Assembly: GCA_026990765.1 (NCBI GenBank)
Contig: JALXCV010000026.1
Coordinates: forward strand, 1 to 64,000
Reading direction: 5' to 3'
Length of the DNA stretch: 64,000 nt
DNA from: Hyphomicrobiales bacterium
GTDB lineage: Bacteria > Pseudomonadota > Alphaproteobacteria > Rhizobiales > Aestuariivirgaceae
The notes under the pieces were generated by a model. The model saw only the letters and a list, made by a program, of their open reading frames with translations. It did no database searches and was not told the origin of the DNA. The translations under genes and the position numbers were made by a program. Within the stretch, counting starts at the first letter, position 1; every line of letters starts with the position of its first letter. Of this stretch, positions 1 to 64,000 are shown one piece after another.

Positions 1-68
1 CTGACCAGTGCCCCATTGATAAAAATCGTTTCACCAGCTCTAAGAGAAATCCTGATAACACCGCTCAT
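1..68 (-). CDS. flbT: Flagellar biosynthesis repressor FlbT, N-terminal fragment (runs off window edge)
   Basis: Reverse complement of 1-68 reads MSGVIRISLRAGETIFINGALV, FlbT-like N-terminus. The ATG overlaps the flaF stop (ATGA). Confidence 0.8.
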   Translation of the reverse strand, partial: MSGVIRISLRAGETIFINGALV

Positions 69-412
69 AACAAACCATCCCTGATTGCTTTTGATACTGA
101 AATAATATCCTTGAAGCTATCGCTCTCCCCTTGTCTCAAGCGCTCGATTTCCCGAATAATCCATATGCCGACAGAAATAAGATCAGCTTTGAGTTGATCA
201 TCAAAGACATTGCGTTCGTCAGTCAAATCCTCAATGAAGAACACCCACATGCGGTGAACAAAGAACTGGGCTTCAACAGCTGCTATTGATGGTATCCCCT
301 GCAATTCAGCGGCCTCCAGCATTTCAATTGCCCGGTCAAAAGCCATAACTTCATTTTCACGTTCGGCCTGACTACTATCATCAACGACTTCCTGATAACT
401 GCTTTGGTACAT
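65..412 (-). CDS. flaF: Flagellar biosynthesis regulator FlaF
   Basis: 115 aa, MYQSSYQEVVDDSSQAERENEVMAFDRAIEML..., FlaF family pattern; adjacent to flbT. Confidence 0.88.
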   Translation of the reverse strand: MYQSSYQEVVDDSSQAERENEVMAFDRAIEMLEAAELQGIPSIAAVEAQFFVHRMWVFFIEDLTDERNVFDDQLKADLISVGIWIIREIERLRQGESDSFKDIISVSKAIRDGLL

Positions 413-453
413 TGTCTGTTAAACCCTGTTACGCATCTGATGCTTGCCATGAC

Positions 454-1503
454 TTACAAATATTTTGCCAATGACAGCCTTTGCAGACGCCCGGTCAAAG
501 TGTATGCCATCTCAAGCTGTGTGCTTAAAAGATTGACTCTTGTTGCTGCTTCATTTGCATCAACATTTTCATGATCCTGAATGAGTTTTTGAAACATGGT
601 CTTTTGAGCATCCAGTCTTTCATCTGCACTCTTTATTCGTTCCTCAACCACACCTATCTCACCGCGCAAGGCACTAAGCTCTCCAATGGCATCACCGGCA
701 ACAGATGCTGCCTTGTCCATAACAGTTGCAAACACTGCCTTGTTCTGGTTTTCCAGGCCAAGATCACTTACCATCGTGAATGCCATGGCAAGCTTGCGTA
801 TTGCTGACCTGTTGGCACTTACAGAAGTGCGGATTGTTTCAGAAAATGAAATTCGTCCTGTCAGTATCTGGTCAGAAGCTGATGACCAGTTGTTTTTCCA
901 TTCAGTTTGCGTAAACAGGTCGGCAAAGGCATTATCAAGGAAATTTTCCATTTGCGCCTGAGTGATGTTTGCAACAGCTGGATCAGATTGCGTAAATCCA
1001 AACTCGGCCAGAAATGCTGCATCAACACTCTGTTTTGATGCAGGAGGCGGATTGTCAAAATAATTATCCAGCGGTGCATCATCAGAATTAATGCCGGCAA
1101 ATACCGACACCCCGTTAACATCTGCATTTATATTGGTGATGAAGGATTTGAAACCTTCATGGGCTGAAGGAATAACCACATTTGCCGGTATCTGGTTTCC
1201 ACGCGCGGCAACTGCCAGATTCAGCAATGACTGTGCATCTTTGGTTATTGTTGCAAGTGAATTCTGGGTAAAATCGATTCTGGTTTTGACTACCACATTG
1301 GTTTTTTTGATAGTCTCGGCCATCATCAGCCTGGCTCGTGCATCAAGAACCATTCCCGTTGTTTCACCAAGCTGATAACCAACATCATCCCAGCGCCCGG
1401 AAGATAATTCGGTTTGCGCCTTAACCAGATTATTCTGGATTTTCCCGATGGATAAGGGTGCTACATTGGATGGCACATATATAGGCGTCAGAGTTGACCT
1501 CAT
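454..1503 (-). CDS. flgL: Flagellar hook-associated protein FlgL family
   Basis: 349 aa, flagellin-like N- and C-terminal helices; directly downstream of flgK. Confidence 0.85.
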   Translation of the reverse strand: MRSTLTPIYVPSNVAPLSIGKIQNNLVKAQTELSSGRWDDVGYQLGETTGMVLDARARLMMAETIKKTNVVVKTRIDFTQNSLATITKDAQSLLNLAVAARGNQIPANVVIPSAHEGFKSFITNINADVNGVSVFAGINSDDAPLDNYFDNPPPASKQSVDAAFLAEFGFTQSDPAVANITQAQMENFLDNAFADLFTQTEWKNNWSSASDQILTGRISFSETIRTSVSANRSAIRKLAMAFTMVSDLGLENQNKAVFATVMDKAASVAGDAIGELSALRGEIGVVEERIKSADERLDAQKTMFQKLIQDHENVDANEAATRVNLLSTQLEMAYTLTGRLQRLSLAKYL

Positions 1504-1507
1504 GAGA

Positions 1508-2989
1508 CTATCTCATTGCTCCCAGCAGGCTGGAATACATCGTATCAATTGCTTTCATCAGCCGGGCCGATGCTTCATAGGAGCGCTCCAGTTCCGTCAT
1601 CAAGGCCAATTCATTATCCAGATTCACCCCGGTAGAGCGTGAAAGTGCCTGTGAGGTTCTGGCCAGAAGTGCTGAATGATATTCTGATTTGTCTGTGGAT
1701 GTGGCCCTCAGGTTTTCAAACCATGCAGCCGAAGAATCGGCAAATTGTGTCAGTGACTTGCTACCCCCGATATTTGTGGCAGGATCAAAACTGCGCTGGT
1801 CATCCATATTGCTGAACAATTGTGAAAGCCGGTCTGAAAAACCGGCAGCCCCGGTTGTATTGTAGGTATAGGCAGGGTTTCCAGGATCGGAAATTCCTCC
1901 ATCCCGCAACAGATTCATATTGCCGCCCGCAGCCGGGTCAACATTGGCATTGATAGTGATCTTTCCGGCCAAACCAACAGACACAACTCCAGAAGCTGGA
2001 ACTGACGGTCCACCATCCCATGTAAACAACCCGGCAGCATCCGGGAGCGCTGGAACAGCACTTTGATCTTTTTCGGCAAATGTCTCGATAAGCCCGCGAG
2101 CAATTTCATCCAGCTGATTTTGAAATGTACCAGTCAGATCATCGCGCAATTTTACCAGACCGGACAGACGGCCTGAACCCAACTTCATCATGGCCTTGGA
2201 CCCGGTTACCATAACTCCGTCAACAAAGACCTGGTTGCCAGAAGTGGTTGCGGAAAAAACACTTGTTGGCGTAAAGGAGACAGTTCTTGGCTTGTCCTCA
2301 TACAAAACCGCCCCGCCACCAGCATAGATAGAAACATTATTGTTGCTGCCGGTCACCGTAGTAATATCAAGCTCTTCAGACAGGCTGGACAGGGCAGCAT
2401 CACGGGCATCAAGATAGGATGCCAGATCACTGGCTGAACCTGCACCTCTGACAATCGCGCTATTGGCAGTATGATATTGCTCCAGCAAGGAATTTATGCG
2501 GTTGACCGAACTGGAGATCTGGGCATCTGTCTGCGCCCTTGTCTGCTGCACAATTCTTGTAGCTTCATTAAGCCCGCGTGCCACTGCCGAGGCCGCAGCA
2601 ACAGTATTTTCAGCTATGACTTGATCATTGGGCAGACTGGAATAGGAATGCAAGGCAGCCTTGAACTTGGCAATCAAAGCACTTGGAGAAGTCTCATTTT
2701 CAGGGTCGCCAATTATGCTTTCAAGTCTGGACAATCCATCCACAATGGCCTTGCTGCTGGTACTGTCAGATGTTGTGCTGAAAAAATGCCGCAAGATCGA
2801 ATTGTCACTGGCCCGGATAACTGAGACATCATAAACCCCGTTGCCCTCAGCCCCTGTCGTTTGCGTAAGGCGTCTGGTGTAATTGGGATTGTCAACATTG
2901 GCTATGTTTTCTGCAGTTACCGATGTCTGCAGCGATCTGGCTGCAATCGATGATCGCATGGCATTAAAGGCGGTTGTCAAATTCATCAT
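1508..2989 (-). CDS. flgK: Flagellar hook-associated protein FlgK
   Basis: 493 aa; N-term SLQTSVTAENIANVDNPNYTRR and C-term ELERSYEASARLMKAIDTMYSSLLGAMR. Confidence 0.93.
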   Translation of the reverse strand: MMNLTTAFNAMRSSIAARSLQTSVTAENIANVDNPNYTRRLTQTTGAEGNGVYDVSVIRASDNSILRHFFSTTSDSTSSKAIVDGLSRLESIIGDPENETSPSALIAKFKAALHSYSSLPNDQVIAENTVAAASAVARGLNEATRIVQQTRAQTDAQISSSVNRINSLLEQYHTANSAIVRGAGSASDLASYLDARDAALSSLSEELDITTVTGSNNNVSIYAGGGAVLYEDKPRTVSFTPTSVFSATTSGNQVFVDGVMVTGSKAMMKLGSGRLSGLVKLRDDLTGTFQNQLDEIARGLIETFAEKDQSAVPALPDAAGLFTWDGGPSVPASGVVSVGLAGKITINANVDPAAGGNMNLLRDGGISDPGNPAYTYNTTGAAGFSDRLSQLFSNMDDQRSFDPATNIGGSKSLTQFADSSAAWFENLRATSTDKSEYHSALLARTSQALSRSTGVNLDNELALMTELERSYEASARLMKAIDTMYSSLLGAMR

Positions 2990-3012
2990 GAATCACGCTC
3001 CAGCTTGAACAA

Positions 3013-4275
3013 TTAGCGCTTCAGGTTGACCACAACATCCATAAGCTCTGAACCAGCCTGGAACACTTTGGAATTTGCCTGATAGCCTCTTTGGGCCTCA
3101 ATCATCTCGGTCAGCTCTGTCGCCAGATCAACATTTGACTGCTCTTTTGCCCCGGAAACGATACTCCCGCGACCATCGGATTTGGCATATCCCATCGATA
3201 CTTCACCAGAATTGTGGGTGGGCTGGAAAACATCGCCGGGCAGCATTCGCAAATTATTGGGGCTGACTACGGTCGCAATTGGGATCCTGTAGGTTTCAAC
3301 CCGCGAAGAATCACCAAAGACCGAATACATCGAACCGGCATCATCAATTTCAAGCAGTTTGAAACCGGATGCGGCATTCCCATCAACATTTACATCAAGC
3401 ACAGTAAAATTGGCCGCCAGCTGACTTGTATCCCTGATGTCAATCTCCAGATTGGCACCATTTGGCACTGCAACGGTGAAACTGTCTGGACTTGCTGCAG
3501 TCAGCTGGCCATTTGCCGGATCGAAATGCAAAGTCGCAGTCGTCAGAGCCGCTGATGAATATGGAAATCCACCATTTGCTGCTGCATCAGATTGTGAATA
3601 AACAGCAAGCTCCCAAGTACTGTCAGCTGTTTTGGAATAATAAATATCAATGATTTCCTGATTGCCAAGATTATCATAACTGACCAGAGAAGTTTTTGAG
3701 CTGAATTTGGCAAGTGGATTATTTGTCGAGGGCAATTCACCTGCAGCTACAATATCGGCGCCAGAATCCACATTCACCTTTAGCCTGCCGGTCTGCGATG
3801 GCCTGGCTACCAGATTGGTTTCAGACATTTTGACCTTGGTCAGCCCGCCAAATCCGTTTGCAATGGGAGATGGGCTGGCTCCTCCAGCCAGATCATATCC
3901 CAAAAGATAAAATCCTCCAGCATTTACCAGATAACCATCAGCATCGGGAATGAATGAACCAGCCCTGGTCAGTTTGGCCGTGCCAGTCTGGTCTTCAACA
4001 ACAAAGAACCCGTCACCGCGAATAGCCAGATCTGTAGTGGATTCAGTATATTTGAAACTTCCCTGCTCATTCACCGCCCGGCGCAATCTGGTATCTACAC
4101 CACCTGATATATATTCCCCTGTGACTGATTGCGGGATTCTTGAGGAAAATTCAGTTTCAGCTCGCTTGTAGCCGGTAGTATCAGAATTTGCGATATTATC
4201 GGCAACAGCAGACAGCTTGTTACCTTGAGCATGCATACCGGAAACCCCGGTTCTCATTACATTTCCAATACCCAT
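3013..4275 (-). CDS. flgE: Flagellar hook protein FlgE
   Basis: 420 aa; SGMHAQGNKLSAVADNIANSDTTGYKRAETEF and C-term LTEMIEAQRGYQANSKVFQAGSELMDVVVNLKR. Confidence 0.94.
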   Translation of the reverse strand: MGIGNVMRTGVSGMHAQGNKLSAVADNIANSDTTGYKRAETEFSSRIPQSVTGEYISGGVDTRLRRAVNEQGSFKYTESTTDLAIRGDGFFVVEDQTGTAKLTRAGSFIPDADGYLVNAGGFYLLGYDLAGGASPSPIANGFGGLTKVKMSETNLVARPSQTGRLKVNVDSGADIVAAGELPSTNNPLAKFSSKTSLVSYDNLGNQEIIDIYYSKTADSTWELAVYSQSDAAANGGFPYSSAALTTATLHFDPANGQLTAASPDSFTVAVPNGANLEIDIRDTSQLAANFTVLDVNVDGNAASGFKLLEIDDAGSMYSVFGDSSRVETYRIPIATVVSPNNLRMLPGDVFQPTHNSGEVSMGYAKSDGRGSIVSGAKEQSNVDLATELTEMIEAQRGYQANSKVFQAGSELMDVVVNLKR

Positions 4276-4371
4276 TCAAATCTCCGATAATATAGAATCA
4301 CCCCTCAATCAGACCCGAGCAAGCTTGTGCTGGGCTTACTTGCAAACCCTGCGACAAGGCACGCATCCGGT

Positions 4372-5052
4372 TCAGCAAGGCCGCGGTGTGTTCAGACAGT
4401 AACCAAGATAGCGTTTGGAATCGATCGGATCATATCCGAGCATCTGGCGTAATTTTTTGCGCAATTTGGAAATATGACTTTCAACAACGCTTTCTTCAAC
4501 TTCAACCTCAAACAACCCGTAAACAACATTGAACATCTGGGTCTTGGTAATCCGCTTGCCCTTGTTTCTGACCATATGTTCCAGAATACGATATTCCCGG
4601 CGCGGCAATTGCAGAGGCTTGTCACCGATAATTGGAGGGCGTCCATCTGAAAAAATCCGGATATCTCCAGCTGTAATTTCCGCAGATATGGAACTGCTCC
4701 GATTCATAATGGCGCTGACCCTTGCAAGAATCTCCTTCACATGCACCGGTTTTTTAACCACATCATCAACGCCTGAATTAAACAGATGCAGGATATTTTG
4801 AAGGCTTGGATTATCACTCATTGCAATAACCGGCGCCCTGGTCAGATTCTTGATCTGGGCTGGCAGGGACAAAGGCTCTATATCCCCGGACAACAAAAAC
4901 GCTTCTACAGCCTCAAGGTCCTTTTTTGAAACTGAATTCAGCCATTCCATGAAATCTTCAGGAGCAAAACCTGCAGAAGACATGCCTTCACGACTAAACC
5001 CTGAACGGTAACCATGGATAACCAGATTACGCTCATCAACAATAACAATCAT
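4372..5052 (-). CDS. ftcR: OmpR/PhoB-type response regulator, FtcR-like flagellar transcriptional regulator
   Basis: 226 aa; MIVIVDERNLVIHGYRSGFSREG N-terminus and winged-helix C-terminus (RREYRILEHMVRNKGKRITKTQMF); sits next to flgE, as ftcR/rem in rhizobial clusters. Confidence 0.82.
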   Translation of the reverse strand: MIVIVDERNLVIHGYRSGFSREGMSSAGFAPEDFMEWLNSVSKKDLEAVEAFLLSGDIEPLSLPAQIKNLTRAPVIAMSDNPSLQNILHLFNSGVDDVVKKPVHVKEILARVSAIMNRSSSISAEITAGDIRIFSDGRPPIIGDKPLQLPRREYRILEHMVRNKGKRITKTQMFNVVYGLFEVEVEESVVESHISKLRKKLRQMLGYDPIDSKRYLGYCLNTPRPC

Positions 5053-5066
5053 GTCTCAACTCCCCA

Positions 5067-5082
5067 GTTAATACTTTGTTAA
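5067..5082 (-). promoter_or_regulatory. CtrA-type box TTAA-N7-TTAAC upstream of ftcR
   Basis: Minus strand TTAA-CAAAGTA-TTAAC, 15-30 bp upstream of the ftcR ATG. Confidence 0.5.
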
Positions 5083-5284
5083 GCGAATCATCTGATTAGA
5101 ATCCGAGCACAAGTTACCCACAGCTGTTAGAACATGCAGTTGCCTTGATCAGAACTATCAGTATTATATTTGGGTTGTTTTTTGATTCGCTTCTTTATGG
5201 GGTAGATGGCTAAACACTGCAAAAAGCGCAGCATCACCACCTGGACAAGCCCTCACTGTGGCTTTGTTTTTACTGCAAAAACAA

Positions 5285-5872
5285 CTAGTTACAGAATTCT
5301 CTCGAGTTGGCTGTCCAGTTGCCATAGCCACTGGCTACAAGGTTTTTGATTACCGTGCAAACATATCTTTTTTGAGCAACCAGATTGTCAGGCCCGGCAT
5401 GATAACGGGCTGCGGCAAGTGTCCATGAACCTTCGCGCAAATATAAACGTTTCAGATAGCGGGCTGCATAATCAACATTTTTCCTTGCATCCAGCATATC
5501 CATGACAGAATTGAACTGATCTGCATGGTAGTGATGATTTATCTGCAGACAACCAAGATCAATCAAAGTCTTGCCAGCCTGCCTTGCCTCTATAAAAATT
5601 TTATACGCTTCCTCGGCGCTGTCGGGATAATAAGCCTTTCCCGATACATTAACTGCATATGGGTGAAGCTTTTCACCCTTGCCGGTTTCCGTCATGCCAA
5701 TAGAAAACAATATCCCAAGTGGCACTCCATGGGCTTTGGCACTGGCCACCATGTAACTTTCACAAACATCTTTGCCAGAGGCAAATGCTGTGTTGTTACA
5801 GGTAAAGACTATCACCATCAATAACGGGATGATTGTCATCATTATCATTTTCCTGGTGTGAATGACCATCAT
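5285..5872 (-). CDS. Lytic transglycosylase (SLT domain), secreted
   Basis: GILFSIGMTETGKGEKLHPYAVNVSGKAYYPD ... DLGCLQINHHYH ... NVDYAARYLKRLY ... AAARYHAG is an SLT goose-lysozyme-like pattern. Start reset to MMVIHTRK because the track start lies well inside fliK; a hydrophobic leader follows. Confidence 0.85.
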   Translation of the reverse strand: MMVIHTRKMIMMTIIPLLMVIVFTCNNTAFASGKDVCESYMVASAKAHGVPLGILFSIGMTETGKGEKLHPYAVNVSGKAYYPDSAEEAYKIFIEARQAGKTLIDLGCLQINHHYHADQFNSVMDMLDARKNVDYAARYLKRLYLREGSWTLAAARYHAGPDNLVAQKRYVCTVIKNLVASGYGNWTANSREFCN

Positions 5873-7130
5873 TCCATCTGTGCTCCCTGTCACTGTAACT
5901 TGCCTGATCTTGCATTTTATCATCAGCAAAACTGCCTGCCTGTGATTGCTGGCCGGCTGGATTTTGATCCTGTCCCCTTTGGATATTAGCTGCATCTGGA
6001 ACCGTTATTCTTATGGTCAGATCATCGGGTGATATGCCAGACAGATGGATCTGTTTTGCAAGCTGGGTGATCTCACTTTTCAACCGGTTTGCCATATCGA
6101 CAGTTGACGGTTCCAGAACCACCTTCAGGCCAGCACCTTCCTTGACAAGCCGGGCCGATACTGTCCCCAGATTTTCTGGATGCAGAGTAATATGCAAATG
6201 TCTTGCAAGCTTTGCTTCACCTGTACGCATCTGCCAGAATTGTTCAGGAATTACTGATGCAGTCCTGTTTGTTTTCGTGGCAGTATCAAGCACGCCTGCA
6301 ATTGCGCTAGCTATCTGCTGTGCAGGATGAACAGTCATTTCCGGCAAAACATGTCTTTCCTGGCTGGTATGAGAGACATTAACCTGCATTTCAGTCACCA
6401 GCCGGGTTACCTGTTTTTTCGGCCCCAAAACTGCTGCTGACATTTTTTCAATTATGGGTCTAGCCTTGATATTCTTATGGCTTTCAAGAGCAGGTTCAAC
6501 TTGCCCTTGTGGTGTTTGCCTGAACAATTCCTGCATGGTCTTGTCAACTCTGACTTTGGTCAACATGTTGGCAGACCTTGCGGTTAATGGCCCTGTTTTG
6601 CCCTTGTCAGTTTTTCTGGCAGGATTTGCTTCTGCTGCAACAAGTGGAACTTTTGCGATATTGAGCGAATATTGCAGCTTTTCCTGTAACTTGTTTGAGG
6701 CAGGCATTGTGGTTTCAGCAACAATTACGGCATTCATCATCAATTCATTTGTTTCAACTGCTTCTGGTGCCTGATCTGCATTTTCAGCTTGTTTATTATT
6801 CCCCGGCAACCCGGTTGATAATTCTGCCCTGCCCTGACCTGAATATAATTGTGCATTCCTGCTGACAGATTGCGATACCTGCTCGGTTGTATCTGTTGTT
6901 GCCTGTTCCAGGTCATCCAGATCATTTACAGCCTCATTTAATATATTACCTAATACATTACCGGCCTCATCTGCCCCTTTCCCGGTCTTGACGAGATATT
7001 CTGAAAACCGGAGTTGCTCGTCTGACGAAACAGGCATTTCCTGACTGGTTTTCTTCAAGCCTTTCATATTGTTTGCCGGCGCAGATGTGGCTGGTTTTGG
7101 CGGCAACATTGTACTTATGTCATTTTGCAT
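5796..7130 (-). CDS. fliK: Flagellar hook-length control protein FliK-like
   Basis: 444 aa, low-complexity N-terminal part; C-terminal LHITLHPENLGTVSARLVKEGAGLKVVLEPSTVDMANRLKSEITQLAKQIHLSGI is the Flg_hook domain pattern. Confidence 0.85.
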   Translation of the reverse strand: MQNDISTMLPPKPATSAPANNMKGLKKTSQEMPVSSDEQLRFSEYLVKTGKGADEAGNVLGNILNEAVNDLDDLEQATTDTTEQVSQSVSRNAQLYSGQGRAELSTGLPGNNKQAENADQAPEAVETNELMMNAVIVAETTMPASNKLQEKLQYSLNIAKVPLVAAEANPARKTDKGKTGPLTARSANMLTKVRVDKTMQELFRQTPQGQVEPALESHKNIKARPIIEKMSAAVLGPKKQVTRLVTEMQVNVSHTSQERHVLPEMTVHPAQQIASAIAGVLDTATKTNRTASVIPEQFWQMRTGEAKLARHLHITLHPENLGTVSARLVKEGAGLKVVLEPSTVDMANRLKSEITQLAKQIHLSGISPDDLTIRITVPDAANIQRGQDQNPAGQQSQAGSFADDKMQDQASYSDREHRWNDGHSHQENDNDDNHPVIDGDSLYL

Positions 7131-8310
7131 ATTCAGTATTCACCCTAAGTAACCTGTTTGCCTGCACAAGTAATTGCTCTGCTCTGGCAACAGCCTTTGT
7201 CTTGTAAACCAGTTTGTTGTCCTGACGCTTGTGCTTTGAACCAGGCTCCAGATCTTCAACATCTGGCCAGTTGGTATTTTCAATATTGTCCAGCAACATA
7301 AGGGCTGTTCGCAATATATCCCGGTCCTGTTCATCAAGCCTGGTGCTATCAATTCTTTCCAGCAAATGTCTGGCTTCCTCCAGTTTTTCCAGAACTACAT
7401 TTGCAGCACCCAGATAAAGCCTGGTTCTGGCAATGAAAGAGGGTGAATCGGGCACCAGACCTATTGCCTTTTGCCCGGCATATTCAGCCAGATGCAGCTT
7501 TCCCTCCAAAATAGCTGCTCTGGCAATTGTCAAAAAAATCACCGCCTGGTTTCTTCTGGAAAACCTTTTGGCAATAGTGCCTGCCTGATGCAGGAACTGT
7601 TTGTGATCTCCATTTGCAAACCGCACAACGTAATATGTAAACCGTGTAATGAAATCATCGACATAATAAGAGCGGTTAAACCGCCGCGAATATGCAGATG
7701 ACAATTTCAGGAATAATTGCTTTTTGCCCTTTTCTCCAGCTATGGCAACCGAGCGCCTGAGTGCTGCTTCTTCCAGCAATGTTCCCGGTTTCAAAAGCTT
7801 CACCAGATTTAGCAATTCGATTGACTTGTCATTCTTTTCCCCCTGGTGCAAGGCAGCCTTTACCATGGCCAGTTGAGCGGCAACATTATAGTTGAATTCA
7901 TCAAGAACCAACGGCTCCAGTAACTCGCTGGCTTTCCTGCGATCACCGGTCACAAAGGCCAGCGCCCCTTCCAGGAGCCCTTCTGGCAGATTTGGCCTGT
8001 TCTTGATTTTCAAAAGCTCAAAAATCTTTTTGGGATTGCCACCGCTCAGCATGAATATCAGCAAGGCTTCGGCATTTTTCCTTTTTTGCCAGACAGAATT
8101 TTTAACTTTTGAAAAATCCCTGGCCATGAGTTCAAGCATTTCACGCTGTGCCTGATGAGCCTGACTATTTCCGTGCACAACCTGATCCTGCAATTTTTGC
8201 AATGCCAGAATATAGTTATATGGCTCAAGATTTTTACCCTGGCATGGCTGGGCCATGATAACAGCAAGGGCAAAAGCCGAAACAAATCCACTTTTCAACA
8301 ATCTGATCAT
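7120..8310 (-). CDS. motC: Motility/chemotaxis protein MotC
   Basis: 396 aa; signal peptide and helical repeats; immediately downstream of and overlapping motB, as in rhizobia. Confidence 0.85.
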   Translation of the reverse strand: MIRLLKSGFVSAFALAVIMAQPCQGKNLEPYNYILALQKLQDQVVHGNSQAHQAQREMLELMARDFSKVKNSVWQKRKNAEALLIFMLSGGNPKKIFELLKIKNRPNLPEGLLEGALAFVTGDRRKASELLEPLVLDEFNYNVAAQLAMVKAALHQGEKNDKSIELLNLVKLLKPGTLLEEAALRRSVAIAGEKGKKQLFLKLSSAYSRRFNRSYYVDDFITRFTYYVVRFANGDHKQFLHQAGTIAKRFSRRNQAVIFLTIARAAILEGKLHLAEYAGQKAIGLVPDSPSFIARTRLYLGAANVVLEKLEEARHLLERIDSTRLDEQDRDILRTALMLLDNIENTNWPDVEDLEPGSKHKRQDNKLVYKTKAVARAEQLLVQANRLLRVNTEYAK

Positions 8311-9659
8311 GACTTGTCCAGCAGCAATATTTCAATACGTCGGTTACGGGCGTCAAACGGTTTGGAAGGTATCTTTAATTGCTTGTCTGCATAGCCCTCA
8401 ACCCTGACAAACCTGTCTTCGGGCACCTTGCCCCTGACAAGCATGAACCTGGCCACCTGGGCCCGCGCTGATGAAAGTCGCCAATTATCATATTTGTCAG
8501 AATTGAATGGACGGGCATCAGTATGTCCCCTGATAACAATTTTGCCTTTTTTACCGGCAAGTATCCTGGCCATTTTCTCCATGAACAGCACAAGTTCTTT
8601 TTTGGGTCTGGCCGAAGCAATATCAAACATCCCGAAATTTGCATCATCGGTCAGGGAAATAAGAATACCGTCCTTTACCGCTGTTACCTTGACCTGTGGA
8701 TGTTTTTCCATGGAGCCTTTGCCAATTTGTGCCTTGATCTGCTTTTTCAATTCCTTGATCCGCAGTGTCTTTGCAGCAGGCTTTCCGGCAGCGGCGGTTT
8801 TGGTTTTTGGTTTTTCCAGTGCCTTCACGGACTTTGCATCAGCCTTGTTCTGTTTGGCTTTTTTTATCTCTTTTTCCGACAGATATTGCTTGTCCTTAAA
8901 CTTTTTCCGGGGTTTGTCTGCAATCTGCTTTGCCGGTTTTTCAATCTTTGCCTGTGCTGTCTTGAATTTAAAAAGTTCCTTTGCTGCAAGCCTTGCTTGT
9001 GATTTTTCATGCCCTTTCTCATCGAGCTTTTTCTCCAAAGGTTTTTTAACCTGCCGGTCCGCCCTGACTGTACCTTCATCAATCTTTAAAAGCTTCCAGG
9101 ACTGGGGAGAAAAAGGATCCTTGTATTTGAAAGTGGTTTGATATTTATCATCAGCCGAATTGCTGCCTGTCATTTTACCTATCTGATTGATGCCAACCGA
9201 ACTACCGGCTATCTCATCAAGTGTCTTTATCGGTTCACGAAACAGCGCTTCTTCCTTGTCAAGATTTTCATGTTGTTTTTCTTGCTTGCCCTGCTTGTCT
9301 TCCTGCTTGCTGTCTTTGGTTGAATCATTTTCTGCTCCATCCTTTTCAGGCACCTTTTCAACTGTGCTTGACTTGCCTTTTTTATCATCCAGACCACGCG
9401 GGCTTGCATATGAATCAACAAGCTTTACAGGATTGAAATAACTGGCAACCTGTGATCTGGTTTCCTCATTGGCTGCATTGATCAGCCACATGACCAGAAA
9501 AAACGCCATCATTGCCGTCATGAAGTCAGCATAGGCAATTTTCCACACACCACCATGATGACCCTCATCAGCATGGCGCTTGCGCTTGATTATGACAATT
9601 TCAGGAACAATCTTGTCGTCGTCTGACTTATCACTGCTCATCTTCATCCCCCCAGGCAA
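8307..9659 (-). CDS. motB: Flagellar motor protein MotB (Lys-rich linker, OmpA-like C-terminus)
   Basis: 450 aa; GGVWKIAYADFMTAMMAFFLVMWLINA plug/TM motif; C-terminal VIRGHTDARPF...RRIEILLLDK OmpA-like domain. Confidence 0.93.
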   Translation of the reverse strand: MPGGMKMSSDKSDDDKIVPEIVIIKRKRHADEGHHGGVWKIAYADFMTAMMAFFLVMWLINAANEETRSQVASYFNPVKLVDSYASPRGLDDKKGKSSTVEKVPEKDGAENDSTKDSKQEDKQGKQEKQHENLDKEEALFREPIKTLDEIAGSSVGINQIGKMTGSNSADDKYQTTFKYKDPFSPQSWKLLKIDEGTVRADRQVKKPLEKKLDEKGHEKSQARLAAKELFKFKTAQAKIEKPAKQIADKPRKKFKDKQYLSEKEIKKAKQNKADAKSVKALEKPKTKTAAAGKPAAKTLRIKELKKQIKAQIGKGSMEKHPQVKVTAVKDGILISLTDDANFGMFDIASARPKKELVLFMEKMARILAGKKGKIVIRGHTDARPFNSDKYDNWRLSSARAQVARFMLVRGKVPEDRFVRVEGYADKQLKIPSKPFDARNRRIEILLLDKS

Positions 9660-10287
9660 TTATGCTGGACCAGGATTCAAGAGAGGAACGAATCCACACC
9701 TTGTCGCTCTTGACAGTAACCTCGGCACTATCATCGGGATGACAGCTGATAATAGATGACCTGTCCGCCAGTTTTGCATTTATGGCTTCAAGTACTTTTT
9801 CTGGCCCGTGCAGGGTAATTTCACCAGTTTCAGCTTCACGCAATATCTTGCGAATAATCCCGGCCAGTTCGTCAATGATTTTCTGCTCTGCAAGCTTAGA
9901 GACAAAACTTTCCAGAATATCACAAACTGCATTGGCAATATTGGTTTCAATCCCGGAAATACCTTCATCCAGCTGTTTGCAAAGTCTTTCACACAAACCG
10001 TTCTGCAATTCTTCTATGCGTGCTTCATATTCATCAGTGAGACTTGATTTTTCCTCTGCGAGCCTGACTTGAAACTCTGCTTCCAATTGCTGCCTTAGCT
10101 GATCCAGAGCAATTTCAATCTGCCTGTCACCAGGCACTTCCGGCTCAGTTGACAGCAAAGGTTCATCCAGCTGTGGTGAAACCATGATTTCGTCAGTGTT
10201 TTGCACGACTTCAACCGGTGGAATATCAGTTATTACTGATGATTCTGTAAAATCTTCAAGATATGTGGAGATCGGAACTAGCTTCAT
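9631..10287 (-). CDS. fliH: FliH-like flagellar assembly protein
   Basis: 218 aa coiled-coil protein with FliH/YscL-like layout, directly downstream of fliF with 4-nt overlap. Confidence 0.65.
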   Translation of the reverse strand: MKLVPISTYLEDFTESSVITDIPPVEVVQNTDEIMVSPQLDEPLLSTEPEVPGDRQIEIALDQLRQQLEAEFQVRLAEEKSSLTDEYEARIEELQNGLCERLCKQLDEGISGIETNIANAVCDILESFVSKLAEQKIIDELAGIIRKILREAETGEITLHGPEKVLEAINAKLADRSSIISCHPDDSAEVTVKSDKVWIRSSLESWSSIIAWGDEDEQ

Positions 10288-11990
10288 GCCGGACTTTCTT
10301 CATATACCCATTTCTTCAGAGCATTGGCGGCCTTTTCCTCGTCAAACTCGATCATTTGTTCGAGCCGTTTCATGGGAACCTGTGAAACCTGTCCTGTGAC
10401 ATCTTCAATCAGGTTCTCTTCCGGTTCCATTGCCATATTCAGTGGCGACATCATTTCACCACCCCCATCAAGCGAGGCAAGTGAATCCATTTCACCAGAT
10501 GAAGCAAGCGAATCCAGAGACTCAAGCGCTGCCGGTGAGCCGAGATTTTCCAGTTCAGGCAAGCCCCCAGCTTCATCAGGCTGATTATCAATTTGCACAA
10601 GCGCCCGGGTGGCCGGCCTGATACCAAGGAAAATGACCAGCAAGGTAACTGCCAGAATGACAAATCCGTTAAATACCCCGGGTATCAGCCGGTACAGATG
10701 CGACATCAAACCGGGCGGCTCAACCGGCTCCAGCTGACTGCTGCCAGACATGAAATTGACCAGCGTAACATCAATTTTATCGCCACGGGTCTTGTCCAGC
10801 CCCGCAGCTGTTGATATCAGCTGTTTCAGTTCATCCTTTTGTTTTTCCAGAATTTGCGGCGTTGGCTTGCCGTCAATTGTGGACTCAAATACTTTTCTGT
10901 TGACCACCGCTGCTATTGATATTTTCTTGACAAGATAGCCATCACCCTGTGTAGCTACAGTCTTTGAGCTGATTTCATAATTGATCAGCTTTTCTTTTCT
11001 TTCCTTGTTTTCGCTGTTTTTCTTGCCACCTGGTGTATCAGACCCGGTAGCTGGTATTTCCTTTTCAATACTTGCTGAAGCTGTAGAACTGGAATTTTCA
11101 GCCGAACCCTTTTCCTTGATTTCACGAATTGATCTTTCAACCCGTGAAGCCGGGTCATAAGTGGTTTCCTTGATACTGCGCTTATCTGTATTCAACCGGA
11201 CAGCTACTGAAACCTGAAAATTCCCTATTCCCAGATAGGGGGTAAGGGTAGAGTTTATGTTTTCCTTGATTTGCTTTCCTGCTGCCATTTCCAGACTGAC
11301 CAGTCTGGCCGGGGCAAGCGACTGTTTGTCATCACCAGAAGCCAGCAAGGATCCATCAGTATTCATCACCGTTACCGCATCAATATCAAGACCGGGCACA
11401 GCAGCAGCCACCAGATGTCGTACTGCTTCAGCAGATGACATTGAGTAAGAAGAATCCGTTCTGATTACGATTGAAGCTGATGGTTTTGTACTATTGCGCC
11501 TGAATGATCCATTTTTCGGCATTACAATATGAACTCTGGCAGCTTTTACCCCTTGCAATAATTGTATGGTTCTGGCGACTTCACCCTCCAGCGCCCGTAC
11601 AAGAGTTACTTGCTGCATGAATGATGTCAGTCCCAATGACCCCATATTGTCGAACAGCTCATACCCAGCCTTGGCACTTCGCGGCAAATTCTTTTCAGCC
11701 AGCAGCATTCTTGCCCTTGAAGTCTGACCATACTGAACCTTGATGGTCTTGGCATCTTCAGACACATCAAAATCTATATCTGTTTCTTTCAGGACCGTGC
11801 CGATTGCCGCCACATCCTGCGAATCCAGTCCGGTGTACAAGGTTTCAAATTGTGGTCTCGTCAGATACATGCTGGAAACCGCAATTAACAGGAACACCGC
11901 AATACCGACAAATGCCAGTATGGCTATTTTCTTGCCACCAAGCTTGCCAATATTACTCACCAAATTGCGAGATTGTTCAAGCCAACTCAT
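10284..11990 (-). CDS. fliF: Flagellar MS-ring protein FliF
   Basis: 568 aa; YTGLDSQDVAAIGTVLKETDIDFDVSEDAKTIKV, RVHIVMPKNGSFRR, GVKAARVHIVMP. Confidence 0.95.
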   Translation of the reverse strand: MSWLEQSRNLVSNIGKLGGKKIAILAFVGIAVFLLIAVSSMYLTRPQFETLYTGLDSQDVAAIGTVLKETDIDFDVSEDAKTIKVQYGQTSRARMLLAEKNLPRSAKAGYELFDNMGSLGLTSFMQQVTLVRALEGEVARTIQLLQGVKAARVHIVMPKNGSFRRNSTKPSASIVIRTDSSYSMSSAEAVRHLVAAAVPGLDIDAVTVMNTDGSLLASGDDKQSLAPARLVSLEMAAGKQIKENINSTLTPYLGIGNFQVSVAVRLNTDKRSIKETTYDPASRVERSIREIKEKGSAENSSSTASASIEKEIPATGSDTPGGKKNSENKERKEKLINYEISSKTVATQGDGYLVKKISIAAVVNRKVFESTIDGKPTPQILEKQKDELKQLISTAAGLDKTRGDKIDVTLVNFMSGSSQLEPVEPPGLMSHLYRLIPGVFNGFVILAVTLLVIFLGIRPATRALVQIDNQPDEAGGLPELENLGSPAALESLDSLASSGEMDSLASLDGGGEMMSPLNMAMEPEENLIEDVTGQVSQVPMKRLEQMIEFDEEKAANALKKWVYEESPA

Positions 11991-12160
11991 AAAAACCCCT
12001 GCAATTGAGATTAGTCAGGTTATCATGCCGGTTCTCAACCAATTGTGCATGAAACACCGCGACACCAGATAGTCACTCATTGCTTCCAGCCTTTCGAAGC
12101 AGAAACAATACATGCTGCGATTTTCGCTGCTCTAGCTTGCGTGGGGATTGCCAAATAAAA

Positions 12161-12188
12161 AGGGCCATGGTGAAACAACCATGGCCCT
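12161..12188 (-). terminator. Rho-independent terminator after first flagellin gene
   Basis: Perfect 11-bp stem AGGGCCATGGT/ACCATGGCCCT, 6-nt loop; followed on the minus strand by TTTTTATTTGG. Confidence 0.85.
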
Positions 12189-12214
12189 GATATTTTTGTC
12201 TGTCAGTTTAACTG

Positions 12215-13141
12215 TTATCTGAACAGTGACAATATGTTCTGGCTTGAAGAGTTGGCGATACTCATTGCCTGAACACCAAGTTGCTGTTGAACCTGCAAGG
12301 CTTTAAGACGAGTTGATTCTGCATTCATATCTGCATCAACCAGCTGGCCAACACCTCGTGTCATTGCATCAGACAGGTTGGAGACGAAGTCTTTTTGCAT
12401 ATCAATACGCTTGGAAGCAGCACCAAGCTTACTGGCAGCTGTGGTCATTGATTTCAAAGCACCATCAACAGTACCGATGATTTGATCAAGGTCGGCCAGG
12501 TCATTTGCACTGTCGGTATAAGAAGCGATTGTCAAGGTTGCAACAGAATAGGTTACATTACCATTTGTTGTAGTGCTTGTATGATCAAGAATACCATCGC
12601 CAGCCGCATTGGCATCATATAGTTCAATGTTTGAAGTATCAACATTGATGGTTCCAATGCTGACGCCGGTTGAAGTGCGTGAGAATGAAGCAACTACTGA
12701 TTTAGTTGCATTATATCCAGCTGCACTTGAATCAACTGACAACCAGTTTTCACCGGAGAAATTGGCGGATTTTGCAATTGAAACCAGCTGATTTTGCAAT
12801 TCATCAACTTCTGACTGAATAGCGGCGCGATCAACCCCTGGTTCGCGTGCCGCAACCAGCTTGGACTTGATTTCATCTACAACCTTGATACTTGCATCCA
12901 TGGCGGTATAAGCCACATCAACAGTGGCAGCGCCAAGGCCAAGCGCATCGGTTACAGTTCCAAGTGCCTTGGTGTCTGAGCGCATTGTGGTTGCAATAGA
13001 CCAGTATGCTGCACTGTCAGAAGCAGTTGCAACTCTGTACCCGGTGGCAATCCGCCCCTGGGTAATATCCATATTCTTGTTTGTTTGATTGAGTGATTGC
13101 AGCGCCGTCATTGCTGAGGCATTTGTCATGATACTCGACAT
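12215..13141 (-). CDS. fliC: Flagellin (copy 1)
   Basis: 308 aa; conserved flagellin N-terminus MSSIMTNASAMTALQSLNQTNKNMDITQGRIATGYRVATASDSAAYWSIATTMRSD and C-terminus. Confidence 0.95.
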   Translation of the reverse strand: MSSIMTNASAMTALQSLNQTNKNMDITQGRIATGYRVATASDSAAYWSIATTMRSDTKALGTVTDALGLGAATVDVAYTAMDASIKVVDEIKSKLVAAREPGVDRAAIQSEVDELQNQLVSIAKSANFSGENWLSVDSSAAGYNATKSVVASFSRTSTGVSIGTINVDTSNIELYDANAAGDGILDHTSTTTNGNVTYSVATLTIASYTDSANDLADLDQIIGTVDGALKSMTTAASKLGAASKRIDMQKDFVSNLSDAMTRGVGQLVDADMNAESTRLKALQVQQQLGVQAMSIANSSSQNILSLFR

Positions 13142-13203
13142 GTTATATGTTCCTTACTCACTAACTTACTGGGTGAAAAAAAATACTATGCTTTTGGGAA
13201 GAA

Positions 13204-13275
13204 CATATCGGGTTCACACCGACATAACGGGGCGGCATCATGCCTATGGTGGTTAGCTCTCAAGCTTCCAATCCG
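13204..13275 (-). promoter_or_regulatory. Conserved 5' leader of flagellin copy 1
   Basis: CATATCGGGTTCACACCGACATAACGGGGCGGCATCATGCCT (13204-13245) plus TTCCAATCCG (13266-13275), both also present upstream of flagellin copy 2. Confidence 0.75.
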
Positions 13276-13304
13276 TCATGACTACAGCTTATATACAGTA
13301 CAAA

Positions 13305-13319
13305 TTAAAAAAATGTAAA
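13305..13319 (-). promoter_or_regulatory. CtrA-like half-degenerate box (TTTA-N7-TTAA on minus strand)
   Basis: TTAA-AAAAATG-TAAA on plus strand; 30 nt from the leader element, matching the spacing of the exact box at flagellin copy 2. Confidence 0.4.
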
Positions 13320-13332
13320 ATAATACAAAAAA

Positions 13333-13354
13333 CCGTGGTGAAGGTTCACCACGG
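13333..13354 (-). terminator. Rho-independent terminator after second flagellin gene
   Basis: CCGTGGTGAA-GG-TTCACCACGG inverted repeat; followed on minus strand by a T-run (TTTTTTGTATTA). Confidence 0.85.
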
Positions 13355-13380
13355 CTGTTATTTTGCTGAAAATCCTGTGA

Positions 13381-14307
13381 TTATTTGAAGAGTGACAGGA
13401 TATTCTGACTGGATGAGTTGGCAATGCTCAAGGCCTGAACACCAAGCTGCTGTTGTACCTGAAGTGCCTTGAGGCGAGTAGATTCAGAATTCATATCCGC
13501 ATCAACTAGCTGGCCAACACCGCGAGTGATGGAGTCCATCAGGCCGGAGATGAAGTCTTTTTGCATATCAATGCGTTTCTTGGTGGCACCAAGATTACTG
13601 GCAGCAGTGGTCATGCTCTTGAGGGCACCATCCACAGTACCGATAATCTGATCCAGGTCAGCCAGATCATTTGCAGTATCTGTGTAAGTTGCAATAGTCA
13701 AAGTGGCTACAGAATAGGTAACATTACCATTTGTAGTAGTGCTTGTATTGTCAAGAATACCTGAGCTGCCAGCATTTGAATCATATAGTTCAACAGTTGC
13801 CGTATTGATGTTGATGGTTCCGATAGATACTCCAGTAGCTGTACGGGTGAATGATGCCACGACAGATTTTGTTGCATTGTAACCGGCAGCACCTGAATTA
13901 ACTGACAACCAGTTTTCACCGGAAAATTCAGCCGATGAAGCAATAGAAACCAACTGGTTCTGCAATTCAGTTATTTCTGACTGTACTGCTACCCTGTCAA
14001 CACCAGGTTCGCGTGCTGCCACCAGTTTGGCTTTTATTTCATCAACAACATGAATACTTGATTCCATTGCAGTATATGCAACATCAACAGTTGCAGCGCC
14101 AAGGCCGAGCGCATCGGTTACTGTGGCCAGCGCCTTGTTGTCAGAGCGCATGGTCGTGGCGATTGACCAGTAAGCGGCACTATCAGAAGCTGTGGCAATT
14201 CTGTAGCCGGTAGAAATCCGCCTTTGAGTGGTTTCCATTCTGTCATTGGTTTGGTTCAGCGTCTGCAGTGCAGTCATAGCTGATGCGTTTGTCATGATAC
14301 TCGACAT
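13381..14307 (-). CDS. fliC: Flagellin (copy 2)
   Basis: 308 aa, very similar in sequence and identical in length to the 12215-13141 product. Confidence 0.95.
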   Translation of the reverse strand: MSSIMTNASAMTALQTLNQTNDRMETTQRRISTGYRIATASDSAAYWSIATTMRSDNKALATVTDALGLGAATVDVAYTAMESSIHVVDEIKAKLVAAREPGVDRVAVQSEITELQNQLVSIASSAEFSGENWLSVNSGAAGYNATKSVVASFTRTATGVSIGTININTATVELYDSNAGSSGILDNTSTTTNGNVTYSVATLTIATYTDTANDLADLDQIIGTVDGALKSMTTAASNLGATKKRIDMQKDFISGLMDSITRGVGQLVDADMNSESTRLKALQVQQQLGVQALSIANSSSQNILSLFK

Positions 14308-14355
14308 GTTGTAAGTCCCTTGTCACTAACAATTCTAAATTTTGGGGAGAAAAAA

Positions 14356-14429
14356 CATATCGGGTTCACACCGACACAGCGGGGCGGCATCATGCCTTTG
14401 GATACATACCCTGCTTGGGTTCCAATCCG
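14356..14429 (-). promoter_or_regulatory. Conserved 5' leader of flagellin copy 2
   Basis: CATATCGGGTTCACACCGACACAGCGGGGCGGCATCATGCCT (14356-14397), 2 mismatches in 42 to copy 1; TTCCAATCCG at 14420-14429. Confidence 0.75.
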
Positions 14430-14456
14430 CTATATTATGGTTAATAAACAATGCAG

Positions 14457-14472
14457 GTTAAAATAACATTAA
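14457..14472 (-). promoter_or_regulatory. CtrA-type box TTAA-N7-TTAAC
   Basis: Minus strand TTAA-TGTTATT-TTAAC, upstream of flagellin copy 2. Confidence 0.55.
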
Positions 14473-14582
14473 TCATGTTTATTAATCAAAGCAAACCGGA
14501 TTTTATTTCTGCTACAGGCTGATTTTTCCTCCAAAACCGCTGAAATTGCCAATATTCCAGACTGTCTGTGACATGTTCCAGA

Positions 14583-15332
14583 TTAAAAGAATGATCTGAC
14601 CAGACCACCAACAAGAAGATTCCAGCCATCAATCAGGATAAAAAACAATATCTTGAACGGTAGTGAGATCACGGTAGGCGGCAACATCATCATGCCCATT
14701 GACATGGTGATGGTTGCTACAATCAGGTCAATAACCAGAAATGGCAAAACAATAAGAAAGCCTATCTCAAAGCCGCGTCTCAATTCTGAAATCATGAAAG
14801 CCGGGATCAGGATCCGCAAATCAGTTTTATCAGCAGTGCCTGTTTTGGTATCCTTGTTTCCGCCAAAGCTGCGTTCAGCTATATCTTGAAACATGTTGAT
14901 ATCTTTTGCCCTGACATGATCAAGCATGAAGCTGCGAAACGGCGTCACCACATTCTCGACAGCCTGGGACTGGGTGATCTTTTCTTCCATCATTGGCCTT
15001 ATGCCCGTCTGCCAGGCCTTGTCGAATGTTGGCACCATAACAAAGAAGGTCATGAACAGCGCCAGAGAAATCATGATCAGGTTTGCAGGTGTCGTCTGCA
15101 ACCCCATACCTGAACGCAGGAAAGACAAGGCCACAATGATCCGGGTGAAGCTGGTAACCATGATCAACAGGCCAGGAGCCAGCGACAAAACCGTCAACAG
15201 GGCGATCAACTGCACCATTCTGCCAGTTGCCATCCCCTGCATGGGAGCCAGCATTTCGCCAAAATCAATAGTCTGGGCGCTGACCGGCTCAACCATGGCC
15301 AGGAACAACAAAACAGTTACAAGCAGTCTCAT
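14583..15332 (-). CDS. fliP: Flagellar type III export protein FliP
   Basis: 249 aa; LLTVLSLAPGLLIMVTSFTRIIVALSFLRSGMGLQTTPANLIMISLALFMTFFVM. Confidence 0.96.
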   Translation of the reverse strand: MRLLVTVLLFLAMVEPVSAQTIDFGEMLAPMQGMATGRMVQLIALLTVLSLAPGLLIMVTSFTRIIVALSFLRSGMGLQTTPANLIMISLALFMTFFVMVPTFDKAWQTGIRPMMEEKITQSQAVENVVTPFRSFMLDHVRAKDINMFQDIAERSFGGNKDTKTGTADKTDLRILIPAFMISELRRGFEIGFLIVLPFLVIDLIVATITMSMGMMMLPPTVISLPFKILFFILIDGWNLLVGGLVRSFF

Positions 15333-15835
15333 TCGACCACCACAGAGCTTATTACAAATTCCAGAATATGACCTTTTGACCTTGTTTTGGCCCGCTCATT
15401 AAGGTCATCGCGCAAATATGCAAGTCCACTTGGCCCTTCAAGGTCCATAAGAGTAAGTGTTCGAAGATATGCCAGTGTATCTTGTGAAACCTGGGCCGAA
15501 AGTTCATCAAAATCCAGTTCAGCCTGACTGTCGACAATAATTGCACCTTCAAGCCGCACCCATGATGCAAAATCAGGATTTGCCAGATTGGTTACGATTG
15601 GTTTCAGGGTTTTTACAATCTTGTTGCCAATATAGGGTTCGGCAACCGGCTCTGGTGTTTTTGCTACCGGCTTTTTCTCATCCCCGGTTTTGGGGATGAT
15701 AGTTGAAAACTTGAACCCCAGACCGGCACCTGCAACCATAGCCACCATGGTTGCCACCGCCACCCCGATTATCAGGCCTTTCATTGAACCTTTCTCGGTC
15801 TCGATGCTGGATATTACTTCTTTTTTGGCCGCCAT
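15329..15835 (-). CDS. fliL: Flagellar basal body-associated protein FliL
   Basis: 168 aa; single N-terminal TM and FliL-type C-terminus; overlaps fliP. Confidence 0.85.
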   Translation of the reverse strand: MAAKKEVISSIETEKGSMKGLIIGVAVATMVAMVAGAGLGFKFSTIIPKTGDEKKPVAKTPEPVAEPYIGNKIVKTLKPIVTNLANPDFASWVRLEGAIIVDSQAELDFDELSAQVSQDTLAYLRTLTLMDLEGPSGLAYLRDDLNERAKTRSKGHILEFVISSVVVE

Positions 15836-15846
15836 GTTACACCTGA

Positions 15847-16563
15847 CTAGAAAGGATTGATCATATCAAGTAACTGCTGGCCAAATCCTGGCTGCTGAAC
15901 TTCCATGGAACGTCCACGTCCGCCATATGAAATTCTTGCTTCTGCAATTTTTTCATATGAAACAGCATTGGCATCAGAGACATCTTCAGGCCGTACAATA
16001 CCGCCAATTGACAAGATCCTCATTTCATAATTGACCCGAACTTCCTGGGTTCCAGATATGATGTAATTACCATTTGGCAACACATCAGTAATTACCGCGG
16101 CAATGGAAAGCTTGATCCTTTCAGACCGTGCCACTGAACCTGATCCATCATATTTATTGGCACTGTTGACATTTGAGTTGACTGAACCGTTAAAAGTTTC
16201 AGCCAGCAAATAGTCTGATCCGTCAAATGAAAAATCAGCCCCAAGCCCCCATTTGTTTTTGGCATCACGCGAACGCTTGAACTTGTTATCCAGACTGGCG
16301 CGGTCATTGATCTGAATGTTGACCGTCAGCACATCCCCTACAGATTTGGCCCGCTGATCATGAAAAATGCTTTCCTTGTTTCCAGGCCACAATGAATAAT
16401 TAACCGGTTTGACCGGTTTTTTACTGAGCGACATTGGTTCGATCCGCGGCGCCAGTTTCAAACCGGAACCAACAGGTGTCATTTCCGGCACCTGACTTAT
16501 CTCACTGATTGAAGCGCAGCCGGTTAGCATTAAACAGCAAAACAGATATTGTGCAATTCGCAT
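15847..16563 (-). CDS. flgH: Flagellar L-ring protein FlgH
   Basis: 238 aa lipoprotein; SIFHDQRAKSVGDVLTVNIQINDRASLDN and GTQEVRVNYEMRILSIGGIVRPEDV. Confidence 0.94.
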   Translation of the reverse strand: MRIAQYLFCCLMLTGCASISEISQVPEMTPVGSGLKLAPRIEPMSLSKKPVKPVNYSLWPGNKESIFHDQRAKSVGDVLTVNIQINDRASLDNKFKRSRDAKNKWGLGADFSFDGSDYLLAETFNGSVNSNVNSANKYDGSGSVARSERIKLSIAAVITDVLPNGNYIISGTQEVRVNYEMRILSIGGIVRPEDVSDANAVSYEKIAEARISYGGRGRSMEVQQPGFGQQLLDMINPF

Positions 16564-17126
16564 CAGTTTGTTTCCCTGTTACTGGCACTTTTGGTTGCTC
16601 CAACCATAATCCTGATCAACTGGCTGGCATTTTCAGGCTTCATTTCATTGAGAATGGCACTTGATTCACTGGCTTTAAGTTTTACCAAAAGCGAAACCGC
16701 GGTATCGTAATCCATTATGGAAATCTGCGCCGAGGCTTTTTCCGGGTCCATTTTTGAGTAGATTTTCACAAGTGTATCCGTCATTTTTTCAATAAATTCT
16801 TCGCGCCGCTTCACCCATTTTTCCAGCTCCAGCTTTTTCTTTTCAAGCCGTTCACTTGCCTGTTTGAGCTGTTTTTCCATTTTGGTGATAGTTTTTACCT
16901 GCCAGGCAAATTTGGCATCGTGAACTGAATCACTATTATTGTAGCAATATTTTTGAAAATCCCTTTTGAACTGGGGGGTCACAGGACGAAATATCGGCGG
17001 AATTTCTTTTTCGTGCTTCTTTTCCGCTTCCGGTTTTTTCTGATTAGCCTGCACCACTTGCCCTGACATGACCAGCATGACCGACAATAAAACCAGAATA
17101 TATTTACCACCCTTTTTGCCCATCAC
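16563..17126 (-). CDS. motE: MotE-type flagellar protein (MgtE N-domain-like)
   Basis: 187 aa; secreted coiled coil followed by YSKMDPEKASAQISIMDYDTAVSLLVKLKASESSAILNEM; between flgI and flgH. Confidence 0.8.
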   Translation of the reverse strand: MMGKKGGKYILVLLSVMLVMSGQVVQANQKKPEAEKKHEKEIPPIFRPVTPQFKRDFQKYCYNNSDSVHDAKFAWQVKTITKMEKQLKQASERLEKKKLELEKWVKRREEFIEKMTDTLVKIYSKMDPEKASAQISIMDYDTAVSLLVKLKASESSAILNEMKPENASQLIRIMVGATKSASNRETN

Positions 17127-18229
17127 TGTACCACCAGATCAGCCTGAAGTGCGCCAGCGGTCTTTATCGCCTGCAAAATTGCAATTACACCTTTTGGTTT
17201 CAATCCAATACTGTTCAACCCCGAAACAAGCTCATAAAGATCAGTCCCTTCAAATATGGCCAAACTGCCGCCAGTTTCCTTGCCCGATATGAATGTCTGG
17301 GGGGTAATCACGGTCTTGCCATTTGAAAACGGGTTGGGTTGTGAAACTCGCGGATCTTCTGTTACTCGCACAGTCAGATTGCCATGTGTTGCCGCAACTG
17401 TTGAGATTTTCACCTGTGAGCCAATAACAACAGTCCCGGTCCTTTCATCAATGACCACCCGGGCCGGGGCGTCAGGTGTAACTTTCAAATCACCAATTTC
17501 TGCAATGAACCTTATCACTGAAACCTGATTGGGGCGCTTCAGGATGATAGTACGCATATCAACCGGCCAGGCTATGGTTGCACCATATTTTCGCCACCCA
17601 TACCGGTTTATGGTTTTTGAAATTGCATTGGCTGTCTTGAAATCAGGATTGCGCAATTCAAGCATAAGCTTGCTTTTCTTGTAGAAATCTCCGGCAATTT
17701 CTCTTTCGATTATGGCTCCGTTAGGAATTCTGGCGCTGGTTGGAACACCCTGGGTGATACTCTCGGCTGCACCTTGCGTTACAAAGCCGGTTACTGTCAG
17801 CGGTCCTTGAGCTACTGCATAAATCAGCCCATCGGCAGCTTTTAGAGGAGTAAGCACCAAAGAGCCGCCTACAAGTGAGCTGGAATCGCCCAAAGAAGAT
17901 ACATTGACATCAATTTTTGATCCCTTGTGAATAAAGGGGGGCAAGGTTGCCGTTATCATCACACTGGCAACATTCTTTGTCTGGGAGGTGGATTTTTCAT
18001 ATTTGGCACCAAGCTTTTCAAGCATGGATCGCAAAGACTGTTCTGTAAAAGGAGAGTTCCGCAGATTATCACCAGTACCCTGCAAGCCAACCACCAGACC
18101 ATACCCGATAAGCTGGTTTTCCCGGACCCCGTTTATGGTCACTATATCTTTGATACGCACAGCTGACAGCGCATCACCAGCACCTGCAACAAGCAGGAGC
18201 ATCAACAGGAAAAGACCATGACGGTTCAT
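17123..18229 (-). CDS. flgI: Flagellar P-ring protein FlgI
   Basis: 368 aa; RIKDIVTINGVRENQLIGYGLVVGLQGTGDNLRNSPFTEQSLRSML. Confidence 0.96.
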   Translation of the reverse strand: MNRHGLFLLMLLLVAGAGDALSAVRIKDIVTINGVRENQLIGYGLVVGLQGTGDNLRNSPFTEQSLRSMLEKLGAKYEKSTSQTKNVASVMITATLPPFIHKGSKIDVNVSSLGDSSSLVGGSLVLTPLKAADGLIYAVAQGPLTVTGFVTQGAAESITQGVPTSARIPNGAIIEREIAGDFYKKSKLMLELRNPDFKTANAISKTINRYGWRKYGATIAWPVDMRTIILKRPNQVSVIRFIAEIGDLKVTPDAPARVVIDERTGTVVIGSQVKISTVAATHGNLTVRVTEDPRVSQPNPFSNGKTVITPQTFISGKETGGSLAIFEGTDLYELVSGLNSIGLKPKGVIAILQAIKTAGALQADLVVQ

Positions 18230-18690
18230 TTTTTCGGCACCTCAACCGATCCATTTGGTTTGACAACACCCACAACCTGCAGGCCACTATCAATATTGCG
18301 AGTTCGCACAACTTGCCCTGCCTGCCCATTCTGCAAGCAAATAGCCTTGGTCAATATGGTCAGGGCACCTGATGAATATCGCAGCGTAACAATCTGGCCG
18401 CTACGAACAACAAATGCTTCTCTAAGGGCATTTTTAGGTATGGCCCGGCCACTGACCAGGGTCCGGCGGGCAACTTTTCCGATAATATCACCAGCCGATT
18501 TCATCAGATTGGTTCTGGCAACATATCGGTCAACAAATCGGCCATCCCTGAGCATGTCTCCGGTTATTACCTCACCTGGATAAATTGTAACGGCAGGAAC
18601 GGGTAAAATACCAATTGCCAGCCCCTGGTTTATCAATCCAGCAGACAGAAAAACCGTGGCAGTGACTAATATTTTTACCCGGCGTTTCAT
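18226..18690 (-). CDS. flgA: Flagellar P-ring assembly chaperone FlgA
   Basis: 154 aa; SAF-like ARRTLVSGRAIPKNALREAFVVRSGQIVTLRYSSGAL. Confidence 0.88.
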   Translation of the reverse strand: MKRRVKILVTATVFLSAGLINQGLAIGILPVPAVTIYPGEVITGDMLRDGRFVDRYVARTNLMKSAGDIIGKVARRTLVSGRAIPKNALREAFVVRSGQIVTLRYSSGALTILTKAICLQNGQAGQVVRTRNIDSGLQVVGVVKPNGSVEVPKK

Positions 18691-18691
18691 A

Positions 18692-19480
18692 TTATCTTAT
18701 TCCCTTGGCAACCGTACTTGCCATTTCATCAACTGCCTGAATGACTTTGGAGTTCATCTCATAAGCTCGCTGGGCTGAAATCAGTTCGGTTATTTCCCGC
18801 ACCGGATCAACATTGGAATTTTCCAGATAGCCCTGATTTATCGTGGCAAAACCGGGATCACCGGGAACTCCGCTTATCGGGGAACCTGAAGCTGCGGTTT
18901 CACGAAACAGATTGCCGCCCATGGGATCAAGACCGGCATCATTGGCAAAGCTTGCCAGTTGCAGTTGCCCAAGTTCCTGTAACTGGGTCTGGCCATCAAT
19001 TCGTGCCAGTACCTGACCGGAGCGATTGACAATCACTTCCAGCGCATTTTGCGGAATGGTAATTTCCGGTTGTACCAGATATCCATCAATGGTTACCAGT
19101 TGACCGGTTGCGCTCTTGTTGAAAGTTCCAGCCCTGGTGTAAAGGGTCTCGCCTGATGCACCTGTTATCTTGAACCAGCCATTACCGGTCAGGGCCATGT
19201 CAAGCCGGTTGGAAGTATGAACCAGTGCCCCTTGCATATGCAATTTGCGGATAGCTGCAGAACGCACCCCCAGCCCCAGTAATGCGCCTTCTGGAACAGG
19301 GTTTTGCCCACCACGATTTGCAACCCCGGCAAGCCTTTCAGCCTGATAGATAAGATCGGTAAATTCTGCTCTTGCCCGCTTGAAACCGGTGGTATTTATA
19401 TTGGCAATATTATTGGCAATAACCTCAACATTCAATTGTTGGGCTGCCATTCCTGTTGCTGCAATTGCTAAAGCTCTCAT
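18692..19480 (-). CDS. flgG: Flagellar distal rod protein FlgG
   Basis: 262 aa; [46 protein letters not shown]. Confidence 0.96.
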
Positions 19481-19488
19481 ATCTAGTC

Positions 19489-19794
19489 CTATATCGCCAT
19501 CCGGGTTATTTCCTGATAGGCAGAAACCACCTTGTCACGCACAGCTATTGTCGTTTGCAAGGCCCGCTCGGCTGCCATGACCTGATCCACCACCTGTTGT
19601 ATTGAAGCCTTGCCGTTTATCCCGGCAATTGCAGTTGCTTCACTTTTATACAGGCTGCTTACAGTTTCAGTTGCCACATTCTTTAAAACTTCATCAAAGC
19701 CGCCGGGCGAAACAGTCTTTGCAGATGAGGTGCCAACAGGTTTTGCCAGATCAATACCTGTCGAACGCCCTGCTGCACTAATAGCATCAATCAA
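19489..19794 (-). CDS. fliE: Flagellar hook-basal body protein FliE
   Basis: 101 aa; [36 protein letters not shown]. Confidence 0.9.
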
Positions 19795-19798
19795 AACC

Positions 19799-20215
19799 TT
19801 AACTCCTCATCAGATCAAGTGTCATGGAAACCAGTTCGCGAGCCTGTTTGTATATCTGCAAATTTGCCTGATACATGCGGTTTGCCTCTCTCATATCCGC
19901 CATTTCCATCAGCACATTGACATTTGGCAGCTTGACAAACCCGTCCTTGTCGGCAGCTGGGTTTCCAGGGTCAAGTTCAACCCTGAAAGGAGAATGGTCC
20001 ACCCCGTAGCTGGCAACAGAAACAACGGTAGCTCCTGATGCCCGGTCAATTTCACTGGCAAAGCTCAAGGTTTTTCTTGAATATGGATCAGCACCCGGGG
20101 TTGAGCCGGTTGCATTGGCATTGGCAATATTTTGAGAAATGATCAGCAGGCGCTCGGACTGGGCGTGCATGCCAGATGCTGCAATTTTTCCAGGGGCAAG
20201 CAGTGAATCCATCAT
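19799..20215 (-). CDS. flgC: Flagellar proximal rod protein FlgC
   Basis: 138 aa; [38 protein letters not shown]. Confidence 0.93.
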
Positions 20216-20599
20216 CTATCCTTTCACTGCCTGCAACAGCATTCTGTGAAATGTCTTAACAATATTGGTGTTGAGTGAATAAGCACGTGCTATTTCACCA
20301 CCCTTCATCAATTCAGCTTCAATTGATACATTGTTACCTGAATGATCAACTTCGCCGGTTTCATTGACCCGAGTGGGGATTGACTGGACACCAGTCTGCC
20401 CCGATACATTCAAATGGCGGCTGTTGGTCATTGTCATGGAACTTGCCTGCGAGTGTAATACACTTGCAAATGGCACAACATCACTGGCCTTGAAGCCGGG
20501 TGTTGCAGCATTGGCAATATTACTGGCTATAACTTTCTGGCGTGCAGCCAGCCATCCGGCCTGTTGTGATGCAATGCGAAAAAGTTGTATATCGCTCAT
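20216..20599 (-). CDS. flgB: Flagellar proximal rod protein FlgB
   Basis: 127 aa; QKVIASNIANAATPGFKASDVVPF; followed by flgC-fliE-flgG. Confidence 0.92.
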   Translation of the reverse strand: MSDIQLFRIASQQAGWLAARQKVIASNIANAATPGFKASDVVPFASVLHSQASSMTMTNSRHLNVSGQTGVQSIPTRVNETGEVDHSGNNVSIEAELMKGGEIARAYSLNTNIVKTFHRMLLQAVKG

Positions 20600-20619
20600 T
20601 TTACCCTCTGGACATTCCT

Positions 20620-20634
20620 TTACAAAGGGTTAAG
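20620..20634 (-). promoter_or_regulatory. CtrA-like box upstream of flgB (one mismatch in one half-site)
   Basis: Plus strand TTTA-CAAAGGG-TTAA, 21 bp upstream of the flgB start. Confidence 0.35.
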
Positions 20635-20684
20635 AAATCAAGCTTGCCTGAAGCTGGAAATATCACCATCTGGCGCATGTCGCG

Positions 20685-20788
20685 TTTGAATGGATTCAAG
20701 CATTCACTTGCAGATATGAGACAGGTCTTGCAAGGCAATGCCGTTCATTTCTGCAAAGTCAATTCAGCTTGACGCTACAGGCGCCAGC
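20685..20788 (+). repeat. 104-bp dispersed repeat, copy A
   Basis: Ungapped alignment to the reverse complement of 45535-45638, 11 mismatches in 104 (about 89%). Confidence 0.9.
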
Positions 20789-21068
20789 ATTCAGGATTTT
20801 CTGACTGCAAAATTAATGACTTTTACGGTTTGTAAATCTATTGAACCCATATTGGTGCTGTGACAGAGTTCTGAATACAGACCCGGGCATGAAGCCAGTC
20901 AGTCACATCGGTATAAATCCGATATTTCCAAAAAATCAAAAATTGTAATCGCATTGTCTGTAACGATGATGGCCGTTTTTGTGGCTGCGTATCTGCTGCA
21001 TGACGCCCAGATTTTCAAATTCGGCATTCATACTGGATAATCAGGCATGCTTGATTAGGAGTAATCTC

Positions 21069-21314
21069 ATGTTGTCTTTTGGCAGTATCGCTTTGTCTAT
21101 AGCTTTGGCCCCTGTAATATTATCTGAACCAAAGATCGAGCCACCCACACAACCACCTTCTGCTTATGGCCCGCTGGTTGTTGAAATAGTCATCAAATGT
21201 CCATCCACTGGAGAAGGAATCATTTCTTATTCAAGGCTGGACAGCAAATACTGTACGCCTGATCAAAGCTGTTACTCACAATTGTATCAGGCAAAAAACA
21301 AAACCTGCAAATAA
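21069..21314 (+). CDS. Small Cys-containing secreted protein, unknown function
   Basis: ORF from an internal ATG: MLSFGSIALSIALAPVILSEPK... hydrophobic leader then a C-terminal part with 4 Cys. No family recognised. Confidence 0.4.
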   Translation: MLSFGSIALSIALAPVILSEPKIEPPTQPPSAYGPLVVEIVIKCPSTGEGIISYSRLDSKYCTPDQSCYSQLYQAKNKTCK

Positions 21315-21344
21315 ACATTGCCTGCCAACAATTTTAAGGGATGA

Positions 21345-22415
21345 GTGACGAATAATATGGTCAACAGTCAAATAGTTTTCAATGACAATGCCAAAAATCT
21401 CAGCGAAGAATATGTGCATTCTGTCAAGCTTGCCGGCGAGGTTTTCAAACTGGTGGAAGAACACATCACACCTCCCAACCCGAAAACCTATGATCTGTGG
21501 TACAATTACCTTGAAGGCAGCAACAAAAAGCTGACCCAACAGGTTGAAATTATTACCAGAAAGGGCAAAAAGCTTAATGAAGAAGATATAAATCTCATTC
21601 ATCAGGCATGTCTGGATGATAAGGATAATTGTTCCAAAAACGCTGAGAAAACGGGTCAGGAACTGGAAGCTGCATGTAAAAAACTGATGAATCTGCTAAA
21701 TAGTCATATTGAGCAGAATGATGGTTATGCCGACTGTCTGGTTGAAGCCAACAAGAAGCTGAATGCAAATCCAACACCTGAAAACCTGAAGGAAGTCGTT
21801 CATACCCTGATTGTTGACAACAGGAAAATGGCCAAGAAGTCAGCTGCCCTGAATTCGCAACTTGCTGAATCGACAGCCCGTCTGAATGAACTGAACCAGG
21901 ACCTGGCCAAGGCACGGGCCAATGAGCTGACAGATGCTCTGACACTTATTGGCAACCGCAAATGCTTTGATCAGGAGTTGGAAAAAAACCTGGAACTGGC
22001 AAAGAAAAAAGGTCACAAATTCTCGCTCATCATAGCTGACCTTGATCATTTCAAACGGATAAATGACACTTTTGGCCACCCGGTTGGCGATGCCATATTG
22101 AAGCTGTTTGCGCGCCTGATGACCAAGAACATCAAAGGTCGTGATGTAGTTGCCAGATATGGCGGTGAGGAGTTTGCACTGATCCTGCCGGAAACAGATG
22201 TTGATGGCTCAATTCAACTGGCCGAACAGATAAGACAGGAACTTGCTTCCCAGGAATTGCAAGTTACCAAGGACCGGACTCCGGTTGGCAAGGTAACAGC
22301 TTCATTTGGCGTTGCCCAATTCATGTATGGCGATAATGCAATGACAATTCTTGCCAGAGCCGACCGGCGTTTATACCAGGCTAAAGAAAATGGAAGAAAC
22401 CAGGTAGCAGCTTAA
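21345..22415 (+). CDS. Diguanylate cyclase (GGDEF domain)
   Basis: 356 aa; [14 protein letters not shown] active site, [18 protein letters not shown]. Confidence 0.93.
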
Positions 22416-22512
22416 AATCAAAAAAACATGCCAAAGACCATCCCCCCCATTTGGTATGTATAGGGTCGGATTGCCCATTAAAGCAGTCCGGCCCGCCTTC
22501 AGGAGATACCCA

Positions 22513-24744
22513 ATGTCTAATTTGTTGCCATCACTCAACAATTTTAAAATAACCAGGAAGCTGATCATATCCCTGATCATTCCGATAACAGCACTTGCAA
22601 TTATGGGTTCAATGTTATCATGGAACGAATATGTAAAATATTCAAAGATGAACCGGTTGCAGAAAATAGTGACACTGGCTCCATCCATCAACGGACTTAT
22701 CCATGAAATGCAAAAAGAACGTGGACTTTCTGCCGGATTTATCGGCAGCAAAGGCCAGCAGAACATGGCAAAAAGGCTTTCGGCCCAAAGATTGGACACA
22801 GACACCAAATACCAGCAACTGACCAAAGCTGTAGCCGAATTTGACCGGACCGGTTATGGCAAAAAATTCTCGGAACTTCTGGACAACGCCATGGCGGAGC
22901 TTGAAAAGCTTTCTGCCAGTCGCACCCGTATTTCCCGCCTTGATATGACCAGCATGGCAATGGCACGCTATTATAGCGGTACAATTGAAAGCCTGCTGAA
23001 AACCGTAAGGCACATGGCACTGCTTAGTGACAATGCCCAGATACTCGGCAAAGTGATCAGCTATACCAGCTTGATGCAGGCCAAGGAGTTCGCCGGTCAG
23101 GAAAGGGCCATGGGTGCTGCAGGTTTTGCGGCAAAAAAATTCGATGCAAAAATTCATCAAAAGTTCATTTCACTGATTGCCGAACAACAATCAGCGATCA
23201 GGGCTTTCAGGCAGTTTGCAACACCTGCCCAATTGTCATTATATGACAATGAGATGCAATCCAAAGACATATCCAAATTCAATCAGATGCGCAAAATCGC
23301 TGTCAATAGCGCCTACCAGCCAGATTACAGCAGCAATATTGCAGCTTCAGACTGGTTCGATATAGCAACCAGAAAAATCAATCGCCTTAAAACTGTCGAA
23401 GACAAGCTGTCTGCAGATATTCTTGAACTGTCCAAAGCATTCGCTGCAAAATCATTTACAAAGCTTTTGACTACAACTGTCAGTATTTTCATCATCCTCG
23501 CTATTGCCATAATCCTGTCAGCATATATTTCTCGCTCAATCTCCTGTCCAATTCAGAAAATCACCCGGACAATGAAGCTTCTGGCTGCTGATGATCTTGA
23601 AATTACAGTTGATGGCACTGACCGCAAGGATGAGATTGGAGAAATGGCCAAGGCTGTTCAGGTATTTCGTGAAAATGCCATTCACAACCAAAAGCTGGAA
23701 GCTGAACAGGCAAGACAGGAACAGGAAAAAGCTGAAGAAACAGCCCAGAGAGCCAGACGAAATGAAGCCAGGGCAGCAGAGCGCAAATTGGTGGCTGACA
23801 GTTTTGCCAGGGCAATGTCTGCCATCTCTGCCAAGGATTTAAGCTACCGTATTACCGAAGAATTCCCCAAGGCTGACCAGAAACTGAAAAATGATTTCAA
23901 CAATTCAGTTAGCCAACTCGCCATGACAATAGATCAGATCGGCATAGAAACAGCCAAAATCCTTGATGGTTCCAGCGAAATACACCAATCTGCCAGCAAC
24001 CTTGCCAGAGACACCGAGCAACAGGCAGCAGCCATAGAAGAAACAGCTGCGGCCATGGAAGAAACCACTGTTGCCATGAAGACCTCCACGCAAAGCGCCA
24101 GAGATGCTGGTGATCTTGTGGCCCAAACCAAGATCAGCGCTGTGGCTTCCGGCAAGGTGGTAAATGAAGCCATCGCAGCCATTGACCGGATAGAAAAATC
24201 CTCAACAGAAATTGCCAATATTATCGGGACAATTGACTCTATAGCGTTCCAGACCAACCTTCTGGCTCTCAATGCCGGCGTTGAAGCTGCCAGGGCCGGT
24301 GAAGCCGGGCGCGGTTTTGCTGTCGTTGCCCAGGAAGTTCGTGAACTGGCCCAGCTTTCTGCAGGCGCTGCCAAGGAGATAACCAGGCTTATTTCCACTT
24401 CTTCTGACAATGTCAAAACCGGCGTTCATCTGGTGCACAAGACCGGTCAATCACTAAACCAGATAGTTGAAGAAGTCTCCAGGGTTTCTGAACATGTCAA
24501 TTCAATCGTTGCTGCTGCCAGTGAACAGTCCATCGGTTTGCAGGAAATAAACCAGTCGGTAAACCGGATTGATCAGGGTATTCAGCAAAATGCAGCCATG
24601 TCCGAACAATCGACAACTGCCAGTTACCGGTTGAAAGAGGAAGTCATGATAATTGACAACATGCTCAAGGAGTTCCGCACCAAGCCAGATAATGACAGCA
24701 AAACCGGTTCCTCAGCCATGGCTGCCAGCCCGGTGGCCGCATAG
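22513..24744 (+). CDS. Methyl-accepting chemotaxis protein with nitrate/nitrite-sensing (NIT) periplasmic domain
   Basis: NIT-type [25 protein letters not shown] signalling hairpin [38 protein letters not shown]. Confidence 0.9.
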
Positions 24745-24930
24745 GCTGCAAATGTAGTTTCTTCTGATGAATGAAATCAGTGTTGCCCCACCATGCAAAC
24801 TGGCCAAGCTGACCGGATCAAGGCGATGGCTGTTGCCGCAATGGCTACACTTGAACACCAGTTCATCACCGCGATCAATAATGTCTGAAAGGCTCATCCT
24901 GTCAAATATGTTGCCATTGATGGTTTGCAT
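24712..24930 (-). CDS. Small zinc-ribbon protein, downstream of fliI
   Basis: 72 aa; [14 protein letters not shown] ... [11 protein letters not shown] (two CxxC knuckles). Start 8 bp after fliI stop; converges on and overlaps the MCP 3' end by 33 bp. Confidence 0.65.
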
Positions 24931-24937
24931 GGAAAGC

Positions 24938-26320
24938 CTAATTATTCTGTGAATTGCTGTTGGTTAGCACCTTGGAAAGCTCGGCAAAAACATCGCAATA
25001 AGCAGGACTGTCAAGATTTTGCTGCATGGTCTCATAGACACCGGGAACCCATGTTATTGCCTGATCAAGTTCTGGATCAACACCTGATTTATAGCCGCCT
25101 ATCAAACGCAAATCACGGGTATCTTCATATCGTGAAATGAATGAGCGCAACATCAATACCAGCTTTTCCTGTTCAGCTGTCCAGGCATGTCGGGCAAGAC
25201 GCGACACTGATGACAGTATATTAACTGCAGGATAACGGCCCTGTTCAGCTATGGTTCGATCCAGGACAATATGACCATCCAGAGTACCGCGAATATTGTC
25301 TGCCACCGGATCATTATGATCATCGCCATCAACCAGAACCGAGAAAAAGGCGGTTATTGCACCTTTGCCATTATCGCTGGTTCCAGCCCGTTCCAGCAAT
25401 TTGGGCATTTCAGAAAATACCCCGGGGGGATAACCACGCGATACCGGGGCTTCTCCTGCTGCCAGCAATACATCGCGTGACGCATGGGCAAACCGGGTTA
25501 TTGAATCCACAATCAGCAAAACATGCTCACCGCGATCACGAAAGAATTCGGCAATTGTCAGGGCAACTTTGGGTGCCATCCGCCGCATCATTGCACTTTC
25601 ATCACTGGTTGATACCACGCCAATGGTCTTGGCATTATTATCGCCAATTGCATCTTCAATAAATTCACGAACCTCACGTCCGCGCTCACCCACCAGTGCA
25701 AAAACCACCCGGTCAAAACCTTCAGAACGGGCCAGCATTGCCAGAAATGTTGATTTTCCAACCCCGGAGCCGGCAAAAACCCCGATACGCTGGCCCTGGC
25801 ACATCGGCGTGAACAGATCGACTACCTTAACACCAGTATGGATAGGCGTATTTATTCTTGCCCGCTTCATTGCATCTGGCGGGGCGCGGTCAACTTTCAC
25901 TTCCTGCAATCCCTGCACCAGCTCACCTGCACCATCAATCGGATTTCCCAGCGAGTTGATAATACGTCCTGACCAGCTCACATCAGGCCGCAAAGTGAAT
26001 ATCCCCTTCTGCCAGACCTGCATTCCAAGGCAAATATCAATATTGGCCTGAAAGGATTTCACTACCACACTGTCCATGTCAATTCTGACAATCTGGCCAA
26101 TCTGGTCCTTGCCATCAATACAAACCGTGACGCATTCACCCAGGCGCACAAATTTTGACAGCCCTGAAACCCTATACCATGATGATGATATTTCACTGAC
26201 CAACCCCATTGCCTTGCAGACAGGACCGGCCTCAACCGCTTTTTTTACACTGGTGCGCAACAACTCCAGGCGGTTCACATTCTCACTTGTTGGGGATACA
26301 TGCTCCAGGCCAGACATCAT
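24938..26320 (-). CDS. fliI: Flagellum-specific ATP synthase FliI
   Basis: 460 aa; Walker A GVFAGSGVGKSTFLAML; LLIVDSITRFAHASRDV; SRGYPPGVFSEMPKLLERAG. Confidence 0.96.
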   Translation of the reverse strand: MMSGLEHVSPTSENVNRLELLRTSVKKAVEAGPVCKAMGLVSEISSSWYRVSGLSKFVRLGECVTVCIDGKDQIGQIVRIDMDSVVVKSFQANIDICLGMQVWQKGIFTLRPDVSWSGRIINSLGNPIDGAGELVQGLQEVKVDRAPPDAMKRARINTPIHTGVKVVDLFTPMCQGQRIGVFAGSGVGKSTFLAMLARSEGFDRVVFALVGERGREVREFIEDAIGDNNAKTIGVVSTSDESAMMRRMAPKVALTIAEFFRDRGEHVLLIVDSITRFAHASRDVLLAAGEAPVSRGYPPGVFSEMPKLLERAGTSDNGKGAITAFFSVLVDGDDHNDPVADNIRGTLDGHIVLDRTIAEQGRYPAVNILSSVSRLARHAWTAEQEKLVLMLRSFISRYEDTRDLRLIGGYKSGVDPELDQAITWVPGVYETMQQNLDSPAYCDVFAELSKVLTNSNSQNN

Positions 26321-26351
26321 GCAATATTGATATTGTTTTCAGTTTCAGTCA

Positions 26352-27077
26352 TTACCGCCCGGCCCCCAGTGTCTTGATCGCATCAACCGCAGTTCGTTCA
26401 CTATCAGCTGTAAAGGAATTGAGCATATCAAAGGTTCTGGTGATCTTGATAAGCCGGGACATCTCCATAATGGCATTGACATTTGACTGTTCGATAAACC
26501 CTTGCAGCAACCCGACTTTGCCAAAATCAATTATACCGACCGGCTCCTTGTCAGGAATAACGCTTGAAGTATCAAACCGCGTCAGTCTGGCATCCTTGTC
26601 TATGGCAAACAGACCTATGGCACCGGACTGTTTTCCCGCCTGTGAAATCATCCCGTCCCTGGCAATCACCGGCTTGCCGCCTTTGGGATCAAGCTGTATC
26701 GCAGAACCGCCAACATCAAGTACCGGATATCCGGTTATTGTCATCAATTCCCCAGTTGGCATCAGCTGCAATCGGCCATCGCGTGTATAAACTGTTCCAT
26801 TGGGAGACTGTACCGCCATCCAGGCTTTTCCCTGTACAGCAACATCAAGTGGATTGCCGGTTTTGACCAGAGGGCCAGCTTGCCTTGTAATATAGGTGCC
26901 GCGATCCCTTGAAAAGGTCACAGGCTGAGGACCTGTTCTGGAAATTACCGATGAAAAGCTGGTTGCTTCTGCCCGAAACCCGGCAGTGCGGGAATTTGCT
27001 ATATTATTGGCTATTGAATCAAGCTGCTTTGCCAGCGCCAACTGACCTGAAACTGCAACCGGAAAACTTACTTTCAT
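26352..27077 (-). CDS. flgF: Flagellar proximal rod protein FlgF
   Basis: 241 aa; LDSIANNIANSRTAGFRAEATSF; FlgF-type layout. Confidence 0.9.
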   Translation of the reverse strand: MKVSFPVAVSGQLALAKQLDSIANNIANSRTAGFRAEATSFSSVISRTGPQPVTFSRDRGTYITRQAGPLVKTGNPLDVAVQGKAWMAVQSPNGTVYTRDGRLQLMPTGELMTITGYPVLDVGGSAIQLDPKGGKPVIARDGMISQAGKQSGAIGLFAIDKDARLTRFDTSSVIPDKEPVGIIDFGKVGLLQGFIEQSNVNAIMEMSRLIKITRTFDMLNSFTADSERTAVDAIKTLGAGR

Positions 27078-27083
27078 GACTAC

Positions 27084-27881
27084 CTAGCCCCCATTCAGCT
27101 TCAGACCCTGGATCGAGCTTAACAGATCCATATTTATGCCAGCTTCCAGTGGCTGGGAAAACAGCATTCCAATATCACCGAAAGAGGTGGATGATGGCTG
27201 ATTCAGCTCCCACATGGAAGTAAAGCGAAGCAGCAGCTTTTCAAGTTTTTCAGGGTCTCTAAGATCTGCAATATCAAGGTTTTTCTTGATAGTCTCGGCA
27301 TTTTTGTCAATATTTCCGGTATCCAGGGAAATCGAGAACATGGTTTCCACCACCTTCATCAGTGCCGGATCAGCCAGCAAGCCATATTCGCTGGTGACAG
27401 AAGGTGCCTTGCGACTGAAATACAAGGCCAGTCTTACACCTTCATTATCATTGCCGGCATCTTCTTCCAGCACTTGGCGCACATAATCATCAACAGTGCC
27501 CTGGCGTGCCGAGGTAAAAGTGGTAGCAGTTTTTCCAAACTGGTTAAAATCAAATCGCTTGGCAAAGTCACGATAGCGCTTGTCCGCCAGCTTATTGGCA
27601 AAGCTGTCCTTGTCTGTAACCCCTTCTGTCAGAACCTTTCGCATAAAGGCCTTGGCATAAGTCATATCTTCCAGTCCCATTGCCCGCATTGCATATGAAT
27701 AGATGCGATCATCAGCCAGGAACTGGTCAATAGTGTCAATATCACCAATCTTTGACAGATAATACTCGCTTTCACGCGCCACCAAAGGCTGTTCTGCCGT
27801 TCGTTTAAGCGAAGCATCAATGTCCCTGGCAATGAACTGGTAAGATATAGAGGCAGTCAGCATAGTGCATCCCTGAAGCAA
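27084..27881 (-). CDS. DUF1217-family flagellar protein
   Basis: 265 aa; DIDTIDQFLADDRIYSYAMRAMGLEDMTYAKAFMRKVLTEGVTDKDSFANKLADKRYRDFAKRF, DUF1217 pattern of rhizobial flagellar clusters. Confidence 0.82.
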   Translation of the reverse strand: MLQGCTMLTASISYQFIARDIDASLKRTAEQPLVARESEYYLSKIGDIDTIDQFLADDRIYSYAMRAMGLEDMTYAKAFMRKVLTEGVTDKDSFANKLADKRYRDFAKRFDFNQFGKTATTFTSARQGTVDDYVRQVLEEDAGNDNEGVRLALYFSRKAPSVTSEYGLLADPALMKVVETMFSISLDTGNIDKNAETIKKNLDIADLRDPEKLEKLLLRFTSMWELNQPSSTSFGDIGMLFSQPLEAGINMDLLSSIQGLKLNGG

Positions 27882-28031
27882 TTATTCATGGCTGGAACAC
27901 TAATGGCACTGACAGCTTGTCCAAAGCTTGCCTCAGGATTTTGCTCTAACAAGTCTCACACAAGGTTTGAACACTACTCATCATCCAAAGGAATTATGGA
28001 TTTTGGGGAGACCCATTAGAGGGATACAGCT

Positions 28032-28919
28032 TTGACAATAATACTTGGTTTGATCGTAACAGTTGGCTGCATGCTTGGTGGCTTCGTGGCGATGGGTGGA
28101 CATGCCGCAGTTATCTGGCAGCCATGGGAGTTTGTTATTATTTTCGGCGCTTCATTTGGCACATTTCTGGTTGCCAACCCGATGAAAACCGTCAAGGATT
28201 CCGGCAAGGCTGTAGTCGAGGCATTCAAAGGCAAAACCCCCAGCAACTCCGACTATCTGGAAATTCTTGGCATCTTGTTCTCTCTCATGCGCGAAATACG
28301 CGGCAAATCACGCAATGAGGCTGAAGCCCATATTGATGAACCAGAAGAATCTGAAATCTTCAAATCCTACCCTACAATCCTTGCCAGCAAGCAATTGACC
28401 ACTTTTATCTGCGATTATTTCCGCCTGATCCTGATAGGCAATGCCAAATCCCACGAGATTGAAGCCTTGATGGATGAAGAAATCGAGACCTTAGAAACCG
28501 ATTCCCTTAAATCCTATCATTCAATGGTAGCAATGTCAGAAGGACTGCCTGCACTTGGTATTGTCGCTGCTGTTCTTGGGGTTATTCACGCCATGGGCGC
28601 ACTTAATGAATCACCAGAAGTCCTTGGCCATTTGATCGGGGCAGCGCTGGTTGGAACATTTGCCGGTATTTTCATGTCTTATGCCGTGGTTGGTCCTATC
28701 GCAACCAAGATCAAGATTGTGCGCACCAAACAATTAAGGCTGTTCATCATAATCAAACAGACAATGCTGGCCTTCATGAATGGCGCCATGCCGCAAATCG
28801 CCCTGGAATATGGCCGCAAGACAATTTCATCCTATGAACGTCCAACAATCGATGAGGTTGAGGAACAAACACTGTCTGGTGGACCATCATCAAGCGAACC
28901 GGTTCAAAAGGCTGCCTAG
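28032..28919 (+). CDS. motA: Flagellar motor stator protein MotA
   Basis: 295 aa, TTG start; [80 protein letters not shown]. Confidence 0.95.
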
Positions 28920-28928
28920 GCAAGATAG

Positions 28929-29888
28929 ATGCAAGTTACTCAAACACCCATCCCCCGGCAGGAAAAACCACATTCGCCAGCAACCAGCGAACTGCTCAGC
29001 ACCAGTGAATTATCAGTTGAAAGAGCACCAAGGTTGCAAATCCTGTTCGAGGAAACCTGCACCGCAACCCAGAATCAGCTGTGCAAACTGTCTCATGTTC
29101 CAGTCGAAATGTCTCTGGAGCGGGTCTGGAGTGGCAATGCCAGCGAGATTGCGATCAGTGACAACAAGCATATTGCAGTTGAATTCCAACTGCTGAATTT
29201 TTCATCAAGCATGTGGGTATCACTGGACCGTACCGCCTTGTATCAGTTGATGGAAGCTTTGCTCGGCGCCACAAATTCTCCACGCCCATATCTGGAAGAG
29301 CGTGATTTTACCTTGCTGGAACTTGCCTTTGCCAAATATATTACCCGACTTTTGACAAGCAGTTTCAAACAGGAATTTGCAGTAATTATTGATATGTCAT
29401 CAAGTCTGCTATCAGCCAAACCTGGCAATGAAGCCTTGCAGCAATTTGATGATTCAGATCAGTTCGTCATCGCCAATATTGCTCTTGACCTGTTTGGGCG
29501 CACCGGACAATTGCGTTTATTCATTCCCCAGGCAGTATTGGCTCCAATGAAGCATGCCTTTTCCAGCATCGATGATGACGAGCAAGACAGCAATGACAGC
29601 ATCTGGACAGAGCACATAAAAACCCAGCTTCAACAAACAAGCATGGAATGCAAGGCGATTATTGATGGCGGTGAAATTACACTGGGTGATGCAGCAAGAT
29701 TACAGGTTGGGCAAGTATTCGAGTTGGATATCAATCCAGAAACTCCGGTTAATCTGACAATCGATGATGAAAAGTTATTTATCGCAAAACTTGGTCAAGG
29801 CAATGGTGTTTTCACAGTCAAGATAATCAATCCAGTGAAAAAACAGGACAGCCTTCTGGATACCGTTCTGGATTGTCACACAAACTGA
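28929..29888 (+). CDS. fliM: Flagellar motor switch protein FliM (divergent, rhizobial type)
   Basis: 319 aa between motA and fliN; C-terminal SpoA-like LGDAARLQVGQVFELDINPETPVNLTIDDEKLFIAKLGQGNGVFTVKI. Confidence 0.82.
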   Translation: MQVTQTPIPRQEKPHSPATSELLSTSELSVERAPRLQILFEETCTATQNQLCKLSHVPVEMSLERVWSGNASEIAISDNKHIAVEFQLLNFSSSMWVSLDRTALYQLMEALLGATNSPRPYLEERDFTLLELAFAKYITRLLTSSFKQEFAVIIDMSSSLLSAKPGNEALQQFDDSDQFVIANIALDLFGRTGQLRLFIPQAVLAPMKHAFSSIDDDEQDSNDSIWTEHIKTQLQQTSMECKAIIDGGEITLGDAARLQVGQVFELDINPETPVNLTIDDEKLFIAKLGQGNGVFTVKIINPVKKQDSLLDTVLDCHTN

Positions 29889-29906
29889 TACAAGAGGAAA
29901 ACCATT

Positions 29907-30407
29907 ATGCAGTCAGGAGATTTCGAACAGGCAGCTTCTTCGGGAAGTGAAGATTTTACATTGCAGGATTTGCCGGAAATCACCATAGCTACCCCCGAAA
30001 CCGATGAAGTTACACCAGAAGAACCCGGCGATAATCTGGAGCAATTTAACGATATTGCAACAGCAGACACCAACCTTGAAAATGAACCGGACACATTAAT
30101 GATGGAGCCTGAACAGGAGGTTTCACCAGATGAGGCTGACAGTGACAATCCCAGCCTTGATATGATCATGGGGATTCCGGTCAATGTCCAGGTTGTGCTT
30201 GGGTCTGCAAAAATGCCGGTCTCCAAAATCATGAAACTTGGGCGCAATGCAATTATTCCACTTGACCGCAATGTGGGCGATCCAATCGATGTGGTTATCA
30301 ATGGCCGGATCATTGCTCGTGGTGAAGTTGTGCTGATGGAAGACGACAATTCAAGATTCGGGATTTCCATCACCGAAATAGTCGGTGACAAGGATACTTG
30401 CCAGTGA
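29907..30407 (+). CDS. fliN: Flagellar motor switch protein FliN
   Basis: 166 aa; IPVNVQVVLGSAKMPVSKIMKLGRNAIIPLDRNVGDPIDVVINGRIIARGEVVLMEDDNSRFGISITEIV. Confidence 0.95.
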   Translation: MQSGDFEQAASSGSEDFTLQDLPEITIATPETDEVTPEEPGDNLEQFNDIATADTNLENEPDTLMMEPEQEVSPDEADSDNPSLDMIMGIPVNVQVVLGSAKMPVSKIMKLGRNAIIPLDRNVGDPIDVVINGRIIARGEVVLMEDDNSRFGISITEIVGDKDTCQ

Positions 30408-31396
30408 CCAGAGTTCAGTCCATGTCAGGCATTGAAAAAGCCGCAACCATTCTTAATGTGCTTGATAAGGACATGGCAGGACGGTTGTTGCAGAAGTTTG
30501 ACATTGATGATCTTGAAAGAATCACCAGCATTTCAAAGACACTGGAGCCAGTCGACAGTCAGGAATTCAGCATACTGATTGAAGAATTTGCCAGTAATTT
30601 TGCCGACGGTCTGAATATGCTGGGTTCATCGCGCGAGATTGGAGGTTTGCTCGAAACTGTTCTGACACCAGACCAGGTTGCACAGATTGGAGCCGACAAG
30701 CAATCCAGATCCAGAACTCCTGTGTGGGATAATGAAGAATTCACCAAGGTTGAAATACTGGAACCAATCATCAAAACCGAGCATCCGCAACTGGCAGCAG
30801 TAATACTTTCAAAACTGGATTCAGTTGTCAGCTCCAGTGTGATTGCCACCCTGGATGATATTATGCGCAATGATATATTGCTGAGGATGCTGGAAATGAA
30901 ACCCATAGAAGTTGAAGTCATGGAAATAATGGAAGACCATTTCCGCTCCACCATTATCGAAAATGATGAAGCAGCCAAGGGAGCAGAAGCGCGCGCAAGA
31001 ATGGCCGCCATAATCAACAATATGGAAAAAGAACAGGCAGACAGGTTTTTGCAGGAACTGACCATAGAAGAACCAGAAGAAGCATTGCGACTTAAAAAGA
31101 TGCTGTTTGCATTTGAAGACTTGCCGGTATTGCTTACCAAGGATCGTATGGTTCTGTTTGACAATGTACCAACAGACATCAGCATTCTTGCAATGAATGG
31201 CCTTGACCCGGAATTGAAGGAACTCATTCTTTCATCATTTGGAACCCGCGTCAGGAAAATGATTGAATCTGAACTGTCCAATGCCGGTGAAGCAGATCCA
31301 AAAGAAGTCAACAAGGCACGAAGAAAAATTGCCAACATGGCTCTTGACCTTGCCGCCAAAGGCGAAATCACCATCATAATGGCAGAAGAAAGCTAG
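30398..31396 (+). CDS. fliG: Flagellar motor switch protein FliG
   Basis: 332 aa; TTG start overlapping fliN end; EHPQLAAVILSKLDSVVSSSVIATL. Confidence 0.92.
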   Translation: MPVTRVQSMSGIEKAATILNVLDKDMAGRLLQKFDIDDLERITSISKTLEPVDSQEFSILIEEFASNFADGLNMLGSSREIGGLLETVLTPDQVAQIGADKQSRSRTPVWDNEEFTKVEILEPIIKTEHPQLAAVILSKLDSVVSSSVIATLDDIMRNDILLRMLEMKPIEVEVMEIMEDHFRSTIIENDEAAKGAEARARMAAIINNMEKEQADRFLQELTIEEPEEALRLKKMLFAFEDLPVLLTKDRMVLFDNVPTDISILAMNGLDPELKELILSSFGTRVRKMIESELSNAGEADPKEVNKARRKIANMALDLAAKGEITIIMAEES

Positions 31397-31401
31397 GACA
31401 T

Positions 31402-32466
31402 TTGTCAGAAAAACCCGACGAAGACAGCAAAACCGAAGAACCCAGCGAGAAAAAACTGTTTGATGCTGTTGAGAAGGGAAATACTCCTGTTTCCCGCGAG
31501 GTCGGAATTTTTGCATCCCTTTTGGGAATGATAATAATAGCCAAGTTTTTCTTGTGGGATTCAACGGCAATATTCATTTCATTACTGGCAGGTTTCATTG
31601 AAAACCCTGCAGACTGGCGGTTTGAAGACGCCAATTCTGTGTCCACTCTGCTTGAAATGGTATCTGGATGGATCTTTGTATTCCTGTTGCCAATAATCAT
31701 CATTTTGATGCTTGGCAGTTTTGCAGCAGCCTTCATGCAAAATCCGCCTTCAATGGTTTTGCACCGGATCAAACCGGATTTTTCCAAATTGTCGCTGGCA
31801 AAAGGCTTCAAGCGAGTATTCGGCACCCAGGGATGGGTTGAGTTTGCCAAAGCCATGTTCAAGTTTTTGGCCATTGGCTCAGTGGTGGTCATATTTCTGA
31901 AATCTGAAATTGATGGTGTGTTCAACTCCATGCTCATTAACCCGGCCGCACTGCCAAAAACCATGCTGGACATGGTATTGCGACTGTTTTCCGCCATTGC
32001 CACTTCAACAATCTTACTGGTTGGAGCAGATATTTTATGGTCACGAAAGCAATGGTTCAAAAATCTGAGGATGACCAGGCAGGAAGTCAAGGACGAACAC
32101 AAACAGCAAGATGGTGACCCGATAGTAAAGGCCAGACGGCTGTCACTGGCCCGTGACCGGCTTCGCCGCCAGATGATTGCTGAAGTTCCAAAAGCTACCG
32201 TGGTAATCACCAACCCAACACATTTTTCTGTTGCCCTGGCCTATGACAGTGAAGTTGATGCAGCCCCCAGACTTGTTGCCAAGGGGCAGGATTTGATTGC
32301 TTTCAAGATTCGCGAAATTGCCGAGAAACACTCCATACCACTGGTTGAAAACAAACATCTGGCCAGGTCATTATATGCACAAGTTGAAGTGGAACAGATG
32401 ATCCCGGAAGAATTCTACCGGGCTGTGGCCGAGATTATCCATTATGTATCGGCTCGCAGTAAATAG
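31402..32466 (+). CDS. flhB: Flagellar export protein FlhB
   Basis: 354 aa; autocleavage NPTH motif (ATVVITNPTHFSVALAYD), TTG start. Confidence 0.95.
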   Translation: MSEKPDEDSKTEEPSEKKLFDAVEKGNTPVSREVGIFASLLGMIIIAKFFLWDSTAIFISLLAGFIENPADWRFEDANSVSTLLEMVSGWIFVFLLPIIIILMLGSFAAAFMQNPPSMVLHRIKPDFSKLSLAKGFKRVFGTQGWVEFAKAMFKFLAIGSVVVIFLKSEIDGVFNSMLINPAALPKTMLDMVLRLFSAIATSTILLVGADILWSRKQWFKNLRMTRQEVKDEHKQQDGDPIVKARRLSLARDRLRRQMIAEVPKATVVITNPTHFSVALAYDSEVDAAPRLVAKGQDLIAFKIREIAEKHSIPLVENKHLARSLYAQVEVEQMIPEEFYRAVAEIIHYVSARSK

Positions 32467-32477
32467 AGCGGGATGTG

Positions 32478-32648
32478 TTATTTGTTGGCTGATTCATTAT
32501 CGATCCTGCGTTCAATAAGATAGGCAACAAAACTCATCATCCGGTCAGGTTTTTGCTTGTCCTTTTGCTTGATACTGGCCAGTACTTCACAAAACGCGAC
32601 CTGATTTGCTTTCACTACAGGAATATCTTTCTTTACAAGATTATTCAT
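32478..32648 (-). CDS. Small hypothetical protein coupled to the PilZ gene
   Basis: MNNLVKKDIPVVKANQVAFCEVLASIKQ...; ATG overlaps the PilZ-gene stop (ATGAATAA). Confidence 0.45.
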   Translation of the reverse strand: MNNLVKKDIPVVKANQVAFCEVLASIKQKDKQKPDRMMSFVAYLIERRIDNESANK

Positions 32649-33000
32649 TTGTGCTGACTGCATAATATTTTCCACTCAACATCGCATGGCGTTTGCCGTG
32701 CCGTTCAATATTTTGTTCACCTTCGGCAAACTCGACACCAATCTCCTTGGCATTGCGCCAAACTACCTTGCCGGCAAATAGTATATTTTGCTCATCATCA
32801 AAAACCCGGACATGTTCTGGTAATTCAACATTAAGTGAAAGGCGCAGACGAACGCCTTTTTCTGACCGGTCATAGATTTGGCAATCTGCGATGAATTTTC
32901 CATTGATGGTGGCTATTTTTCCAGATCTTAACACAGTGCGACGACGCTGTTTTTCGCGTCGAGGATCATGATTGTAGGGGTCAAGTTTTTCTGGTTGCAT
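32641..33000 (-). CDS. PilZ-domain protein
   Basis: 119 aa; RREKQRRRTVLRSGKI ... DCQIYDRSEKGVRLRL ... VWRNAKEIGVEF; RxxxR and (D/N)xSxxG-like motifs. Confidence 0.85.
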   Translation of the reverse strand: MQPEKLDPYNHDPRREKQRRRTVLRSGKIATINGKFIADCQIYDRSEKGVRLRLSLNVELPEHVRVFDDEQNILFAGKVVWRNAKEIGVEFAEGEQNIERHGKRHAMLSGKYYAVSTNE

Positions 33001-33107
33001 TTAACAGGTCCAAATAACGCAGATAATCTGTGAGATACCAATAAAATAGCACTAATTCATAACCTGCATGTTAACGCCTTGAACTGGAACATAACCATCT
33101 CTTGCAG

Positions 33108-33123
33108 TTAATGATGAATTAAC
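33108..33123. promoter_or_regulatory. CtrA-type box TTAA-N7-TTAAC upstream of the PilZ gene
   Basis: TTAA-TGATGAA-TTAAC; about 108 bp upstream of the PilZ start. Confidence 0.55.
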
Positions 33124-33404
33124 AATTGTAATATTTATTCAGCCAGGTCTTGCAACAGACAATTCCCTAAAATGACAATCTATTTGGATGTAGAATAAAA
33201 ATACATAAATGTATTAAATATAGTTTATTTACGTAAATTTATCATACGTTGATTTAGTAATTCTTAGGCTATATAATTGCACACCGAAAAACACAAGCTA
33301 TTGAATACTGATCTTTCTGGGTGGAAAGCGTAAATATAATGGGGGAAACATGGCACAAGATTTGCATAGGCCATGCAAAAATACGCCACGGACAGGACAA
33401 TTTC

Positions 33405-33719
33405 ATGAACAGGAATAATAATGCTCCAATTCAGGACATTGCAGAGGAGTATTTACATGCCAAAGCCAATTTTGACTTATTCTTAGACTCCAGCCGTCCA
33501 CTGGATTCATCTGCATCTCTGGAAACTTCAGAAAAAGAACTTGAAGTTGCATTCAACAAACTATTGGAAACCCAGTCAGAAAGCCTTGAAACAATTCTGG
33601 TTAAATCCAAAATTTTCATAAATGAAATCCTTAATGAAGCCGAGTTGACACGCTACCATCAAAAAGCCCTGAAAAACCTGATTGATGAGTTAACCCGGCT
33701 TGTAAATCAGCGCCAGTAG
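33405..33719 (+). CDS. Hypothetical protein
   Basis: Internal ATG: MNRNNNAPIQDIAEEYLHAKANFDLFLDSS...; helical, no recognised domain. Confidence 0.5.
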   Translation: MNRNNNAPIQDIAEEYLHAKANFDLFLDSSRPLDSSASLETSEKELEVAFNKLLETQSESLETILVKSKIFINEILNEAELTRYHQKALKNLIDELTRLVNQRQ

Positions 33720-34178
33720 TATTTACAGAGCAGTTCTACCTGATTTGACTTCTCACAACCATCAGACCGCCATTTCCACCAAACAACCTTAATGGTTGTA
33801 GACAGCGCCCCAAATTTCATAAATTGTCATCCCACTTATCCGGCACGTTCCCACACTTCACCGGCATTATGCAGAAAGGCCTACAAGCTGTTTTGTGACA
33901 TTCGCTGACATGAAACATACGGGGAAAGGCGAAATCCAAACCCCGGCAAAACTCAAGAAGCCGCAGAAGGCGCTGAGCGCCGGAGGCAAATATCAAACCC
34001 CGTGCTGTCCGGAAGGATGGTGCGGGGTGTTTTGTCGTGGTTGAGGGAATCAGTTCTCAACAAAATTCTTGGTAGCATTCGATACAAATATCAAATTCAA
34101 GTGTAGCGTTTGCTATCTTCCATTAAGGACCGAACTGCCCTGCGATCCTTCGAGAAGAAAGGGATTTGCATGTGTCAG

Positions 34179-35024
34179 TTAGTCAGGGCGGACAGTCCGG
34201 CCTGCGTCAAGTAAATGACGAATAAATTCTTTCTTCTTGCTACCTATATGACCATTTTTCCCAACTTCAGGATTTAGGCCGAAATAGCCGCTTCCAATTA
34301 ACCAAAATAACTTGTCCAAGTGATACGCAGTGACGCCACAGGTATTTGCAAATGTAACTAAGATTTTTTGGATTTCGTAATCACTGGCATGCTCTGAACA
34401 TAAGCCTATTGACCGAAAGATATCTTTGATGTGAACATCTGGTTTACCATAAGAGAGGTATCCAATTTCCTTCAGAAAATCACACGCAAGTGCATAACCA
34501 ATACCATGAATCTCTTGAGACAGAATAAGAGGAAGCCCCGGGTTTGAAAACGTATTTTCAGCTAGGGGGTCTGCCCAGGCATAAAAACCTTCCGCATCAC
34601 CGAATTGACTTATGAACTTGGCTGATGAAACGCAAGATTTGAAGAACTGAGGCCACAAACTGCGATGCGATCTCCGTATTGGAGTGTGAGGATTTATGAG
34701 ACGTTCTACATCGTCAAGAAATTTAGTATCTGGATGATCTGCCGTCCCAGATGTCCACCGTGCTTGGAATTTCATAGGATCAAAGTCACATAGCGCATTC
34801 TCTATTTTATCAAAATGAGAACCTACAACTTTTGCCTTCATATTTGCGTTGATCACTGATTCTAGCAGACGCCGCCATAACTCTTGAATATCCTTCGGCC
34901 TCATACTCTTCGCATCTGGATTTAGTTGTCTATTAAGAATCTCTTCAGCATTTTCTTTACAGAGCTGTTCAATTATGAATTTTCTAGCTTCTTGGTATAA
35001 TTCTAAAGCAATTCTTTTGTTCAT
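34179..35024 (-). CDS. HhH/DNA-glycosylase-like protein, function unknown
   Basis: 281 aa from MNKRIAL; IHGIGYALACDFLKEIG ... KPDVHIKDIFRSIGL resembles the helix-hairpin-helix plus downstream Asp of the HhH-GPD superfamily. Confidence 0.5.
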   Translation of the reverse strand: MNKRIALELYQEARKFIIEQLCKENAEEILNRQLNPDAKSMRPKDIQELWRRLLESVINANMKAKVVGSHFDKIENALCDFDPMKFQARWTSGTADHPDTKFLDDVERLINPHTPIRRSHRSLWPQFFKSCVSSAKFISQFGDAEGFYAWADPLAENTFSNPGLPLILSQEIHGIGYALACDFLKEIGYLSYGKPDVHIKDIFRSIGLCSEHASDYEIQKILVTFANTCGVTAYHLDKLFWLIGSGYFGLNPEVGKNGHIGSKKKEFIRHLLDAGRTVRPD

Positions 35025-35065
35025 ATTGTACTCCAATCAAGAAGGCATTAACTACCATACAAAAA

Positions 35066-35090
35066 GCCCCAAGGGAATAACCCTCGGGGC
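35066..35090 (-). terminator. Rho-independent terminator (minus strand)
   Basis: GCCCCAAGGG-AATAA-CCCTCGGGGC stem with one mismatched pair, followed on minus strand by TTTTT. No minus-strand CDS recognised upstream. Confidence 0.65.
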
Positions 35091-35311
35091 TTGAATGAAT
35101 CGCGCATCACGCCGCAATAAGCGCTCGGGGAAGTGCTTCTCTTAAATTACACCTCTGCCTGCCAGCAATTGTATGATCGAAGTCAAGGGACCTTGCCAAT
35201 ACTGAGCTAAGAAATAACAATTCTCCTGATAATTATTTCTTTCAATAAGCCCGGCGGGGGTGGCCAACCTATAGCGTTGATACGTAAGCAATATTCACCC
35301 AATCACCCCTA

Positions 35312-35360
35312 CCTTTGCCCCTACCTTTCTGAAAGGTAGCACCATTGTCAGGGGCAAAGG
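35312..35360. repeat. Nested inverted repeats
   Basis: Outer CCTTTGCCCCT (35312-35322)/AGGGGCAAAGG (35350-35360); inner CTACCTTTC-T-GAAAGGTAG (35321-35339). Confidence 0.75.
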
Positions 35361-35621
35361 CCAAGGGCAGAAAATAGCAAAAAGGTAATGCAGGGAAGAA
35401 AAGTGTGTCAGAATTGGAAAATTTACAGCCAGGAAAAACCCATTTCACCTGACGAAAAAACCATCAATTTATTGAAAAAGCTGCTCATACGGGGTCACAA
35501 ATGACCCTCAAAGCACATGCTATTTTGTGACCCCATTGTGACCCCAGCGGGTTTTTTGAGGTTGAAAAATCTTGCTAAGTCATTTGAGCTTATCGAGAGA
35601 TAGCTGACAGTTTATTCCGGA

Positions 35622-36547
35622 CACATGGTTTACACAATTTGCATTTTGGGAGCTCCCGAGATGCCTTGGAAAGAGTGTAAACCGATGGACGAACGTTTAA
35701 AATTCATTGCCCGCCTGCTTGAGGGTGAACAGATGGCACCGCTTTGTCGTGAGTTCGGCATTTCGCGGGTCACAGGCTACAAGATATTCAATCGCTACAA
35801 GGAATGCGGGCTGGATGGTCTCAATGACTGCTCGCGCCGCCCCTATCGCCAGGCCAACAGGCTGCCTTTTCAGATTGAGCGCACCATTTTGGGTCTGAAA
35901 AAGGAATATCCCGGTTGGGGAGCACCAAAGATCCGCGACAAGCTGATCCGTCAATACCCCATGATCAAACCACCGGCAATCTCCACTGTTCATGCCGTGC
36001 TTGACCGCCACGGCCTCGTCAAACGCAGAAAGAGACGCAAATACAAGGCTCAAGGCACAGCCCTTTCAAAAGCCCTTTTGCCCAACCAGTTGTGGTGTGC
36101 CGATTACAAGGGGGAGTTCAGGCTTGGCAAACCACCCGCCTTCAACTTCCTTCAGCAGCAACAGACCTTTGACCACTTCATTGAGGTTTACAACAATCAA
36201 AGACCCCATCAGGGCCTTGCCGGTGCCTATCCCGGCGATATCTTTACACCTTCACCGCGTGTCTACGAGCCGCCGAGTGAACCCGATTATCCCTTCCATG
36301 ACCGCACCGTGCGCGTCACACGCTGTGGCAGAATTTGCATCGGAAAGCGCAAAATAAACCTCAGCCAGGTCTTTGCAGGCCAAATCCTCTGCTTGAGAGA
36401 AGTCGAAGACCAGATTTGGCTGGTCAGCTTCATGCACTATGATTTAGGATTCTTTGACAACACGGAGGACAGGGTAGAACCAGCAACAAACCCATTCGCG
36501 CCGGAGAAAGTGTAAACCATCTCTCCGGTATAATCTGTAAACCATGT
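35622..36547 (+). mobile_element. Internally deleted IS481-family insertion sequence remnant
   Basis: Inverted CACATGGTTTACA (35622-35634) and TGTAAACCATGTG (36535-36547) flank the truncated transposase ORF. Confidence 0.75.
35661..36515 (+). pseudogene. IS481-family transposase with in-frame internal deletion in the DDE core
   Basis: MPWKECKPMDERLKFIARLLEGEQMAPLCREFGISRVTGYKIFNRYKECGLDGL N-term and NFLQQQQTFDHFIEVYNNQRPHQGL C-term. First catalytic Asp (LWCADYKGEF) present, then jumps straight to NFLQQQ. Confidence 0.8.
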
Positions 36548-36569
36548 GACAAGAACGGACCATTGGAGA

Positions 36570-36647
36570 GTGGCGCACCGAGGAGGATTCGAACCCCCGA
36601 CCCCTTGATTCGTAGTCAAGTACTCTATCCAGCTGAGCTATCGGTGC
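36570..36647 (-). tRNA. tRNA-Arg (anticodon ACG), CCA encoded
   Basis: Minus strand GCACCGATAGCTCAGCTGGATAGAGTACTTGACTACGAATCAAG...GTTCGAATCCTCCTCGGTGCGCCA; anticodon loop CTACGAA. Confidence 0.93.
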
Positions 36648-36848
36648 CAGGACGATATATGGCTTTGCCATTAGTCGAGGCCTTCTCCTAATGTAATGTG
36701 GGGGTAAAGGCAAGGTTTGTTTTTGTGTTTTAATGAATTTTTTAGGGGTTAAAAGCCTCTGACGGTTCAGCTTGCACTTGATAGTTGCCGCATTATGTCC
36801 CAAATCTTAGCCAGTATCCAATATGATTTCGACAGAAAGCTATTTTTA

Positions 36849-37262
36849 ATGACTAATACTGTGAGCCTGCATCAGGCGCTGATATATGTGATGGTTACCA
36901 TGACTGCAGTGGATGCAAAAATTGGTGACCGTGAGCTTAAACGTATAGGAAGGCTGGTACAGACTATGCCGGTATTTGACGGGTTTGATGTCGGCAGGCT
37001 TACCCATGTTTCTCAAGAATGCGGAGAAATGCTGCAGGTGGATGGCGGGCTTGAGGCCGTGCTTGGGCTGATCAGTGAAGCTGTACCGCCACATCTGAAG
37101 GAAACAGCTTATGCAATCGGTGTTGAAATTGCAGTATCTGATCTTAATATTGCGGCTGAAGAAATCAGGTTTCTGGCCAGATTGCGCGATGCGCTCGGGC
37201 TGGACAAGCTGACAACAGCTGCAATTGAGCGTGGTGCAACTGCACGCTATCAGTCAGTTTAA
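36849..37262 (+). CDS. TerB-like protein
   Basis: MTNTVSLHQALIYVMVTMTAVDAKIGDRELKRIGRLV ... IAAEEIRFLARLRDALGLD, TerB-type helical repeat. Start uncertain (ORF opens at 36795). Confidence 0.65.
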   Translation: MTNTVSLHQALIYVMVTMTAVDAKIGDRELKRIGRLVQTMPVFDGFDVGRLTHVSQECGEMLQVDGGLEAVLGLISEAVPPHLKETAYAIGVEIAVSDLNIAAEEIRFLARLRDALGLDKLTTAAIERGATARYQSV

Positions 37263-37287
37263 CCACTTAATTCTTACAAGTATCCAT

Positions 37288-38196
37288 TTAATCCTTATAA
37301 GTACTCATCGGAAAGAATTGCCGGTATACGCGCTCAAACCTGCCCGATGCCTGCATACGGTCAAGTCCGTAGTCCAGATATTCCCGCATCCTTGTATTGC
37401 CACGTGCGACAGCAAAGGCAAGTGGCGGGCTGAACCTTTCAGGATCAATGAATCCGTCACCGATGAACTGGCAGCAATCGTGGGACTTGTCTGATTTCAA
37501 CCAGAACATGATCTTAAGCGCATCGCCAAAAAATACATCAATGGCGCTGGTTCGTAGCGCTTCATAGGCGGCGGCAGGCTGTTTGAACTGGCGCAGCTTG
37601 CTGCGTGCAAACATGGTTTTGAGATAATCTGCGTGGGCACTATCAGCTATTACGCCCAAACGTTTGCCGGAAAAGTTCTTGATGTCAGCATTGGTGAAAT
37701 TATCATTGCGGCGAACAACAAACCTGGCCATTGGCCGGTAATATGGCCGGGTGAAATCCAGTTTTTCCAGATTGAGGTCATTTATCTGCAATCCTGCAAT
37801 AGCTGCATCTGCTTCACCTGCAATCAGAGCCTTACTGATCTGGCTGAACGGCTTGATGATGAACTGACATTTGGCCCGCAAGATTTTGCATACCCCGTCA
37901 GCTACAGCAATATCGAAACCGGTAAGCTTGTTACTGGTATCGCGGTAAGAAAACGGGGGAAAGTCATCTGAAGTCAAGAACCGGATGGAACGGACCTCAT
38001 TCAAGGCAGGTTCTGCAGCTGACTGGTTGATAAAGCGAAATTTGGGAACAATAAAGTTTTTGCCGCTGTCGGCAAATGCCCGATGGGAAATAGCTGTGCT
38101 GGTATTTACCAAAACAACAACAACCACAGATAGAACCATGACCCTGATTATGCAACTATAACTATTTTTTAGTGTCGAATAGTTTTTATTTTTCAT
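37288..38196 (-). CDS. Periplasmic amino-acid-type solute-binding protein (SBP_bac_3)
   Basis: 302 aa; SIRFLTSDDFPPFSYRDTSNKLTGFDIAVADGVCKIL ... GKRLGVIADSAHADYL. Confidence 0.85.
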   Translation of the reverse strand: MKNKNYSTLKNSYSCIIRVMVLSVVVVVLVNTSTAISHRAFADSGKNFIVPKFRFINQSAAEPALNEVRSIRFLTSDDFPPFSYRDTSNKLTGFDIAVADGVCKILRAKCQFIIKPFSQISKALIAGEADAAIAGLQINDLNLEKLDFTRPYYRPMARFVVRRNDNFTNADIKNFSGKRLGVIADSAHADYLKTMFARSKLRQFKQPAAAYEALRTSAIDVFFGDALKIMFWLKSDKSHDCCQFIGDGFIDPERFSPPLAFAVARGNTRMREYLDYGLDRMQASGRFERVYRQFFPMSTYKD

Positions 38197-38266
38197 ATTA
38201 TGCTTTTATATTTCTTGTTTTTGTGTTTTATTTCCGTAACGGAGTTTGGGGGTGTAAAATAACTGG

Positions 38267-39946
38267 ATGAATATTGGTGGTGAACCTTATATTATACGGA
38301 AAACCGGCCATCCATTTTTTGCCACCCGCGATGAGCTTGTAAATGCGTGTCGCAATCTGAGCGACCGTCAGGCAAAACAGGCAATGCGAACCCGGATTAT
38401 GCCATTTATTATCATGCCTGGCAAAATTTACTATGTAACGGCTGGCCAGAATGCTCGAAACATGGCAAACCGGCTCGGATTGGAAGTAGTGGCCATTGCC
38501 AGACAAGATGACATGGTATTTGCGTTCCAAAAGGTCTTTTCCCGTCAGATTTTGTATAATTCCCGATTCCATTTAAGGAACACCATTCCCGCCTATAGTG
38601 CTGCCAGACGCATCACAGCAATCCAGACCATAATTTTTAGCGTTTTGCTGAGTCTGGTCTCTTATCTGTGGTGGTCAAGCCCTGATCTGGTCATGATTGC
38701 CTTTTCAATTGGCTTTTCATTGATATTCCTGAGTGTTACTGCAATCAGGATCTCCTCTGTAATTGCTGATAATCAGCAAAAATCCGCACCCGTAATTGTT
38801 AATCGTCGTGGACCCTTACCTGTTTATACAATATTTGTTCCCCTGTTCAAGGAGGCAGGGATCATTGACCAGTTACTGGCCGGACTTGACCGCCTGAATT
38901 ACCCAAAAGACCGGCTGGATATCAAACTGATACTGGAGGCAAGCGATCATCAGACCATTAACTGCCTGAGACAATACACTTTGCCGGATTATTATGAAAT
39001 AATTATGGTGCCTGATGCCCTGCCACGTACCAAGCCCAAGGCCATGAATTACGCCCTGCCATTTGCCAAAGGCAGTTATGCGGTGATTTATGATGCCGAA
39101 GACATTCCTCAACCTGACCAATTACTGAAAGCACTTGACAAATTTGCGGCAAGCCCGCCTGAAATTGTCTGCCTGCAGGCAAGGCTTACATATTATAACG
39201 CCAATGAAAACTGGCTGACGCGTCAGTTCACCATTGAATATGCAGTATTGTTTGACCTGTTACTACCCATGCTTGCATCCCAACATGCACCCCTGCCGCT
39301 TGGTGGAACCTCCAATCATTTCAGAATGGAAGCATTGCGGCAATTGGGCGGATGGGATCCGTTTAATGTTACCGAAGATGCTGATCTTGGCATGCGGCTG
39401 GCGCGATTTGGATGGCGGGCCGCCATGCTTGAATCAGATACATTCGAGGAAGCTGCCAATTCAGGCAGAAACTGGATGATGCAACGCGCCAGATGGCTAA
39501 AGGGGTGGATGCAGACATGGTTGGTGCATATGCGGAACCCTGTCAGAACCGCCAGGGAAATGGATCTGATGGACTTCATGTTTTTTCAGATACTGGTTGC
39601 CGGTATCGTGGTTTCAACTCTCAGCCATCCCCTGTTTCTGATCGCTACAATAATTGCCATTATTAATGGCACCATGTTGTCATTTAATGGCGTGTTCATC
39701 AATAATCTGGTTTCAGCTTCTGGGGTGATCGTATTTATATCAGGATATGCAGTGATGATATGGGCCGGATTCCGGGCGGTCAAAATTCGCAGATTGTCAG
39801 TTTTGCGCTGGCAGGTGCTTTATATGCCAGTATACTGGCTGTTAATGTCAGTTGCCGGATGGCTGGCCTTATGGCAGTTTATCAGCAGCCCGTTCCACTG
39901 GAACAAAACCCGGCATGGGCTGTCACGTATAAGGCCCCGGCGCTAA
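38267..39946 (+). CDS. Glycosyltransferase family 2 membrane protein with N-terminal GspE_N-like extension
   Basis: 559 aa; PVYTIFVPLFKEAGIIDQLLAGLDRLNYPKDRLDIKLILEASD, TEDADLGMRLA, QRARWLKGWMQT (QxxRW). Confidence 0.85.
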   Translation: MNIGGEPYIIRKTGHPFFATRDELVNACRNLSDRQAKQAMRTRIMPFIIMPGKIYYVTAGQNARNMANRLGLEVVAIARQDDMVFAFQKVFSRQILYNSRFHLRNTIPAYSAARRITAIQTIIFSVLLSLVSYLWWSSPDLVMIAFSIGFSLIFLSVTAIRISSVIADNQQKSAPVIVNRRGPLPVYTIFVPLFKEAGIIDQLLAGLDRLNYPKDRLDIKLILEASDHQTINCLRQYTLPDYYEIIMVPDALPRTKPKAMNYALPFAKGSYAVIYDAEDIPQPDQLLKALDKFAASPPEIVCLQARLTYYNANENWLTRQFTIEYAVLFDLLLPMLASQHAPLPLGGTSNHFRMEALRQLGGWDPFNVTEDADLGMRLARFGWRAAMLESDTFEEAANSGRNWMMQRARWLKGWMQTWLVHMRNPVRTAREMDLMDFMFFQILVAGIVVSTLSHPLFLIATIIAIINGTMLSFNGVFINNLVSASGVIVFISGYAVMIWAGFRAVKIRRLSVLRWQVLYMPVYWLLMSVAGWLALWQFISSPFHWNKTRHGLSRIRPRR

Positions 39947-39956
39947 TAGCTTTACT

Positions 39957-40400
39957 TCAACTGGTTGCCTTGAAATCAACTTCGCCGGCCCGTACTTTCT
40001 GGCAATAGGTGCGGTCATCGGGGTTTTCAACTGCGGTTACCATGGACCGGGTAAACTCGTTCAATTCTTCATCGCTGATCACATCCATGATCTTTCCCAA
40101 AAGATCCGGCCTTACATGAGCGCTGGTATAGCTGCCATCTTTCAGTTCCAGCATGATCGTGGCCATACGGTAATTATTCTCATCAGTTTCATTTTCAGCA
40201 AAGAAAATCTCCTGATTCATAAGCATCAGCCGGTCATACTCAGCCTCAATGATTTCAACCATATCATCTGCCGTATCTTCACTGATCAGGGCTTCAAACA
40301 TTCCATTATCAGCTTTTGTCTGAAAGACTATTTTGTTGTTCTGTAAAAAATCACAAAAAAGATTAAACGGCTTTTCATGAAAAAGAATATATTCAAGCAT
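39957..40400 (-). CDS. Hypothetical protein
   Basis: MLEYILFHEKPFNLFCDFLQNNKIVFQTK...; acidic, no recognised family. Start chosen at MLEYILF. Confidence 0.6.
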   Translation of the reverse strand: MLEYILFHEKPFNLFCDFLQNNKIVFQTKADNGMFEALISEDTADDMVEIIEAEYDRLMLMNQEIFFAENETDENNYRMATIMLELKDGSYTSAHVRPDLLGKIMDVISDEELNEFTRSMVTAVENPDDRTYCQKVRAGEVDFKATS

Positions 40401-40548
40401 CGGGAATTCCAGCCATGGGATAATATTAACGGTCACAAAACCGTGAGGGATATTGTATTGGATCAATTTATCAAATTTGATATTGCCAACAGCTTCAATA
40501 TAGCTGATTTTCAGACTAAATCAAAAATACGCGAAAGACCGAAGCTTC

Positions 40549-41547
40549 ATGAACCAGATAACCAGACATTTAAGAGGCAGCAGGAATGCTTTCAAGGCAG
40601 GCAAGTTCAATAATCCGCTATTAACCGCCAAGGGAGAAGAACGGGCCGAGGTCAGGCTCGAAAGTCTGGATACATTATGGATCAATACCGGAACCTTGTG
40701 CAATATCACCTGCAAGAACTGTTACATTGATTCATCGCCAAAAAATAATGATCTGGTTTATTTTCCCCTTGCTGAACTGGTAAAGCTGCTTGATGAAATT
40801 GCGATCATGAAAACCGGCACCCGTGAGATCGGGTTTACCGGGGGTGAACCATTCATGAATCCGCAAATGCCGAAAATGATGCGACTGGCACTGGAACGCG
40901 GATTTGAGGTGCTGGTCCTGACCAATGCCATGCAGCCCATGCAGCGCAAAAAAACCAGGGCTGAACTGATCGCTCTTAAAGATGAGTTTGGCGACAGGCT
41001 GACTTTGAGAATATCTCTTGATCATTATACCAGGCAGTTGCATGAGCGCGAACGCGGGGCTGGCAGCTGGGATATTACGGTTGAGGGTATTGACTGGCTG
41101 GCGGGAAATGGCTTTTCCATCGCCATTGCCGGGCGCACCTGCTGGGGAGAGGATGAATTGAGCGAAAGGGTTGGGTATGAAAAGCTGATGCAGGAAAAAC
41201 ACTGGCCTATTGACTGCTCCAATCCGGCCCAGCTTTCATTATTTCCAGAAATGGACTTGCAGGTCGAGGTTCCCGAGATCACTACTGCCTGCTGGGAAAT
41301 TCTGGGCAAACATCCAAGTGATGTCATGTGCGCCACCAGCCGCATGGTAGTGTTGCGCAAGGGCAGGGAGCGCCCTGCCATTTTGCCATGTACACTGATT
41401 GCCTATGATGAGAAGTTTGAAATGGGAGATTGCCTTGCCGATGCCATGAAAAAAGATGGTGGTAATTTTTCCCGCGGTGCGGTTAAACTGAACCATCCAC
41501 ACTGCTCAAAATTTTGTGTTTTGGGTGGAGGCAGTTGTTCAGTTTAA
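40549..41547 (+). CDS. Radical SAM protein of unknown function
   Basis: 332 aa; CNITCKNC (CxxxCxxC), EIGFTGGEPFMNP; C-terminal HCSKFCVLGGGSCSV cysteine cluster. Confidence 0.88.
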   Translation: MNQITRHLRGSRNAFKAGKFNNPLLTAKGEERAEVRLESLDTLWINTGTLCNITCKNCYIDSSPKNNDLVYFPLAELVKLLDEIAIMKTGTREIGFTGGEPFMNPQMPKMMRLALERGFEVLVLTNAMQPMQRKKTRAELIALKDEFGDRLTLRISLDHYTRQLHERERGAGSWDITVEGIDWLAGNGFSIAIAGRTCWGEDELSERVGYEKLMQEKHWPIDCSNPAQLSLFPEMDLQVEVPEITTACWEILGKHPSDVMCATSRMVVLRKGRERPAILPCTLIAYDEKFEMGDCLADAMKKDGGNFSRGAVKLNHPHCSKFCVLGGGSCSV

Positions 41548-41646
41548 TAATTGGCTAACCTCAATAAACAACCCGTCAGTTGCAGATTGAAATATAGCGC
41601 ATAGTGTGGCAATAGTCATACAAACAATATTATATCGGGCGGAAGA

Positions 41647-42591
41647 TTGTCTCACCACAATAATAAATCTCTGGGTATTGCCAGCGTTCTGATTGGTGTC
41701 AGTGCAATGTCATTGATGGATGCTGTGGTCAAATGGTTGTCAGCAGACTATCCATTGCATGAAATTGTAATGTTCCGCTCAGTACTGGCCCTGTTTTTAA
41801 CCCTGATCATCATTCATTTTGAAGGCGGTATCAGGATGTTGCTGACCGGGCAGCCGGGCATGCACATAATCCGTGGATTGATGGTTGCTGTTGCCAATAT
41901 GACATTTTACCTGGCTTTGGCTGTCATGCCGATTGCCGAGGCAACGGCGCTGTTCTTCATTGCTCCCTTACTGATTACCGGCCTGTCAGTACCGTTCCTT
42001 GGCGAAACTGTCGGCTGGAGGCGCTGGCTGGCAATCATCATGGGCTTTGTCGGTGTACTGGTGATGATGGGGGTTGGCACCGGCATTATCAAATTTGTGG
42101 CTATCTTGCCGCTGATTGCAGCACTTGCCTATGCGGGAACCCAATTAATGGCTCGCAAAATCGGTATCATGGACAAGGCTTCGGTAATGTCCTTTTACAT
42201 TACCATCACTTTCATAATCATATCTGCCGGTTTTGGAATAATTGCCGGTGATGGCAAATTTGCCGATCAGGAAAGTGCATCACTGATATTCCTGTTCAGA
42301 GCCTGGATATGGCCTGATACTCAAGGCATGTTGCTGATGATAGCTGCCGGGGTGCTGGTGACTATTGTGGGTTATGCCTTGTCGCAAGCCTATCGGGTTA
42401 CCGAAGCCAATATAATTGCACCATTTGAATATATTGCCCTGCCCCTGTCAGTTATCTGGGGTCTGCTTATATGGAGCGAAGTTCCAGATACACGTTCAGC
42501 AATCGGCATAATCATGATCTTCATATCCGGGCTTTATGTCTATATCCGCGAACAAAGACTTACAAAAGCTGATCATGCTTCAAACGGGTGA
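41647..42591 (+). CDS. EamA/DMT-family transporter
   Basis: 314 aa, TTG start, about 10 TM; SLMDAVVKWLSADYPLHEIVMFRSVLAL. Confidence 0.88.
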   Translation: MSHHNNKSLGIASVLIGVSAMSLMDAVVKWLSADYPLHEIVMFRSVLALFLTLIIIHFEGGIRMLLTGQPGMHIIRGLMVAVANMTFYLALAVMPIAEATALFFIAPLLITGLSVPFLGETVGWRRWLAIIMGFVGVLVMMGVGTGIIKFVAILPLIAALAYAGTQLMARKIGIMDKASVMSFYITITFIIISAGFGIIAGDGKFADQESASLIFLFRAWIWPDTQGMLLMIAAGVLVTIVGYALSQAYRVTEANIIAPFEYIALPLSVIWGLLIWSEVPDTRSAIGIIMIFISGLYVYIREQRLTKADHASNG

Positions 42592-43685
42592 AAATGCTTG
42601 GACAGTTTCAGACCCTGTTTTTGATAATTTGAGCCAATGCCCTGACCATAAACAAGTTCAGGTGGTTCGGTCAGTGGTTCATAAACAAGCCTGCCTATAA
42701 CCTGACCATCTTCCAGAATAAACGGTACTTCATGAGAGCGCACTTCAAGTACTGCGCGCGCGCCGGTGCCACCGCCTGACGCATCTCCAAAACCTGGATC
42801 AAAAAACCCGGCATAATGTACGCGAAATTCACCAACCAGCGGATTGAACGGCACCATTTCAGCTGCATGGGTGGGAGGCACCCTGACAGCTTCCTTGGAA
42901 GCCAGAATATAAAACTGATCAGGATCCAGCACCAGATCACCGCGTTGCCAGATCGGTTCCCAGAAATCACGTGGATCAAGGGCTGCTTTTTTATCGACAT
43001 CCACCAAACCAGCATGGCGCCTGGCTCTGAAACCAATTGGCTGATCAGGTTCAATCGAGGTTATATCAACGCTGAGGGCCAGACCATTGTCAATATTGGC
43101 CACACCGTGCGAAATCAGAGGTGCCTGTTCATGCAGCTCAATGATGGTTGCATCGCTCGGGGCTATTGATCCGCACCGGAAGCGCATTTGCGAAAGCCGC
43201 GACCCGGTACGGGCCAGAATGGTGAAGGTGCGCGGTGAAATTTCCACATAGAGCGGGCCTTGATAACCAGCTGGCACCTTGTCGAACTCGCGGGCATTGT
43301 CACATATCACCCGGGTGAATATATCAAGACGCCCGGTAGAACTTTTGGGATTGGCAGCAGCTGAAATATCTGTCGGCAGTTTCAAGTGTTCAAGCAGCGG
43401 GACAATATAAACGCAACCGGTTTCCAGCACCGCCCCCTCAACCAGAGATATTTCATGCAGGGACAAATCTTCCAGCCGGTCAGCAACAGTATTATCCGGT
43501 CCCGGCAGGAAAGAAGCACGCACCCGGTAGGCCTTGTTGCCAAGTCTTAGATCAAGACTGGCCGGCTGTATCTGGTCGGCATCCAGTTCAGTTTCGCAAT
43601 TAAGCAGCCCTTCATCAAAAAACCGGCGCAGCATATGGGCGGGCAGAATACCGGGGCAACTGGTATCAGTTTGTTGCTGGTTCAT
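42573..43685 (-). CDS. dcd: 2'-deoxycytidine 5'-triphosphate deaminase (long form)
   Basis: PASLDLRLGNKAYRVRASFLPG, NPKSSTGRLDIFTRVI, HYAGFFDPGFGDASGGGTGARAVLEVRSHEVPF. Confidence 0.9.
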   Translation of the reverse strand: MNQQQTDTSCPGILPAHMLRRFFDEGLLNCETELDADQIQPASLDLRLGNKAYRVRASFLPGPDNTVADRLEDLSLHEISLVEGAVLETGCVYIVPLLEHLKLPTDISAAANPKSSTGRLDIFTRVICDNAREFDKVPAGYQGPLYVEISPRTFTILARTGSRLSQMRFRCGSIAPSDATIIELHEQAPLISHGVANIDNGLALSVDITSIEPDQPIGFRARRHAGLVDVDKKAALDPRDFWEPIWQRGDLVLDPDQFYILASKEAVRVPPTHAAEMVPFNPLVGEFRVHYAGFFDPGFGDASGGGTGARAVLEVRSHEVPFILEDGQVIGRLVYEPLTEPPELVYGQGIGSNYQKQGLKLSKHFHPFEA

Positions 43686-43884
43686 TGCTGAAGGTTTCCT
43701 TCTGGTGAAATCATGGGGTGTAAAGCCTGGGTTTTTCTTCCATAACAGGATGAATATAACAAGTGAAAAGCATTTGTCAGCAGGTTTATCATCTGTTTCA
43801 CATATCAATGCGGCAAGAACAGCCTGCAGCATATGCTGCGCAATACAGGTTTAACCGCAACAGGAAATGGTCTATGGATTGATC

Positions 43885-44277
43885 ATGTATGAATCTACCA
43901 CACGCAATATCCGGGTAATTGTGAAACCGCAATATCTGGAAGAACAGTCAAAGCCTGATGAAAATTACTTTGTCTGGGCCTACAGGGTAATAATTGAGAA
44001 TAATGGCGATGAAACCGTCAAGCTGAACAGGCGCTACTGGGAAATTACTGACAGTGCCGGGCGAGTGCAGGAGGTGCGAGGGGCCGGGGTTGTTGGCGAA
44101 CAACCAAGATTGAAACCGGGGGAAAGTTTTGAATATACATCAGGTGCACCACTTGCTACTGCTTCCGGGTTCATGTCCGGTTGCTACTACATGCAAAATG
44201 CAGATGGTGAGGAGTTTGATGTGCAAATCCCCGGCTTTGCCCTTGACCAGCCGCATAGCAACAAGGCATTGCACTAG
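43885..44277 (+). CDS. apaG: ApaG
   Basis: MYESTTRNIRVIVKPQYLEEQSKPDENYFVWAYRVIIENNGDETVKLNRRYWEITD. Confidence 0.94.
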   Translation: MYESTTRNIRVIVKPQYLEEQSKPDENYFVWAYRVIIENNGDETVKLNRRYWEITDSAGRVQEVRGAGVVGEQPRLKPGESFEYTSGAPLATASGFMSGCYYMQNADGEEFDVQIPGFALDQPHSNKALH

Positions 44278-44373
44278 CATTAAGGTCACAGTGTCGAGTA
44301 TCATATTGTAAAAATACTTAAATATTATGTTCAGCACCAACCTGAAGCTGGCATAAAAAATGGAAAATAATAA

Positions 44374-45534
44374 ATGTCTGAAACTCATTTTACCAGTATC
44401 GACATGCTGGCAAAGCTGGTTGCCTTTGATACTACCAGCCGCAATTCAAACCTGCCACTGATTGAATTTGTGCAGAACTACCTTGAAGGTTTTGGTATTG
44501 ATTCAATCCTGATAGATTATGAAGCCGGTAAAAAAACCAATCTTTATGCCACGATCGGACCGGACAAAGCCGGTGGCATCGTGCTGTCTGGACATACTGA
44601 TGTCGTGCCGGTTGACGGGCAGGACTGGAGCAGCGATCCTTTCAGTCTGGAAGAAAGGGACGGTCTGTTATACGGGCGCGGCTCGGCTGACATGAAAGGC
44701 TTTATTGCTGTCATTCTGGCCATGGTGCCACAATTTCTGGCAAAGCCACTGAAAACTCCGGTTCATTTTGCTTTTTCATGCGATGAGGAAGTTGGCTGCA
44801 ACGGGGTTCGCCCGATGATTGACCACATCAAGCAGCATTTACCAAAACCATCAGCAGTTCTGGTCGGCGAGCCAACATCCATGCGGGTGGTAAATGCCCA
44901 CAAGAGCGCCACCAGGTTTGAAACTGTCGTAAACGGTCATGAGGCACATTCCAGCTGTTCACATCTTGGAGTCAATGCAATCCTCACTGCCGGCCAGCTA
45001 TTAGGTGAAATTGGCCGTATGTCAGAAGAATATCAGGCAATAGGTGATGTATCAGGCAGGTTTGATCCTGGATATACATCTTTCAATATCGGGGAAATCA
45101 AGGGCGGTACGGCAGGCAATATTATCCCTGGTCGATGCGCATTTGACTGGGAGACCCGGACCCTGCCTGAACACAAGACCGCCGATATAAAGGCAAGATT
45201 TAACCGCTTTGCCGACAGTCTGACACCAAAGATGAAGGCTGTCAGTCCTGATGCCGGAATTGAGACCATTGAAGTCAATTCAATCCCGTCACTTATGCCG
45301 GAAACTGACTCGCCAGCTGAAATTCTTGCCATGCACCTTGCCCAGGCAAATGGCAGTGAAGCTGTTTCATATGGTACTGAAGCCGGTCTGTTTCAGCAGG
45401 CAGGCATGCCGGCAGTTGTGTGTGGTCCCGGTAATATTGAACAGGCTCACAAATCCGATGAGTTTGTTGCAATAAGTGAGCTGGACAAATGTGAAACATT
45501 CATCCAGCGGCTCATAGATCACTGCAAGGCATAA
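44374..45534 (+). CDS. argE: Acetylornithine deacetylase (M20)
   Basis: 386 aa; LSGHTDVVPVDGQDWSSDPF, LYGRGSADMKGF, SCDEEVGCNGVRPMI. Confidence 0.92.
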   Translation: MSETHFTSIDMLAKLVAFDTTSRNSNLPLIEFVQNYLEGFGIDSILIDYEAGKKTNLYATIGPDKAGGIVLSGHTDVVPVDGQDWSSDPFSLEERDGLLYGRGSADMKGFIAVILAMVPQFLAKPLKTPVHFAFSCDEEVGCNGVRPMIDHIKQHLPKPSAVLVGEPTSMRVVNAHKSATRFETVVNGHEAHSSCSHLGVNAILTAGQLLGEIGRMSEEYQAIGDVSGRFDPGYTSFNIGEIKGGTAGNIIPGRCAFDWETRTLPEHKTADIKARFNRFADSLTPKMKAVSPDAGIETIEVNSIPSLMPETDSPAEILAMHLAQANGSEAVSYGTEAGLFQQAGMPAVVCGPGNIEQAHKSDEFVAISELDKCETFIQRLIDHCKA

Positions 45535-45638
45535 GCTGGCATCTGTAGCGTTAAGTTGAATTCACTTTGCTGATATGAACGGCCTTGCCTTGCATGACCT
45601 GCCTCATATCTGCAAGTGAAAGCTTGAATCCATTCAAA
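45535..45638 (-). repeat. 104-bp dispersed repeat, copy B
   Basis: Reverse complement aligns without gaps to 20685-20788 (11 mismatches). Lies in the argE/tadC convergent intergenic gap. Confidence 0.9.
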
Positions 45639-45649
45639 TATAACAGGCG

Positions 45650-46624
45650 CTATGGTGTAGCCTTGATGTCCATGACCTGAATTGCTGCCGGGCCAAGCAA
45701 TACGATAAAAATTACCGGCAGGAAGAACAATACCATCGGAACTGTCAGTTTGGGCGGCAGCGCAGCGGCCTTTTTTTCAGCCAGCATCATCCGCATGTCG
45801 CGGTTTTCCTGAGCCAGAACCCGCAAGGCATTACCAACTGGAGTACCATAACGCTCTGACTGGATAAGACTGGTGGTAACCGACTTGACCGATTCAAGAC
45901 CGGTACGCTTGCCCAGATTGTCAAATGCCTTGATGCGATCGCCAAGATAGGAAAGTTCAGCATTGGTCAAGGTCAGTTCCTCGGCCAATGGTACTGATTG
46001 CGCACCAATTTCAAGGGCAACCCGTTTGAACGCAGCCTCAATTGACATGCCTGATTCAACACAGATCAGCAACAGGTCAAGCGCATCGGCCCATGCACCC
46101 TGAATAGATTGCTGGCGCCTCGATACCATATTTTTAAGAAACAGGTTTGGCAGATAGAACCCGGCAATAACCCCGAACATCATTGCTGTGAGACGCATGG
46201 GAGGTGCTACCGAATCAGCAAAAACCGTTGATGAATAGATGAATACAATTGCACCGGCCACCAATGGAGCAATCAGGCGAATGGCCAGAAAGGTTACCAG
46301 ATGTTTTTCTGATCGCAATCCCGCCTCACGCAGTCTTTTACGCGATGCTTCTGCTTCAAACAGTTTGCGCAGGTTAAGGGTTTCCACAATCTGGGCAACT
46401 GTTCCCTTGGGACGCTCACGCAGGCGGCTGGTTTGTTGCAGATCAGCAGTGCGACCGGCACGCATTCTCTGGCGCTCATTGGAAACAGATTTCATTCTGG
46501 CTCGCAACTTGTCGCCCTGCATGATAGGAGCAGCCAAGGTCAAAATTGTAACAAACACAGAAATTGCCACAAGCAAGGTTACTGCATTTCTCAGTTCCAG
46601 AAGTTGGGCCAGTTGATCTATCAT
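45650..46624 (-). CDS. tadC: Tad secretion system protein TadC (T2SF domain)
   Basis: 324 aa; WADALDLLLICVESGMSIEAAFKRVALEIG. Confidence 0.92.
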   Translation of the reverse strand: MIDQLAQLLELRNAVTLLVAISVFVTILTLAAPIMQGDKLRARMKSVSNERQRMRAGRTADLQQTSRLRERPKGTVAQIVETLNLRKLFEAEASRKRLREAGLRSEKHLVTFLAIRLIAPLVAGAIVFIYSSTVFADSVAPPMRLTAMMFGVIAGFYLPNLFLKNMVSRRQQSIQGAWADALDLLLICVESGMSIEAAFKRVALEIGAQSVPLAEELTLTNAELSYLGDRIKAFDNLGKRTGLESVKSVTTSLIQSERYGTPVGNALRVLAQENRDMRMMLAEKKAAALPPKLTVPMVLFFLPVIFIVLLGPAAIQVMDIKATP

Positions 46625-46648
46625 TTAACTTTACAGCCTGTTTTAGAA

Positions 46649-47662
46649 TTAAATATTGAAGTTGATCATTTTGCGCATGACCATCACCCCGGTAAACATC
46701 CACAATCCTGAACCGGCAATCATGATATGGCCGGTCTGGGTTTCAAACATCGGGTTCAGATATTCCGGGTTAAGGATCATCATGCCGCCACAGATAACAA
46801 AGGGCAAAGAACCGATAATCATTGCTGATGCCTTGGCTTCCTGGGAAACCGCCTGAATCTTGGCCTTCATTTTTTTGCGATCACGCAAAACATGGGAAAG
46901 ATTATCCAGCGCTTCAGCCAGATTACCACCGGTGCTTTTCTGGATAGACATGACAATTGCCAGAAAATTGACTTCAGAAAGCGGCATACGATCAACCATG
47001 CGCTCAACCCCCTGATCAACCGTGATGCCAACACGCTGGCCTTCAACGACTTCCAGAAATTCAGGGCCAACCGGTGCTGCCATTTCTGTGGCAATGACCT
47101 TCATTGCATCAGTGATCGGCAAACCGGCTTTCAGACCGCGGACCATAACATCAATAGCATCGGCAAAACCGTCCAGAAAATTTTCCTGACGGCGTTTGGT
47201 CAGATAACCAATGAACCATCTTGGCAAACCAAGTGTACCGGCAACACCACCAGCTATGGCAACAATGAGCGGAACCCCGGCCAGCAAAATGCCAAATGCC
47301 ACAATCACACCGGTTATGGCTGAAAATATCCAGAAACCCTGAATTGACAGATCAAGACCGGCGCGTTTTATCATGATCCGCAAACTTGGTTTCTTTTTCT
47401 GTTTTTTGTGCTTTTCTTCAAGCTTGATAAGTGATTCCTGAATTTGCACCCGGCGTTTGGTGTTCTTGTCTTCAGACAGGCGTTCGCGAATACTGGCCTT
47501 TTTGGCATCAGTACCGACAGCAACAGTGGCAACACGTTTGGAAATATCAGCCTGGCCATTAATTTGCGGCAGAAAGATCGCAACAACCAGTGCACCAACA
47601 GCCAGAGCTGCCAGCAACACCAGGGCAATTGTTACAAGTGTATCACTAAATTCCATCAGCAC
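46649..47662 (-). CDS. tadB: Tad secretion system protein TadB (T2SF domain)
   Basis: 337 aa; FADAIDVMVRGLKAGLPITDAMKVIATEMAAPVGPEF. Confidence 0.92.
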   Translation of the reverse strand: MLMEFSDTLVTIALVLLAALAVGALVVAIFLPQINGQADISKRVATVAVGTDAKKASIRERLSEDKNTKRRVQIQESLIKLEEKHKKQKKKPSLRIMIKRAGLDLSIQGFWIFSAITGVIVAFGILLAGVPLIVAIAGGVAGTLGLPRWFIGYLTKRRQENFLDGFADAIDVMVRGLKAGLPITDAMKVIATEMAAPVGPEFLEVVEGQRVGITVDQGVERMVDRMPLSEVNFLAIVMSIQKSTGGNLAEALDNLSHVLRDRKKMKAKIQAVSQEAKASAMIIGSLPFVICGGMMILNPEYLNPMFETQTGHIMIAGSGLWMFTGVMVMRKMINFNI

Positions 47663-47775
47663 ACCTTACGCTTCAAAACAGAGCTGCCTTTGATCATTCA
47701 ACATGCCTGCAAGGCTGGCAGTTCATTATTGGGTTTTCTGGAAATCGCTCTTGAGCGACAAATCCAGTATTAAAA

Positions 47776-49296
47776 CTAGCTTTCTTCAGTTCTGACTTCG
47801 GCTTTTTCCAGGGCCTCGGCCAGTCTTGCTTCTTCATTGTAATATCTGGCTCGATCCCAGAAGTGCGGGCGGGCAATACCGGTTGAGCGATGTCGCCCGA
47901 TAATGTCGCCATTCTTGTCCTCACCCACTATGTCGTAGACAAACAGGTCCTGGGTAATAATAACATCGCCTTCCATACCAATTACTTCGGTTATGTGAGT
48001 AATGCGGCGCGAACCATCACGCAGCCGGGCGGCCTGAACAATAACATCGATTGAACCAACGATCATTTCCTTGATGGTTTTGGACGGCAGGGAAAAGCCA
48101 CCCATGGTAATCATCGATTCAAGCCTTGAAAGAGCCTCGCGCGGCGAGTTGGAGTGAAGGGTTCCCATTGAACCATCATGACCGGTATTCATCGCCTGCA
48201 GCAGGTCAAATGCTTCAGGTCCACGCACTTCGCCCACGATAATCCGTTCCGGGCGCATACGCAGGCAGTTCTTGACCAGATCGCGCATGGTGATTTCACC
48301 TTCACCTTCCAGATTTGGCGGTCTGGTTTCGAGTCGAACCACATGCGGCTGCTGCAATTGCAATTCGGCAGCATCTTCGCAGGTGATGACGCGCTCATCT
48401 TCATCAACGAAAGCGGTCAGTGTATTAAGCAGGGTGGTTTTGCCCGAACCGGTACCACCAGAGATCAGTACATTACATCTGACCCTGCCAATAATTGACA
48501 AGATTGTAGCACCTTCTGGAGTAATCGACTTGAATTTCACCAGATCACTGAGTTTCAGGCGGTCTTTTTTAAATTTACGAATTGTCAGGGCCGGACCATC
48601 AATGGCAAGCGGTGGCACAATGACATTGACGCGTGAACCATCGGGCAGACGGGCATCACAGATCGGGCTGGCTTCATCGACCCGGCGACCAATCTGACTC
48701 ACAATACGCTGGGCAATATTCAAAAGCTGGGCATTGTCACGGAACCGTACATTGGTCTGTTCCATCTTGCCTTCAGTTTCAATAAAGGTAAGGTCGGCAC
48801 CATTGATCATGATATCGGCAATATCATCACGGGCCAGTAATGGTTCAAGCGGGCCATATCCCAGAACATCATTGCAGATATCTTCGAGCAGCTCTTCCTG
48901 CTCGGCAATCGACATTGCAACATCTTTCAGGGAAAGAATTTCATTGACAATATCGCGTATCTCATCGCGGGCGCTCTCGGCATCAAGCTGACCAAGCTGG
49001 GTGAGATCAATTGCATCAATCAGGGCATTGAATACTACTGATTTGATATTGTAGTAACTGTCAGTCTTTGATTGCTGGGGGGCTTGTGTTTTCAGATCAG
49101 TTTTGGCTGGAACACTGGCCTGTGGTGGCTCTGCAGGAGCAGCCTGGGGGGTTGCGCCCAAAGGTTCACCAAGATCGGGTATATGGGTATTGATAGCACC
49201 TGGTGCAGCAGCAGGATCCAGCCCCTGAGGCGGGGCCGGCTGGCCGACAGGAGCCGGGCTGGCTGTATTACTGATATCACCACGTTTTCCAAACAT
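47776..49296 (-). CDS. cpaF: Tad/Cpa secretion ATPase (CpaF/TadA)
   Basis: 506 aa; LISGGTGSGKTTLLNTL Walker A; RPERIIVGEVRGPEAFDLLQAMNTGHDGSMGTLHSNSPREALSRLESM. Confidence 0.96.
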   Translation of the reverse strand: MFGKRGDISNTASPAPVGQPAPPQGLDPAAAPGAINTHIPDLGEPLGATPQAAPAEPPQASVPAKTDLKTQAPQQSKTDSYYNIKSVVFNALIDAIDLTQLGQLDAESARDEIRDIVNEILSLKDVAMSIAEQEELLEDICNDVLGYGPLEPLLARDDIADIMINGADLTFIETEGKMEQTNVRFRDNAQLLNIAQRIVSQIGRRVDEASPICDARLPDGSRVNVIVPPLAIDGPALTIRKFKKDRLKLSDLVKFKSITPEGATILSIIGRVRCNVLISGGTGSGKTTLLNTLTAFVDEDERVITCEDAAELQLQQPHVVRLETRPPNLEGEGEITMRDLVKNCLRMRPERIIVGEVRGPEAFDLLQAMNTGHDGSMGTLHSNSPREALSRLESMITMGGFSLPSKTIKEMIVGSIDVIVQAARLRDGSRRITHITEVIGMEGDVIITQDLFVYDIVGEDKNGDIIGRHRSTGIARPHFWDRARYYNEEARLAEALEKAEVRTEES

Positions 49297-50550
49297 TTAT
49301 TTTTTCCCCAGTGATTTTAATTTCTTCAGAAAATCCAGACTGGATTTTTTCTTGCCTTTATCAGGAGTTTTTCCGGTTAAAATCTGGACGAGAGCTGCAA
49401 GTGATTCAGCTCCATTTGATTTTGGCGAAACATCGAAAACCATCTGACCATTTGTTGTTGCCGTGCCAAAGGTCTGGGCATCATGCTGAATGACAACACT
49501 TGGTTGAATACCAACACCCTTGGCAAAATCAGCTACAGGAACTTCAGGACGTTTCGGCATACCGACCTGATTGATAACCAGCTTGGGTGGGCCATCATTT
49601 TGACGGGCAGCTTTCAACTGATCGATAATATTTTTGGTATTGCGCAGGCTGGCAAGCTCTGGAGTTGCCGTAATAACCACCTCATCTGCCTGAATCAGTG
49701 TCTGTTTTGACCATGGCATCCAGATATTTGGAACGTCAATAATTACATAAGGCACTGAATTGCGGACTTCATCAAGTACTGTCTGCAACGCATCCTTGGA
49801 GACTTCATATTCCCGGTCAACCGAGGTTGGAGCCAGTAATAATGACAGTTTTTCAGTGCATTTCGTCAATAGACGGTCAATAAGTGTCTGGTCGATACGT
49901 TCAGGAGAGCTGAGTGCTTCGGCGATGCCCTGAATACCATCATTGTTAAAATCCAGACCAACTGTGCCAAATGGCAGGTCAAGGTCAACAATGACAGTAT
50001 CGGCAAGATATGTTTTTGACAGATACCAGCCGACATTATGGGCTATGGTGCTTGAGCCAACCCCGCCCTTGGAACCGACAAAAGCTATTGTATGGCCTAT
50101 AGGACTGGCTTCTGGATCAGCATAGAGATTGGAAACAGCCTCAATAATCTGCATCTCATTTACAGGAGCAACCAGATATTCACTGACGCCTGCACGAATA
50201 AGATCGCGATACAAGATAACATCATTGAGATGCCCGATGACAATCACTTTGGTGGAAGGATCACAAACCTGGGCAAGGGCTCCCAGCTCGTTCATTACTT
50301 CTTCGCGTGAGCGTGAGCATTCAACGAACAGCACTTCTGGTGTCTGTTGCTGGTGAAACACCTGAATTGCTGCCTGAATTCCGCCCAGTTTTACATCGAC
50401 ATGGGCGCGAGCCAGACGACGGTCACGACCAACTGCCTGCAAAACATTTGCAGTATTTTGATCTTCGCAATAGGCGTGAATATTTACCCGCGGGACAATA
50501 GCAGTTACGCTGTTTGCCTGGTCAGGTTGGTATTGTGCTTGCTGTGTCAT
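49297..50550 (-). CDS. cpaE: CpaE/TadZ pilus assembly protein
   Basis: 417 aa; IAFVGSKGGVGSSTIAHNVGWYLSKTYLADTVIVDLDLPFGTVGLDFN. Confidence 0.94.
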   Translation of the reverse strand: MTQQAQYQPDQANSVTAIVPRVNIHAYCEDQNTANVLQAVGRDRRLARAHVDVKLGGIQAAIQVFHQQQTPEVLFVECSRSREEVMNELGALAQVCDPSTKVIVIGHLNDVILYRDLIRAGVSEYLVAPVNEMQIIEAVSNLYADPEASPIGHTIAFVGSKGGVGSSTIAHNVGWYLSKTYLADTVIVDLDLPFGTVGLDFNNDGIQGIAEALSSPERIDQTLIDRLLTKCTEKLSLLLAPTSVDREYEVSKDALQTVLDEVRNSVPYVIIDVPNIWMPWSKQTLIQADEVVITATPELASLRNTKNIIDQLKAARQNDGPPKLVINQVGMPKRPEVPVADFAKGVGIQPSVVIQHDAQTFGTATTNGQMVFDVSPKSNGAESLAALVQILTGKTPDKGKKKSSLDFLKKLKSLGKK

Positions 50551-50581
50551 TGGTTATTACCCGTGCCTGTAGAATTGTTGA

Positions 50582-51277
50582 TCAAGATTTGCCCTTGTCA
50601 GTCGAATTGACTGTTGAGTTTTCATCCGCGGGGGTTGTCGGGCTCTTGGGTGTACGATAATCGACAAATACCTTGGACCTGCGCATTGGATCAGCCGGTG
50701 TCATGGTGCGTGGTGTTTCCAGATCCTTCGGATTTGCAATCATTGCTGCCAGATTGTGCCGGGAATAACAGGCAAAATCGCCATATACTTCATTTGATCC
50801 GGTATCGGTAAATCTGGTTTGCCTGCCATCACATTTTTTGGTTTTGGCAAATTTGCGGACAAAGGACAGTGAAACCGGGGCACCATTGCGACCTGGATAG
50901 GTAGTGTGATGCAACCGGGAACCAGAAACGCCCTGCTCGGCAAATATCTGTGTTACCCTGCCGGCGATCACATCGCCATTTACACTGTTTCGGGGACGGC
51001 GAATATTGATTGATTGCGCCGCTGTTTCATGTGCCTGCTGGGCAAAGCGGGTTACAGCATCAATCTGTGCCGGTGTCATCCGGGCTGATTTGGTTGGCAC
51101 ATTGACCTTGATCGTTCCCTTGACCACCTCAATCGGATAGCGTTCGGAATGTGAGACCGGAACATATACATCGTCAAACTCACCATTCATTCCATTACTG
51201 CAGGCTGCAACCATGGCTGTAACTGCTATTGCAGTGCCGGTACGGGCAAGTCTTGCAAACAAACTAACAATACGCAT
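50582..51277 (-). CDS. cpaD: Pilus assembly lipoprotein CpaD
   Basis: 231 aa lipoprotein; CYSRHNLAAMIANPKDLETPRTMTPADPMRRSKVFVDYR. Confidence 0.9.
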   Translation of the reverse strand: MRIVSLFARLARTGTAIAVTAMVAACSNGMNGEFDDVYVPVSHSERYPIEVVKGTIKVNVPTKSARMTPAQIDAVTRFAQQAHETAAQSINIRRPRNSVNGDVIAGRVTQIFAEQGVSGSRLHHTTYPGRNGAPVSLSFVRKFAKTKKCDGRQTRFTDTGSNEVYGDFACYSRHNLAAMIANPKDLETPRTMTPADPMRRSKVFVDYRTPKSPTTPADENSTVNSTDKGKS

Positions 51278-51304
51278 CGAATTTACTCCTTAAAGGCATT
51301 CATT

Positions 51305-52744
51305 TCATTCGACGATGAAGCCAACATTTCCGTGATAGGTTTCCCCGGAAACACCTTTTGAACCAAACACCTTGTTCAGACGACCAAACAATATGGTCTG
51401 GGTGTCTGTAGCCACAGCCGATCTGTCTGTCGGGGCAACAAGTTGCTTTTCATTTACCGGGCGAACGATATAGGGCGTTACAATAATTGCCAGTTCTGAC
51501 AATTTTTGCTGATAATCGCGTGAGCGAAACAATGCACCCAGTATCGGCAGATTTTTCATTCCTGGCAGACCATTGATAGCCTGCTGGGTCTTTTCCTGAA
51601 TAAGGCCGGCCATTGCCAGAGAACCGCCTGATGGCAATTCAACTGTGGTTTCCGCCCGCCTGACAGTCAGGGAGGGAATGGAGATGGAGCTGAGAATGAT
51701 AGCATTTTCAGGGGACAGTTCAGAAACTTCAGTATTCAGTTTCAAGGATATCCTGCCACCGGTCAGCACCACCGGGGTAAAGCCAAGGCCTACACCGAAT
51801 TTTTTGAACTCAATGGAAATCTGACCATTATCAACACCAACCGGGATCGGGAATTCACCACCAGCCAGGAATTTCGCACTTTCCCCAGAAACAGCGGTAA
51901 GGGTTGGTTCTGCCAGAGTTTTCAGATAGCCATCACGTTCCATTGCCCGCAATACTGCACCTGAGCCATTGGCGGTTGATATGCCGTAACCGGGAGAACC
52001 AAAGCTGGTAGAAAATGGAGGAGCACTGCCCACGGTCAAAGGTCCGCCATTAAGCGAGAACGGGGATACTGTCAGCAATTGTACTGCCTTGCTGCCCAGC
52101 TTCAGGGCTTTATTGGTATCTATGCCGAACTGCTTGAGTACTTCACGCTGAACTTCAGCAATCTTTACCTTGAGTGCAACCTGTTCAAGTCCGGCAACCG
52201 AGATGGTAGAGAGAACTTTTTTCTCATCATCAGTGTATTTTGCTGCCAGATCAACAGCCAGTCTGGCCTGGGCCGGGGATTTGGCAACACCGCCAAGAAC
52301 CACATTCTCATTTACGGTTTCAACTGTAATCCTGTTTCCAGGCATTACCCGCTGAAACAGTTTTTGCAGGGCCTTCATGTCACGGGCAACTTCAATATCC
52401 AGATTGAGAATCTGACGACCTTTTGAATCAAAGAAGAAAACATTGGTCTGCCCGGCTTTTTTGGCAAAAAGATAAGCCATGCGCTGGGTTCGCACCACTG
52501 CATCTACAATAGCCGGATTACCGATGAGAACATCCTGGGCATTGGCAGGAAGCCTTACCACCACAGATTTGTTAAGACCGATGCGAACAAACTGCCCGCC
52601 CTGCACCTGACCGGCAGTTGCCGGGGCCTGAGCCAGTATGGTTGCAAATGTGAATGACAAAATCAGCGTAATCGCAAGCATCTTGTTCATTGCCAGTGCT
52701 TTCAGCATTGTTGCACCTGTTATTCTGGTTAGAGACAATTTCAT
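51305..52744 (-). CDS. cpaC: Pilus secretin CpaC/RcpA
   Basis: 479 aa; secretin VELPSGGSLAMAGLIQEKTQQAINGLPGMKNLPILGALFRSRDYQQKLSELAIIVTPYIVRP. Confidence 0.95.
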   Translation of the reverse strand: MKLSLTRITGATMLKALAMNKMLAITLILSFTFATILAQAPATAGQVQGGQFVRIGLNKSVVVRLPANAQDVLIGNPAIVDAVVRTQRMAYLFAKKAGQTNVFFFDSKGRQILNLDIEVARDMKALQKLFQRVMPGNRITVETVNENVVLGGVAKSPAQARLAVDLAAKYTDDEKKVLSTISVAGLEQVALKVKIAEVQREVLKQFGIDTNKALKLGSKAVQLLTVSPFSLNGGPLTVGSAPPFSTSFGSPGYGISTANGSGAVLRAMERDGYLKTLAEPTLTAVSGESAKFLAGGEFPIPVGVDNGQISIEFKKFGVGLGFTPVVLTGGRISLKLNTEVSELSPENAIILSSISIPSLTVRRAETTVELPSGGSLAMAGLIQEKTQQAINGLPGMKNLPILGALFRSRDYQQKLSELAIIVTPYIVRPVNEKQLVAPTDRSAVATDTQTILFGRLNKVFGSKGVSGETYHGNVGFIVE

Positions 52745-52756
52745 CTTGTGACCGCC

Positions 52757-53578
52757 CTATTTGGTTGACGCTGTCTGGCTTCTGGCGCCATAGCGAAAAA
52801 TATTGATTTCATTGCCGGTTGAACCCTTGGCATAACGCGGAGAAAGTTTTGGAACATCATCCCCCATCTTTTTTGATCCGGCATCAGCCAGTGCCCGCAA
52901 TGCCAGGGTAAGCTGCCCGGAAGTCTCCACTTTAGCCAGGACTTCTGCCTGTTCGGGTGTTAATTCCAGAGTGGCAGTTTTGGAAACTGCAAACTGCTCA
53001 CCATCATCACCAGTCTTGTAAGTCTGATCCACTGCCAGAACCCTGACATTGGTGATTACTGTCTCACTTACAGTTACCGGCTGGCTTGATCCGTCAAACT
53101 TGTCCTTGCGGGTTACCAGTACATCCACCCGGTCATTTGGCAGGATAAAGCCACCTGCACCGGTTGCTGCCGAGATACGTACAGAAATTGCCCGATATCC
53201 GCTGGGCAGCATTGCCGCCATGAAACCATTTGATGTTTCCAGGATAAGTTTGCGTTCACTTACCGGTTCATCCTTGTAAAGAGCAACCCTGGCTCTGGTA
53301 TTCTTCAGCTTTGACATGGCCTTTGGCCGTGAGCTTATGGTTATCATGCCAGAACCTACCAGGTCCTTTGGCCAGTCAACCCATTTCATATTTGCGCCTG
53401 AAAGCCGCTCACCTACCGAAAGATCACGGGCCATGACCAGAACCTTGGTTTTTTCGACCTTGTTGACCTCGATGATTTTTTGCTGAGGTTTCTTGCCTAC
53501 AAGATCCTTTACCAGAAACGCTGCCAGAGCGGCTGAGGCTAGCGCTACTCCCAAAAATATAACCCTGGATTTACTCAT
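52757..53578 (-). CDS. cpaB: Flp pilus assembly protein CpaB/RcpC
   Basis: 273 aa; MARDLSVGERLSGANMKWVDWPKDLVGSGMI SAF domain. Confidence 0.93.
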   Translation of the reverse strand: MSKSRVIFLGVALASAALAAFLVKDLVGKKPQQKIIEVNKVEKTKVLVMARDLSVGERLSGANMKWVDWPKDLVGSGMITISSRPKAMSKLKNTRARVALYKDEPVSERKLILETSNGFMAAMLPSGYRAISVRISAATGAGGFILPNDRVDVLVTRKDKFDGSSQPVTVSETVITNVRVLAVDQTYKTGDDGEQFAVSKTATLELTPEQAEVLAKVETSGQLTLALRALADAGSKKMGDDVPKLSPRYAKGSTGNEINIFRYGARSQTASTK

Positions 53579-53709
53579 TTTAAACTTCCTGACTTAACAG
53601 CCCTGATTAACCTGACCGAAATTGCTGTAGATTTATGATTAACGGGCAAACAATAAATTATGGTTAATGCTTTCCAAATTTGTTGCTGTGGTTGTAAAGG
53701 GTTGCATTC

Positions 53710-54255
53710 TCAAACAAACTGCTGAATCCACCAGGTTGATGGAAATACCATCAAGGCACCTGCTGCTATGGCTATGCCGTATGGCAATTTCAGCTGTTTT
53801 TTGAATATTCGCCCCAGCAGGCTGACATTGCCAACGACCGGCTCATTGCGAATTAGGCTCCAGATCATCATGAAAAAGGCAAGTGCACCACCGGCAAAGG
53901 CTGTAATGACCCCGAAGGGTATCAGATTGTCCCAGCCTACCCACAGGGCAGCAGCGGCAATCATTTTGGCATCGCCGCCTCCAAATACCCCAAAGGCAAA
54001 CAACAAATAGCCAACTACAAAAGCCAGCAGCCCGGCCACAACATGCCAGACAAAAACTTCAAGCGGCATGCCAGACAAGATGGCGAACGGGATAATTGAT
54101 ACTGCTATTACAATATTTATCCAGTTGGGAATGCGGTAGGTAAAAAAATCAAAAGTTCCGGCTATGACAACCAGAAGCGGAAAAACAGTTAGAACAATAT
54201 TATTATACACGTCACAAAGACTCCCCAACCAGATCAAAAAGGCCCAATGGCCCAT
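53710..54255 (-). CDS. cpaA: Prepilin peptidase CpaA/TadV
   Basis: 181 aa; FDFFTYRIPNWINIVIAV and FGGGDAKMIAAAALWVGW (GGGD aspartyl motif). Confidence 0.92.
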   Translation of the reverse strand: MGHWAFLIWLGSLCDVYNNIVLTVFPLLVVIAGTFDFFTYRIPNWINIVIAVSIIPFAILSGMPLEVFVWHVVAGLLAFVVGYLLFAFGVFGGGDAKMIAAAALWVGWDNLIPFGVITAFAGGALAFFMMIWSLIRNEPVVGNVSLLGRIFKKQLKLPYGIAIAAGALMVFPSTWWIQQFV

Positions 54256-54323
54256 TAAAACTCATGGGGGGAGAATTACATGCTCATGGTAAAAAGCAGG
54301 TTAATTAACTGCTGTTTATATAA

Positions 54324-55151
54324 TCAGGCCAAATCACCCCGGCGGAACAGAAAATATCCAAGACCGCCGGCTGCCAGTCCAATAATTAACGGGTAACAAA
54401 CCGCCCAGACCAGGTAACCGGTTTCACTGAATGCGTCCAGAATTATCCAGGCTGAAGGACCAAGCAGAATCAGTTGCGGATCAAACAGCATCATGGCAGC
54501 GGTTCGAAATACCTGCATCGGGTTGGCCAGTGCCAGGGTTACGACCAGACCGGCAGGTGCCTGTTCGCGTATGATCATGCCCAACAGGACAAGATCAAGG
54601 AACAGCAGCATAATCAGCCAGATGAAAAAAGCCGCGCTTTGGGCAACATCAGATGAGCGGGTGACAGATGAAATCAAAAAGCCAATACCCAAAAAGCAAA
54701 ATGCCAGTGATACCAGCAAGATTGTGTACCAAACCAGATGATATACCGGGACTTCGGCACCCAGCACGACACCCCAGACAGTAGCAGCAATCATCGCAAG
54801 GAATACGGGTGCAAACACAATAATGAACCGACCGGCAAAGCGGCCCCAATACCATGCAGCCAGAGATATCGGTTGTGACAGCATATATTCGAACACCCCG
54901 GCTTCACGGTCGCCTGCAAGTGACCTGACAGTAGTTATCAGAACGAATACCGGCAAAATTGCCATGGAAAGCTGAATATAGGTGACCAGAAGACGTGTCA
55001 GGCCGGTAAAGCCCACTACTCTTGATTCTGTCAGGCCAAACATGAACAGAACGACTATGATACCACCAAAAACAAGTGAATAGAGCACGAACCATCTGGC
55101 TCTGAGCGATTCAGCAATATCAAGTCGTGTGGCAAGCAATAAAGCTTTCAT
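54324..55151 (-). CDS. nosY: Nitrous oxide reductase maturation ABC permease NosY
   Basis: 275 aa ABC-2 type permease; next to nosL and nosF. Confidence 0.9.
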   Translation of the reverse strand: MKALLLATRLDIAESLRARWFVLYSLVFGGIIVVLFMFGLTESRVVGFTGLTRLLVTYIQLSMAILPVFVLITTVRSLAGDREAGVFEYMLSQPISLAAWYWGRFAGRFIIVFAPVFLAMIAATVWGVVLGAEVPVYHLVWYTILLVSLAFCFLGIGFLISSVTRSSDVAQSAAFFIWLIMLLFLDLVLLGMIIREQAPAGLVVTLALANPMQVFRTAAMMLFDPQLILLGPSAWIILDAFSETGYLVWAVCYPLIIGLAAGGLGYFLFRRGDLA

Positions 55152-55163
55152 ATTATTGTTGTC

Positions 55164-55658
55164 CTAACCGTTACCTGGTGTCTGTATTTGAGTTTGCGGG
55201 ATGGCATTGTGATCTGGATTTTCACAACGGGTGGTCGAGCCCATGGCTATCACTCTTTTGCGCATCTCGGCAAAGCTGAGAGTATCTGCCGTTTTTTCTT
55301 CAACCGCTCCAAAGCCATATTCCATAGGTGTATGCTGGCCGGGAAGATACCAGGCTTTTCTGGCATCAAGCCATTTTTTACCGGTTTTCATATCCCGTAC
55401 CCATATTTCTGTTTCTGCTGTTTCTTTCCATGGGGCAATTTTCAGCCAGTGAATGGCATCACCAAGATCATCAAATTTGAGAACCTCGCTGCCCCTGGCC
55501 TTGCGAATTTCTGCGGCAAAGCGCGGATCGGAGACTATCATTTTGCAATAGGCGCATACTTCCCGGTCATATCTGATATCAACCGGACCGGTCTGCTGTT
55601 CACCCCAGCAACCGGCCAGCAGCATGGCTGCAAATATGGTCACTAACAGGCGGAACAT
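55164..55658 (-). CDS. nosL: NosL copper chaperone lipoprotein
   Basis: 164 aa; LLAGCWGEQQTGPVDIRYDREVCAYCKMIVSDPRFAAEI. Confidence 0.93.
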   Translation of the reverse strand: MFRLLVTIFAAMLLAGCWGEQQTGPVDIRYDREVCAYCKMIVSDPRFAAEIRKARGSEVLKFDDLGDAIHWLKIAPWKETAETEIWVRDMKTGKKWLDARKAWYLPGQHTPMEYGFGAVEEKTADTLSFAEMRKRVIAMGSTTRCENPDHNAIPQTQIQTPGNG

Positions 55659-56530
55659 TATTTAACAGTGCTCCGTTTGCCTGTGGATTCACCCATTTCA
55701 AGACCGGAAACAACGCCGGAATAACGCGCCAGAACCCCAAAGAAACGCAAGCGGTCAGCACCGGATACTTCACCTTTCCAGACCAGATCACTATCGCCTT
55801 CAGAAAAATTCCAGCCGGAAATGGCGTTGGCAAAAGCTTCATCATGGCGGGCAATGGTTATGGTGCAAGGCATGCGGGCTGACAGATCACCACTGTCTTC
55901 AACAGCATCATCCAGAACCACCTTGCCGCGATCAAGTTCAATTATCCGGTTTACCAGCCCGGCCACTTCTTCCAGCCGATGCGATGAAATAACTACCGGC
56001 AGGTCACCGCGTTCTGACAAAAGATCAAACAGGATTTGTCGGGCCTTTGGATCAAGATTGGCCGTTGGCTCATCCATGATAATCAGGCCGGGGTTTCTGG
56101 CAATCGCAATGGCAATCAGAATTTTCTGCTTCTGGCCACCTGACAAACGATTGAAAGGCCGACTGCGCAATTCAGCTATATCGATTTCCAGACGGGTGAT
56201 AACAGCTTCAATATCGGCAATCGCGATATCAGCAGCTCCAGCGCAGAAGCGAAGCAATTCTGAAACCGGCATTTTCAATGGCGGGGCAATCTGGGGTACA
56301 AAGCCGATGGTTTTGAGAACTGCTGAACGGTTGGCGCGTGGTTCCAAACCGTTGACTTCAATATTGCCATTATAGACATATTGTCCAAGAATACACCTGA
56401 TGAGAGTGGTCTTGCCTGCGCCATTGGAACCTATAAGGGCAATCCTGTCACCCTGCCCCCAGTGCATGGTAAGATCATCAAGTACATTTGTCCGGCGAAA
56501 CGCCTTGGAAAGATTTTTGATTTCAATCAT
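55658..56530 (-). CDS. nosF: NosF ABC transporter ATP-binding protein
   Basis: MIEIKNLSKAFRRTNVLDDL; ALIGSNGAGKTTLIRCILGQ; RLSGGQKQKILIAIAIARNPGLIIMDEPTANLDP. Confidence 0.94.
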   Translation of the reverse strand: MIEIKNLSKAFRRTNVLDDLTMHWGQGDRIALIGSNGAGKTTLIRCILGQYVYNGNIEVNGLEPRANRSAVLKTIGFVPQIAPPLKMPVSELLRFCAGAADIAIADIEAVITRLEIDIAELRSRPFNRLSGGQKQKILIAIAIARNPGLIIMDEPTANLDPKARQILFDLLSERGDLPVVISSHRLEEVAGLVNRIIELDRGKVVLDDAVEDSGDLSARMPCTITIARHDEAFANAISGWNFSEGDSDLVWKGEVSGADRLRFFGVLARYSGVVSGLEMGESTGKRSTVK

Positions 56531-57519
56531 AAAAGACCGCCGGTTCCTCGCAATTTGAATTTCAGTGCTCCTGTCGGACATGCTTCCAGACACATGCCAC
56601 AACGGGTACAGTCAGCTCCAACATCAAGATGGACATCTTCAGCCCGGTTTTTCTTGGTCATTTCCAGAACATGCGGCACCAGACATACTGCCCTGCATTC
56701 ACCTTCATGCAGACAGGCTTCAAGATCATACTCGACTACCAGCGGTGATACTGAACCAAGAAAACCATAAGTCATGCCGATCGGGCAGACATAACGGCAC
56801 CAGAAACGGCGAACCAGAAACACCTCTACCAGTAACAGGAACACCACCCAGGTCAAGGCAACCCCGCCACCATAAATAACTGCGCGTGACAGGATGCCAA
56901 CCGGGGAAATTGATTCAAAAATTGTATAGCCGCTAAGCAGCGCCATCAGGGCAAACAGGACATAAAGCACTGTGCGCATTCTGCGATCAAGCGGGAAATC
57001 CTTGATCCAGCCCTTGCTGGCCAGCCACAAATGCAGCATTTCCGCTAATTCTGATAGCAGGTGATAGGGACAGGCCCATGAGCAGAATGCGCGGCCACCA
57101 ACCAGCCACCACAATATGCCTACCGTCACGGTGCCAATGACCAGATTTACCAGCATTTTCTTGTGGGCCAGCATAACCTGCAGCGATGAATTCAGGTCAG
57201 CCATATGAAAGCCGACAAAGCGCGAAGCGGTAAGAGCGCCTTCAACCAGCTGCACATCGAAATGGTAAGATATGACAAACAGCAGATTTACCAGAATAAT
57301 CGAAGCCCAGCGCCATTTACGCCATTTGAAACTATTGTGGGTAAAGGAAAGCCGTGGCCCGGCCTTTTCCTCACGAATCATGGCAATGCGCTTTTTTCTT
57401 TCCTCAGGCTGGTTTTTGAGCGCCAGCATTTCCTGGGCTGCCTGTGTGAACTCGGTTTTTTTCAGGCGCCTTGGATCAGCGCCCAAAAGGGTTCTCAGTG
57501 ATTGATATATGCCCCTCAT
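56527..57519 (-). CDS. nosH: NapH-like polyferredoxin membrane protein (NosH)
   Basis: 330 aa; CSWACPYHLLSELAE, CRYVCPIGMTYGF, CTRCGMCLEACPTGAL. Confidence 0.85.
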   Translation of the reverse strand: MRGIYQSLRTLLGADPRRLKKTEFTQAAQEMLALKNQPEERKKRIAMIREEKAGPRLSFTHNSFKWRKWRWASIILVNLLFVISYHFDVQLVEGALTASRFVGFHMADLNSSLQVMLAHKKMLVNLVIGTVTVGILWWLVGGRAFCSWACPYHLLSELAEMLHLWLASKGWIKDFPLDRRMRTVLYVLFALMALLSGYTIFESISPVGILSRAVIYGGGVALTWVVFLLLVEVFLVRRFWCRYVCPIGMTYGFLGSVSPLVVEYDLEACLHEGECRAVCLVPHVLEMTKKNRAEDVHLDVGADCTRCGMCLEACPTGALKFKLRGTGGLL

Positions 57520-58262
57520 ACTTTTGGCCCCTCGCGATGCAGATCAATTACAATTGCGGTTTTTTCAAGCGGACAAATCATTTCACACATACCGCAGCCA
57601 ACGCATTTATCATCAACAACCGGGGTGCGGCGCTTGTCATCTTCTGGTTGATCAGCAGATAGTGGTTGCATGGAGATCGCACCCTTGATCGGACATTCGC
57701 GAACGCAAAGATCGCAAAGCTCAAGATCATAGGGGTGATCAGCAATCTTTATCGGGTTCCAGCGATCCACCTTGATGTAACGATGAATGCCGGGGAAATC
57801 ATCGCCCCTTGCCTTTCCCTTGAAACCCTGGCCCTGACGGGCAAGACAGGCGTCTGGCCGCGACAGGCGGGCCTTGCCCATATTCACCTGCTCCTTGGCA
57901 TCAATATGGTGGCTTAGCGATCCGGTTGGACAGGCAAGCACACATTGGGGAGTATCACAGGCAAAATCACAAGCCTGGGTGCGTGCATCGATATAGGGAA
58001 CACCTATGCCATAACCACCCTCACCATCGGCAAGCTTGATCGCTTCAACCGGGCAAACCTGAACACACTGGCCGCATTTGATACATGATGCCAGCATGTC
58101 TTTTTCTGCAAGGGCGCCTGGTGGGCGCAGCAGGGTTTCCCATCGCATGTGCAAAGGCAGATATGCTGATGCACCTGCCCCTAATACACAGGCAGCCATA
58201 ACGCCGGAAAACACTATTTTTCTACGTTCTGCCCGTTGTTTTGGTGTCAGTTTTTTGGCCAT
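57516..58262 (-). CDS. nosG: NapG-like ferredoxin (NosG)
   Basis: MAKKLTPKQRAERRKIVFSG; CIKCGQCVQVCPVEAI, CDLCVRECPIKGAI, CVGCGMCEMICP. Confidence 0.85.
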   Translation of the reverse strand: MAKKLTPKQRAERRKIVFSGVMAACVLGAGASAYLPLHMRWETLLRPPGALAEKDMLASCIKCGQCVQVCPVEAIKLADGEGGYGIGVPYIDARTQACDFACDTPQCVLACPTGSLSHHIDAKEQVNMGKARLSRPDACLARQGQGFKGKARGDDFPGIHRYIKVDRWNPIKIADHPYDLELCDLCVRECPIKGAISMQPLSADQPEDDKRRTPVVDDKCVGCGMCEMICPLEKTAIVIDLHREGPKV

Positions 58263-58272
58263 GATAAATTTC

Positions 58273-59595
58273 TCAGTCTTTATAAAGTCCAAAAGGGTCT
58301 AAACGCTTTACTGATGTTTCTTCTTGATCCTGATCAAGACCATCAATTTTTGGAATGGTTGCCACAAAATCTTGTGTCATTCGCGGTTTCTTGTCCCGCA
58401 GCATTAACAAGGGCTTGGTAAAAGGGGCCAGATGTTCAAGGAAATCCAGCATCGACATGACCGGTGTCCCCTGAAAAAAAGCGGCTTTCGGTTTATCCAT
58501 CCACAGGCGATCAGAATAAATTTTCAATTCAAAAGGCGTATCGCCAATATTATCATCATTCTGGTCAAAACCTTCATATGAATCCCAGTAATTGCCTTCC
58601 CAGACATTGCGTTTGGCAGATGCAAAGGTTGAAACAGTAACCGGAATAAAATTAGACTTGAAACGGTTATCCTTGACAATATTGCCTTGCCAATCGGAAA
58701 GGAACGAGATGCCAATCGAATTAAAGGCTATTTCATTGCCATAAATATCATTGGTGGTGCCAGGGTCAAACGGGGACAAGTCGAATGATATACCACGGGC
58801 ATTATATAATATCTTGTTATTGAATATTTTAACGCCACTGGTCTCTTTAAGACCAATGCCAACGCCGGTATTGCCATGGGCGGAAAACAGGCGATTATTG
58901 CGCACTACCACATCATCTGAATACATCAGGAAAATGCCAACCGAATTTCGCCAGATTGAATTATTCTCAACCAGGTTAAATTTGGAATACATGAAATGCA
59001 GTCCGTAGCGGCCTTCCTTTATGTCATTTCCAGCGATCCGATTATTGGCCGAATACCAGACAACAAAGTCACGCGAGTTGCGGATAGTATTTTTTTCAAT
59101 CTTGTTGTGGAATGAATACCACAGGCGAATAGCATCACCCTTGACCCCAAGCCCGTCATCGGCCTTGGATGAAATCCTGTTGCGGCGGACAATATTATTG
59201 TTGGCCTGTTCTAGATCCACACCGAACAGGCATTCATCAATCACATTATCCTTTATAACATTGAAATTGCCCTTGATGTGGACACCGGCATCAATATCAT
59301 TGTGCTGGTCTCCTGAATTTGTCAAATGCAATCCCCTGATGGTGACACCATCGGTAAGAATATCAATTACAGTGCCTTTGCCGCCATTATCAACTGTCAC
59401 CTTGCCCTGACCATCAATCACGATTGATTTCTTAATTACAATCGGGCCTTTATAGGTGCCAGGGGGAGGGATGAGCATGTCACCCTCTTTGGTTGCATCA
59501 ATCATTGCCTGCAAGGATTGTGGCTCATCTGCCGCCGCCGGGGCGGCAAGACAGATGAGCGTTGCAATTACCATACAGACATAACGCAGGTTCAT
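58273..59595 (-). CDS. nosD: NosD periplasmic parallel beta-helix copper-maturation protein
   Basis: MNLRYVCMVIATLICLAAPAAADEPQSLQAMIDATKEGDMLIPPPGTYKGPIVIKKSIVIDG plus NNxIxxN repeats. Confidence 0.94.
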   Translation of the reverse strand: MNLRYVCMVIATLICLAAPAAADEPQSLQAMIDATKEGDMLIPPPGTYKGPIVIKKSIVIDGQGKVTVDNGGKGTVIDILTDGVTIRGLHLTNSGDQHNDIDAGVHIKGNFNVIKDNVIDECLFGVDLEQANNNIVRRNRISSKADDGLGVKGDAIRLWYSFHNKIEKNTIRNSRDFVVWYSANNRIAGNDIKEGRYGLHFMYSKFNLVENNSIWRNSVGIFLMYSDDVVVRNNRLFSAHGNTGVGIGLKETSGVKIFNNKILYNARGISFDLSPFDPGTTNDIYGNEIAFNSIGISFLSDWQGNIVKDNRFKSNFIPVTVSTFASAKRNVWEGNYWDSYEGFDQNDDNIGDTPFELKIYSDRLWMDKPKAAFFQGTPVMSMLDFLEHLAPFTKPLLMLRDKKPRMTQDFVATIPKIDGLDQDQEETSVKRLDPFGLYKD

Positions 59596-60884
59596 GATGA
59601 CTGATTTGCCTCTTTCAGACCCTTGCGCCGGATCAGCATTGCCAGAATGACAACAACCGAGAACAGCACAATCAGACCAAAGCCATAATGGGGATATGAC
59701 AGGGTGGTAAACTGGGCCACCTTGCCCTGGCCAAATACTGTAGGCATGAATGGTTTGAGCGAGAAGGCGCCCATTGCATTCATTGAATGGCCATACCACC
59801 ACAACCAGCCGGCATATTCCGCAATAAAGAACACTGGCAGTGCAGCTGGGATAAGTCCTAGTAACCAGAATAGCGGCCAGCGCTTGTTACTGGCAACAAC
59901 CAGCATGGCCAGCATGGCCAGTATAATTCCCCAGAATGCCAGATTACCAATGGTTTTCATGGTCTTGACCAGAGGTACAATTTCATCCTGATTATTGAAC
60001 CAGCGACCAAGCGCCTTGCCATAATGCCAGAAAACTATCTGTTTCGTTGAACCATTCCAGGCTTCACGTTTATCCTGAGGCAATTTAATCTGATCAGCAT
60101 CATAGGCACCTTTGAGAATTGAAACATAAAGTTCTTTGCCCTTGATGCCGGAAGACTGGGCTTCTTTCAGCACATCCTTCAGGGTTTTGACACCAGCGCC
60201 GGAACCTTTGTGCAATTTGCCAATTGCGGCGCTTAGATCAACCTGCCCTGATTTTTGCAGTGAACCATGCAGTTCTTCAGTAGTGCGGTTTTCGATAGCG
60301 CCTGAAGCTTTCAGGTCTTCCTGCAGCTTGGCAATGATGGGTGAAAGCGGTTCGCCTTCTTCTTCCTTGCCCTGACCAAGAGAGGTTACCAGCGATGAAA
60401 CATAGGATTCAGCTTCGTAATTGATCCCGCCGGGAGTGTACCATGTTACATACATCCAACCGGCAATAACTGCAAATCCAACTGCCATAACCCCCAGTCT
60501 TATTGCTCTTCGCCCTATGGCAAAGCCAACCAGCATTACTGCCAGCATTGACAGAAGGAATGGCGACAAGGCTTTTTCCAGAACCCCGCCAGAAGCAATG
60601 GGATACATGCCTACAAAGTGATTGATGGCATCCATCTCATGTACACAGTCAAGTGCTTCGTCTTCTTCGACATCGCGATTCTTTTGCAATTCGCAACCGG
60701 AAAAAACTCCGTTCATGTGAAAGTGAATACGCACCCCGTCCGGAAATGCTTCAGGTGGATAGTTTGGCGCTTTCAGTGCCACCCACCAAGTTGGAGACAT
60801 ATAGATGAAGCCCAGCAAAATTATTGCCACCCCCACCAGTAACCGCACAGCATTTTTGCGTTTTGTGCCCAGTTCATAATTCAT
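59592..60884 (-). CDS. nosB: NosB-like membrane protein of clade II nos clusters
   Basis: 430 aa polytopic protein; position and adjacency to nosD in a clade II cluster. Assigned mainly by context. Confidence 0.6.
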   Translation of the reverse strand: MNYELGTKRKNAVRLLVGVAIILLGFIYMSPTWWVALKAPNYPPEAFPDGVRIHFHMNGVFSGCELQKNRDVEEDEALDCVHEMDAINHFVGMYPIASGGVLEKALSPFLLSMLAVMLVGFAIGRRAIRLGVMAVGFAVIAGWMYVTWYTPGGINYEAESYVSSLVTSLGQGKEEEGEPLSPIIAKLQEDLKASGAIENRTTEELHGSLQKSGQVDLSAAIGKLHKGSGAGVKTLKDVLKEAQSSGIKGKELYVSILKGAYDADQIKLPQDKREAWNGSTKQIVFWHYGKALGRWFNNQDEIVPLVKTMKTIGNLAFWGIILAMLAMLVVASNKRWPLFWLLGLIPAALPVFFIAEYAGWLWWYGHSMNAMGAFSLKPFMPTVFGQGKVAQFTTLSYPHYGFGLIVLFSVVVILAMLIRRKGLKEANQSS

Positions 60885-60906
60885 TTGTCAAACCACCATA
60901 AAATAT

Positions 60907-60934
60907 ATCCTGCGACCATGATTGATCGCAGGAT
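60907..60934 (-). other. Intercistronic hairpin between cytochrome c and nosB-like genes
   Basis: ATCCTGCGA/TCGCAGGAT perfect 9-bp inverted repeat, 10-nt loop. Confidence 0.65.
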
Positions 60935-60988
60935 TGTTATTACTCATTAAGATCGGGATGTTGAATCAGCAATACCCGACTAATGCGA

Positions 60989-61765
60989 TCAGTCAAAGTC
61001 AGGATTAAGCCAATCTGCGCTTGGTGCCAAGTCTTCTTTTGGTGGTTTGAGGCGCGACACATAGTCCACAACTGCTTTCATGTCCTTATTTGAGAAGCCG
61101 GCAATCTGTTTAACCATGTCAGGATTGGCATTGCGGCGCTTTTTGTCCCTGATCCATTCAAACTGGCGCAACAGATATTTGTAATGCTGACCTTGAATGC
61201 GAGGATAGTATTTTTCCTTGTCTCCCTGGCCCTGATCACCATGACAGCGAACACAGTTTTCCTTGAACAATTTAGCGCCAAGTTCCAGATCATCGCCGGC
61301 ACCTACACCATTATCCGGGTTCATTGGAATATGCGAGATATATTCAGCAACTGCTGCAATTGCATAAGGTCCACCACCAACTTCAGGAGCAGCATTCTTA
61401 ATTTCTTTAGGCAGGGCAAATGGATACATGGTCGGATTATCGCGGTTTTTGGCACGAATATCAGCCAGTTGCTTGATGATTACCGAAGTGTGCTGACCGG
61501 CAAGCTGCGGGAAAGTGCCGTCCTTGGTGCCCCAGCCTTCAGGCAGGTGACAGGCAGAACATACTTCAAACACAGCAACACCATCAGCGCGGATCTTGGC
61601 AAGCTCTTCTTTCGACTTGTCCTTGAACGTCAGGTAAATTTTAGTGGCTTCATCCTGTTCACCACCACCTTCATTCCAGCCAGACAGGGCAGACCCGGCT
61701 ACGGCAACGATGGCACAAAGTGCAGTAGCTACAAAAATTGACAGTTTTTTCATTTCTAACTCCAT
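60989..61765 (-). CDS. Periplasmic di-haem cytochrome c (nos cluster)
   Basis: 258 aa; signal peptide; CSACH and CVRCH haem-binding motifs. Confidence 0.9.
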   Translation of the reverse strand: MELEMKKLSIFVATALCAIVAVAGSALSGWNEGGGEQDEATKIYLTFKDKSKEELAKIRADGVAVFEVCSACHLPEGWGTKDGTFPQLAGQHTSVIIKQLADIRAKNRDNPTMYPFALPKEIKNAAPEVGGGPYAIAAVAEYISHIPMNPDNGVGAGDDLELGAKLFKENCVRCHGDQGQGDKEKYYPRIQGQHYKYLLRQFEWIRDKKRRNANPDMVKQIAGFSNKDMKAVVDYVSRLKPPKEDLAPSADWLNPDFD

Positions 61766-61791
61766 TAGATAATGTTTCAGGGGTTATGTAG

Positions 61792-62661
61792 TTATTTCAA
61801 CCTTTCAATTTGCGACAAATAAGATGCCAGCAAATCAATCTGTTCATCAGTAAGTTTCTTCACCATGGGGACCATGGACTTGATTTTACCATTCTTGCGA
61901 ACCTTGTTCTTAACATCTTTGATCTGGGCAACGATATAGGCTTTTTTCATTCCGGCAAGAATTGGATAGTTTTTAAGCGGTTTGAGAGCGCCCTTGCCAT
62001 GGCATGAACGACATTTCTTTTTATAAAGCGCTTTGGCTTCTTTAAGCTGATCGTCGCTCAAGGCTGTTTCCAGCGGCTTTGGCTTGGCCGATGGCTGCAT
62101 TGACAGCCAGTTGGCAATCTTTTGAATTTCATCATCATTGATCCTGACCTTGCCTTCAGGAGTAATCAGGGCACCAGTCATTGGTGCTGTACGCATGGCA
62201 CCATTTTCATCCTTGGAACCAACTCGCTTGCCTGAAAGAATGTCCTTGATCTGGGTGACCAGGTATTTTTCTGCCTGACCGGCGATGCTGGGATAGTTCT
62301 GGATTGCACGGGCACCGCCCTTGCCATGACAGGCCATGCAGGATTTGCGCAGATAAAGCCGCTTGCCGGGATGGCGTTTCCTTTTGGCAGGTTTTGCAAC
62401 AGGTGCTGCAGCGGCGGTTTTTTCAACCTTGGCAGGCTCAGTCTTGGCAGGCTCGGTCTTGGCAGGCTCGGCTTTGGCCGGGGCTTTTGCTTCAGCAGTC
62501 TCTTTGGTTTTCTTTGCTGGTGCAGCAGCCATTTCGCCGCTGTCAGGCTTGACTGAGGCAACTCCTGTGGGCGCATAGATTATATCGCCGACAATGTTCA
62601 AAACAAATAACAGAACAATGGATGCAACGATGGAAACAATAGCAGAAAATATTCGGGTCAC
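61792..62661 (-). CDS. Membrane-anchored di-haem cytochrome c (nos cluster) with Ala/Pro/Lys linker
   Basis: 289 aa; N-terminal TM; CMACH and CRSCH; linker AEPAKTEPAKTEPAKVEK. Confidence 0.9.
   Translation of the reverse strand: MTRIFSAIVSIVASIVLLFVLNIVGDIIYAPTGVASVKPDSGEMAAAPAKKTKETAEAKAPAKAEPAKTEPAKTEPAKVEKTAAAAPVAKPAKRKRHPGKRLYLRKSCMACHGKGGARAIQNYPSIAGQAEKYLVTQIKDILSGKRVGSKDENGAMRTAPMTGALITPEGKVRINDDEIQKIANWLSMQPSAKPKPLETALSDDQLKEAKALYKKKCRSCHGKGALKPLKNYPILAGMKKAYIVAQIKDVKNKVRKNGKIKSMVPMVKKLTDEQIDLLASYLSQIERLK
62428..62472. repeat. 15-bp tandem repeat (about 3 units) inside cytochrome c linker
   Basis: cttggcaggctcagt / cttggcaggctcggt / cttggcaggctcggc. Confidence 0.85.
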
Positions 62662-62722
62662 AACTTACCCCTCCCTTGATGCAAGAAAGTTAAAATTTTG
62701 CACTTGTCTAGCACAAAATGAA

Positions 62723-62750
62723 GCCGGGGGAGACAAAAATCTCCCCCGGC
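62723..62750 (-). other. Strong hairpin downstream of nosZ
   Basis: GCCGGGGGAGA-CAAAAA-TCTCCCCCGGC, perfect 11-bp GC-rich stem; no long T-run on the minus strand after it. Confidence 0.8.
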
Positions 62751-62769
62751 GTATTGTCGCGTCAATAAC

Positions 62770-64000
62770 TTATTTTACGACTTTGGCGCCATGTTCATCC
62801 AGATAGGTCTTGGCACGCAGACCAATGTCAGCGGCTTTAACCTGATACTGGAACCATTGCTGGGCCCAAAGTGTTGCATTCTGCCAATCAGACTTGCCTG
62901 CGAAATCTTCAGATTTCTTCTTGGCTGATGCAGCAAAGTTCAACTGGTCAGTGGCATCTTCAACCAGCGCAACAACAGGAGCAAAGTCCTTGTAGTTACG
63001 GGCAACGATATAGCCAACCACTGAGTCAATCACACCCTGTGTTGCCACATTGGTGCCGATCTGCTTGTCATAATCAGCCTTGGTATATTTCTGACCTTCA
63101 GAAACTGCATCGGTCGAGGCTTTTACGCCTTTTGGACGCACAAGCAGATAACCTTGCATTTCAAGGTGAAGAGCTGAACAGAACTCGGTGCAGTAATAAG
63201 GATATACACCGGCTTTATCTGCAACAAAGGTTGCGGATACTGTTTTACCAGGTTCAACTGACAGGTTTACATCATGATAGTTGATGGCAAATCCGTGAGT
63301 TTCGTCTTCAGCACGTTCAACATTGGTAAAGTGCAGAGATACTGTTGTACCTTCTTCAACTTCAATGATTTCAGGTGTGATGTGCGAGCGGATCAAAGTA
63401 CCATAAACATGGGTTACGCCGTCTTTTACAACAACTTTTTCACGACCAGGACGTGTCCGGTATGGTGATTTTTTGTCTGTACGGCTGTCCCAGCCAAGTT
63501 TGTAGCGAACTTTTGGTTTCAGCTTGGAAGCCTGAATGGCAACAGCATAGTGAGGTTCGCCAAGTGGAATGGGCATATCATACAAAAGCTGCATCTTGTC
63601 GCCGGAGATATCAATCAGCTGATGGTTCTGCGGATGCAGCGGGCCAACAGGATTGAAGCGGTCAATTGCCAGCTTGTTAAGTGATACCAGATAATGACCC
63701 TTGGGGTGCATTGTATCACCTTCCATGCTCATCAGATGGCCGATATTGTAGTGGATGTTGATCTTGTCAAGAACCTTGCCTTCGCAATAGTTCCATTTGG
63801 TGACCTGAGAGTCCACATAGATAGATGTGTAAACGATACACTCTTTGGAATCATACTGGTTATGCAGCGGGCCAAGGCCAACCTGTACCTGGGTATGCAG
63901 GGATTTTTTCAGATCAAGGATCGGAATACCATATGGGTCTTTTCCGGCAAAATCCTTTGCATCAATCAGAGCCTTGATTTTGGCAAAATCATAAACCGAT
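62770..64000 (-). CDS. nosZ: Nitrous oxide reductase NosZ, clade II type (C-terminal part, runs off window edge)
   Basis: CuA motif CTEFCSALHLEM; IHYNIGHLMSMEGDTMHPKGHYLVSLNK...QLIDISGDKMQLL; GEPHYAVAI. The frame stays open past the listed GTG start to the window end (SVYDFAKIKALIDAKDFAGKDPYGIPILDLKKSLHTQVQVGLGPLHNQYDSKECIVYTSIYVDSQV). Confidence 0.95.
   Translation of the reverse strand, partial: SVYDFAKIKALIDAKDFAGKDPYGIPILDLKKSLHTQVQVGLGPLHNQYDSKECIVYTSIYVDSQVTKWNYCEGKVLDKINIHYNIGHLMSMEGDTMHPKGHYLVSLNKLAIDRFNPVGPLHPQNHQLIDISGDKMQLLYDMPIPLGEPHYAVAIQASKLKPKVRYKLGWDSRTDKKSPYRTRPGREKVVVKDGVTHVYGTLIRSHITPEIIEVEEGTTVSLHFTNVERAEDETHGFAINYHDVNLSVEPGKTVSATFVADKAGVYPYYCTEFCSALHLEMQGYLLVRPKGVKASTDAVSEGQKYTKADYDKQIGTNVATQGVIDSVVGYIVARNYKDFAPVVALVEDATDQLNFAASAKKKSEDFAGKSDWQNATLWAQQWFQYQVKAADIGLRAKTYLDEHGAKVVK

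Follow-up and report, generated by a model that had tools for sequence, protein, structure and literature searches.

Two flagellin genes in a 64,000-nucleotide stretch of a Hyphomicrobiales genome (the window) are preceded by almost the same short block of DNA. Both genes are encoded on the minus strand and predict proteins of 308 amino acids; they are located at 13381..14307 (gene 1; PF00669/PF00700, NCBIfam NF009329 flagellin) and at 12215..13141 (gene 2; PF00669/PF00700, its protein 85% identical to that of gene 1), with ATG start codons at 14307 and 13141. The near-identical 42-nt block that the original prediction had described upstream of both ATGs is indeed present, at 14356-14397 and 13204-13245 in plus-strand reading, with 40 of 42 positions identical and exactly two differences (TAAC vs. 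CAGC); at up to three mismatches it has no other occurrence in the genome, and a reversed-pattern control gave none. The reading that we favor, with a probability of roughly 0.6, is that the block belongs to a structured leader of lateral-type class III mRNAs through which the protein FlbT activates translation, with FlbT binding and opening of the SD as its putative steps.

The 42-nt block turned out to be the 3′ half of an RNA of approximately 80 nt, with CGGATTGGAA further upstream on the mRNA strand in both window leaders; one architecture is common to the flagellin upstream regions of relatives. Helix P1 (7-8 bp, e.g., AUGACGGA/UCCGUCAU) closes a three-way junction with P2, an optional hairpin of very variable length, and with the near-invariant P3 (GGCAUGAUGCC), which reads GGCAUGANGCC and is followed by the 3′ strand of P1; then comes P4, (U/C)CGG...CCG(A/G), and a conserved AUG(U), where the segment AUGUCCC is often complementary to GGGACAU at the ribosome-binding site. 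P2 forms a short hairpin in the majority of leaders; in some (noted at L007, L008, and L031), it is branched and up to approximately 80 nt long, and P1, P3, and P4 around it are unchanged. The stems GGCAT/ATGCC and TCGG/CCGA of the original prediction correspond to P3 and P4; the main helix P1 had been overlooked. In P1, one window leader pairs AUAGCGG with CCGCUGU and the other AUGACGG with CCGUUAU, so that both differences between the leaders are located in the 3′ strand of this helix: a C vs. U difference is compensated by G vs. A on the opposite strand, and a G vs. A difference faces a constant U, a change between U-A and a U-G wobble.

The P1-P4 core of leader 1 extends over 14355..14434 on the minus strand (covariance model R1, 71.6 bits, E 1e-19; covariation), with P1 at 14433-14427 and 14382-14376, the P2 stem at 14425-14422 and 14401-14398 (both also in the minimum-energy fold), the P3 hairpin at 14396-14386, and P4 at 14375-14371 and 14363-14359. 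Leader 2, at 13203..13280 on the minus strand, has the same P1-P4 architecture with the compensatory change in P1 (R1 70.5 bits, E 2.1e-19).

The covariation that had been proposed as a check on leaders from relatives was found. When 21 leaders were aligned on sequence alone, two-sided compensatory change was seen at 16 of 21 pairs, a result reached by none of 500 shuffles; 89.7% of the cells are paired, and sliding the register by 1-3 columns lowers this value to 30-49%. RNAalifold, unaided, recovers P1 and P4. In an enlarged alignment of 102 distinct rows, which is model-fitted, 20 of 21 pairs are compensated (again 0/500 shuffles) and 93.6% of cells are paired. On the mRNA strand, this fitted alignment contains 87 G-U pairs vs. 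40 A-C mismatches (21 vs. 13 in the sequence-only alignment); such an excess would be expected for RNA, unlike the symmetry of DNA, and is taken as supporting evidence only, since the alignment was fitted and the fit of the covariance model somewhat favors G-U. Compensatory changes that preserve the helices are thus found, as in a structured cis-regulatory RNA, and that the RNA element is real is a near certainty. A pairing of the GGCAU of P3 with the AUGUC of the post-P4 segment was considered and dropped; as judged by eye, deviant leaders do not retain it.

The original prediction was staked on conservation in other genera, and the element extends far beyond this one. Among 398 genomes of the order searched with covariance model R1, matches were obtained in 144 at E≤0.01 and in 101 at E≤1e-6, the latter from 15 families; carriers include Sinorhizobium, Ensifer, Rhizobium, Mesorhizobium, Hoeflea, Hyphomicrobium, Roseibium, Pannonibacter, and Bradyrhizobium. 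When 80 flagellin loci were gathered by protein similarity, independently of the RNA model, 68 had an R1 match immediately upstream; of the 12 without one, three lack upstream sequence or have too little of it in the locus. Outside the order, the best matches in a class-wide search of 385 genomes reached at most 36 bits, none of those inspected precedes a flagellin gene, and no leader structure in common with the Caulobacterales was found; as a caveat, R1 may be too narrow for distant homologs.

Flagellins are the downstream genes for the great majority of the 215 distinct copies; the remaining copies are located upstream of chemoreceptors (Pfam MCPsignal with HAMP or Protoglobin) or of chemotaxis-operon genes. 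In Sinorhizobium meliloti (CP090106.1), each of the four flagellin genes has a copy ahead of it, and the last of the five mapped copies lies before the globin-coupled sensor gene heading the che operon, whose start codon lies approximately 145 nt beyond the element. The first AUG after this che-operon element (CP090106.1:695474-695549; L312/L323) opens a 14-codon frame before the annotated start, which suggests a possible leader peptide. Another copy (L100, G130:C1:1982146-1982231) stands ahead of a shortened flagellin-like frame (at most 285 aa) with two ordinary flagellin genes next to it; this frame is possibly a decaying or regulatory flagellin paralog.

The window contains a third copy of the element at 20859..20927 on the plus strand (R1 42.7 bits, E 8e-11), with P1 formed by UGUGAC (20859-20864) and GUCACA (20902-20907). 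It occurs at the same place in a congener (G001) with P1 changed to UGUGGC/GCCACA, and it is therefore probably under selection. Downstream on the same strand follow an 81-aa open reading frame with a signal-peptide-like start (21069..21314; conserved in the congener, without a Pfam match), a GGDEF (diguanylate cyclase) gene (21345..22415; PF00990, E 5e-46), and, after 40 nt, a gene for a NIT-domain methyl-accepting chemotaxis protein (22456..24744; PF08376, PF00015). By its position ahead of a small secreted-type frame, a diguanylate cyclase, and a NIT chemoreceptor, the third copy possibly links flagellin control with c-di-GMP. A 38-aa frame after this copy has AUU as its sole start. A fourth copy in this genome is located upstream of an MCP gene on another contig (C75:1477-1548).

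The position of the element within the transcript is suggested by a promoter motif. CtrA-type boxes, defined as TTAA-N7-TTAA with at least seven of eight matches and a start 36-45 nt before the element, were found in 63 of 193 distinct upstream regions, with fewer than one expected from shuffles. Leader 1 has a perfect box (8/8; 14458..14472, minus strand) 38 nt before the element; leader 2 has TTTA-N7-TTAA (7/8; 13305..13319, minus strand) at 39 nt, and the third copy has a CtrA-like TTTA-N7-TAAA (6/8; 20822..20836, plus strand) at 37 nt. In S. meliloti, CtrA motifs accompany flaA, flaC, and flaD in a promoter map based on transcription start sites (PMC3616915), and CtrA binds and activates flaA (PMC4433202). 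Since the box lies at about -38, its spacing places the transcript start near P1, which suggests that transcription begins at the element.

Downstream of P4, the leader appears to pair with its ribosome-binding site. TGTCC occurs in the segment 3′ of P4 in 128 of 167 distinct flagellin leaders; GGGACA or GGGGCA is the usual site ahead of the start codon. Among leaders whose 5′ part of this pairing (P5) is constant, its U faces A or G in 119 of 122. The mean P5 duplex energy is -10.4 kcal/mol, compared to -6.3 when the 5′ parts are shuffled; in 72% of leaders, vs. 22% of controls, the probability that the SD pairs with the P5 5′ part exceeds 0.5. In leader 1, the tail (14308..14358, minus strand) includes AUGUUUUUUCUCCCC as P5 5′ part and the ribosome-binding site AAGGGA (14321-14316), with predicted pairing up to the start codon (pair probability of SD and P5 5′ part 0.75); in leader 2 (13142..13206, minus strand), AUGUUCUU is predicted to pair with AAGGAACAU at the ribosome-binding site. 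Covariation of P5 was sought in the 39 leaders with a deviant 5′ part and was not found; their own pairing is no better than that with foreign SDs. The complementarity is real, although the pairing is not proven because both strands are conserved; the obvious AUGUCCC/GGGACAU pair is absent in about one-quarter of leaders and in most chemoreceptor copies. Masking of the SD, a matter of predicted folding, is thus supported but not proven.

The candidate partner is FlbT. The original prediction had placed flbT and flaF at the left edge of the window; flaF, the partner gene of flbT, is there (65..412, minus strand; PF07309, NF009434). The only flbT gene of this genome is located outside the window and away from the flagellar cluster, on another contig (G000:C47:6388-6756). 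Its location on a separate contig follows from the fact that the window's contig (C26) begins inside the cluster beside flaF, and the separation is probably an assembly break. Of the 101 genomes with strong motif matches, 100 encode FlbT (PF07378) and thus carry flagellin 5′ leaders of this type together with flbT; the exception is an 86%-complete genome. A further 188 FlbT-bearing genomes are without a strong match, and therefore FlbT alone is no predictor of the motif; the type of FlbT is informative. In four genera (g44, g78, g106, g117), the motif occurs in 32 of 32 genomes with two FlbT types, where one FlbT adjoins the motif-bearing flagellins, and it is absent from 16 of 16 single-FlbT genomes; two apparent exceptions are accounted for by a split gene (G235) and by two FlbTs of the other type (G407).

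Among 84 FlbT sequences placed in a tree, 41 motif-linked proteins are separated from 43 others by a single branch (one change) with support of 100/100, and they stay together as one clade, including those from genomes with both FlbT types; the split holds (99/97) when further alphaproteobacterial FlbTs are included as outgroups. This clade, which includes the S. meliloti FlbT, is separate from all other alphaproteobacterial FlbTs sampled, and it is the type encoded with lateral flagella. The NCBIfam models NF001995 and NF009432 divide eight representative sequences along the same line. The order thus harbors two deeply separate FlbT clades that are both named "repressor" in databases; the lateral type is reported as an activator. 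No solved FlbT structure was found for one motif-type FlbT sequence. Covariation, the distribution over 101 genomes, FlbT co-occurrence, and the FlbT tree together lend strong support to the claim of the original prediction that a conserved flagellin leader RNA is connected with FlbT, and co-occurrence and phylogeny argue strongly for a link to one FlbT clade; yet motif and clade may travel together simply because they share one flagellar gene cluster.

Published work on FlbT frames this link. FlbT is listed among RNA-binding proteins whose mechanism is not settled, and its effects in Caulobacter and Brucella are opposite (PMC4347634). In Caulobacter, it represses flagellin (PMC3930126), and its binding has been linked to the decay of flagellin mRNA (PMC4347634); in Brucella, FlbT activates flagellin, and in A. 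fabrum it is needed for motility (PMC9812332). The flbT gene of the lateral system of B. diazoefficiens is reported to induce LafA translationally (Mongiardini 2017, cited in PMC8429497).

Our proposed mechanism combines these observations. Class III motility mRNAs of the "lateral" (Rhizobiaceae-type) flagellar system in the Hyphomicrobiales would begin with the element as a structured 5′ leader. Transcription would start from a CtrA-type promoter, roughly at the 5′ strand of P1 to judge from the spacing; the RNA then folds, as the covariation shows, so that P1 closes a three-way junction formed with P2 and P3, and P4 lies beyond it. The post-P4 segment (usually AUGUCCC) would pair with the ribosome-binding site (usually GGGACAU) and restrain translation, a step for which complementarity speaks rather than covariation. 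The FlbT of the lateral system may recognize the P1-P4 domain, probably through its near-invariant P3 and P4, and may open or displace the P5 pairing, permitting translation of flagellin and, in several genomes, of chemoreceptor or che mRNAs. We infer these last steps because the element co-occurs and shares its phylogeny with one FlbT clade, and because FlbT is reported to be needed for flagellin production.

The same fold might instead be recognized by another factor of the system, such as FlaF, a flagellin or flagellin-like co-regulator, or a different RNA-binding protein. FlaF and flbT are neighbors with coupled functions (PMC9812332, PMC3930126), and because the motif co-varies with the lateral cluster as a whole, any cluster gene would co-occur alike; we nevertheless consider this alternative unlikely, since the reported action on flagellin 5′ UTRs in Caulobacter and Brucella is that of FlbT. 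Copies of the element exist outside the cluster, so that any such factor would have to act in trans.

Control of class III motility genes by a small-molecule riboswitch or an RNA thermometer would be compatible with the compact junction and the near-invariant P3, and with a target range of flagellins, chemoreceptors, and a GGDEF operon. The c-di-GMP riboswitches have comparable targets among motility, chemoreceptor, and GGDEF genes. This alternative appears quite improbable, as the element matches no riboswitch or thermometer family in Rfam, a conserved three-way junction would be unnecessary for a thermometer, and the restriction to genomes with one FlbT clade fits a protein partner better. 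To about the same low degree, the leader may be an mRNA stability or processing element, for example an RNase barrier, with no translational switching: stable 5′ stems commonly protect mRNAs, and the mRNA decay linked to FlbT binding in Caulobacter (PMC4347634) would agree, but the post-P4 segment is complementary to the SD in about three-quarters of leaders and would be superfluous for a pure stability role. An operator at the DNA level, with inverted repeats recognized by a transcription factor, or a gene-duplication remnant, as the adjacency and near identity of the two window leaders might suggest, deserves hardly any credence, given that copies from 15 families differ in sequence yet retain pairing by compensatory changes, that G-U outnumbers A-C on the mRNA strand within the limits stated above, and that a CtrA-type box lies upstream of the element at promoter distance.

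Activation through FlbT remains the preferred reading, and its wider form, for which we see about even odds, is that an RNA family outside Rfam defines a translational regulon of the lateral-type flagellum (flagellins, chemoreceptors, a che operon, and a GGDEF operon) that has co-evolved with its own activator clade of FlbT, which opens an SD-masking leader. Such a leader, present only alongside the activator-type FlbT, would explain the difference between activator and repressor: FlbT would activate in the presence of the leader and repress in its absence. Databases that call the protein "flagellar biosynthesis repressor FlbT" would then misname one of the family's two large branches in this order. 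A widely conserved RNA element that accompanies exactly one FlbT clade may offer a direct explanation for the opposite effects of FlbT and, with its five mapped copies in S. meliloti, a ready assay system. A further prediction is that a common RNA couples the translation of flagellin with that of the che operon; the element also serves as an annotation marker for class III motility genes in rhizobia and their relatives.

Among known RNAs, the element has no Rfam entry: a search against the 4227 families of Rfam 15, c-di-GMP riboswitches included, gave no match at the gathering score, and a relaxed search gave nothing consistent at the element. The flg-Rhizobiales motif (RF01736), which the original prediction had raised as a possible identity, likewise belongs to flagellar operons of this order as a candidate structured RNA. 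It does not match the leaders, either at gathering level or at E≤10, nor did a search of the window's genome return it; it is located upstream of flgF/flgG behind a sigma54-like TTGGCACG...TGC, whereas the leader element is found upstream of flagellin, MCP, or che genes, and its UUGGGAGA/GGGGAG hairpins over 141 positions are not the architecture of the leader element. Membership in flg-Rhizobiales was rejected. Weak RF01736 matches upstream of flgF in further genera (L053-L057) have the sigma54-like promoter core (TTGGCACG...TGC) at their 5′ edge, and part of the conservation of RF01736 may therefore be that of a promoter. The c-di-GMP-I (GEMM) riboswitch resembles the element as a leader RNA upstream of motility, chemotaxis, and GGDEF genes; the leader element has a different fold, lacks an Rfam match, and is tied to an FlbT clade.

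Two flagellin systems are also among the closest known parallels. The 5′ UTR of fljK-type flagellins in Caulobacter crescentus (Anderson and Gober, 2000; as reviewed in PMC3930126, PMC4347634) shares with the present element its location in a flagellin mRNA leader, the presence of an FlbT-family protein and FlaF in the genome, and class III timing. The Caulobacter parallel drawn in the original prediction calls for caution: none of the R1 matches inspected outside the order is flagellin-linked, the motif-linked FlbTs form a separate clade, and the Caulobacter FlbT is described as a repressor or decay factor where the lateral type is described as an activator. For the induction of lafA1/lafA2 in B. 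diazoefficiens, the account in a review (PMC8429497) describes the lafA effect and no conserved RNA element. The induction concerns the same flagellar system and the same positive translational effect as proposed for the leader element, and lateral-type flagellins of Bradyrhizobium carry the motif (L307; family f35 genomes with two FlbTs).
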